A stretch of DNA of 35,460 bases from Acidithiobacillus ferruginosus. Its GTDB lineage: Bacteria > Pseudomonadota > Gammaproteobacteria > Acidithiobacillales > Acidithiobacillaceae. This document shows, piece after piece, positions 1 to 35,460 of the stretch. The stretch is from contig NZ_JABBDR010000273.1 in the NCBI RefSeq assembly GCF_018854495.1, positions 1 to 35,460 on the forward strand, read 5' to 3'. The first letter of the stretch is position 1; the number at the start of each line of letters is the position of its first letter. The notes below the pieces were generated by a model that saw nothing but the letters and a program-made list of their open reading frames with translations, did not search any database and had not been told where the DNA came from. Both the position numbers and the translations under genes were made by a program.

Positions 1-104
1 GAAACCGCCGGCTGGCTGCGCCGCAGGATCTGCGCTCCGGCCCCTACCCCCCCCGCCTCCGCCACCGCCAGAAAGGTCAGCAATTCCTCTGCATGAATTC
101 TCAT
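1..104 (-). CDS. LysR-family transcriptional regulator, N-terminal part only
   Basis: The reverse strand from 104 encodes 34 residues beginning MRIHAEELLTFLAVAEAG and running through ILRRSQPAVS off the window edge. This is the typical start of a LysR regulator: the first helix 'LLTFLAVAEAG' and the recognition helix 'RRSQPAVS' of the winged helix-turn-helix. Only the DNA-binding start is visible, so the effector cannot be guessed. The gene diverges from the MFS exporter with about 50 bp between start codons, the usual arrangement for a LysR protein that controls its divergent neighbour; that regulatory link is inferred. Confidence 0.8.
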   Translation of the reverse strand, partial: MRIHAEELLTFLAVAEAGGVGAGAQILRRSQPAV

Positions 105-152
105 TGGTATTTCCGATGAATCAACGTAAATCAATCTATTAGTTGAATATTA

Positions 153-1757
153 GTGCTGGCGTTAAATTATGGCAACTTTCGAGGATCCAACGGCGTGGAA
201 ACATTACCATCCCTCTCCCAAACCTGGCCCCTCTTCGCGGGGGTCGGCCTTGCCCTTGGCATGGGCTCTTTCGATGGCGCCGCGCTACAGGGGATTTTTC
301 CCTACGTCGCGGGCGGCCTCTCCACCAGCAGCGATCACGCCCTCTGGACTCTCACCTACTTTATCGTCCACTGGTCACTGGGGATCTCCCTGATGCCGTG
401 GACAACCGCCCGCTTCGGCATGCGCCGCGTCTTTCAGGTGGCGGTTATCGTGGCCATGGCAGGCACCCTCATCAGTGCGGTGACTGACAATCTCTGGATC
501 ATGCTGCTGTCCCGCGCCCTGCAGGGTATCGCCGCAGGAATTCTTGTCCCCCTCAGCCAGAGCCTCTTTTTACGCCACAGCCCGAAAGCGCGCCACGGCA
601 TGGTCACCATCTTCTGGAGCAACGCCATGCTGGTGCCATTTTTCTTCGGGCCGGCCATTGGCGGCCTGCTGGCGACAGAACTCGGCTATCGCAGCATTTT
701 TCTGCTGTCCTTGCCGATCTGGGGCGTCGCCCTGTTTCTGGGCAGCACGGGCATTCCCAAAGATCGCGGTGATCCCCGGACGCCGCCCTTCGACGGCTGG
801 GGTTTCGGCCTGCTCTACGGCGGACTGATGAGCATGCAGGTGGTGCTGGATCAGGGCGAGCAGTACGGCTGGTGGCATTCGGCCTTCATCCTGAAAACGA
901 CCCTGTTCGCCTTGGTATTCCTGCTGCTCTTTGCCTGGCGCGAAAGCGAGACCCGCCATCCCCTGCTGCAACTGCACTTTTTGCGTCGGCGCAATTACTG
1001 GCTGGGGCTGCTGCTGCTGTGCCTGGGCTGGGCCATGTTCATGGGCTGGGCCTCCCTGCTGCCCCTCTTGGCGGAGGAAACACTCGGTTTCAACGGCTTC
1101 TGGGGGAGTGCGGTGCTCATTCCCCTCGCCCTCGGCGCCATCCCCTTGTCGACCCTGATGGACCGCCTGCACGGATTATTGGGCCTGCGCCGCCTGACGA
1201 CCCTCTGCTTTGCCATTTTTGCCTTCGCCTACGGCAGCGCCTATCTCAGCCCCATCAGCAGTCTGAGCGATCTGTTCTGGCCGGTGCTGTTCATCGGCCT
1301 GGGGGTGGGCATGCTCTTCGTGCCACTCACCATGGTGATTCTCTCCGGCCTCAGTGCCCAGGAAATTCCGTCGGCAGCCACCACCAGCAATTTCATTCGC
1401 GTCTTCAGCGCCAACATCGGGGTGAGCCTGCTGAGCGTCTACTGGACCCGTTACAGCGCCCTCGCCGGCGACCACCTGCGTAGCCAGGTCAGTCGCTTTG
1501 GCCGGCACACCACACTCTCCCCTCAGCACCTGCACGCCCTGATCAGCGCGCAGGCGGGCACCCTGAGCATCGACAACCTGCTGCGCCTATCCATGTGGGC
1601 GTGCCTGGCAGCGGCCATCGCCGCCTACGTCTTTATCATCCCGCCCAGCACCCTGCGCAGCACCGATGGTCCGCGCAATTATGTGGAGGAGGAAGAGGAC
1701 GAGCTTCCCATATCGGCCCGTGCGCCAATCGGGGAGGGCGCAGGCATCTCTTCCTGA
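153..1757 (+). CDS. MFS multidrug-type exporter, DHA2 (EmrB/QacA) family
   Basis: This 534-residue protein has about 14 hydrophobic segments, as expected of the drug:H+ antiporter-2 family. Visible hallmarks are the loop after TM2 ('TTARFGMRRVFQ', the motif A region), 'SRALQGIAAGILVPLSQSLFL' in TM4 (motif B), and 'FFGPAIGGLL' in TM5 (motif C, antiporter motif). A later half repeats the fold ('MFVPLTMVILSGL', 'IPSAATTSNFIRVFSANIGVS'). The acidic C-terminal tail (EEEEDE) is cytoplasmic. The annotated start is GTG; GTG at 195, nearer the first membrane segment, is possible. It would export small molecules across the inner membrane, often with an EmrA-like adaptor that is not seen here. The divergent LysR gene is a likely regulator. 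Substrate unknown. Confidence 0.85.
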   Translation: MLALNYGNFRGSNGVETLPSLSQTWPLFAGVGLALGMGSFDGAALQGIFPYVAGGLSTSSDHALWTLTYFIVHWSLGISLMPWTTARFGMRRVFQVAVIVAMAGTLISAVTDNLWIMLLSRALQGIAAGILVPLSQSLFLRHSPKARHGMVTIFWSNAMLVPFFFGPAIGGLLATELGYRSIFLLSLPIWGVALFLGSTGIPKDRGDPRTPPFDGWGFGLLYGGLMSMQVVLDQGEQYGWWHSAFILKTTLFALVFLLLFAWRESETRHPLLQLHFLRRRNYWLGLLLLCLGWAMFMGWASLLPLLAEETLGFNGFWGSAVLIPLALGAIPLSTLMDRLHGLLGLRRLTTLCFAIFAFAYGSAYLSPISSLSDLFWPVLFIGLGVGMLFVPLTMVILSGLSAQEIPSAATTSNFIRVFSANIGVSLLSVYWTRYSALAGDHLRSQVSRFGRHTTLSPQHLHALISAQAGTLSIDNLLRLSMWACLAAAIAAYVFIIPPSTLRSTDGPRNYVEEEEDELPISARAPIGEGAGISS

Positions 1758-1891
1758 GGCGGCCACAACATTCCGGGCAAGGGAACCAACTCTGCGGTTA
1801 TGCCGGCAGAGTATCCAGAACACACTACCTCTGCCGTAAAATGTTTGCTTCGGTTACACTAAGGCAAAAATTTCGTGCATAAGGTAGCCCT

Positions 1892-3631
1892 GTGAAAGCA
1901 TTTGTCAGCCAGGCCCTGCAAGGGGCGCTTCAACAACTCCACGCCCAGGGCCGCATTCCAGGGATTCCCGCCACCCTGGAGCTGGATCGCCCCAAGCAGG
2001 TGGAACACGGCCATCTCGCCAGCAACGTCGCCCTGCTCCTCGCCAAGGCGGTCGGGCGCAAGCCCCGCGACATCGCCACCGATATCGTCGCGGCCCTGCC
2101 TGCCTCGGACTGGATTGCCCGCACCGAGATTGCCGGCCCCGGCTTCATCAATTTCTTTTTGCAGCCTGCCGCCTTTCACGCCGTCATCCATCGGGTACGT
2201 ACCGAAAAAGAGCACTTCGGCGCCAACCGGAACGGCGCCGGCCAGCGCCTGCAACTGGAGTTCGTCTCCGCCAACCCCACCGGCCCCCTGCACGTCGGGC
2301 ATGGGCGGGGCGCCGCCTATGGCGCCAGCCTCGCCAACATCCTCCGCTTTAACGGCTTCGACATCTTTTGTGAATACTATGTCAACGACGCCGGGCGGCA
2401 AATGGACATTCTCGCGGCCAGCGTCTACCTGCGCTATCTCGAAGCCGACAAGGCGCTGCCCTGGCCCTTCCCGGAGAACGGTTATCGCGGCGACTATGTG
2501 CGTGAAATAGCGGCCCATCTCCGGGAGCAGGTCGGCGACCGCTTACGGCACGCGGCGGCCGGATTACCGAACCTGCCCCAGATGAGCGACGGTGATATCG
2601 CCATCGACACCCTCATCGCCCACCTGAAGCAGTCGCTCGGCGAAGACTATCGCGCCCTGCACAGCGCCGGACTGGACGAGATTCTCGCCGACATCCGTGA
2701 CGATCTGGAGGGTTTTGGCGTGCATTACGAGCGCTGGTATTCCGAGGGCAGCCTGATGGATACGGGGGCGGTCGATACCGCCGTCGCCGCCCTCGAAAAA
2801 GCCGGACACTGTTACACCCAGGAGGGCGCCCTCTGGTTCCGTGCCACGGCCTTTGATGACGACAAGGACCGGGTTCTGCGTCGCGACAATGGCGCCTATA
2901 CCTACTTTGCCTCCGATGTGGCCTACCATGCCGAAAAATTTGCCCGCGGCTTCACCCACGTCATCGACATGTGGGGTGCGGACCATCACGGCTATGTGCC
3001 CAGGGTCAAGGCCGCCCTGCGCGCCCTCGGCCTCGACGACCAGCAACTGGAAGTCGTCCTCGTCCAGTTCGCCATCCTCTACCGCGGTACGGAAAAGATC
3101 TCCATGTCTACCCGCGCCGGCGAGTTTGTCACCCTCCGCGAACTGCGCGAGGAAGTGGGCAATGATGCCGCGCGTTTCTTCTATGTGCTGCGCCGCGCCG
3201 ACCAGCATCTGGACTTTGATCTGGAACTGGCCAAAAAGCACTCCGAGGAAAACCCGGTATTTTATATCCAGTATGCCCACGCCCGGGTCTATTCCCTGCT
3301 GCACCAGGCGGTAGAAAAGGGACTCAGCCTGCCGCCAGCGGACGGCGTCGGTCTGGAAATGCTGCAGGAGTCCCGTGAAATCGCACTTGCCGATACCCTC
3401 TGGCGCTTCCCGGAAGTAGTGGCCACGGCGGCCCGGGATCGCGAACCGCATCAGATTGCCTTCTACCTCAGGGAGTTGGCGGCAGCCTTCCACACCTACT
3501 ACAATTCGACCCGAATTCTGGTGGAGGAAACGCCGCTACGCCACGCCCGCCTGACGCTCTGTCTGGCCGTCGCACAGAGTATTGCCAACGGGTTACGACT
3601 GCTTGGCGTCAACGCGCCGGAACAGATGTAA
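1892..3631 (+). CDS. argS: arginyl-tRNA synthetase
   Basis: The 579-residue protein has the normal class I ArgRS length and order: an N-terminal Add-1 domain (residues 1-90), then '[18 protein letters not shown]' containing the HIGH-type motif HVGH (134-137), the Rossmann core, '[14 protein letters not shown]', '[13 protein letters not shown]', and '[10 protein letters not shown]' in place of a canonical KMSKS. The C-terminal anticodon-binding (DALR) domain ends with the characteristic [10 protein letters not shown]. It charges tRNA-Arg in the cytoplasm. The start is GTG, preceded by AAGG at suitable spacing. The SPOR-domain gene begins 8 bp after the stop, so the two are probably one transcript. 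Confidence 0.97.
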
Positions 3632-3638
3632 AGGGATC

Positions 3639-4472
3639 ATGCGCGATTACAAAAATCAGACCAGCCGCCCGCGAGTGCAGGAGCCGCGCCCGCCCATCCC
3701 GCCACGACAGCGGGTAACTCCGGAAGATGATGCCGAGGAAACACCGTCCCCTCCGGCACGGCGCTGGCCCTGGGTGTTGCTGCTTCTGGTGATCGCGCTG
3801 AGTGCGGGGGTCTGGTGGTGGATCGCGCAACTCCCCATTGCCACCGGCAGGCCAGGCCTGTCCCGTAGCGGGACGGGACCATCGACGGCGGCGACCTCCA
3901 GCAACAACGCGGCGGCAACCGAGCAGAAACAGCTTGGCAGCCCGGCAACCACCCGACCGTCAGCACCCGCACCGACTAGCGCGGCCGCATCCTCCTCGCG
4001 GGGCGGCCCGCTCACCGTCGTCACCTCCGCTGCGGCTTCCACGGCATCCACAGCCGCCACCCGCAGCGGCGTCGATTTCAATTTTTATCAGATATTGCCC
4101 GCCATGCATGTGGACATTCCTGCCGACATCCTCGGCAGCGGTCCCGGCATCCCCAGTGCAGCGACCGCCAGCAATATCAGTGTCGTTCACCAGCCGGTGA
4201 CCATTCAGGTGGGTGCCTTCACCAACCGCGCCGCCGCCGTCGTCTTGCGCGATCGCCTCGCCCTGCTGGGGGTCAGCACCCAGATGGAAAAGGCGGAAGC
4301 GGGCGATAACAACACCCTCTACCGGCTCCGCACCAACACCTTCGATTCTCTGGCAGCGGCCCAGCCCACCCTTGCCAAAATCCGCGGCATGGGCATCACC
4401 CCGCTGCTGCTGGGCAGCGGAATCATCGGCTCCGGGGTCAATGTACCGCTGTCCCAATCTCCAGCGCCTTAA
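3639..4472 (+). CDS. SPOR-domain single-pass membrane protein
   Basis: A 277-residue protein starting at the ATG just after argS (AAGGG five bases upstream). It has a basic, proline-rich cytoplasmic N-terminus, one membrane helix at about residues 45-65 ('WPWVLLLLVIALSAGVWWW'), a long low-complexity Ala/Ser/Thr-rich periplasmic linker, and a C-terminal SPOR domain starting at 'VTIQVGAFTNRAAA' and ending near 'LLLGSG'. SPOR domains bind denuded peptidoglycan at the division septum, so a role in cell-wall or division processes (FtsN/DedD style) is likely. argS-SPOR gene pairs are common in proteobacteria. Its last 35 bp overlap the convergent ybjN-like gene. Confidence 0.85.
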   Translation: MRDYKNQTSRPRVQEPRPPIPPRQRVTPEDDAEETPSPPARRWPWVLLLLVIALSAGVWWWIAQLPIATGRPGLSRSGTGPSTAATSSNNAAATEQKQLGSPATTRPSAPAPTSAAASSSRGGPLTVVTSAAASTASTAATRSGVDFNFYQILPAMHVDIPADILGSGPGIPSAATASNISVVHQPVTIQVGAFTNRAAAVVLRDRLALLGVSTQMEKAEAGDNNTLYRLRTNTFDSLAAAQPTLAKIRGMGITPLLLGSGIIGSGVNVPLSQSPAP

Positions 4473-4905
4473 TCGCGGCAGCCGGGGTTTCCTGACCACT
4501 CAGCACCCGTTCCAGCCCTGGCAGGTAGTGGTTGATGGTCTCTACGCCAACCAGCAGATAAGGACGCAGTAGGGCAGTGCTCAACACCGTGACCGGCGCC
4601 TGGAGAATCGTCTTGAAGTTGATTTCTCCATCCTCCATATCGAGCTCAAAGTTACCCAGAGCCAGTCCATAGTTGGCGCGAGTCAGGAACTCCGCCACCG
4701 CCAGGCGTTTTTCCATCGTTATCTCCAGATTCTGGGGGCGCAGGTAAAACAGGACACGCTCTCGTTCGCCATGCACATGGCAAAAAATGTCCAGAACGCC
4801 ATTGGGTACCTGCACCGCACAAGTGAGAACCGGATAATCGGGCAGCGCTTTCGCTTCCCATTCCAGCTCGGCAAACAGCTTCTCGGCAACTTCCAAATGA
4901 TTCAC
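4438..4905 (-). CDS. YbjN-domain protein (type III secretion chaperone-like fold)
   Basis: The 155-residue acidic protein resembles the YbjN family: an alternating alpha-beta layout with 'VAVPNGVLDIFCHVHGERERVLFYL'-style strands, then 'RLAVAEFLTRANYGLALGNFELDMEDGEINFKT', the usual conserved centre of these proteins. Family members are small cytoplasmic proteins of poorly known role, thought to act as chaperone-like sensory factors. The start is GTG and overlaps the ksgA stop by 4 bp (GTGA), so translation is probably coupled to ksgA. The 3' end overlaps the SPOR gene on the opposite strand. Confidence 0.7.
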   Translation of the reverse strand: MNHLEVAEKLFAELEWEAKALPDYPVLTCAVQVPNGVLDIFCHVHGERERVLFYLRPQNLEITMEKRLAVAEFLTRANYGLALGNFELDMEDGEINFKTILQAPVTVLSTALLRPYLLVGVETINHYLPGLERVLSGQETPAAAIKALEIGTAVH

Positions 4906-5708
4906 GATCGGTTTCTCTCTTCAACGGTGGCCTCGGCGAGGCGAAAAAAGGCGGCCTGATCCAGCGTCTCGGCGCGGCAGCCGGGATCGATCTGCAAACC
5001 CCGCAAGTCGTCCGCACTCAAAATGCCGCGCAGATTATTGGCGAGAGTCTTGCGGCGCTGGGCAAAACTGGTGGCCACAATCCGTGCGAAGGGCGCCTGC
5101 AGGTGCGGGGGCAGCAACCCCGGACGATGCGGTATCAGACGCATGAAGGCCGAATCCACCTTGGGCACCGGAAAGAAGTTCCCCGGGGCCACCGTGAACA
5201 GGGATTCCACCGCGCAGTGCGCCTGTATCATCACCGAAAGCCGTCCATACGCCTTGCTTCCCGGCACCGCCACCACCCGGTCCACCACCTCTTTTTGCAG
5301 CATGAAGTGCATATCCCGCACCTGTTCCGCGTGTTCCAGTATATGGAAAATCAGCGGTGTCGCTATGTTGTAGGGGAGGTTACCGACTATCCGCAGGGCA
5401 TTCCCGGCGCCGGCCAGTGCTGCGAAATCGACCTCCAGTGCATCGGCCTGCAAGACCCGCAACTGCTCCGGCGGCGCGAGCGCGCGTAAACCGGCGATCA
5501 TGTCCCGATCCAGTTCCACCACCGTGAACTGCGGCAAGAGGCGCAGCAGGGACCTGGTCAGCGCCCCCGGCCCCGGCCCGATCTCCACCAGATGATCGCC
5601 GGACGCCGGGCGGATAGCCGCCACAATGCGCTCGACAATCTGCGGCTGAACCAAAAAATTCTGCCCGAACCGCTTTTTGGCGCGCGGCAGGCTCCCCTCT
5701 TGCATCAT
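4902..5708 (-). CDS. ksgA: 16S rRNA (adenine1518/1519-N6)-dimethyltransferase KsgA
   Basis: At 268 residues this matches KsgA/RsmA. Visible motifs are the N-terminal 'KKRFGQNFLVQPQIVERI', SAM-binding motif I 'VEIGPGPGALT' (41-51), the acidic 'VELDRD' of motif II, and catalytic motif IV NLPY (110-113). The C-terminal half carries 'FFPVPKVDSAFMRLIPH' and 'FAQRRKTLANNLRG', typical of the family. It dimethylates two adjacent adenines in helix 45 of 16S rRNA during small-subunit maturation. Start: two consecutive ATG codons at 5708/5705; the first is used here. It is divergent from the HNH gene. Confidence 0.97.
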   Translation of the reverse strand: MMQEGSLPRAKKRFGQNFLVQPQIVERIVAAIRPASGDHLVEIGPGPGALTRSLLRLLPQFTVVELDRDMIAGLRALAPPEQLRVLQADALEVDFAALAGAGNALRIVGNLPYNIATPLIFHILEHAEQVRDMHFMLQKEVVDRVVAVPGSKAYGRLSVMIQAHCAVESLFTVAPGNFFPVPKVDSAFMRLIPHRPGLLPPHLQAPFARIVATSFAQRRKTLANNLRGILSADDLRGLQIDPGCRAETLDQAAFFRLAEATVEERNRS

Positions 5709-5770
5709 CAGCGCATCTTCATGCTATATTCGGTCGACGCCTCCAGTAGGCGATGCGAAACGGAAAGTCT

Positions 5771-6325
5771 ATGCACCTCGTGCTGCGCCTTGACGTCGGT
5801 GGTCGTCCCATGGCCTGGGAAACCTGGGAAGAAGCCGCGGCCCATTATGTCCGGGGTAACGTTGCCTGGACACTGGGGAATCCTTTCTTTACCGCCCACG
5901 GCGGCATCTGCCGCCGCAGCGGTGTCCTCTCGCAACTCGACATTCATCCGGTCATCGCCGTCCGCGGTCGCCATCAGGGCAAAATTCGCCCCCCGGCCCT
6001 GTCCAATCAGACCTTGTTCCATCGCGATCATCATCTCTGCATGTACTGTGGCAAACATTTCCCTCTCCGCGAACTCACCCGTGACCACATCATTCCCATC
6101 TCCCGCAAGGGCAGGGATATCTGGACCAACGTGGTGACTGCCTGCCGCAGTTGCAACAGCCGCAAGGACAATCGCACCCCCGAGGAGGCCCATATGCCGC
6201 TGCTCGCGGTGCCTTTTACTCCGACCTGGGCCGAGTATCTGCTGCTCAGTAACCGGCGCATTCTCGCCGATCAGATGGAGTTCCTGATCGCCCAGGTGCC
6301 GGAAGGACGCCATCGCATTTTTTGA
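5771..6325 (+). CDS. HNH endonuclease family protein
   Basis: The 184-residue protein has an N-terminal region typical of stand-alone HNH proteins ('LVLRLDVGGRPMAWETWEEA') and a C-terminal HNH/zinc module: CMYC (90-93), 'ELTRDHIIPISRKG' with D105-H106, N120, and CRSC (125-128), then the frequent 'NSRKDNRTPEEA'. It should be a metal-dependent nuclease, probably nicking or cutting DNA; the biological target is unknown. I chose the ATG at 5771 because GGAAAG lies just upstream and homologous proteins begin near 'LVLRLD'; ATG at 5753 would add six residues. It sits alone between divergent ksgA and convergent pdxA. Confidence 0.85.
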   Translation: MHLVLRLDVGGRPMAWETWEEAAAHYVRGNVAWTLGNPFFTAHGGICRRSGVLSQLDIHPVIAVRGRHQGKIRPPALSNQTLFHRDHHLCMYCGKHFPLRELTRDHIIPISRKGRDIWTNVVTACRSCNSRKDNRTPEEAHMPLLAVPFTPTWAEYLLLSNRRILADQMEFLIAQVPEGRHRIF

Positions 6326-6351
6326 GCCTGCAGACCGGCGCGCCGCAGGCA

Positions 6352-7353
6352 TCAGCAACCGGCGGCGCGCCGGTTGCGAACGATTTCCGCAGCACTGTCC
6401 AGGGCCCGGAGCAGGCTGCCGCCTTCTGCCCGGCCTGTGCCCGCGATGTCCAGCGCCGTGCCGTGGTCCACACTGGTGCGCACGATGGGCAAGCCCAGAG
6501 TAATATTCACCGCCTCACCAAAGGCATGGTACTTCAGTACCGGCAGGCCTTGATCATGATACATGGCCAGTACCGCATCGGCATCTTCGAGCAGGCGCGG
6601 GGTAAACAGAGTATCGGCCGGCCACGGACCGCTGATCCGCAGACTTTCTCCCTGCAGGGCCGCTATTACCGGCGCAATGATATCCTGCTCCTCGTGCCCC
6701 AGATGCCCGCCCTCCCCGGCATGGGGATTCAGGCCGGCGACCAGAATACGGGGTTCCGAGAGGGCGAAGTCTTCGCGCAACGCCCGGTGCAGAATGCGCA
6801 GCGTGCCCTCCAGCCCCCCCTGGGTAATGGCCGCCGCCACTTGCGCCAACGGCAGATGCGTCGTTGCCAGTGCCACCCGCAAGCCACGACCGGCGAGCAG
6901 CATGACCACCTTCGGACTGCCACACGCTGCCGCGAGATATTCCGTATGTCCGGTAAAGGGAATCCCCGCGTCGTTGATGATGCCCTTGTGCACCGGGGCC
7001 GTCACCAGCGCATCCGCGGCACCTGCCCGTAGCAGGTGCATCGCCTTATCCAGAGTGGCCAGTACCGCCGGCGCATTGGCCATATCCAGACGACCGGGCC
7101 GACAGGGCTGAGCCAGAGGCACATCCAACACGTGCAACACGCCCCTTTCCAGCGCCGGCCAGGGATTGCCCTCCAGCCAGGGCTCCAGTCGCAGCGATAA
7201 GCCCAGAGTCAGGGCGCGGCTGCGCAGACAGTGCAGATCCCCGACGAGCAGCACCCCCGAGGGCAGGGCATGGAAGGCCAGTTGCAAACAGATATCCGGA
7301 CCGATACCCGCGGGTTCCCCCACGGTCAGCAGCACGCGTGGCTCGGTGATCAT
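6352..7353 (-). CDS. pdxA: 4-hydroxythreonine-4-phosphate dehydrogenase
   Basis: At 333 residues it has the normal PdxA length. Motifs seen: 'LTVGEPAGIGPDI' near the N-terminus, 'TAPVHKG' and 'FTGHTEYLA' (substrate and metal region), 'GLNPHAGEGGHLGHEE', 'AMYHDQGLPVLKY' and 'RTSVDHGTALDIAG'. These include the metal-binding histidines of the family. It oxidises 4-phosphohydroxy-L-threonine with NAD(P) to a product that PdxJ condenses to pyridoxine 5'-phosphate (vitamin B6 pathway). The start overlaps the end of the S4 gene (ATGA, 4 bp), so it is translationally coupled to it. In many proteobacteria pdxA adjoins ksgA; here an HNH gene on the other strand separates them. Confidence 0.96.
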   Translation of the reverse strand: MITEPRVLLTVGEPAGIGPDICLQLAFHALPSGVLLVGDLHCLRSRALTLGLSLRLEPWLEGNPWPALERGVLHVLDVPLAQPCRPGRLDMANAPAVLATLDKAMHLLRAGAADALVTAPVHKGIINDAGIPFTGHTEYLAAACGSPKVVMLLAGRGLRVALATTHLPLAQVAAAITQGGLEGTLRILHRALREDFALSEPRILVAGLNPHAGEGGHLGHEEQDIIAPVIAALQGESLRISGPWPADTLFTPRLLEDADAVLAMYHDQGLPVLKYHAFGEAVNITLGLPIVRTSVDHGTALDIAGTGRAEGGSLLRALDSAAEIVRNRRAAGC

Positions 7354-7613
7354 TTCTCCGCCTCCCCGGGCAGCACTTCCACCACCCCTTCCGGTCCTTC
7401 AATCCGCTGCGGAATACGCAAGACCCGCACCCGCAGGAGACGGTCACGAACATCCATGGTCAGCACATCATCCACCTGCACCGACGCCCCCGCTTTGGCG
7501 ACCCGCCCGTTGATCTGCACACAACCGGCATCGCAGATTTCCTTGGCCAGACTGCGCCGCTTGATCAGACGTGACATCTTGAGGAAAAGATCGATGCGCA
7601 AATGGCCTGCCAA
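7350..7613 (-). CDS. S4-domain RNA-binding protein, Hsp15/RqcP-like
   Basis: The small 87-residue basic protein is almost all one S4 fold: 'HLRIDLFLKMSRLIKRRSLAKEICDAGCVQINGRVAKAGASVQVDD', with the two helices and the strand-turn typical of S4 RNA-binding domains, then a short beta tail. Family members (HslR, RqcP) bind stalled 50S-tRNA complexes and act in ribosome rescue; that function is inferred from family resemblance. It lies 2 bp after the ABC ATPase gene and overlaps pdxA, so it is within the long leftward transcript. It lacks the long lysine-rich tail of E. coli Hsp15. Confidence 0.8.
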   Translation of the reverse strand: MAGHLRIDLFLKMSRLIKRRSLAKEICDAGCVQINGRVAKAGASVQVDDVLTMDVRDRLLRVRVLRIPQRIEGPEGVVEVLPGEAEK

Positions 7614-7615
7614 GC

Positions 7616-8536
7616 TTAACGCCCTTGTCCGAGAATATCCGTAAATGCGTCTTCCAGGCGCGGTTCCTGCAGGTGCAGATCCACGATCTGGGCGGGCAGC
7701 GCCTGCAACCGTACCAGGACGTCCCCCAACGGGTTGCTCTGCGCGTCGATTCTGAGTACCCGGGTATTTTCTGCGGCACCCGTCAGCAGGTCTGCCAATT
7801 CGGGAGGAAGTGTGCCCGGATCGCGATCGAAAGTCACCGTCAGTACCCGCCAGCCGGCGCTACGCAGCAATTCATCCTTGTTGTCCAGGGCAACGAGTCG
7901 CCCCTGCTGGAGAATGGCGATTCGCTGACAGAGCTCTTCGGCCTCCTCCAGATAATGGGTAGTGAGGATGACCGTGTGGCCCTCCTCATTATACCGCCGC
8001 ATGAAACGCCAGAGCCCCTGCCGGAGCTCCACATCCACCCCCGCGGTCGGCTCATCCAGCACCACCACCGGGGGCTTGTGTACCAAAGCCTGGGCGATGA
8101 GCACCCGCCGCTTCATGCCGCCGGACAAGGCGCGCAAATTGGTATCGGCCTTGTCCGTCAGATCCAGCTCCGCCATCAGTTCATCCAACCAGTCCTCGTT
8201 ATGACGCAGACCGAAATAACCCGATTGCATATGCAGGAATTCCCGCACGGTAAAAAACGGGTCATAGGCCAGTTCCTGCGGTACGACGCCCAACAACCGG
8301 CGACTCCGGCGAAAATCCTGCTCCACGTCAAAGCCGAATATCTCCGCCACGCCGCTGGAACGGCGCACAGTCCCCGCCAGGATGTTGATCAGCGAAGACT
8401 TGCCCGCACCATTGGGACCCAGCAGCCCAAAAAACTCTCCGGCATGCACATCCAGGTCCACACCCGCCAGGGCCAGATGCCCGCTCCCGTAAATCTTGCG
8501 CAACCCGGCGATGTGGATGGCCAGGGAATCAATCAT
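7616..8536 (-). CDS. ABC-2 type transporter ATP-binding protein (CcmA/YadG-like)
   Basis: The 306-residue ATPase starts at the ATG at 8536; upstream codons in the same frame belong to the overlapping mlaB gene. It has Walker A GPNGAGKS (40-47), signature LSGGMKRR, Walker B 'VVVLDEPTAGVD' and the H-loop 'ILTTHYLEEAEEL', with a C-terminal extension seen in the YadG/NatA type. It would energise an ABC-2 permease at the inner membrane. No permease gene follows: the next gene is the S4 protein, 2 bp away. In related genomes a YadG/YadH-type pair often follows the mla genes, so its partner is either elsewhere or lost. It overlaps mlaB by 8 bp. Confidence 0.88.
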   Translation of the reverse strand: MIDSLAIHIAGLRKIYGSGHLALAGVDLDVHAGEFFGLLGPNGAGKSSLINILAGTVRRSSGVAEIFGFDVEQDFRRSRRLLGVVPQELAYDPFFTVREFLHMQSGYFGLRHNEDWLDELMAELDLTDKADTNLRALSGGMKRRVLIAQALVHKPPVVVLDEPTAGVDVELRQGLWRFMRRYNEEGHTVILTTHYLEEAEELCQRIAILQQGRLVALDNKDELLRSAGWRVLTVTFDRDPGTLPPELADLLTGAAENTRVLRIDAQSNPLGDVLVRLQALPAQIVDLHLQEPRLEDAFTDILGQGR

Positions 8537-8846
8537 GGCAAAGGGGCAGAATATCCTGCAGACTGTACAAGCTTGCCAGTTCCCGCAGCTTGGCAGACGC
8601 CCCATGAATACGCAGCGGAACGCCCCGCCCGGTGGCCTGCTGAGTCCACTCCAACAGCACGGCGAGGGTGGCGCTGTCTGCCGCATCCAGCTCTGCGACG
8701 GAAATCTCCGTGCAGTCCCGACCGTCCTTCGCCCATGAAAAGAACTGAAGGGCCTTATCCAACTGTGCCACCCGCCAGTCCCCCCGGAGGAACAGCCAGC
8801 CAGCGCCGTCGACCGTCCGCCGCTCCCAGGAGTTCGCTGCGCTCAA
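8529..8846 (-). CDS. mlaB: MlaB-like STAS-domain protein
   Basis: This is a 105-residue single STAS domain. The core 'DGRDCTEISVAELDAADSATLAVLLEWTQQATGRG' contains the conserved Asp-Ser-(Ala/Thr) turn of STAS proteins (here ADSAT), followed by 'LRIHGASAKLRELASLYSL'. In the Mla complex MlaB sits on the cytoplasmic side bound to the MlaF ATPase and controls its activity and stability. The only good start is TTG, which overlaps the mlaC stop by 4 bp; this fits the tight operon. Assigned mainly by STAS pattern and operon position. Confidence 0.8.
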   Translation of the reverse strand: MSAANSWERRTVDGAGWLFLRGDWRVAQLDKALQFFSWAKDGRDCTEISVAELDAADSATLAVLLEWTQQATGRGVPLRIHGASAKLRELASLYSLQDILPLCHD

Positions 8847-9481
8847 GCGGCTGCCGCCCTTTTGTCTGGCGCACCGTCTCCGCTATCCTTGGCCTTCATG
8901 TCCTGCAACAGGGCGGGGATCCCGCGGCTCGCAGCGATCTGGCCAAAGCTCTGCCGGTAGTTCAGCACCATGCTGACCCCGTCGATGTAGGTGTTGTAGA
9001 TTCGCCAGGAGTTATTGGTATAGAGCAGGGCGTAGATCACCGGAACATCCGGTCCACCGCCGTTCTGACGGATCACCATGTTTACCTGTGCCACCGGCGG
9101 ATTTTGGGAGACCTGCTGGCTGCCGGTGATTTTTACGGTCTGTCCATGATAATGATTGAGCGAATTGCTGTAGGTGCGCACCAGGAGATCCTTGAACAGC
9201 ACCACAAACTCCTGCTGCTGCGCCGGGCTCATCTGCCGCCAGTATTGCGCCATCACATATTGCGACATGGTGGTAAAATCCATGTGCGGCAGGACGATAT
9301 CGGCCACTTCCTTCTTCACGGACGGCGTGATGGGCTTGCCTTCGTTCGAGCGTAACACCTTCAGGACACTGTTGGTAAGCTGCTGAACGACCGTTACCGC
9401 CCCCTGGGTATCTTCGGCAGTAGCGGGAAGAGTCCAGGTCAACAGCACAACAACCAGAGCAACAAACGAAATTTGACGCAT
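8843..9481 (-). CDS. mlaC: MlaC, periplasmic phospholipid-binding protein
   Basis: The 212-residue protein begins with a classic signal peptide (MRQISFVALVVVLLTWTLPATA, cleavage before EDTQ). The mature part has the Tol-Ttg2/MlaC pattern: 'VKKEVADIVLPHMDFTTMSQYVMAQYWRQMSPAQQQEFVVLFKDLLVRTYSNSL', and later 'VPVIYALLYTNNSWRIYNTYIDGVSMVLNYRQSF'. MlaC ferries phospholipids across the periplasm between the outer-membrane MlaA lipoprotein and the MlaFEDB inner-membrane complex. It lies 16 bp after mlaD and overlaps mlaB. No mlaA is present in the window. Confidence 0.93.
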   Translation of the reverse strand: MRQISFVALVVVLLTWTLPATAEDTQGAVTVVQQLTNSVLKVLRSNEGKPITPSVKKEVADIVLPHMDFTTMSQYVMAQYWRQMSPAQQQEFVVLFKDLLVRTYSNSLNHYHGQTVKITGSQQVSQNPPVAQVNMVIRQNGGGPDVPVIYALLYTNNSWRIYNTYIDGVSMVLNYRQSFGQIAASRGIPALLQDMKAKDSGDGAPDKRAAAA

Positions 9482-9497
9482 ACAGAATCCTCCCTAT

Positions 9498-9956
9498 TTA
9501 CTTGCCCGAGGCCTTACTGAAGACCATCTGGCCGATAAGCTGATCGATATTGACAGCACTTTGCGTCATGGTAATGGTACCACCCGGCTGTAGATCCTGG
9601 GGCATGCCGCCCGGCTGAATAGAGACATACTGCTCGCCCAGAAGTCCCTCGGTATAGATGGACGCCCCCGTATCCGTCGGCAGCTTCACCTTCGGTTCGA
9701 TCCGCATCGTCACCTTCGCCATGAAGGTCTTGGGGTCCATGCCGATGTGGGTCACCTCGCCAATGGTAACGCCGCCCAGTTTCACCGGGCTGCGCGGTTT
9801 CAGGCTGCCGACATTGGAGAAATCCGCATGCAGGACATAACCCTCGTTGTAGGCGAAGCCAGAGAGGTTCCCCACGCGCAGTGCCAATACTACCAGAGCA
9901 GCGATACCGAGGAGCACGAAGATGCCCACCCACCAGTCTATCGCCCGTTTTTCCAT
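9498..9956 (-). CDS. mlaD: MlaD, MCE-domain phospholipid transporter subunit
   Basis: The 152-residue protein has one N-terminal membrane anchor ('WWVGIFVLLGIAALVVLALRV') and one MCE domain: 'VLHADFSNVGSLKPRSPVKLGGVTIGEV', then 'DTGASIYTEGLLGEQYVSIQPGG'. MlaD forms a hexameric ring in the periplasm through which lipids pass to or from MlaC. The length and the single MCE domain match MlaD rather than PqiB or YebT. It lies 14 bp after mlaE. Confidence 0.95.
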   Translation of the reverse strand: MEKRAIDWWVGIFVLLGIAALVVLALRVGNLSGFAYNEGYVLHADFSNVGSLKPRSPVKLGGVTIGEVTHIGMDPKTFMAKVTMRIEPKVKLPTDTGASIYTEGLLGEQYVSIQPGGMPQDLQPGGTITMTQSAVNIDQLIGQMVFSKASGK

Positions 9957-9970
9957 GCGTCCTCTACCCC

Positions 9971-10753
9971 TCAGGTGAATAAAAAAGCCGTGAGAATGAA
10001 ATCCAGCCCAAGCACCGCCAGTGACGCCGTCACCACGCTGATGGTGGTGGCATTACCTACGCCCTCCGCGGTGGGCTGCGCGGCGTAACCCTGCCAGGCG
10101 GCAATCCAGGTCACCACCAGTCCGAAGCAGAGGGCCTTGAACAGTCCGGTCAGGATATCTCCGGAAAACGCTACGTTGGACTGCATCTGCGCCCAGAAAG
10201 TGCCACCGTCCACACCCAGCACCGGCACCGAAATGAGGTATCCGCCAAAAATGCCGACCAGGTCAAAAATAACGCAGAGGATCGGCACGACGAAGATCCC
10301 GGCCCAAAGCCGGGGTGCCACGACCCAGGCGAGCGGATTGACCGCCATCATTTCCATGGCACTCAATTGCTCGGTCGCCTTCATGGAACTGATTTCGGCG
10401 GTCAGCGCCGAGCCCGCCCGCCCGGCGAAGAGCAACGCCGTGAGTACCGGCCCGAGTTCGCGCAGGAGCGACAGGGCGACCAGGGTGCCCAGCGCGGAGG
10501 TCGCGCCGAAACGCACCAGCGCATAATACCCCTGAAAACCCAGCACCATACCCGTGAAAAATGCGGCGACCATCATCAGCAGCAGCGACCGCACCCCAAA
10601 GCCGTATACCTGTTTGAGCAGTTGCTGAATGCTAAAATGACGGTTCGCTACCGCAAACAGGCTCAGCAGCAAAAAGCGCGACGCGGTGCCCAGGTTGGGT
10701 ACCGTGCGCAGGGTCCGCCGCCCCAGATTCGGTATGAATTCCATAAAAGCCAT
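9971..10753 (-). CDS. mlaE: MlaE, phospholipid ABC transporter permease
   Basis: The 260-residue integral membrane protein has the MlaE permease pattern: 'KQVYGFGVRSLLLMMVAAFFTGMVLGFQGYYALVRFGA', 'LSLLRELGPVLTALLFAGRAGSALTAEISSMKATEQLSAMEMMAVNPL' (the signature RELGPV...AGR.GSA..AEI), then 'VAPRLWAGIFVVPILCVIFDLVGIFGGY'. It is the inner-membrane permease of the Mla complex. The ATG at 10753 is chosen because it lies 2 bp after the mlaF stop; codons further upstream run into mlaF. Confidence 0.95.
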   Translation of the reverse strand: MAFMEFIPNLGRRTLRTVPNLGTASRFLLLSLFAVANRHFSIQQLLKQVYGFGVRSLLLMMVAAFFTGMVLGFQGYYALVRFGATSALGTLVALSLLRELGPVLTALLFAGRAGSALTAEISSMKATEQLSAMEMMAVNPLAWVVAPRLWAGIFVVPILCVIFDLVGIFGGYLISVPVLGVDGGTFWAQMQSNVAFSGDILTGLFKALCFGLVVTWIAAWQGYAAQPTAEGVGNATTISVVTASLAVLGLDFILTAFLFT

Positions 10754-10755
10754 GT

Positions 10756-11580
10756 TTAAATCGCCTCGCCCGCTGCCCATACCCCGGTCAGGGCAGTAGC
10801 ATAGTCATCTTTCGCCGGGTAGTGGAAGGGAACCGGCCCATCGGGCTTACCCCCGAGAAACTGCCGTGCCAGTTCCGAATCACTGGCACGCAGGGTATCT
10901 GGCGTACCTTCGGCGATGATTTTGCCGCCCGCGAGAATGTAACCGTAATCGGCGATGGAAAAAGTCTCCTGCACATCGTGGCTGACGAGGATGCTCGTCG
11001 CGCCAAGGGCGTCGTTGAGGCGGCGGATCAGGGTGGCAATGATCCCCACACTGATGGGGTCCAGTCCGGTAAACGGCTCATCGTAAAATATCAGCATCGG
11101 GTCCATCACCATGGCACGGGCCAGCGCCACCCGCCGACCCATGCCACCGGAGAGCTCGGCGGGCATCAATCCAGCCGCTCCGCGCAACCCCACCGCCTCC
11201 AGTTTCATCAGCACCAGCTTGCGCAGAACGCTCTCGTCCAGCCGGAAGTGGCGGCGCAGGGGAAAGGCGACATTCTCAAAGACACTGAAATCCGTAAACA
11301 GGGCGCTGTGCTGAAAAAGCATGCCCATACGCCGACGCAGGCGGTATAGGTCCCCAAAGTTCAGGGTCTGCAGATCCTGACCCGCCACCCGTATCCGCCC
11401 GGCCTGGGGCGCGAGGGTACCGGCCATCAGGTTGAGCAGGGTCGTCTTGCCGCCGCCGCTCGCCCCCATGATGGATACGATGGCCCCCTGGGTGATGCGC
11501 AGACCCACGCCGTCCAGGACCGTGTGCGGGCCCCGGGCAAAGTGCACATTTTCCAGTTCGACAAGAGCATCAGCGGCCAT
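10756..11580 (-). CDS. mlaF: MlaF, phospholipid ABC transporter ATPase
   Basis: The 274-residue ATPase opens the leftward Mla operon. It has Walker A GASGGGKT (39-46), Q-loop region 'MGMLFQHSALF', signature LSGGMGRR, Walker B 'MLIFYDEPFTGLD' and switch His in 'LVSHDVQET'. The MlaF-type pattern 'FTDFSVFENVAFPLR' is clear. Two in-frame starts exist: ATG at 11580, with AGAGAG at good distance, is preferred to GTG at 11586, which leaves no room for a ribosome site. Together with MlaE, MlaD and MlaB it drives lipid movement that keeps the outer leaflet asymmetric. Confidence 0.94.
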   Translation of the reverse strand: MAADALVELENVHFARGPHTVLDGVGLRITQGAIVSIMGASGGGKTTLLNLMAGTLAPQAGRIRVAGQDLQTLNFGDLYRLRRRMGMLFQHSALFTDFSVFENVAFPLRRHFRLDESVLRKLVLMKLEAVGLRGAAGLMPAELSGGMGRRVALARAMVMDPMLIFYDEPFTGLDPISVGIIATLIRRLNDALGATSILVSHDVQETFSIADYGYILAGGKIIAEGTPDTLRASDSELARQFLGGKPDGPVPFHYPAKDDYATALTGVWAAGEAI

Positions 11581-11899
11581 GGGCACTCTCTGTTTTCGCA
11601 GTCATGGGGCGCAGTATAAACCGAACGGTCAGGGCGGGGCCAGATTGCGACTAAAATGGCGGAAAACCCCTAGAAAATCCGCACGTCGCCGCGCTCAGAA
11701 AACCCTTGCATCCCCTGCGCATAAGCGTATAGTTCGCGTTCTGTTTCCACGGCACCGAAAGCAGTTACTAAGGGGGTCAGTCCTTAAGAGACTTGGAGCA
11801 ATGCATCGTTCCAGCAAGGTAGGGCATAAAACCAAGTACTGTCTGGGGGTGCACGGGAGCTACTTCTTAACCTTTTTAACTTTGGTAAGGGGGGCACCT
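11581..11899. promoter_or_regulatory. divergent mla/speD intergenic region with a sigma70-like speD promoter
   Basis: This 319-bp gap separates leftward mlaF from rightward speD. A good sigma70-type promoter facing speD is visible: TTGCAT at 11706-11711 and TATAGT at 11728-11733, 16 bp apart. It would give a leader of about 160 nt before the speD ATG at 11900. AAGGGGGG lies just upstream of that ATG as a strong ribosome site. A second in-frame ATG at 11801, preceded by GGAG, lies within the leader. For mlaF only a TATACT-like -10 on the reverse strand (around 11616) is seen, without a convincing -35. Confidence 0.5.
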
Positions 11900-12301
11900 A
11901 TGCGCTCATTGGGACATCAAATCGTTGCGGATTTTTATCACTGTGACGGCAGTACCTTGTCTGATGTTGATTTTGTTACGGATGCCATGCTCGAGGCCGC
12001 CCGGCGTGCCAACTGCACCATCGTGACGCAAACTTTTCACCACTTCTCACCCTACGGGGTGAGCGGCGCCGTTATCGTCGCCGAGTCGCATCTGGCCATT
12101 CACACCTGGCCGGAATATGGTTACGCAGCGGTGGATATTTTCACCTGCGGCGATATCATCCAGCCCGAGGATGCCTTGAATTATCTCAAGGAAGCCTTTG
12201 GCGCCGGGCAAGTCTCCACCATGGAGATGAAGCGCGGGCAAGTGGACATGATGGGCGTTCCTGCCCATGAGTTGCGCGTCAAGCCGGCTCTCTGCGCTTG
12301 A
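11900..12301 (+). CDS. speD: S-adenosylmethionine decarboxylase proenzyme (SpeH type)
   Basis: The 133-residue protein is a small prokaryotic (class 1B, Thermotoga/Bacillus-like) AdoMet decarboxylase. The self-cleavage site is at E62-S63 in 'AESHLAIHTWPE': Ser63 becomes the pyruvoyl cofactor, in the same register as the Thermotoga enzyme. Other family marks are 'HQIVADFYHCD' and 'YAAVDIFTCGD' with the catalytic Cys. The product, decarboxylated AdoMet, is the aminopropyl donor for SpeE encoded next. The ATG at 11900 has a very strong AAGGGGGG site and gives normal length; an in-frame ATG at 11801 would add 33 residues unlike the family. Confidence 0.95.
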   Translation: MRSLGHQIVADFYHCDGSTLSDVDFVTDAMLEAARRANCTIVTQTFHHFSPYGVSGAVIVAESHLAIHTWPEYGYAAVDIFTCGDIIQPEDALNYLKEAFGAGQVSTMEMKRGQVDMMGVPAHELRVKPALCA

Positions 12302-12320
12302 GATGACTCACAGCGGTAAC

Positions 12321-12357
12321 GGGTGGACCGGAATCAGCGGTCCACCCTTTTCTTTTG
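12321..12357 (+). terminator. intrinsic terminator between speD and speE
   Basis: A perfect 9-bp GC-rich stem, GGGTGGACC (12321-12329) with GGTCCACCC (12339-12347), 9-nt loop, is followed by TTTTCTTTT. It lies 20 bp after the speD stop and about 60 bp before speE, so it should end most speD transcripts and reduce, or require a separate promoter for, speE expression. Confidence 0.88.
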
Positions 12358-12416
12358 CCCGTATCTTCCGCAAAATCCCTGCGGACACCCCACCATCCCC
12401 GTTGAGAGAGGCGGTT

Positions 12417-13253
12417 ATGAGCACAGAACTATGGTATACCGAGCGCTATGAAGAGCACGGCGCGGCATTGAGCCTGAAAATCCGCGAAGTGCTGCACCGT
12501 GAGCAAAGTCCTTATCAAAATATAGAAATCTTCGAGACCGAACAGTTCGGCACCCTCATGACCCTGGACGGTCTGGTCATGGTCACTGACCGCGACAACT
12601 TCCTCTATCACGAAATGATGAGCCACCCAGCCCTCTTTACCCACCCGGCACCGAAACGGGTGCTGATCATCGGCGGCGGTGACTGCGGCACCCTGCGCGA
12701 GGTGCTGCGCCATGGGGAAGTGGAAGAAGCCGTGCAGGTGGAACTGGACGAGCGGGTTACCCGCGTCGCCGAGCGTTTTTTCCCGGAACTCTGCGAGAAC
12801 AACCAGGATCCTCGAGCCCGTTTCCATTTTGCCGATGGAATTGCCTGGATCAAAGAGGCGGAGGCGGGACGCTACGATGTGATCATCATTGACTCCACCG
12901 ACCCGGTCGGACCGGCGGCTGGACTTTTCGCCACGGACTTTTACGCAGCCTGTCACCATGCGCTGGCCGATCAGGGCGTGCTGGTCGCCCAGTCCGAGTC
13001 GCCGCTCCTGCACGCCGATCTCATCCGCCAATGCCAAAGCCGCATGACGGAAGCAGGCTTCGGCGCAGTGAACAGTCTGTATTTCCCGCAGTTCTGTTAT
13101 CCCTCCGGCTGGTGGAGCGCGACATTGGGACGCAAGGGTCTCGCCATGGATGCCTTCCGTATCGACGCCGCCAGGGCCTTTACCGGCACCCGTTACTACC
13201 ACGCTGCCATGCAGCAGGCCGCCCAGGTCGCTCCGGCCTTTCTGCTGCCCTGA
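12417..13253 (+). CDS. speE: spermidine synthase (polyamine aminopropyltransferase)
   Basis: The 278-residue protein has the normal SpeE length and layout: N-terminal beta domain ('LWYTERYEEHGAALSLKI'), 'SPYQNIEIFETEQFGTLMTLDGLVMVTDRDNFLYHEMMSHPALF', nucleotide motif GGGDCGTLREVL (86-97), 'VELDERV', and catalytic 'IIIDSTDPVGPA' with D159 and D162. It transfers the aminopropyl group from decarboxylated AdoMet to putrescine. The ATG follows GAGAGAGG. It pairs functionally with speD just upstream, although a terminator separates them. Confidence 0.96.
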   Translation: MSTELWYTERYEEHGAALSLKIREVLHREQSPYQNIEIFETEQFGTLMTLDGLVMVTDRDNFLYHEMMSHPALFTHPAPKRVLIIGGGDCGTLREVLRHGEVEEAVQVELDERVTRVAERFFPELCENNQDPRARFHFADGIAWIKEAEAGRYDVIIIDSTDPVGPAAGLFATDFYAACHHALADQGVLVAQSESPLLHADLIRQCQSRMTEAGFGAVNSLYFPQFCYPSGWWSATLGRKGLAMDAFRIDAARAFTGTRYYHAAMQQAAQVAPAFLLP

Positions 13254-13283
13254 ACGGCCGCCAGCACCGGAAACAACACCGAA

Positions 13284-13889
13284 TCAGCCAGGGCGTGGCC
13301 CGAAGACCGAACGCTGAGGGCAGTAATTCCATAAGTGCAGGGCGGGAACTTCGTGCTCCCAACCCAGACGAGAAATGCTGCCCGGGTCCAGGTGCAGGTG
13401 GTCAGCGAAACGGAGATCCAGTCCCAGCCAATGGACGGCCAGCGCCCGCAGAATGTGGCCATGGGCAAAGCACAGCACGTGTCGGTGGCCCTTTTCATCC
13501 CATTCCTTCAGCAGCTCCTCACAACGGCTACTGACGGCCTCCGGGCTTTCGCCACCCGGTCCGCCACAACGGAAAACGCTCCACTTCGGATTTTCCCGGC
13601 GAATTTCCGCCGTCGTCATTCCCTCATAGCGGCCGTAGCGCCACTCACAGAGCCCCCGGTGCAGTTCAGGAACGGCAAAACCCGCGAGAATGGCCGTGTG
13701 ATGGGCACGCAGCATAGGGCTGGAGTAGATCCCATCAAAATGCCCCTGTTCCACAAAGTGGTTCCAGAGCGCCAGCGCGTCTCTTCGGCCCTCCGCCGTC
13801 AATGCCACGTCGGTCACCGAAGTGTGTTTGCCGCTATCCGCCCACTCGGTCGCGCCATGCCGCACCAGTGTGATGGATTCTATACTCAT
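13284..13889 (-). CDS. histidine phosphatase family protein (phosphoglycerate mutase-like)
   Basis: The 201-residue protein has the catalytic 'LVRHGATEW' motif with R10-H11-G12 at its start, 'GIYSSPMLRAHHTAILAG' (second Arg), 'LCEWRYGRYEGMTTAEIRRENP' containing the acid/base glutamate region, and 'VLCFAHGHILRALAVHWLGL' with the second catalytic His. This places it in branch 1 of the histidine phosphatases, which act on diverse sugar or small-molecule phosphates; the substrate is not predictable. ATG at 13889 is preferred because GGAG lies 7 nt upstream; the frame extends ten codons further. It is convergent with speE. Confidence 0.9.
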   Translation of the reverse strand: MSIESITLVRHGATEWADSGKHTSVTDVALTAEGRRDALALWNHFVEQGHFDGIYSSPMLRAHHTAILAGFAVPELHRGLCEWRYGRYEGMTTAEIRRENPKWSVFRCGGPGGESPEAVSSRCEELLKEWDEKGHRHVLCFAHGHILRALAVHWLGLDLRFADHLHLDPGSISRLGWEHEVPALHLWNYCPQRSVFGPRPG

Positions 13890-13987
13890 GAAGGGACTCC
13901 AGAAGGTAGCCTGTAACACCTAAACTATAGAACCAGAACCTGCGGATCGTGGCGGGATGGGGACGATAAAGGGGCCTGGCCTTGGGG

Positions 13988-14021
13988 AAAATGACGACGG
14001 CGCCACAATATCATGGCGCCG
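13988..14021 (-). terminator. probable intrinsic terminator of the aquaporin gene
   Basis: An 8-bp perfect stem, CGGCGCCA (13998-14005) with TGGCGCCG (14014-14021), has an 8-nt loop. Read on the minus strand it is followed, a few bases on, by TTTT (13991-13988). It lies about 35 bp past the aquaporin stop. The T-run is short and offset, so efficiency is uncertain. Confidence 0.5.
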
Positions 14022-14056
14022 CCGCTACTACGGTGCTACCTGGAAAAACGGAGGAG

Positions 14057-14691
14057 TCAGGAAACCGCCTTGTGCTCCGGCATGAAATTGTAGAGCAATC
14101 CGGCAATCAGTCCGCCCAATGGCGTCGCAACGAGATACACCCATATGTGCGGGAAGTAGACACCAGCGACGGCCGGACCCAATGTCCGCGCGGGATTCAG
14201 GCTTGCTCCCGTCAGCGGGCCCATAAACGTCACCGCCATGACCAGGGTAAAACCAATAGCGAGAGGAGCAGCGTTACCGGCACGACCGCTCATGGCCGTA
14301 TACAACGCAGTAGTGGTCAGAAAAAATGTTCCCAAGGCCTCCAGTATAAAACCGCCGGAGACCGATACAAGGCTGGTATTGATGGTAGTGGCCCCAAGAT
14401 GTCCTGTCGATCCGCCAAGAACCACCAGAAGTACATAACCGGCCGCGATGCCACCGCCAACCTGGGCGATCATATACAGGCCGGCGTCCTTCCAGCCTAT
14501 CTTTCCTGCAATGGCCCCGCCAAGGGTGACCGCGGGGTTGACCACGCCACCACTGATGTCACCAAACACATACGCGGCGATCATGATGGCCAGTCCGTTG
14601 GCCAAAGCCACGTCGATTAGGGGATAACCCATTGCCGCGGCACCGCCACCAAAAATATGAGCCCGAAGGTACCGATGAACTCTGCCGTCAT
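14057..14691 (-). pseudogene. aquaporin (MIP family), N-terminal frameshift
   Basis: The main frame encodes a MIP channel: first half 'ALANGLAIMIAAYVFGDISGGVVNPAVTLG' with NPA box 1, second half 'AVTFMGPLTGASLNPARTLGPAVAG' with NPA box 2 and the selectivity-filter Arg after NPA. The family's usual N-terminus is in another frame: from ATG at 14691 one reads MTAEFIGTFGLIF, after which the frame is lost at a run of five T (14651-14655, A on the plus strand). One extra T would give ...GLIFFGGGAAAMGYP, the normal join. As written, the 14691 frame stops after about 24 codons. It is a recent pseudogene, a phase-variable homopolymer, or a sequencing error. Restored, it would be an inner-membrane water or small-solute channel of about 211 residues, slightly short for the family. 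Confidence 0.75.
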
Positions 14692-15014
14692 TTTCCGAGT
14701 TATTGAGCACATTAAGGATTCTCCATATTAGAAACATACGAAAGGTAACGCGGTATCCCGATTTGACGCCAGGCCGCACGAAGATCCATAAGCAAATAAT
14801 GACAAGCTTACAGATCTGGGGCGATGATACCTATAAACCGGCTATAGTGATATAACCTGTCCGCAGATGGATGAAGTCCATGGCGATGCATGACCGAGAA
14901 CCGCCTTTTTGCGCAGATGGGGGCCGTCCTTCCGTGGCGAAAGTCGTAATTCTCTGATTCGGGCGGGGCGCGCATGGGTCCTGACGCGACCGATCCAGAT
15001 GGACGCGTTACCGG
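14692..15014. other. aquaporin-VIT intergenic region, no gene seen
   Basis: This 323-bp stretch lies between the start of the aquaporin and the end of the VIT1-like gene, both leftward. It contains AT-richer sequence near 14790-14860, where an aquaporin promoter would be expected, but no convincing -35/-10 pair. Open frames here are short and look like shadows. A 22-bp hairpin (15012-15033; 8-bp perfect arms CGGTCAGA/TCTGACCG) overlaps the last codons of the VIT gene; without a T-run it is at best a weak terminator. Confidence 0.4.
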
Positions 15015-15707
15015 TCAGATACCCGTCTGACCGAGCAGATGGCCGATCAGCGTGGTGGCGACCAGCGAAAAAACACCCCAGAAGACCACACGGATGGCGC
15101 CCTTCACCATGGGGGCGCCACCCGCCCGGGCTGCGACCGCACCGAGGAACACCAGCAGGAGGATGCTGGTCGTATACAGGGCCGGTAGTACCCTGCCGTG
15201 GGGGACGAAGGCGGCGATCAGCACCGGGAACAGGGCACCACACGCAAAGGCGGCGGCGGAAGCCAGTGCCGCTTCGGCGGGCCGCGCCGCCGCCATTTTC
15301 GTCATGCCCAGTTCGTCATGAGCATGTGCAGCAAGGGCATCATGCTCCATAAGCTGGGTGGCGACCTGCTGGGCCAGCGCCTCACTAAGGCCACGCGCCA
15401 CATAGATGCCCCGGAGTTCGAGCAGTTCTTTTTCAGGGTTTTTTTCCAGTTCGCGTCTTTCCGTTTCGAGATCTGCGGCCTGGGTATCGGCCTGTGAACT
15501 CACGGATACATACTCACCGGCCGCCATGGCGAAGGCGCCGGCGACCATCGCCGCAACACCGGCGAGCAGAATTTGTTCGTGGCTTGCCTGTCCGGCAGCG
15601 ATACCGGCAAGGAGGCTAGCTGTCGAGAGCAGACCATCGTTGGCGCCCAGCACACTGGCCCGGAGCCAGCCGATCTTCTCATGGTGGTGGTGTTCGTCAT
15701 GATACAT
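15015..15707 (-). CDS. VIT1/CCC1-family Fe/Mn transporter
   Basis: The 230-residue protein opens with a histidine-rich stretch (MYHDEHHHHEK) followed by the VIT hallmark 'IGWLRASVLGANDGLLSTASLLAGIAAG' in TM1 and 'MVAGAFAMAAGEYVSVSSQADTQAADLETERREL' in TM2 with the cytoplasmic metal-binding helices. Three more membrane helices follow. Family members move Fe2+ or Mn2+ out of the cytosol, often in exchange for protons, which would suit an iron-rich acidic habitat (inference). ATG at 15707 is chosen because the sequence before it does not match the family. Confidence 0.9.
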   Translation of the reverse strand: MYHDEHHHHEKIGWLRASVLGANDGLLSTASLLAGIAAGQASHEQILLAGVAAMVAGAFAMAAGEYVSVSSQADTQAADLETERRELEKNPEKELLELRGIYVARGLSEALAQQVATQLMEHDALAAHAHDELGMTKMAAARPAEAALASAAAFACGALFPVLIAAFVPHGRVLPALYTTSILLLVFLGAVAARAGGAPMVKGAIRVVFWGVFSLVATTLIGHLLGQTGI

Positions 15708-15895
15708 GCGATGTCTACTCCCGGCCGAGAAAGGGTGGCCAGAGTGTAACCACGGTGCAAAGCACTGGTCCAGCCCTTCCTGCCTCACTCGGTTGTCCAC
15801 CCCGAGGAGCGAATTTCTGCTATTCTGCTCGACAGCCGCCTGCCTGCGAAGCAGGAGCTCGCGGTCCGAATAGCATGACGCAGCGGAGAACAGTT

Positions 15896-16279
15896 ATGAT
15901 GTCGCAAACGGACAAGTGGTTCCTTGCCCTTGGCGCCGCCAACGCGGGGGCCGCGGTAGCGCTGGGGGCCATCGGCGCCCACGCCCTGAAAGACCGCTTG
16001 TCACCCAAAATGATGAGCGTTTACCATACCGGTAGCCAGTATCACCTTTACCACGCCCTGGGACTGATGTTGGTGGGAGTGGTGGCGCTGCAACTGCCGG
16101 AATCCGGCCTTACGCAATGGTCAGGCTGGCTTATGCTCACCGGGACGGCGTTATTTTCGGGCAGTCTTTACCTTCTGGCGATCACCGGCAAGGGTTGGCT
16201 TGGCGCCGTTACGCCCGTCGGTGGGCTGTCGCTCATTTCTGCATGGATATTGTTGGCCGCAGGCGTATTACAGGTATAA
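15896..16279 (+). CDS. DUF423 small membrane protein
   Basis: The 127-residue hydrophobic protein has four membrane segments and the DUF423 pattern: 'ALGAANAGAAVALGAIGAHALKDRLSPKMMSVYHTGSQYHLYHALGLMLVG' and, near the end, 'LGAVTPVGGLSLISAWILLA'. Function is unknown for the family (YwdK/YgdD-like). GGAGA lies about 8 nt before the ATG at 15896; a second ATG follows directly. The gene diverges from the VIT1-like gene and is followed 30 bp on by a rhodanese. Confidence 0.88.
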   Translation: MMSQTDKWFLALGAANAGAAVALGAIGAHALKDRLSPKMMSVYHTGSQYHLYHALGLMLVGVVALQLPESGLTQWSGWLMLTGTALFSGSLYLLAITGKGWLGAVTPVGGLSLISAWILLAAGVLQV

Positions 16280-16309
16280 CTTCCGGTCAGCTTTGGTCAG
16301 GAGAGCAGT

Positions 16310-16708
16310 ATGACAAAGTCGGTAATAAACCTCCCTCCGCAGGACGCCTTCCACTTCCTGCAAAAAAACCCGCAGGCGGTGCTTATTGACGTCAGAAGTG
16401 AAATGGAGTTTCTGTTTGTCGGGCACCCGAAAGAAGCGTTAACCATTCCCTGGCGAGACGATCCCGACTGGGAAATCAACCCGGACTTTCTGTGTCGGGT
16501 ACGACGCGCCACATCTCTCAACCGACCCGTCTTACTGATCTGCCGTAGTGGCCATCGCTCGCTGGAGGCTGGACAGTACTTACAGGCCAATGGTTTCAGC
16601 GCCGTTTACAATGTGGCGCATGGCTTTGAAGGGGATCTGAATGATCAGCATCGCCGAAGCAGCCTGAATGGCTGGCGCTTTGATGGACTACCCTGGGAGC
16701 AAATATAA
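16310..16708 (+). CDS. single-domain rhodanese-like sulfurtransferase
   Basis: The 132-residue protein is one rhodanese domain: 'AVLIDVRSEMEFLFVGHPKEALTIPW' (the Asp-Val-Arg-Ser/Glu core), then the active-site loop CRSGHRS with Cys78, and 'GFSAVYNVAHGFEGDLN'. A six-residue loop beginning with Cys fits a sulfur-transferase rather than a phosphatase. No signal peptide is seen, so it is cytoplasmic. Sulfur transfer would fit a sulfur-oxidising host, but that is inference. AGGAGAG precedes the ATG. Likely co-transcribed with the DUF423 gene. Confidence 0.9.
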   Translation: MTKSVINLPPQDAFHFLQKNPQAVLIDVRSEMEFLFVGHPKEALTIPWRDDPDWEINPDFLCRVRRATSLNRPVLLICRSGHRSLEAGQYLQANGFSAVYNVAHGFEGDLNDQHRRSSLNGWRFDGLPWEQI

Positions 16709-16821
16709 CACCGCGACAAGCGCCTTTTGTTGATTTCCGCCGCACGGTGCATGGGTAATGGGACCCATAAAAAACCAAATCGTGAAAAGATGACAGCACA
16801 GTAAAAGGATGCACTAGAAAT

Positions 16822-17616
16822 ATGAACGAATCTGCCGGTTCTTTGACCAACTCTCCGGATCTACCCAGTCAACCTGTGCTGGCGCAACCATTCGCACAAG
16901 AAGATTTTCGGTCTATCACATTACGCTTCGATCTTTCGGCGACGCAAAGTATCATGCACAAATCTGCGCCAGACAAGCTGATCCTGGGTTATACCCGCAC
17001 CATGATGGGTTTTCTGATTCTACAGCCAAAACCCAAACGGATTGCCATGATCGGCCTGGGTGGGGGTTCACTGGCAAAATATTGTCTGCGCCACATCCCG
17101 GATGCCCACTTCACTGCCGTGGAGATCAATCCCAAGGTCATCGAGTTGCGTGACCGCTTCGGCATCCCACCAGATGGCCCCAATTTCCAGGTGCTGAGTG
17201 GGGATGGCGCGGTATATGTCAGCAACCACACCAAACCGGTCGATGTGCTACTGGTCGATGGTTTCAACCCTGACGGCCAACCCACGCAACTATGCAGCAC
17301 CGGGTTCTACAACGACTGCTATGCCAAGCTGCGAACGAATGGGGTACTGGTGATCAACATGCTGTGCAGTGACTGGCAATGCGATGCCTATGTCGCCCGC
17401 ATCCAGACAAGCTTCGATAATCAGGTCGTCGTGATAGACGCAGAAGAGTCTGGCAACAAGATCGTATTTGCATACAAGGGTACGGACTTCCCCCGGTTGG
17501 CGAGCAAAATACGCGATCGGGTCCGCGCACTGAGGCCCTCACACAGTATCTCGTTGCACGCCACCGCGCAGCAATTGTCCGAACAATTCAAGCAACTTTA
17601 TTCCTGCCGCGCGTAA
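16822..17616 (+). CDS. spermidine synthase-like methyltransferase-fold protein
   Basis: A 264-residue protein with the SpeE fold: 'SIMHKSAPDKLILGYTRTMMGFLIL', then 'RIAMIGLGGGSLAKYCLRHIP' (nucleotide loop), 'FTAVEINPKVIELRDRFGIP', and 'VDVLLVDGFNPDG' where SpeE proteins have DSTDPVG. The first Asp (D146) is kept but the second is Asn (N149), and the N-terminal beta domain is reduced. Such proteins are usually labelled spermine/spermidine synthase-like, but many probably do not make spermidine. A true SpeE lies 4 kb upstream, so this paralogue likely uses another acceptor. It is monocistronic by appearance. Confidence 0.75.
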   Translation: MNESAGSLTNSPDLPSQPVLAQPFAQEDFRSITLRFDLSATQSIMHKSAPDKLILGYTRTMMGFLILQPKPKRIAMIGLGGGSLAKYCLRHIPDAHFTAVEINPKVIELRDRFGIPPDGPNFQVLSGDGAVYVSNHTKPVDVLLVDGFNPDGQPTQLCSTGFYNDCYAKLRTNGVLVINMLCSDWQCDAYVARIQTSFDNQVVVIDAEESGNKIVFAYKGTDFPRLASKIRDRVRALRPSHSISLHATAQQLSEQFKQLYSCRA

Positions 17617-17801
17617 CGGTCCAGGCGGACTGTACATAGGATTCCATCGATGCTTCCCCAGCAGTCCAGCCTACTGGATGAGCCACTGCCGACATTCCTG
17701 ATCCGGGTCCGCCCACATCATTTCTTTGCGCCCCATTGCATGGAAAACATCGAAGCAATACAAGTAGAATCTCTTCATTCACCCGGCAGGTTCCAAAGCC
17801 C

Positions 17802-18188
17802 ATGAACAAGCAGCAAGGAAATACACCCGTCCATATTTGGCGCGTCGATTTCGAGGGATTGGAGATGCGGACCACCTCATCGGACGGCATCCATGTGTGG
17901 ATAGCACGGGATGACGTGATGGAGGCTTTGCAGATTCCGGATCCCGGATACGCTCTGAGCTTTGTAACCCCGGAGGATCAGGCCGCTCTTTCATCGGGAA
18001 CCGATGTTCCGGATGAGGAAAGCGAGCCGGACGGTCTACCCATGATCAACGAAATCGCCGTCTATGAGATTATGGCACGCTTCCCGACTCCGCCCACCGG
18101 GCGGTTCAAGCCCTGGCTGTTGCGCCTGCGGCATTTATTCTTCGAGCTGATGACACGAGACGATGAAGCCACCTTCCCCCTGCAATAG
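17802..18188 (+). CDS. BRO-N/antirepressor-like small protein
   Basis: The 128-residue acidic protein has the layout of a BRO-N domain: 'FEGLEMRTTSSDGIHVWIARDDVMEALQIPDPG' (F-G-E-R-T, then W-ARDDV-AL), a variable acidic middle with 'VTPEDQAAL', 'MINEIAVYEIMARF', and 'GRFKPWLLRLRHLF' at the end. BRO-N domains bind DNA and occur in phage antirepressors and host derivatives. No C-terminal partner domain and no phage genes adjoin it. ATG at 17802 is chosen because homology begins soon after; a TTG at 17736 is possible. Function unknown. Confidence 0.5.
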   Translation: MNKQQGNTPVHIWRVDFEGLEMRTTSSDGIHVWIARDDVMEALQIPDPGYALSFVTPEDQAALSSGTDVPDEESEPDGLPMINEIAVYEIMARFPTPPTGRFKPWLLRLRHLFFELMTRDDEATFPLQ

Positions 18189-18407
18189 AGCGTTCCAAGC
18201 CTAAAGCATGATCTTGTGGGTACCGCAATGGGGATCTCTGGGCACCAGAATGCAGATGGCGGGCAACTGCGAGTATGGTCTCGAGGCCCGCTCAGGCCAT
18301 GGGGAACTTGGCGGACAAAAGACCGGTCTATGAATCTGGTTGCTGGCCCTCAGCCGGTGACCGCCGTTTTATGGATCTGGGTTTTGCTGAAATTCAGGAG
18401 GATCGTC

Positions 18408-19040
18408 ATGAGAAAAAACCCTCTCCGTCAATGGAAATGTCAGATACTCACCTGCACGGGTGTCGCCATATTGGGCGCCGCTGCTGCAGCATCCCTGGCC
18501 TATGCTCACCCCTATGAAGGTGACGCCTTGGCATCACAACAGTCACACATGTCTGTCACACATCTGTGGATCGACGGACACTCGGTACCTGCCGCGGCGC
18601 AGAGTCGTGTCATTCACTTCCCGGGTGGGGTGATGAAGGTCCAGACCGTCACCTGGGGCTCAGGTGGTTCTCACAGGCAGTTGCAGGTCTCCAGCGAAAA
18701 CCTCTCGCCCGCGCAGGCGCAGGCCATGGTCGAGCACAGCCTGTGGCAGATGCAGGCGATGGAGGTGTCCATGGATCGGCAAATAGCCCAGATGCAACGC
18801 CTGATGCGCGTCTCTTTCGGCCCCTTCGCCATGCCGTCGTTCCGCTTGCCGGTACCGGTCGCCCTGCTTTCGTTGCCTCCGGAAATGCCGTTTTCGGGGG
18901 CCATCCCTCGAGACTCCTTGAACCTGGGCGAAGGCTCCGGCGCGGCGCCATCGGTACCCATGACTCCCCTGTCGGGGCATCAGACCCTACAGGTACGCTG
19001 GGATCACCCCCATGCCCCTTCGCCAAAGATCCCGCTTTGA
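18408..19040 (+). CDS. exported protein of unknown function
   Basis: A 210-residue protein that I do not recognise. It has a strong AGGAGG-type ribosome site, a basic start (MRKNPLRQWK) and a hydrophobic export signal ending in 'AAAAASLAYAHPYEG', so cleavage near AYA is likely and the mature protein periplasmic or secreted. The mature part is rich in His, Met, Gln and Pro, with a Met/Gln-rich helical stretch ('WQMQAMEVSMDRQIAQMQRLMRV') at about residues 120-145 and a Pro-rich C-terminal tail. His/Met enrichment could mean metal binding, which is a guess. Upstream codons in the same frame (from 18216) lack a better start. Confidence 0.6.
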   Translation: MRKNPLRQWKCQILTCTGVAILGAAAAASLAYAHPYEGDALASQQSHMSVTHLWIDGHSVPAAAQSRVIHFPGGVMKVQTVTWGSGGSHRQLQVSSENLSPAQAQAMVEHSLWQMQAMEVSMDRQIAQMQRLMRVSFGPFAMPSFRLPVPVALLSLPPEMPFSGAIPRDSLNLGEGSGAAPSVPMTPLSGHQTLQVRWDHPHAPSPKIPL

Positions 19041-19602
19041 CCAGGGAACGAAACCCTACACCCCACAGACCAGCCCGCGGTGTCTGAACACGGGCAGCAG
19101 ACGATGGTGCTCCCTCTCGTCCTCTTGAACCAGGCGTCTGCCGGGAATCGGGTCGCATATCGATCCGGTTCAGCCCCACGTCACGGGGCACCTTACCCCG
19201 TATCCGAAGGAATCGAATCATGTTTGCGGTATCTTCGCCCCGATTCGCAAGGCCCCACCCGGCCCTTACCCTGATATTGTCAGCAGCGGATGTAAATTGA
19301 TACGGGCCAGCGATTGAAAGTTGATACACGAGGTTGAGAAGATCGGCGTATTGAGGCGCCGGTGATCCCGGACAACGCTCTCAAGCTCTGCCCAGCATTC
19401 AGTACTCTCTGCGGTTGATTCCGCTCATCCACACTCCGATGACGCCTGGAACGGAAAATTGCCGCGAGTATCCTTTGTCAAGGCGGCAAGTCCCCACAGT
19501 GAACATCCTGGAGGCAATACGCCCACGGCAGGGATGACCTGGGTGGAAGCCTTACTGAAAGCGGTCGCTGAAGGTCCTGCATGGAAAAAACGTTTATTTT
19601 TA
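19041..19602. other. gene-poor region with IS remnant
   Basis: About 560 bp with no convincing gene. It holds an IS21-like terminal fragment (19278-19333, listed separately). Short open frames on both strands have no recognisable protein pattern. The stretch 19178-19200 contains a CGGGG/CCCCG hairpin without a T-run. The region looks like insertion-sequence decay between the exported protein and the Pho-type locus. Confidence 0.5.
19278..19333. repeat. possible IS21-family terminal remnant
   Basis: The sequence begins TGTCAGCAGCGG and carries two spaced copies of (A)TTGATAC (19294-19302 and around 19317-19325), the second after GATTGAAAG. Multiple short repeats after a TGTCA-type tip resemble IS21-family ends as I remember them. 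No istA or istB follows, so this would be an orphan end. Identification rests on pattern memory only. Confidence 0.35.
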
Positions 19603-19890
19603 TTACCTGAAGCATAGTTTAGACGGAGATTCCTTCAACAGGGCCTCCCGATGCGCCTCAATCCAAGTCCGTCCCGGGTCCCAATCGTTTCCGGGGCGAG
19701 ACATAGCCGACCAAAAGCGCGCCTGTCCCAACTCAATGATCAGCGACACACGGGATCCGTCACGAAACTGTACATGGATGTACGGAAGCGGACGCCGTCC
19801 CCTGCCGTTGATGCGTACACGCCTGTACTGGTTTGGGTCCCAGACGGTTGGGGAGGACAAATTTGCCGTGAGTGATCTGCGCACGAACAT
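19603..19890 (-). CDS. hypothetical protein, DUF4160-like
   Basis: A 95-residue frame on the minus strand. Its layout, 'RRVRINGRGRRPLPYIHVQFRDGSR' followed by 'LGQARFWSAM' and a C-terminal 'WIEAHREALLKE', resembles DUF4160 proteins (the P-H-HV segment, the A-K/R-F-W strand and the W...HR..LL helix), which are often paired with a DUF2442 protein in toxin-antitoxin-like modules. No DUF2442 neighbour is seen. The start codon lies inside the first Pho-box repeat of the divergent receptor promoter and has no good ribosome site, so it may be decayed or not expressed. Confidence 0.35.
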   Translation of the reverse strand: MFVRRSLTANLSSPTVWDPNQYRRVRINGRGRRPLPYIHVQFRDGSRVSLIIELGQARFWSAMSRPGNDWDPGRTWIEAHREALLKESPSKLCFR

Positions 19891-19944
19891 GTCACAAAAG
19901 ATTCACAAAACTGTCATCATACTGTCATATTGGATTTGTATATT
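19889..19944 (+). promoter_or_regulatory. PhoB-type promoter: four 11-bp Pho-box repeats plus -10
   Basis: Four contiguous 11-bp units are visible: ATGTCACAAAA (19889), GATTCACAAAA (19900), CTGTCATCATA (19911) and CTGTCATATTG (19922). The last two match the enterobacterial Pho box (CTGTCAT, 4 bp, CTGTCAT) exactly in both half-sites. TATATT at 19939-19944 lies 10 bp after the last CTGTCAT, the spacing of PhoB-activated promoters that lack a -35 box. It faces the TonB receptor operon. Expression should rise in phosphate starvation. Confidence 0.82.
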
Positions 19945-20014
19945 ACGCACCATAAAAAGACAACTGAGCGTAACCCAAAAAACAACCGCGTGAAAAATCT
20001 GGAGCAGTAAATAT

Positions 20015-20048
20015 CTCTACCCACGCCATGCGGGCGGGGAGTATTTTT
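20015..20048 (+). promoter_or_regulatory. possible leader hairpin followed by T-run
   Basis: In the roughly 150-nt leader of the receptor gene, an imperfect GC-rich stem (left arm 20015-20026, right arm 20030-20041, a few mismatches or bulges) is followed at once by TATTTTT. It has the look of an intrinsic terminator placed before the coding region, so it could attenuate the operon or be accidental. Confidence 0.3.
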
Positions 20049-20103
20049 GCTGCCCAGGCAACCTGATTTGTTGAAGTCAAACACCAACGGAAGGGAGCCA
20101 GTC

Positions 20104-22308
20104 ATGATCACGCGTCGTCGAAAAGTGCTTTATCCAGCCATTATTAGTGCCGTCGTCACCCTCAACGCCATTAATGCAGATGCAACCGAGCAGTCTCTGG
20201 GAACAGTGACCGGAACCGCGGAGGCCAGCAACAATTTCTTCGGTAGCGGACCTAACGTCAACACAGGAGAAACACCCAAAAGCGATATCCAGCGCATCCA
20301 GAAGTTCAACAAAAATGCCACCAACCAGGAAACCCTGATCACACGCGGGCAGTTTGAGATGCTGGCACCCACCGACGCCTATACCCAGGTGCTTAACAAC
20401 ATGCCCAATGCCATGGTGGTGAGCAGTGGCGACAGCATGGACGGTGATGACGTTTACACCAATGGATTTGGTAAATCACTCATCAACTTTACGTTGGACG
20501 GCATACCGCTGAATGACAATGACAGCTATACCTATTACACGAATGAGTTTATTCCCTCAGTACTCGTGGCCGGAACCAAATATTATCCTGGTGCCGAATC
20601 TGCGGCGATTCCCGGGCTATCGGCCTTTGGCGGTTCTGTGGAAACCTACAGCCTTAAACCTTCTCAGTTTCCTTTTGTGAGACCAATCGTCGGAGCCGGA
20701 TCCTTTGGCAAATATAATATTGGCGGATTAATTAATACCGGACTTTTTGCAAAGGATTTCGCACCGACTTCTGCCTGGATATACGTGAATAAAACCCAAC
20801 GCGATGGTTACTTTCAGAACAATGGCGCTTTGCAAAACCAGTTTTTATTCAAATCCGCGACCCAGATTGGACCTGGCGCTCTGACACTGTTTTTCACCCA
20901 GAACAACCAGCGCTTCAACTATTATAATGGCGCCACAGCAGCGCAAATCGCGCAATATGGGCAAGATTACAACAGTTACACGAGTAACCCTTTTTTACCA
21001 GGCGGCCAGGCGAATTATAATTACACCGGATACAACTACAACCAGTATCTGAACTGGTTGGGTTATGTCAAGTATGAAGGGAAGATTGGCAAGGTCAAAT
21101 TTTCAGATCAACTATACTACTATTACGGAAACGGATTTAGTGCCAGCGCGACTACCTACACCCAGACATTACTAACTCCGGAGGGCACTATTGGCAGATT
21201 TTCTCCCGCACGGAATGGTGTTTTGTTAGGCAATAGCATTAATAATACTCATCGCTGGGGTAATCTGGCCAGAATCATCTATCCGGTGGGTCCGGTCAGC
21301 ACAGAGCTGGGATTCTGGTTCAATCATAACAATACCCTCCATGATTCACGGTATTCAAGCGCCAGCAATACCTATCTTGGCTCCTCTTATTACGAGCCTG
21401 TAGTCACCAACACCTACCAGCCTTATGTCAATATGATCTACAAGCCGGTGGAAGCCTTGACATTATCTGGCGGCTTTAAATATCTTTATGCCACTCGTGA
21501 ATTCAAAAATTCGGTGGCCATCGCCCAGAATAAACCTGGACAATTCAACGCTAATTTCGGCTCCGTACTGCCTTCCTTTGGTGCCAATCTGCACATCATG
21601 GATAATTGGCATGCCTTCGCCAACTTTACACAAAACACCAACCCACCGGGATATAACCAGTTTTATACCGGGACCTATAACGCCGAACTCAAACCACAAA
21701 AGGCCAGCACTTATAGCATTGGAACGCACTGGGACATCGGCCCATGGAGTTCCAGCTTGCAAGCATTCAGGGTGGATTTCCAGAACTACATATTGAGTAC
21801 TACCATACAGGTTGGGTCGTTAAACCAGACGGTTCTGGCCAACGCGGGTACAGCCATAAACCAGGGTATCTCATGGCAGAATAACGTGGTGCTTAATGAC
21901 ATATTCAGCGCCTATGCCAATGTGGGTATTCTGGATGCACGCCTGACCTCATCCAACCAACCATTCCCCTACGCTCCGCATCACACCGAGGCGCTGGGAA
22001 TTATTGCACGTTACCACGGCTTTCGCGCAACGGTTTCCTTACATGAGATTGGGCAGTCGTATTATAACCTCGGCGGTAAATTTCTTCCCTTGGGTAGTCG
22101 TTTCTTCACCGATGCCTCCTTACGTTATACATTCAGAAATGCACCTCTTGGCCAATCTCTGGGCTTCAAGAATGTCACAGCCAGTCTTAATCTGAACAAC
22201 CTGTTTGACCGCAGATTTGTTCAGAGCTATAGCGGCAGCAGCAGTAATCCAAACTTGAAGCTCAATCTGCCTACCAATGTGTATGCGACGATTGATGCGA
22301 CTTTTTAA
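20104..22308 (+). CDS. TonB-dependent outer-membrane receptor, Pho-box controlled
   Basis: The 734-residue protein has a signal peptide (MITRRRKVLYPAIISAVVTL..., cleavage near ADA27), a TonB-box-like LGTVTGTA (32-39), a plug domain ('DAYTQVLNNMPNAMVV', 'INFTLDGIPLNDNDSYTYYTNEFIP', 'FGGSVETYSLKP') and a C-terminal 22-strand-type barrel full of alternating aromatic residues, ending in a terminal Phe ('NVYATIDATF'). 'LNLNNLFDRRFVQSY' is the usual TBDT last-strand region. It imports a bulky ligand across the outer membrane. Its own exbB, exbD and tonB follow, with a PhoD-like enzyme behind, and the promoter is Pho-type, so an organic phosphorus ligand is the best guess. GGAAGGGAG precedes the ATG. 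Base composition is more AT-rich than the core genes. Confidence 0.9.
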   Translation: MITRRRKVLYPAIISAVVTLNAINADATEQSLGTVTGTAEASNNFFGSGPNVNTGETPKSDIQRIQKFNKNATNQETLITRGQFEMLAPTDAYTQVLNNMPNAMVVSSGDSMDGDDVYTNGFGKSLINFTLDGIPLNDNDSYTYYTNEFIPSVLVAGTKYYPGAESAAIPGLSAFGGSVETYSLKPSQFPFVRPIVGAGSFGKYNIGGLINTGLFAKDFAPTSAWIYVNKTQRDGYFQNNGALQNQFLFKSATQIGPGALTLFFTQNNQRFNYYNGATAAQIAQYGQDYNSYTSNPFLPGGQANYNYTGYNYNQYLNWLGYVKYEGKIGKVKFSDQLYYYYGNGFSASATTYTQTLLTPEGTIGRFSPARNGVLLGNSINNTHRWGNLARIIYPVGPVSTELGFWFNHNNTLHDSRYSSASNTYLGSSYYEPVVTNTYQPYVNMIYKPVEALTLSGGFKYLYATREFKNSVAIAQNKPGQFNANFGSVLPSFGANLHIMDNWHAFANFTQNTNPPGYNQFYTGTYNAELKPQKASTYSIGTHWDIGPWSSSLQAFRVDFQNYILSTTIQVGSLNQTVLANAGTAINQGISWQNNVVLNDIFSAYANVGILDARLTSSNQPFPYAPHHTEALGIIARYHGFRATVSLHEIGQSYYNLGGKFLPLGSRFFTDASLRYTFRNAPLGQSLGFKNVTASLNLNNLFDRRFVQSYSGSSSNPNLKLNLPTNVYATIDATF

Positions 22309-22325
22309 GCATTAAAAACCACTCC

Positions 22326-22358
22326 GGTCCCTCTGGGTTCTTCCTGAGGGGCCTCTTT
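22326..22358 (+). terminator. hairpin between receptor gene and exbB
   Basis: GGTCCCTC (22326-22333) can pair with GAGGGGCC (22346-22353), 8 bp with one G-T wobble, followed by TCTTT. It lies 18 bp after the receptor stop and its right arm is also the exbB ribosome site (GAGGGG). It may act as a leaky terminator that lowers exbB-exbD-tonB-phoD expression relative to the receptor, or may hide the exbB start. Confidence 0.45.
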
Positions 22359-23051
22359 ATGAGAGAAATGAATATGGACTTTTCACTAATTGCCAGTATC
22401 GCCGCCAAATCTGGCGGTATTCTCTATATCATGCCCCTGCTGCTAATAATCGTGTTATGGGTAAGTATTGAGCGTTTTTTGTTTTTGAACCGCATGAGCC
22501 GTCTGGGAGAAAAAACTGCTAGTGCCCTAGAGCAGCTCCCGGATATCAAAGAACATAATTTGCGGCCTCTTGCTGAAACTGCAGAGTTTCCTTTTCGTGC
22601 TCTACTCCTGGTACCCATCCGCTTTCCGAACATCAAGGACAGCGCGCAACTTTCAGAAATCCTTCAGGAAGCCGTTATGCGCCAGGTCCCCTTGCTGGAT
22701 AAACGTCTTTGGCTTCTGGACACCACCGTCACGTTGGCTCCCTTACTGGGCCTGTTGGGGACAATCATTGGTATGTTTCATGCTTTTCAGATTCTCAACA
22801 ATGTGGCCAACAATCCTACTGCCATCACGGGGAGTGTTGCTGAAGCCTTGATGGCAACTGCTGCAGGTCTGGTCATCGCCATTATCGGGTTGGTTAGCTT
22901 TAATGGCCTGCAGAATCAGATGCGTTTTGTAGTACATCAAATGGAAACGTTACGCAGCATGCTCATCAATCGCTTGTCAGGACTGGATCATAGTCATGCC
23001 TTGAGCAGCACCGAGGCGCAACCCGTCATTTATGTGGCGAAAGAGGCCTAA
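22359..23051 (+). CDS. exbB: ExbB-family proton channel protein
   Basis: The 230-residue protein has the MotA/TolQ/ExbB fold: TM1 'ILYIMPLLLIIVLWVSIERFLFL', a cytoplasmic loop, then TM2 'DTTVTLAPLLGLLGTIIGMFHAFQIL' and TM3 'VAEALMATAAGLVIAIIGLVSFNGL' with the family's conserved Thr and Gly residues. With ExbD it forms the inner-membrane motor that uses the proton gradient to drive TonB. Three ATG codons (22359, 22368, 22374) could start it; the first is used. It lies 3 bp before exbD. Confidence 0.92.
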   Translation: MREMNMDFSLIASIAAKSGGILYIMPLLLIIVLWVSIERFLFLNRMSRLGEKTASALEQLPDIKEHNLRPLAETAEFPFRALLLVPIRFPNIKDSAQLSEILQEAVMRQVPLLDKRLWLLDTTVTLAPLLGLLGTIIGMFHAFQILNNVANNPTAITGSVAEALMATAAGLVIAIIGLVSFNGLQNQMRFVVHQMETLRSMLINRLSGLDHSHALSSTEAQPVIYVAKEA

Positions 23052-23054
23052 TTC

Positions 23055-23447
23055 ATGCAATATCTCGAAATGAAAAAGGGGCGGGTCGAGATCATCCCGA
23101 TGATTGACATCATGCTATTTTTACTGATTTTTTTCATCATGATCACAGTACACATGATCCCCAGTCAGGGACTGCCCACGCGTCTTCCGGGTTCCAGTTC
23201 GGCCCAGGAAATAACCAAGCCTAAAGTAATATTAACTCTGCATGCGGATGGGAGCCTGGAATTCAAGGACAAATCCATCAGTCTCCGGGATCTGGAAACA
23301 CAACTGCGCCATGGGGATCCTTCTGCAACGCAGGTTACCATTGCAGCAGATAAAGGGGCTGATATTCAGGCGTTGGTAAAAGTGATGGATGCCTGCCGTA
23401 ATGCTGGCGTCACGGCGATCGGCTTGGCTGCCAAACCGGTGTCATGA
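23055..23447 (+). CDS. exbD: ExbD-family biopolymer transport protein
   Basis: The 130-residue protein has a short basic cytoplasmic start, one membrane helix 'MIDIMLFLLIFFIMITVHMI' with the essential proton-accepting Asp (D18), and a periplasmic domain ending 'VKVMDACRNAGVTAIGLAAKP', as in ExbD/TolR. Its stop overlaps the tonB start (ATGA). Confidence 0.93.
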   Translation: MQYLEMKKGRVEIIPMIDIMLFLLIFFIMITVHMIPSQGLPTRLPGSSSAQEITKPKVILTLHADGSLEFKDKSISLRDLETQLRHGDPSATQVTIAADKGADIQALVKVMDACRNAGVTAIGLAAKPVS

Positions 23448-24169
23448 TGTCCGCCGATCTGCGTCCTCTCGGAGAACTGGTCAAGGCGCCAGGATCAAAC
23501 GGTGGCTACAAGGCACTCCTGCTGGCGGCTGTTATCGAGGCTGTATTTGTGGCCTTGTTGATTTGGAAAAGTACAGAGCAAACGCCTCCACCAGCAGCGG
23601 TGATTGCTCCCGTCACCATCAGTCTGGTACCGCCAAGTCCACCAAAACCGCTGCCACCTCTTCCCAAACCAAAAGTGCAACCACAACCCAAACCTGAACC
23701 GCGGCCCGTGCCGCGGCCCAAGCGCCAGCCCCAGCCAGCATCACACCCGGTTGCCGAACCACCCGAGAAGCTGCCTTTACCTCAGACCCCCATGCCCAGT
23801 TCGGTACAGGCTCCAGCGACCAAGGCGGCCGTAACCCCTCCGCCGCCGCCAAGCGCTGTACCAGCCAGTCCAGCAGTACGTGAGGACTATCTGGCACAAG
23901 TAAAAGGTGCCATTCAGGCTGCTGTGCAGTTTCCGGAATCAGCGAAAATGTTGGGCGAAAATGGAAGGGTTCTGCTGCGATTTACGCTTCATGACGGTCA
24001 GATACGTGCCGTGAAGATCATGCAGAAAGGCAGCATGAGTGCTTTTGACACAGCGGCTGTGGCGGCCTTGCATGATGCGAGGCTTCCGGTTGTTCCTGCC
24101 GGTTTAAAGGATAAAAACTTTGATTTAAACGTATGGGTTGAATTCAGGCTCAGTGGCCAAAGCGAATAA
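23444..24169 (+). CDS. tonB: TonB-family energy transducer
   Basis: The 241-residue protein has one membrane helix (about residues 25-42, 'LLLAAVIEAVFVALLIW'), a long periplasmic Pro/Lys/Gln-rich rod (about residues 47-150, many PxP and KPxP units) and a C-terminal TonB domain: 'LAQVKGAIQAAVQFPESAKMLGENGRVLLRFTLHDGQIRAVKIMQKGS' then 'FDTAAVAALHDARLP'. It carries energy from ExbBD to the receptor upstream. ATGATG start overlaps the exbD end by 4 bp. Confidence 0.93.
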   Translation: MMSADLRPLGELVKAPGSNGGYKALLLAAVIEAVFVALLIWKSTEQTPPPAAVIAPVTISLVPPSPPKPLPPLPKPKVQPQPKPEPRPVPRPKRQPQPASHPVAEPPEKLPLPQTPMPSSVQAPATKAAVTPPPPPSAVPASPAVREDYLAQVKGAIQAAVQFPESAKMLGENGRVLLRFTLHDGQIRAVKIMQKGSMSAFDTAAVAALHDARLPVVPAGLKDKNFDLNVWVEFRLSGQSE

Positions 24170-24183
24170 AGGATCAATAACCT

Positions 24184-25563
24184 ATGTACATTACGCGCAG
24201 AAATTTTTTAATGCATACCGGGGTTGGCATCGGTGCCGGCCTTGCCTGGCCCATGACCGCTTTCGCCATGCAAGTGCCTGCCCGTGCCACGCGCCTGCAT
24301 TCCGGGCCAATGACAGGATACCCGGCACAGCGTTCTGCCAGTATCTGGATGCAGACTTTGGGACCAGCAAAGATCAGCATCGCTTACTGGCCTGTCAAAC
24401 AGCCCCATTTACAAGAAACCAGTAGAGAGTTTTTAACCAGCGCCAAGGAATTTTACACCGCCCTGATCACACTAGATGATCTTGCACCTGGTGCGGTTTA
24501 TCAGACTGAAATCCGTCTGGATGGCCAGGCTCTGAACAGTCAAGGTCTGCAAATACATACTCCAGAGCTTTGGCAGTGGCGCCATCCTGCACCAGATTTT
24601 AAAATCTTGACGGGATCCTGTGCGTATATCAATGATCCGAAATATGATCGTCCGAGCAAGCCCTATGGGGGCGGTTACGAAATATATGATCCGATGACTG
24701 CAGAATCCGCAGACATGATGATCTGGTTGGGAGACAATCTATACTTTCGGGAGGCTGACATCCAGAGCCCGGCCGGAATGGCTATGCGGTACTGGACGGA
24801 TCGTGCTTTTACCCCTTTGCAGAAGTTTCTGCAATCAACCAGACAGGTGGCCATCTGGGACGATCATGATTATGCCGCGAATGATAGTGACAGCAGTTTC
24901 GTTCTCAAAGAAACGTCCCTTCACCTTTTTCAGCGTTATTGGGCCAACCCTTCTTATGGACTGCCTGGTGCTCCCGGCGTTTTTACGCAATGCACCCTGA
25001 ACGATGCCGAGTTTTTTCTGTTGGATGATCGCTGGTATCGCGATGCAGACGCCGCCCATCTGTCGAGTGGTAAACAGATGTTTGGCAAAGCACAAATGGA
25101 TTGGTTAAAAAACGCCCTGCTCAGTTCTCGTGCGCATTTCAAAATCGTTGCGGCAGGAGGTCAGCTTTTTAATGATGATGATGCTTATGAAGGATGGAAT
25201 TTGTATCCAGAAGAACGGCAGGATTTCATGGATTGGCTGCAAAACAATAATGTCAGAGGTTTGCTTTTCCTTTCGGGGGATCGTCATATCAGTGAATTAA
25301 TGCGGAGACCACGCCCTCACTATTCTGGCAAACACGATTATCCTCTTTGGGAGCTCACCAGCTCTCCGCTGAACTCCAGCCCGGCCAAAGGAGACGCCAA
25401 TCCCTATCGGGTTCCCGGCACCCTGGTAGAGGCCCGCAATTATTGCAGCATTGAATTTCTCGGCAAAGGCTCCGATCGGCATCTTCACTTAAGCTGCAAA
25501 TCAAGCGAAGGTAAATTAATCTGGAAGCATCGGATCAGCAGCGCTGATCTGGGCTATGCCTGA
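24184..25563 (+). CDS. PhoD-like alkaline phosphatase/phosphodiesterase, Tat-exported
   Basis: The 459-residue protein starts with a twin-arginine signal (TRRNFLMHTGVGIGAGLAWP; R5-R6), so it is likely folded and metal-loaded before export to the periplasm. The mature protein has an N-terminal Fn3-like strand region and the PhoD metallophosphatase core: GSC (144-146, Cys iron ligand), WLGDNLY (181-187, D184), WDDHDYAANDSD (225-236), and a late SGDRH motif near residue 366. PhoD enzymes use Fe3+ and Ca2+ to hydrolyse phosphate mono- and diesters. It follows tonB by 14 bp, downstream of the Pho-box promoter, so it probably releases phosphate from the ligand imported by the receptor. Confidence 0.88.
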   Translation: MYITRRNFLMHTGVGIGAGLAWPMTAFAMQVPARATRLHSGPMTGYPAQRSASIWMQTLGPAKISIAYWPVKQPHLQETSREFLTSAKEFYTALITLDDLAPGAVYQTEIRLDGQALNSQGLQIHTPELWQWRHPAPDFKILTGSCAYINDPKYDRPSKPYGGGYEIYDPMTAESADMMIWLGDNLYFREADIQSPAGMAMRYWTDRAFTPLQKFLQSTRQVAIWDDHDYAANDSDSSFVLKETSLHLFQRYWANPSYGLPGAPGVFTQCTLNDAEFFLLDDRWYRDADAAHLSSGKQMFGKAQMDWLKNALLSSRAHFKIVAAGGQLFNDDDAYEGWNLYPEERQDFMDWLQNNNVRGLLFLSGDRHISELMRRPRPHYSGKHDYPLWELTSSPLNSSPAKGDANPYRVPGTLVEARNYCSIEFLGKGSDRHLHLSCKSSEGKLIWKHRISSADLGYA

Positions 25564-25908
25564 ACAGCCAGTCAAGAGGAACTGGTGCGCGGATAGTCCA
25601 TTAGGGCCAGGGCTAATGCCCAACAACAGGCCGGATACATGTGTGCAGTCAACCCAATCCAAAATCTACGGCCTCTTGCAAAACCGAGGACGTTCATACA
25701 TGGGGAATACAAAGGGTATAATAAGGACATAGAAAGGGCAGAATCTCCTTTGTTATCGTGGGAAGTGAATGAGCCTTTCACGATAGCCGGGGCAAGACTG
25801 ATCGGTGCTCCGACCATAGAGGCGGAAAACGCGTGATGGCTGGTTCGTGGCTATAATGAATAGCCGGTTACTCAAATACTGCCCATATGGCCAACACCGG
25901 AGGCAATC
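25564..25908. other. intergenic region, no gene seen
   Basis: About 345 bp between the PhoD-like gene and the DUF6868 gene. Two small hairpins just after the phosphatase stop (CCAGT/ACTGG near 25567-25584 and CATTAG/CTAATG near 25599-25618) might protect or end the transcript but have no T-run. Frames on either strand of up to 81 codons show no family pattern. GGAGG before the next ATG is the only clear signal. Confidence 0.4.
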
Positions 25909-26154
25909 ATGACGGTTCTGGAACAGGTTCAAGAGGTTCTGGTTTGGTGTACGGTTATCAACTATGTCGTGCTGATTGTCTGGTTCGCAGTATTTATCGG
26001 CGCACATGATTGGCTATACCAGCTGCACCATCGTTGGTTTCGGCTTTCCCCGGAGCACTTCGATGCCGTACATTACGCCGGGATGGCTGTCTACAAGATT
26101 GGAATTCTGATATTCAATCTGGTGCCAATGGTAGCCTGCTTTCTGATTTCCTGA
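25909..26154 (+). CDS. DUF6868-like small membrane protein
   Basis: The 81-residue protein has two hydrophobic segments ('VINYVVLIVWFAVFIGAHDWLYQLHHRWF' and 'GMAVYKIGILIFNLVPMVACFLI') separated by 'LSPEHFDAVHYA'. This layout (WCT-N at the start, D-W-Y-H-W-F in the middle, KI...FN.VP near the end) resembles DUF6868, a family of small two-helix membrane proteins without known role. CGGAGGC lies at proper distance before the ATG. It stands alone. Confidence 0.65.
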   Translation: MTVLEQVQEVLVWCTVINYVVLIVWFAVFIGAHDWLYQLHHRWFRLSPEHFDAVHYAGMAVYKIGILIFNLVPMVACFLIS

Positions 26155-26505
26155 TCCAGGAACGCTCACGATGACAAAGGCTCTGGTCGTATCCTGTTAT
26201 GTTGTGCGTGATCATTGTCAGTGTGGACATTCTGAAAGGCGGGTCCTGGTGATCAAGGCTAACGTCGTGGCTTAGAGAGGCGTCGCTTGCAGCGCCTCCC
26301 CGTTCCACCAGCCTTGTTCTGATGGATTTTAGACAAGGTAATATGGGGCTGTGCCAAACTCAAGCGCAGATACATCCGACGGTTACAGGGGTTTTGCTAC
26401 GACACGAGGATTTTTTGTCCATCGATCCGGCAGGGGTTTCACTGTGCCACCCGTCCGTACCAATGGTTTCTCTGATGGGTTTTTTGTATAAGGTATTGTT
26501 TTATA
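26155..26505. other. chromosome-side flank of the att site with IS3 end and decayed att copy
   Basis: A 350-bp non-coding stretch. It contains TGTGGACATTCT at 26222-26233, the inverted partner of the IS3-type end at 26867-26878, and at about 26391-26405 the 15-bp string CGACACGAGGATTTT, which is shared with the tRNA-Phe fragment at 26506-26551. No gene is seen. Confidence 0.5.
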
Positions 26506-26551
26506 TGGTGCCCAGGGACGGAATCGAACCGCCGACACGAGGATTTTCAGT
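26506..26551 (-). other. tRNA-Phe 3' fragment, putative attR-type scar
   Basis: Read on the minus strand, the 46 bases are the 3' part of a tRNA-Phe: anticodon loop CTGAAAATC (GAA anticodon), variable region, T arm GGTTCGATTCC, acceptor strand ending CTGGGCACCA. The 5' half is absent. Such 3' duplications arise when an integrative element inserts into a tRNA gene. CCA points left, so the inserted element should lie to the right and the intact tRNA gene beyond the window. Confidence 0.8.
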
Positions 26552-26835
26552 TTTGTTATATTTCAAAGTACGCAGCGGCTTTTTTACAAAATCCCGCTCC
26601 ATCCGCATTTGTGCGCGTTCCTTGCGGAGCTGTTTATTCTCTCCCTCCAGTTCGGCCACTACGCTCCATGGATACTGCGGGCTTCCGACCACGGGCTTTG
26701 GCACCCAGTTAGCGTATGTCCCCTTGGGCACTGAAATCCGCTGTGAAGCCCCTGCAAGGGGAATCCCTGAGCCAATACCAGCTTGACCGCTTCGGCCCGA
26801 AACTCGGCCGTATAGCTCTGTACTTTCTTCCCCAT
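26552..26835 (-). pseudogene. IS3-family transposase OrfA, frameshifted and truncated
   Basis: From ATG at 26835 (strong GAGGAGG site) the frame reads MGKKVQSYTAEFRAEAVKLV, the HTH start of an IS3-type OrfA. It then shifts around 26750-26765; the remainder ('ASQRISVPKGTYANWVP' and 'AELEGENKQLRKERAQMRMERDFVKK', the leucine-zipper part) is in another frame. The coding sequence ends in 'LKYNKTE' and runs directly into the tRNA fragment. It cannot make an active transposase. Confidence 0.8.
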
Positions 26836-26948
26836 AAAATCCTCCTCGATCCACTATATCCAATCGAGAATGTCCACAAGATTCAGATACCTCATTACTC
26901 AGGAGCCGGGCTCTCTCGGCCCAGAGGCTGCCTTTCGTCCCCTTGTCT

Positions 26949-27167
26949 CTATGGCTTCCGCCACTTATCCGGATTCCCACTATTGGTATTTCGGACCCGC
27001 TCAACATGGACGACTGCCTTGGGCTTCAACTCTTTTGCACGTTGAATTGCTTCCGCCTGTGTTGGGGTGACAGCACTGGCCCTATCAGCATTTGGCTTGC
27101 GGACCGCATAATCGCCTTGTTGGCGGCGTTCTACAAAAAGGTTATTGCTATCTTTCTTGTCACTCAT
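26949..27167 (-). CDS. DUF2188-domain small protein
   Basis: A 72-residue basic protein, MSDKKDSNNLFVERRQQGDY onward, with 'YAVRKPNADRASAVTPTQAEAIQRAKEL' as in DUF2188 ('W-VK-..A-RAS....TQ-EAI..A'). AAAGGAG lies 6 nt before the ATG. Function unknown; these proteins are often scattered on mobile DNA. It lies between the IS remnant and the restriction operon, on the opposite strand to the latter. Confidence 0.8.
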   Translation of the reverse strand: MSDKKDSNNLFVERRQQGDYAVRKPNADRASAVTPTQAEAIQRAKELKPKAVVHVERVRNTNSGNPDKWRKP

Positions 27168-27307
27168 ATCAACTCCTTTGGTGAAGTTACCTTGTTGCAA
27201 ACAAGATCGCCGATGTTTGGCATCCAGCAAGATCGTTCACCCTTCTCGATGAACACATAAAATACCATATATAGTAATAGAAGAAAAATATTCTACCATA
27301 TGTTACG

Positions 27308-27376
27308 CTAATGACACCCCAAAGCCAGCGCACCACCAATCAGGACGCCCATCACGGCACCCGCTACGCGTTGCAT
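27308..27376 (-). CDS. possible 22-aa hydrophobic peptide
   Basis: A very short frame MQRVAGAVMGVLIGGALALG-CH with a strong GAGGAGGTGAAGC ribosome site just upstream. It is one hydrophobic helix ending in Leu-Gly-Cys-His-stop, like a lipoprotein or entericidin-type leader cut off after the Cys. It is either a small membrane peptide or the remains of a longer lipoprotein gene. Too short to judge by family. Confidence 0.35.
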   Translation of the reverse strand: MQRVAGAVMGVLIGGALALGCH

Positions 27377-27667
27377 GCTTCACCTCCTCTCGCCAGACGG
27401 GTTCATGGGATATCCGGCAACACGGCGGCGTCACCTTTGTAAAGTCTGTAAAGTCCGTTCCCAGGCCACCCTCTTCATGCCCATACCACAACGGGCATCC
27501 CGTGTTTCGGGAAAACGGCAGCCAGTGTCACCATACTGCAGGTTTTATGTCCTCCGTCCCGTTATAGCGGCTCACGGCAAGGATGGTGGACCGTCTCCAG
27601 GTCGCCAACAGGCCCTTTATAGGCTATAAAGAGGGCAAAGCTTGGCCGCCGCAGACCATAAATAACC
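27377..27667. promoter_or_regulatory. upstream region of the restriction operon with a 17-bp palindrome
   Basis: A 290-bp region before the nuclease gene. CTTTATAG-G-CTATAAAG at 27615-27631 is a perfect palindrome with 8-bp arms, centred about 45 bp before the start codon; it looks like an operator or overlaps a promoter. No regulator gene is adjacent. The nuclease ATG has no strong ribosome site. No other gene is seen here. Confidence 0.45.
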
Positions 27668-30600
27668 ATGCAAAACCCTTTCTTTGAAAAACCCATCCTC
27701 AATTCCCCCTATGCGTATCCGCAGCGTCATTGGGAACTGGATGCGCAGGGGCAGCCGACTCAACGCATCATCGACAATCGCCGCAAGGCGGAATTCATCA
27801 GCCCCATTCCCCGACCACGCAAGCAAAAAGGGCCCGGCCGGCAGGCATCGCTGGTGCTCGACCAAGGACTGGGGCTCTCGACTGAGGAGCAGCAGTACAA
27901 CATCACCGCGCTCATCAACGGCGTGCGTGCCGAAGTAGACCAGTGGCGCGGCATCCCCAACCCCGCAGACTGGCGGGTAACCCCGGAAACGGCCCGGCTG
28001 CTGCAACACTGGCGGCACCACGCTTTCAGCAGTATTCGCCCCTTCTTCTGTCAGATCGAAGCGGTGGAAACCGCCATCTGGCTGACCGAAGTCGCGCCGC
28101 AGATGGGGAAATCAGCGCAGACCTATATAGATCACCTGCGTAACGCCAGTCACGATGCCAACCCGGACCTGTTGCGTCTGGCGCTCAAACTGGCCACCGG
28201 TGCGGGCAAGACCACGGTGATGGCTATGCTCATTGCCTGGCAGACCGTCAACGCAGTGCGGCACCCCAACAGCAAAAAATTCACGCGGGGCTTTTTGATC
28301 GTAGCGCCCGGCATCACCATCAAAGATCGTCTGCGCGTGCTGCAACCCAACGATCCGGACAGCTACTACGCCAGCCGCGAACTGGTGCCCGGCGATATGC
28401 TGGCTGATCTGGAACGCGCCCGCATCGTTATCACCAACTACCATGCCTTCAAGCTGCGCGAGCGGCTGGAACTCTCCAAGGGCGGTCGCCGCCTGCTCCA
28501 GGGGCAGGGCGGTGAGGCGCTGAACACGCTGGAGACGGAAGGCCAGATGCTCCAGCGCGTTATGCCCGAACTCATGGGTCTGAAAAACGTTATCGCCATC
28601 AATGACGAGGCCCACCACTGCTACCGCGAGAAACCCGGTGCGACGGACGACGATCTCAAAGGCGACGAGAAAAAGGAGGCCGAAGAGAACAGCGCCGCCG
28701 CCCGCCTGTGGATATCGGGGCTGGAAGCGGTGCAGCGTAAGCTCGGGCTGGCGCGGGTGTTTGATCTCTCCGCCACCCCCTTTTTCCTGAGCGGCTCGGG
28801 CTATGTCGAGGGTACACTCTTCCCCTGGACCATGAGTGACTTCTCGCTGATGGACGCCATCGAATGCGGCATCGTCAAGCTGCCGCGAGTGCCGGTGGCG
28901 GACAATATCCCCGGCGGCGAGATGCCCATGTTCCGCAACCTCTGGGAACATATCCGCGGCCAGATGCCCAAGCCTGGGCGCGGCAAAGGCAATCCCATAG
29001 ACCCACTGTCTATGCCGACACCTCTGCAAACCGCTCTGGATGCGCTATATGGTCATTACGACAAGACCTTCAAGCTCTGGGAGGGGGCGAACATTGCCGT
29101 ACCGCCCTGCTTCATCATCGTCTGCAATAATACTGCGACATCCAAGCTGGTTTATGACTATATCGCTGGTTTTCTGCAAGTCCAGCAAGACGGCTCCACT
29201 AAGTTGGTGGACGGACGCCTGCCGCTGTTTCGCAATTATGACGAGTATGGCAACGCGCTGGGCCGCCCGCGTACCCTGCTTATCGACAGCGAACAACTGG
29301 AATCCGGTGATGCGCTGGATGACAAATTCCGCGTCATGGCGGCTGATGAGATCGAGCGTTTTCGTCGCGAGATGGTGGAGCGCAGCGGCGATCTGCAATC
29401 GGGTCAGAACATCAGCGATCAGGAGCTGTTGCGCGAGGCGATGAACACCGTCGGCAAGCCGGGCCGGCTGGGCGATTCCATCCGCTGCGTGGTTTCCGTA
29501 TCCATGCTGACCGAGGGCTGGGATGCTAACACCGTCACCCATGTGCTGGGGGTGCGTGCCTTCGGCACCCAGTTGCTCTGCGAACAGGTCATTGGCCGCG
29601 CTTTGCGGCGCCAGTCCTACGATCTGAATGAGGAAGGGCTGTTCAACGTCGAGTATGCCGATGTGCTGGGCATTCCCTTCGATTTCACCGCCAAGCCGGT
29701 GGTGGCGCCACCGCAACCACCCCGCGAGACCATCCACGTCAAAGCCGTGCGACCCGAGCGCGATGCCCTGGAAATCCGCTTTCCACGGGTGCAGGGTTAC
29801 CGCGTCGAGTTACCGGAAACGCCGCTCGCGGCGCGTTTCGATGCCGACTCGGTCCTGGAACTCACGCCCGATTTGGTCGGCGCCACCGAGACCCGCAACT
29901 CCGGCATCATCGGCGAGACGGTGGACCTCAACCTTGTCCATATCGGCGACGTGCGCCCCTTGCAGGTAGTCTACGAACTGACCTCCTACCTGCTGCTCAA
30001 CGAGTTCCGCGACAACGACGGCGCGCCGAAACTCTACCTTTTCGGCCAGCTCAAGCGCATTGCTCGGCAATGGCTCGATGGTTATTTGACCTGCAAGGGC
30101 GGCACCTACCCGGCGCAACTCAAATACAAGATGCTGGCCGACATGGCCGCCAGCCGCATTATCACCGCTATCAATCGCGCCATGCTCACGGACCATTCCG
30201 AAGCGGCACAGCGCCATATTCACGTCGTCCTGGACCCCTATAACCCGAGTGGCAGCACTACCCACGTCAACTTCAACACCTCCAAGACCGAACGCTGGGA
30301 CACCAGCGGCCCGCCGCCCAAGTGCCACCTTAATTGGGTCATTCTCGATAGCGACTGGGAAGGGGAGTTCTGCCGTGTGGTGGAGGCCCACCCCCGCGTG
30401 CGCGCCTATGTGAAAAATCATAACCTCGGCTTTGAAGTGCCTTACCGCTACGGCTCTGAATCCCGCATCTACCGTCCCGACTTCATCGTGCGGGTGGACG
30501 ACGGCCATGGCGATAATGATCTGTTGAATCTCATCGTCGAGATCAAGGGTTATCGTGGCGAGGACGCCAAGGACAAAAAAGCCACCATGGACACCTACTG

Positions 30601-30721
30601 GGTGCCCGGCGTGAATAACCTCGGCAGCCACGGCCGCTGGGCCTTCGCCGAGTTTACGGATGTCTGGGAGATACAGGTGGCATTTAATCGGTTAATGGAA
30701 TCGGTGCGCGCATGTGCCTGA
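27668..30721 (+). CDS. type III-like restriction endonuclease (Res / BPTD_3080-like helicase-nuclease)
   Basis: The 1017-residue protein is a superfamily 2 helicase fused to a nuclease. Walker A ATGAGKT (176-182), DEAH in 'INDEAHHCYREK' (about 313), 'DLSATPFFL' (about 367), 'VSMLTEGWDANTVTHVLGVRAFGTQLLCEQVIGRALRR' (motifs V-VI, about 615-648), and a C-terminal PD-(D/E)XK site 'YRPDFIVRV' with 'LIVEIKGYRGEDAKDKK' (about 934-967). It should cut unmodified foreign DNA with its methyltransferase partner. The N-terminus ('NPFFEKPILNSPY') matches the BPTD_3080 type. The gene is complete, overlaps the antitoxin-like gene, and precedes dinD and mod. Confidence 0.88.
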   Translation: MQNPFFEKPILNSPYAYPQRHWELDAQGQPTQRIIDNRRKAEFISPIPRPRKQKGPGRQASLVLDQGLGLSTEEQQYNITALINGVRAEVDQWRGIPNPADWRVTPETARLLQHWRHHAFSSIRPFFCQIEAVETAIWLTEVAPQMGKSAQTYIDHLRNASHDANPDLLRLALKLATGAGKTTVMAMLIAWQTVNAVRHPNSKKFTRGFLIVAPGITIKDRLRVLQPNDPDSYYASRELVPGDMLADLERARIVITNYHAFKLRERLELSKGGRRLLQGQGGEALNTLETEGQMLQRVMPELMGLKNVIAINDEAHHCYREKPGATDDDLKGDEKKEAEENSAAARLWISGLEAVQRKLGLARVFDLSATPFFLSGSGYVEGTLFPWTMSDFSLMDAIECGIVKLPRVPVADNIPGGEMPMFRNLWEHIRGQMPKPGRGKGNPIDPLSMPTPLQTALDALYGHYDKTFKLWEGANIAVPPCFIIVCNNTATSKLVYDYIAGFLQVQQDGSTKLVDGRLPLFRNYDEYGNALGRPRTLLIDSEQLESGDALDDKFRVMAADEIERFRREMVERSGDLQSGQNISDQELLREAMNTVGKPGRLGDSIRCVVSVSMLTEGWDANTVTHVLGVRAFGTQLLCEQVIGRALRRQSYDLNEEGLFNVEYADVLGIPFDFTAKPVVAPPQPPRETIHVKAVRPERDALEIRFPRVQGYRVELPETPLAARFDADSVLELTPDLVGATETRNSGIIGETVDLNLVHIGDVRPLQVVYELTSYLLLNEFRDNDGAPKLYLFGQLKRIARQWLDGYLTCKGGTYPAQLKYKMLADMAASRIITAINRAMLTDHSEAAQRHIHVVLDPYNPSGSTTHVNFNTSKTERWDTSGPPPKCHLNWVILDSDWEGEFCRVVEAHPRVRAYVKNHNLGFEVPYRYGSESRIYRPDFIVRVDDGHGDNDLLNLIVEIKGYRGEDAKDKKATMDTYWVPGVNNLGSHGRWAFAEFTDVWEIQVAFNRLMESVRACA

Positions 30722-30957
30722 TGGACGATGCACGTCGCTCTAACATCGGCGCCAAGTCGCAGGTTTCTATAACACATCCCTCTCGTGAAAGAATCCAGAC
30801 GATAAAGTCTCTTTGGGATAGTCGTTGTCAGCAACCAGCGGATGCTTCCCCTTCCGCTTGGCACGGAAACATCTTGGCCCAACGGGAAAAGGCGCTGCGC
30901 CAAGGTGCCGATCGGTTTAAAGATTGGAGCATGGTCAAAGAGGAGTTACTCCGATGA
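30721..30957 (+). CDS. addiction-module antitoxin-like protein
   Basis: A 78-residue protein whose middle 'RERIQTIKSLWDS' and later 'HGNILAQREKALRQGADRFKDWSMVKEELLR' fit the small addiction-module component family (RelB/StbD-like unstable antitoxins, TIGR02574 type: ...LWDS... then ..L..R..A...G....W..VK..L). The family normally pairs with a RelE/ParE toxin; none is next to it. The ATG at 30721 overlaps the nuclease stop, and its own stop overlaps the dinD ATG (ATGA), so all three are coupled. An earlier ATG at 30712 is possible. Confidence 0.6.
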   Translation: MDDARRSNIGAKSQVSITHPSRERIQTIKSLWDSRCQQPADASPSAWHGNILAQREKALRQGADRFKDWSMVKEELLR

Positions 30958-31796
30958 AGTCTGAACAGGTCCACGCATTGACTACCCACTTTGAGGCGCA
31001 CGCACAGCGTACCGAGAGTGGGGTAGAGTTTTGGCTTGCACGCGATCTCCAGCATCTGCTGGGCTATAGCAAGTGGGACAACTTTCTGAACGTGGTCACC
31101 AAGGCTAAGACTGCCTGCGAGGTCTCCGGTCATGCGGTGGCGGACCATTTTGCCGATGTCGGGAAAATGGTCGATCTGGGTTCTGGTAGCCAGCGCGAAG
31201 TCGATGACCTTATGCTCACCCGCTTCGCCTGCTATCTCATCGCACAAAATGGTGACCCGAAGAAACATGAGATTGCCTTTGCCCAGACCTATTTTGCCGT
31301 ACAGACGCGGCGTGCTGAGTTGATTGAGCAACGCCTGCTTGATGCAGAGCGGGTCACGGCGCGGAAAAAGCTCATACTGACTGAAAAAGAACTTTCCCAC
31401 GTGATTTTTGAACAGACTGGCGGTAATCAGGATTTTGCTCTCATCCGCAGCAAAGGTGACCATGCACTGTTCGGCAAATCCACTCAGGCCATGAAAGCGC
31501 AATGGCAGATACCTGACAACAGACCGCTGGCTGATTTTGCCCCAACCATCATTCTCAAAGCCAAGGACTTTGCTGCCGAAATCACGATCTTCAACGCCCG
31601 CGAACATCAATTGAACAGCGAGCGCGCTATTTCCAGCGAACACATCACCAATAATGAGGCCGTGCGCAAGACATTGTTGGAACGTGGCATCCGCCCGGAA
31701 GTTCTGCCGCCTGCTGAAGATGTGAAAAAAGTCGAGCGCCGTTTGAGCGCTGAAGAGAAAAAATCACTGAAGAACCCCGATGCTCTTGATTCCTGA
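30954..31796 (+). CDS. dinD: DNA damage-inducible protein D-like (BRO-N family)
   Basis: The 280-residue protein has the DinD pattern: 'FEAHAQRTESGVEFWLARDLQHLLGYSKWDNFLNVVTKAKTACEVSG' (BRO-N core), 'DLMLTRFACYLIAQNGDPKKHEIAFAQTYFAVQTRRAELIEQRL', and a C-terminal 'NEAVRKTLLERGIRPEVLPPAEDVKKVERRL'. E. coli DinD is SOS-induced and hampers RecA filaments. Here it sits inside a restriction operon between nuclease and methyltransferase, so it may have a role in that system, such as dealing with DNA ends. No LexA box was seen before it. GAGGAG precedes the ATG at a usable distance. Confidence 0.88.
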   Translation: MKSEQVHALTTHFEAHAQRTESGVEFWLARDLQHLLGYSKWDNFLNVVTKAKTACEVSGHAVADHFADVGKMVDLGSGSQREVDDLMLTRFACYLIAQNGDPKKHEIAFAQTYFAVQTRRAELIEQRLLDAERVTARKKLILTEKELSHVIFEQTGGNQDFALIRSKGDHALFGKSTQAMKAQWQIPDNRPLADFAPTIILKAKDFAAEITIFNAREHQLNSERAISSEHITNNEAVRKTLLERGIRPEVLPPAEDVKKVERRLSAEEKKSLKNPDALDS

Positions 31797-31816
31797 CCCT
31801 AAACGGCACTTATTCC

Positions 31817-32667
31817 ATGGCTTATAAAAAGACGATCCCTCTCAGCATCGAAACCCTCACCCACGACGAGGCGACGCGCAAGAACATCCCCACCGCCGAA
31901 TATCAGGCGGTGATGCGGCAGGACGAGCAACAGCCGGTGCGGGTGGAGTACCCCCGGCAGGCCGCCGGGCTGGAGGACGAAAAGCGCAGCCGCAACCCCG
32001 ACCTCGATCCCCAGCTCATCTGGCGCGGCAAGGATCGGCAGGACTGGTCCAGCCTCGTGGTGCATGCGCCGCCCCTCTATATCCAGGAAAAGGTCCACCC
32101 CAAAGTCCTCATTGACGACCTCCGGCGCTTTCAGGCGAGGAACTCGGCATCGGGCACGAGGGGGCAGGAGGACGGCCAGCAGATCGACCTCTTCGCCGAC
32201 TTCAACGGCCTGCCCGACGCCAACGCCAAGACCGAGTTCTACCAGCACGACGCCCACTGGGCCAATCGCATGATCCTCGGCGACAGCCTGCAGGTCATGG
32301 CCAGCCTGGCCGAGCGCGAAGGCCTGCGCGGTCAGGTGCAGTGCATCTACTTCGATCCACCCTACGGCATCAAATTCAACAGCAACTTCCAGTGGTCCAC
32401 CACCAGTCGCGACGTCAAGGACGGCAATACCGAGCACATCACCCGCGAGCCGGAACAGGTCAAGGCCTTCCGCGACACCTGGAGGGACGGGATTCACTCC
32501 TACCTGACTTACTTGCGCGACCGGCTCACCGTGGCGAGGGATTTGTTGACGGATTCCGGGTCGATTTTTGTGCAGATTGGGGATGAGAATGTGCACAGGG
32601 TGCGGGCGGTGATGGATGAGGTGTTTGGTGAAACAAATTTCGTGTCGCAGATAACAGTAGTTAAAAC
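31817..32667 (+). pseudogene. DNA methyltransferase (mod), 5' part, broken by IS66
   Basis: Codons from ATG 31817 encode the start of a site-specific DNA (adenine-N6) methyltransferase: 'HDAHWANRMILGDSLQVMASLAEREGLRGQVQCIYFDPPYGIKFNSNFQ' with the catalytic DPPY (about residue 180), then 'YLTYLRDRLTVARDLLTDSGSIFVQIGDENVHRVRAVMDEVFGETNFVSQI'. The frame is cut after 'VVKT' by the IS66 element. The DPPY-first order and the Mod-type spacing fit type III or related systems. The SAM-binding FxGxG region is not in this part. The reading frame resumes on the far side of the element (35214-35383). Confidence 0.85.
32660..32667. repeat. 8-bp target-site duplication, left copy
   Basis: GTTAAAAC stands directly left of the IS66 inverted repeat and is repeated exactly at 35206-35213. 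Eight base pairs is the usual IS66 target duplication. Confidence 0.95.
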
Positions 32668-32755
32668 GTAAGCGGTAACTGAGCGGCGTTGTATTCCGGA
32701 TTTTTCAGAGGTGCAGAATGGTCTCCCAGGACATGGACTGAGGAGATCATGGGTG

Positions 32756-33118
32756 ATGGCATCGGAGACACAGAGAAAGTACCAGCGGCGCAGCGCGGAA
32801 GGCTGGCGGGCGCTATTGGCGCAGCAGGCGGTCAGCGGCCTGACTATTGGGGCGTTTTGCCGCAAGGTGTCCGTGAGTACGGCGAGTTTCTACCGCTGGC
32901 GGGAGTTGCTGCAAAAGAACGGCGATTCAGGCATGGCGGCGGCTGTGACCGATCGCGTTCCGACAGCCATGGCACCCCGCCGCACGCCGGATTTCGTGGA
33001 TCTGGGCGCGCTGGAAGATTTGGCAGCACCTGTGCCGCGCGACGATGCCGCATCGCCACGCGTGGAACTCCGCCTGGAATTAGGCGGTGGCCTGGTCCTG
33101 CACTTGGTCCGTGGCTGA
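32756..33118 (+). CDS. tnpA: IS66 accessory protein TnpA
   Basis: The 120-residue protein has the N-terminal HTH region of IS66 TnpA: 'WRALLAQQAVSGLTIGAFCRKVSVSTASFYRWRELL', followed by a variable linker and 'PRVELRLELGGGLVLHLVRG' at the C-terminus. It is an IS66 accessory factor needed with TnpB and TnpC in characterised members. The ATG at 32756 is used; the tnpB start overlaps its stop (TGATG). Confidence 0.85.
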   Translation: MASETQRKYQRRSAEGWRALLAQQAVSGLTIGAFCRKVSVSTASFYRWRELLQKNGDSGMAAAVTDRVPTAMAPRRTPDFVDLGALEDLAAPVPRDDAASPRVELRLELGGGLVLHLVRG

Positions 33119-33468
33119 TGTTTTTTCCGGAAGGTCAGGTACGGGTGCATCTCTGCGGCCAGCCGGTGGATATGCGTAAGTCTTATGACGGGCTGTATGC
33201 CCTGACCCGCAATACCCTGCACCGGGACCCGCTGTCCGGTCACCTTTTCGTCTTCATCAACCGACGGGCCACCCAGATGAAAGTGCTGTACTGGGACCGC
33301 ACTGGATTCTGTCTCTGGGCCAAGCGCCTGGAGCAGGGTCGATTTCTCTCGGACTGGCAGAATGTCACGCCGCGGGAAATGGATTGGACCGGCCTCAAGC
33401 TGATGCTCGAAGGCATTGAGCCGGGGCATCTGCGCAAGCGTTATAAAGGGCCGATAAATGCGCAATAA
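33118..33468 (+). CDS. tnpB: IS66 accessory protein TnpB
   Basis: The 116-residue protein is the IS66 Orf2 type: 'VHLCGQPVDMRKSYDGLYALTRNTLHRDPLSGHLFVFINRRATQMKVLYWDRTGFCLWAKRLEQGRF' is the near-invariant family core. Its ATG overlaps the tnpA stop, and its end overlaps the tnpC start. Role in transposition is accessory. Confidence 0.96.
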   Translation: MFFPEGQVRVHLCGQPVDMRKSYDGLYALTRNTLHRDPLSGHLFVFINRRATQMKVLYWDRTGFCLWAKRLEQGRFLSDWQNVTPREMDWTGLKLMLEGIEPGHLRKRYKGPINAQ

Positions 33469-35173
33469 CCAAGCGTTTTTATGGACAAAAGTGCCCGTTA
33501 TTGATACGATTTTGCTCATGAAAGCGACGACGGCAGCAGCCCTTTTCCCCACGCCTTTGAGCCTCGAACAGGCGGCGGCTTTTACCCCGCAGCAGGTGCT
33601 CATGGCGGTGCAGGGATGGCAGCTTGCCGAACAACAAGCCGCAGCCTTCCAACAGCAACTGACGGCCTTCAAAGAACAGATCGATGCCTTGAAACATCAA
33701 CTCGACTGGTTCAAGCGCCAGACCTTCGGGCAGAAGAGCGAAAAGCGGATCCCGGAAGCACCGGCCAACCAGCTCAGTTTGGGTGAGACGATGGAGATGG
33801 AAGCGGCGGTCCCCCCCGCCACATCACCCACCCGTCTGGTCCCTGCCCATCAACGGAAGGTCTTGCGCTCAGCAGAAGACAAAGCGGAAGCCGTGCCCTT
33901 CTTCGATGAAAACCGGGTGCCGGTAGAAACCATCGAGGTCCCCAACCCGGAAATAGCCGACCTGACGCCGGAGCAGTACACCGTCATCGGCAGCAAAGAG
34001 ACCTACCGTTTGGCGCAACAGCCCGGCAGTTATGTGGTGATCAAATACGTCCGCCCGGTGATCAAGCGCCTCGACACCCAGACCATCAGCTGTCCGCCCG
34101 CTCCGGTGGGCGTTCTCGAAGGCAGCCGCGCCGACGTCAGCTTCGCAGCCGGGATGACGGTGGACAAGTTCCTCTACCATCTGCCGCTCTACCGCATTCA
34201 TCAGCGCTTGCAGGATATGGGTTTTACCTTAAGCCGGGTCTGGCTGACCCAACTGATGCAGCGGATCGTGAGCCTCCTGGACCCCATTTACAACGCCCAG
34301 TTCGACTCCATCCGCGCTTCCCGGGTCAAGGCCATGGATGAAACCCCCATCAAAGCCGGTCTGCAAGGACCGGGGAAAATGAAGCAGGGCTATTTCTGGC
34401 CGGTCTATGGCGAGCGGGACGAGATCTGCTTCCCCTACTGCGAGAGCCGCCGGGCAGAACATGTGGATCAGCTCCTGGGACTGACGGCACCACCCGGTGC
34501 CGTGCTGATCACCGATGGTTATGCGGCCTATAGCCGCTACGAGAAGAAAACGGAAGGGCTGACCCATGCCCAGTGCTGGGCGCATACCCGCCGTGAATTC
34601 TTCGAGAGCCAGGACGCCGATCCGCAGCGGGCGGCCGTGGCGCTGGAAATGATCGGCAGTATCTATGCGGTGGAAGCCGAGATTCGGGATCGGGGACTGA
34701 AAGGCGCCAAAAAGCAGGATGTCCGGCTGACCAAAGCCAAGCCTCTGGTGGAAGAATTCTTCACCTGGGTGGCCGACACGGCCGCCGATACCGGATTACT
34801 GCCCAGCAATCCCATGAGCAAAGCCTTGGCCTATGCCCACAAACGCCGGGCGGGGCTGGAGGTCTTCCTCAGCGATGCCGATGTGCCCATCGACACAAAT
34901 CATCTGGAAAGAGGCTTGCGGGTGATTCCCGTGGGTCGAAAAAATTGGCTCTTCTGTTGGACGGAGCTGGGTGCCAAGCAGGTGGGCATCGTGCAGAGTC
35001 TGCTGACCACTTGCCGCCTCCACGACATCAATCCCTATGACTATCTGGTCGATGTCTTGCAGCGGGTCGGCCAGCATCCCAGCTCACGCGTCGCCGAGTT
35101 GACGCCAAGGCTCTGGAAAGAACACTTCGCGGCCAACCCCCTGCGCTCGGACCTCTATAACATCTCGAACTAA
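33458..35173 (+). CDS. tnpC: IS66-family transposase TnpC
   Basis: The 571-residue transposase has an N-terminal leucine-zipper-like coil ('QWLAEQQAAAFQQQLTAFKEQIDALKHQLDWFKRQTFG' region, IS66 N-domain), a modified zinc region, and the DDE catalytic core: 'VKAMDETPIKAG' (first D), 'AVLITDGYAAYSRYE' (second D), 'CWAHTRREFFE', and 'DTNHLERGLRVIPVGRKNWLF' (E). C-terminal 'LLTTCRLHDINPYDYLVDVLQRV' is standard for the family. ATG at 33458 overlaps tnpB; ATG at 33518 is an alternative start. It appears intact. Confidence 0.96.
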   Translation: MRNNQAFLWTKVPVIDTILLMKATTAAALFPTPLSLEQAAAFTPQQVLMAVQGWQLAEQQAAAFQQQLTAFKEQIDALKHQLDWFKRQTFGQKSEKRIPEAPANQLSLGETMEMEAAVPPATSPTRLVPAHQRKVLRSAEDKAEAVPFFDENRVPVETIEVPNPEIADLTPEQYTVIGSKETYRLAQQPGSYVVIKYVRPVIKRLDTQTISCPPAPVGVLEGSRADVSFAAGMTVDKFLYHLPLYRIHQRLQDMGFTLSRVWLTQLMQRIVSLLDPIYNAQFDSIRASRVKAMDETPIKAGLQGPGKMKQGYFWPVYGERDEICFPYCESRRAEHVDQLLGLTAPPGAVLITDGYAAYSRYEKKTEGLTHAQCWAHTRREFFESQDADPQRAAVALEMIGSIYAVEAEIRDRGLKGAKKQDVRLTKAKPLVEEFFTWVADTAADTGLLPSNPMSKALAYAHKRRAGLEVFLSDADVPIDTNHLERGLRVIPVGRKNWLFCWTELGAKQVGIVQSLLTTCRLHDINPYDYLVDVLQRVGQHPSSRVAELTPRLWKEHFAANPLRSDLYNISN

Positions 35174-35205
35174 GCCGCAAGATACGCCGCTCAGTTACCG
35201 CTTAC

Positions 35206-35213
35206 GTTAAAAC
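35206..35213. repeat. 8-bp target-site duplication, right copy
   Basis: GTTAAAAC immediately after the right inverted repeat, identical to 32660-32667. Removing the element and one copy restores the mod frame (...VVKT-TSATSQ...). Confidence 0.95.
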
Positions 35214-35383
35214 AACAAGCGCAACATCCCAATATTTGGCAGGCACATGCGATTTTTTATTATGGTTTGCCAAAGACTCGTCTTGCTTAAAATATCGTCA
35301 ACCTCTGGTTGAAAAGGAAGCGGGGAAGACAGGTGCTGCTCTCTACAATCGCATTCAGTCTGCTGATGGAGCCATTGTAAGAT
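35214..35383 (+). pseudogene. DNA methyltransferase (mod), continuation after IS66
   Basis: In frame with the 5' part once the IS66 and one duplication are removed, this reads TSATSQYLAGTCDFLLWFAK, then 'LKYRQPLVEKEAGKTGAALYNRI', the usual Mod region after the catalytic site ('D-Y-L-W-A-K'). It ends at a second IS-type terminus (35384), after which a stop comes within a few codons. The rest of the gene may lie beyond that element, outside the window. Confidence 0.8.
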
Positions 35384-35460
35384 TGAACCGCCCCGGATTT
35401 TGAGGAGGCTCCTTTTTCCAAGAGAATGGAGTCATGATGAACAAAGCTAAAACACCCAAA
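35384..35460 (+). mobile_element. left end of a second insertion sequence, probably IS3 family
   Basis: The string TGAACCGCCCCGGATTT at 35384 resembles the inverted-repeat tip of a group of IS3-family elements. It is followed by GGAGG-rich leader and, after TGGAG, ATGATG at 35433 encoding MMNKAKTPK..., which could be the basic start of an OrfA transposase. Only 77 bp are visible. Family assignment is from memory of the end sequence and is not certain. Confidence 0.5.
35433..35460 (+). CDS. probable transposase OrfA, first codons only
   Basis: ATG ATG AAC AAA GCT AAA ACA CCC AAA gives MMNKAKTPK and then leaves the window. AATGGAG precedes it. Basic Lys-rich starts of this kind are common for IS3 OrfA proteins. 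Nine codons cannot prove the product; the call rests on the adjacent IS-like end. Confidence 0.35.

Follow-up and report, generated by a model that had tools for sequence, protein, structure and literature searches.

Gene content and layout of the locus

We examined a window of 35,460 nucleotides from Acidithiobacillus ferruginosus, an acid-loving, sulfur-oxidising bacterium. A gene for a TonB-dependent outer-membrane receptor (TBDT; 20104-22308; 734 aa; alternative start TTG at 20047) was found to be followed by exbB, encoding a MotA/TolQ/ExbB proton channel (22359-23051; PF01618, 95.3 bits), exbD (23055-23447; PF02472, 100.3 bits), tonB (23444-24169) and a phoD-like phosphoesterase gene (24184-25563). 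Both the plug (PF07715, 32.3 bits) and the beta-barrel (PF00593, 78.1 bits) of the receptor scored above cut-off, as did the ExbB and ExbD domains and the C-terminal domain of the proline-rich TonB (PF03544, 36.5 bits; TIGR01352, 31.3 bits). A sequence-only reading had described these five genes behind a Pho-box promoter, and its coordinates were all confirmed, with every feature on the forward strand. The tight spacing that it had reported from exbB on was also recovered, as the receptor-exbB gap of 50 nt is followed by gaps of 3, -4 and 14 nt, tonB and exbD overlapping by 4 nt.

A genome-wide search for PF09423 gave a single match, the phoD-like gene (82.9 bits against a Pfam cut-off of 27), which also matches PF25077/DUF7800 (39.2 bits); its score against the alkaline phosphatase D equivalog NF058638 (NCBIfam) was 26.5 against a cut-off of 1000. 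The protein begins with MYITRRNFLM, which we take to be a Tat-type signal, and an RR motif of this type was present in 22 of 36 aligned PhoD sequences and absent in 14. The GSC, GD..Y, WDDH, LD.R..R and GDRH residues were invariant across all 36, align to 2yeq and presumably form the metal site.

A PhoB-type promoter conserved across the order

Upstream of the receptor, a four-unit PhoB-type array with an 11-bp period (cores TGTCAC, TTCAC, TGTCAT and TGTCAT) lies at 19890-19928 on the forward strand and scores 22 of 24 core matches, a score that none of 1000 dinucleotide shuffles reached. The Pho box CTGTCATCATACTGTCAT (19911-19928) forms the 3' half of this array, and no other perfect CTGTCAT-N4-CTGTCAT occurs in the draft genome (3.0 Mb). 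The array takes the place of a -35 element, and a -10 element, TATATT (19939-19944, forward strand), follows 10 nt after it. PhoB promoters carry their -10 hexamer about 10 nt past the box and have no -35. The same architecture was noted at pstS (TIGR00975) of this genome, where the array also scores 22/24, and a PhoB equivalog is encoded (TIGR02154; 302.6 bits, cut-off 296.2). Three sequence features of a Pho regulon promoter were found here: tandem 11-bp TGTCAY direct repeats, the -10 spacing, and PhoB together with a pstS site.

An array of this type stands at the head of the operon in all 16 promoters that were examined in the order, the window among them. These operon heads were drawn from 17 receptor-carrying genomes of the order, G018 being left out as its contig breaks off within the receptor gene. 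The array stands at the receptor in 14 of the 16, with 0 of 500 shuffles for these 14, and at acpA in G007 and G020, where it scores 19/24, the shuffle test covering the receptor-adjacent 14 only. A TAnnnT sequence lies exactly at +10 after the array in 15 of the 16 operon heads and in 23 of 25 array promoters, against 0-3 of 25 at any other single offset from +4 to +19. The count of 23 applies to fixed four-unit arrays (automatic extension gives 22/25), which were used once a looser reading that admitted a fifth unit had been rejected. In a plain consensus scan of the 400 bp upstream, the best Fur-box match was 10/19, compared with a shuffle mean of 10.9, and the sole Fur-like 15-mer on C193 among the matches listed (3 mismatches) lies within phoD. 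Taken with the arrays at the operon heads and the parallel at pstS, the lack of a Fur-like site at the promoter supports the PhoB-type control that had been claimed for the locus.

Synteny and distribution among relatives

Of 31 genomes of the order, 17 carry the receptor and 15 phoD, with 14 carrying the two together (Fisher test, p 3e-5, uncorrected for kinship). Six receptor matches also agree with PhoD matches in the exact length of the longest contig. The gene order receptor-exbB-exbD-tonB-phoD, which the sequence-only reading had put forward for a synteny search, was encountered on one strand in 12 of the 15 phoD genomes, window included. In relatives, the surroundings of the operon also include acpA, a PF04185 phosphoesterase, a TIGR00887-like MFS protein and PhoB-like regulators, and in some of them an SLP-type phosphoesterase. 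A role in phosphorus acquisition gains support from these adjoining phosphoesterases and from the phosphate-symporter-like protein.

The receptor also occurs with a short phoD match only (G007), and in G017 and G018 the stretch read has no phoD match at 1e-8; the remaining match in such loci is SLP-like and remote (24-25% identity). An apparent loss of both phoD and the Pho array in A. sulfuriphilus (G020) was rejected, since in this genome phoD lies some 8 kb further downstream and the array precedes acpA, which is there the first gene of the operon.

A receptor profile search (7997 candidates scored) returned the same family only, giving 34 further homologous clusters with E values of 1e-20 or below, and a plasmid search for the receptor found none. 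In the class, the receptor was detected in 5 of 369 genomes at E 1e-30, of which the close ones were its own genome and G018, the other three showing 26-28% identity; in the phylum, its own genome was the only one of 398 at 1e-50. For phoD, 3 of 369 genomes of the class were recovered at 1e-70, its own included. PhoD relatives (44-46% identity) do occur without the module, because two distant phoD loci had no match to the receptor, exbB, exbD or tonB queries in the 16 kb read.

Phosphorus or iron in the proposed ligand

The gene order, the conserved promoter architecture, the domains, the PhoD motifs and the phosphoesterase linkage are all seen in the sequence, from which we infer that the locus is probably induced by PhoB to take up a phosphorus compound, most likely an organic one, and to release phosphate from it in the periplasm. 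At low Pi, PhoB would bind the four-unit array and replace the -35 contact, so that transcription starts. The receptor would import the compound across the outer membrane, the likeliest candidate being a small organophosphate or phosphodiester that may be complexed with metal, and would be energised by the co-transcribed ExbB-ExbD-TonB, with which it is presumed to pair. The Tat-exported PhoD-like enzyme would hydrolyse the imported compound at a predicted periplasmic site, and the freed Pi would enter through Pst or a phosphate:H+ symporter. Counting against this reading are the loci that keep the receptor with a short phoD match or none, the distant PhoD relatives that lack the module, the NF058638 score far below its cut-off, the other Pho-arrayed TBDT genes of the genome, which have no plain phosphatase beside them, and the FecA likeness described next.

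The nearest solved structure to the receptor is FecA (iron citrate), a remote match. The sequence-only reading had stated that it would be refuted by a receptor closest to a characterised siderophore or metal receptor, and this holds only weakly: FecA is indeed nearest, but the receptor scores far below the siderophore-receptor and FecA family cut-offs (TIGR01783, 63.9 against 223.5; NF041676, 35.4 against 1100). Phosphate is mostly iron-bound in acid, iron-rich habitats, which together with the FecA likeness favours iron or joint iron-phosphate uptake, where the receptor would take ferric phosphate or ferric organophosphate with phosphate as chelator, and PhoD would supply or recover phosphate. 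A phosphorus-first version would have Fe(III)-bound phosphate as the P source in such water.

A hypothesis of this kind is in print, since Osorio et al. 2008 (PMC2631029), in their account of these clusters, present FecA3-ExbBDTonB-SLP-PhoD as phosphate-linked iron uptake and the genes linked to such clusters as predicted Fur targets. It is very probably the same cluster as the one described here, so the cluster type is not new: the genus, receptor, energiser and PhoD agree, and an SLP-type phosphoesterase is present in some relatives. The two differ in that the FecA3 cluster, which is said to occur in A. ferrooxidans too, was interpreted in print as taking up Fe(III) chelated by phosphate. 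Its nearest relatives were given as Zymomonas and Gluconobacter proteins, neither name being seen among our matches, and the term "Pho box" is absent from the text of that paper. Against an iron ligand stand the PhoB-type arrays and the Fur scan at the promoter. In addition, no binding-protein or ABC-permease family was found among the ten window proteins scanned, the flanks of relatives having been searched with a chosen query set that did not include an iron permease. Further, the genome was found to have five TBDT genes, four of them preceded by PhoB-type arrays, and the fifth, which has no Pho array, is the one with a PF01497 binding-protein gene downstream. We therefore regard iron or joint uptake as rather unlikely, the published reading being turned towards phosphorus by the promoter and the synteny.

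Other TonB systems of the genome

The sequence-only reading inferred a private energiser, which is no more than a possibility in a genome with seven TonB-C matches and five ExbD-type matches. A second operon, regulator-exbBD-tonB-acpA, has the same array upstream, and its last gene encodes a phosphatase that begins with a Tat-type sequence; on this contig (C224), AcpA and a beta-propeller phosphoesterase are packaged with their own TonB genes, and no TBDT match was found there. A transmembrane Glu of TonB was considered as a mark of phosphate TonBs and rejected, since the C75 TonB carries the same Glu.

Such an operon could point to export: PhoD, or some other protein, would be carried outward or shown on the cell surface by the receptor acting with a TonB system of its own. 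The receptor, energiser and one exported enzyme share an operon here as well, and there is a precedent in Myxococcus, where the TBDT Oar is described as required for secretion of the PopC protease (PMC6434023). However, the plug and barrel of the receptor are normal, a receptor may lie beyond the end of C224, a draft contig, and an import version of such a pair is known in XanT-XanP; we consider export very improbable.

An equally slight chance is given to a receptor that provides the phosphatase with Fe or Ca as metal cofactor, or with another accessory ligand, instead of importing the phosphorus compound. Bacillus PhoD is an iron/calcium enzyme, and a FecA-like receptor would suit this role, but the receptor is kept where the phoD match is absent or short, and the habitat is rich in iron.

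The other Pho-arrayed TBDT genes of the genome do not adjoin plain phosphatases. Acidithiobacilli were reported in 2008 to keep many TonB-dependent "Fe(III)" receptors despite abundant soluble iron (PMC2631029, PMC2621215), and the predominance of Pho-arrayed TBDT genes suggests an explanation for the many "iron" receptors of iron-rich acidophiles. It is quite possible, though somewhat less likely than not, that this receptor set is largely phosphorus-scavenging and that TonB-driven uptake across the outer membrane is a principal entry path for phosphorus rather than iron in these bacteria. If most receptor promoters answer to phosphate, the paradox of many iron receptors would be gone and the annotation of the receptor class would change.

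Comparison with known systems

The XanT-XanP pair of Xanthomonas (PMC12807533) is described as a TBDT and a phosphodiesterase on one polycistron that import and cleave the sugar phosphodiester xanthosan, which that study tested with knockouts and uptake assays. XanP belongs to the 2H phosphoesterases, whereas the enzyme here belongs to PF09423, and the account of that system, a nutrient route in plant infection, reports no exbBD-tonB of its own and no Pho array. The functional parallel is unaffected by the different enzyme family. PusCD of Flavobacterium (PMC8115612) are given as TonB-dependent outer-membrane transporters induced by Pi depletion and placed next to phosphoesterases, but they are of the SusCD type with a SusD lid and belong to another phylum; no SusD-type domain was found among the ten window proteins scanned, the five operon proteins included. 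TBDTs are also listed in the PhoB regulon of Caulobacter (PMC11208175). The sigmaVreI/PhoB regulon of P. aeruginosa (PMC7035377) likewise places a TonB energiser, exbB2-exbD2-tonB4, under PhoB-linked control and also holds the phosphatase LapA; it differs in requiring an ECF sigma factor and in its tie to two-partner secretion, and its description names no PhoD-type phosphatase. A PhoD-type, self-energised example, in organisms used in bioleaching, would add to the small number of TonB-dependent pathways for phosphorus compounds encountered in the literature consulted.

Other features of the window

No Rfam match was found in 19500-25800 and no tRNA in the whole window. A restriction gene lies at 27668-30721, for which PADLOC gave no match. 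Folding placed a hairpin between the receptor and exbB (22326-22353, forward strand), and a hairpin was present in 14 of 14 folded receptor-exbB intergenic regions, its sequence differing between genera. Because z ranged from -0.3 to -5.7, with four regions weaker than -1, the hairpin is only suggestive of a possible mRNA-end or stoichiometry element.

Operon genes and the PhoD-like enzyme

The sequence-only reading had placed a TonB-dependent receptor (TBDT), exbB, exbD, tonB and phoD consecutively on the plus strand, and this layout was confirmed by open reading frames and Pfam searches. The receptor (20104-22308), exbB (22359-23051), exbD (23055-23447), tonB (23444-24169) and phoD (24184-25563) all passed the Pfam cut-offs, with successive gaps of 50, 3, -4 and 14 nt. 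The PhoD-like protein begins with the Tat-type sequence MYITRRNFLM, and its gene was the sole PF09423 match found in the genome by profile search. Its GSC, GD..Y, WDDH, LD.R..R and GDRH residues align with the solved PhoD 2yeq and were invariant in 36 of 36 aligned sequences (the window's own plus 35 picked from the best 120 of 4109 homologues). Close homologues included PhoD of A. thiooxidans (86%) and the receptor of A. sulfurivorans (92%).

It was also noted that the membrane segment of TonB carries Glu at the position of E. coli TonB His20, and this Glu is seemingly common to the TonB on contig C75 and most relatives' TonBs compared. A hairpin between receptor and exbB (22326-22353) folded in 14/14 intergenic regions from the window and 13 relatives, two of 16 loci being omitted (one split receptor, one contig end). 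The hairpin sequences were unrelated between genera, and the structure perhaps sets the receptor:energiser ratio.

PhoB-type promoter

A four-unit array of 11-bp direct repeats was identified at 19890-19928, with 22/24 core matches (reached by 0/1000 shuffles) and TATATT 10 nt downstream. The Pho box noted earlier forms the 3' half of this array. Among the 17 order genomes with the receptor, 16 had readable upstream DNA (G018 was left out), and a strong array lay within 300 bp of the receptor in 14 of these; four units occurred in 0/500 shuffles. In the other two, G007 and G020, DNA upstream of the receptor itself was at background and acpA precedes the receptor, with an array before acpA scoring 19/24 (without shuffle control). 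A TAnnnT hexamer stood at exactly +10 from the array in 15/16 operon heads and in 23/25 array promoters, pstS included, compared with 0-3/25 at any one of the remaining offsets between +4 and +19. The two exceptions, L097 and C281b, both carry additional repeat-like units. Across 403 ORFs of the loci read, the commonest best score was 13; 38 scored at least 19, most of them genes discussed in this study. PhoB is encoded in the genome. PhoB-type control of the operon, as first proposed, is very probably right.

Iron uptake or phosphorus acquisition

Clusters of this type bearing FecA3 were described by Osorio et al. 2008 (PMC2631029), who proposed uptake of phosphate-chelated iron under joint Fur/PhoB control. 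A consensus scan found no Fur-like site at the operon promoter; across the genome, Fur-like 15-mers exceeded control (73 vs 25). In open-access papers, with most subscription journals outside the search, no literature was found linking Acidithiobacillus, Pho box and PhoB, or with Pho boxes before these receptors.

A PF00593 profile search of the draft genome recovered five TBDT genes, and four of these were preceded by four-unit arrays: the window receptor (22/24), two on C281 (21/24 and 20/24) and one on C120 (22/24), each reached by 0/1000 shuffles. Downstream of the sole array-less TBDT, on C75 (best score 12/24, reached by 947/1000 shuffles), lies a periplasmic binding protein of PF01497, a family with known roles in the uptake of iron-siderophores and B12. 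On C281 (5845-11746) and C120 (3867-6230), four-unit arrays precede the gene of a PhoB-like regulator as well as these three TBDT genes. Neighbours on C281 were the PhoB-like regulator, a P-type ATPase and cytochrome b561, and on C120 response regulators, a PepSY protein and an efflux protein; plain phosphatases were not evident beside these receptors. This argument, counted in the window's genome only, is weaker than the main one because PhoB paralogues could read the arrays at the other TBDT genes. An OprD-type porin gene (C297, 1032-2378) also had a four-unit array upstream (21/24).

Tested or expressed precedents exist in the XanT-XanP and PusCD systems and in the PhoB regulon of Caulobacter. 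Phosphorus acquisition is likely the main role of the operon, and the direction of the earlier claim is probably right; organic phosphorus is the moderately favored receptor ligand. The private energiser and the ligand's identity are what we infer.

Partner genes

Six close Acidithiobacillus loci (L091, L092, L098-L101) possessed a Pho-arrayed divergent set upstream of the operon, comprising a phosphate:H+ symporter-like MFS (TIGR00887, 285.8 bits, under the cut-off of 610.3), a PhoB-like DNA-binding protein and exbB2. The set was accompanied by exbD2 in 5/6 loci, a second TBDT following it in 4/6 (L091, L092, L098, L100) and acpA in 3/6 (L091, L092, L099); some of these loci are truncated at contig ends. 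A convergent EnvZ/OmpR-like pair lay downstream of the operon in 5/6. In the window genome a partner set of this kind lies on a separate contig, C224 (3962-13698), where a Pho array heads a regulator-exbB-exbD-tonB-acpA operon, its regulator PhoB-like. Encoded on the strand opposite this operon are exbB, a PF04185 phosphoesterase of beta-propeller type, tonB, MFS, phnG and phnH. Two more phosphoesterases therefore accompany TonB genes in this genome.

Conservation of the operon

Across 31 order genomes, the receptor was found in 17, phoD in 15 and both in 14. Of the 15 genomes with phoD, 12 (the window's among them) kept the one-strand order receptor-exbB-exbD-tonB-phoD. These 12 include G026, where some 1.3 kb separates two pieces of the receptor, G010 (tonB match split in two) and G015 (phoD flagged with two stops). 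In G020 the operon genes are present but interspersed with an additional tonB, another TBDT and a PF04185 phosphoesterase, and in G028 and G019 they are split or cut at contig ends. G007, G017 and G018 kept the receptor with a remote SLP-like match (24-25% identity), the phoD match being short or absent.

Receptors from beyond the order, bearing the names Thiomonas, Halothiobacillus and Sulfuriferula, showed 47-49% identity. In two distant genomes, a PhoD relative had no receptor or TonB company in the stretch read. Six receptor and PhoD matches agreed exactly in longest-contig size (5139, 9112, 3400, 26812, 60821 and 2908964), which indirectly suggests linkage; for the 2.9-Mb Halothiobacillus chromosome the agreement indicates the same genome only. 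Because two partial genes on the 3400-base contig would leave about 0.2 kb, too little for exbBD-tonB, the receptor and PhoD may be the older core of the module.

Elsewhere in the window, 27668-35173 contains a BPTD_3080-type restriction gene, a PDC-S13-type gene and the start of a type III methyltransferase (31817-32671), followed (about 32689-35173) by genes that appear to encode IS66-type transposition proteins.
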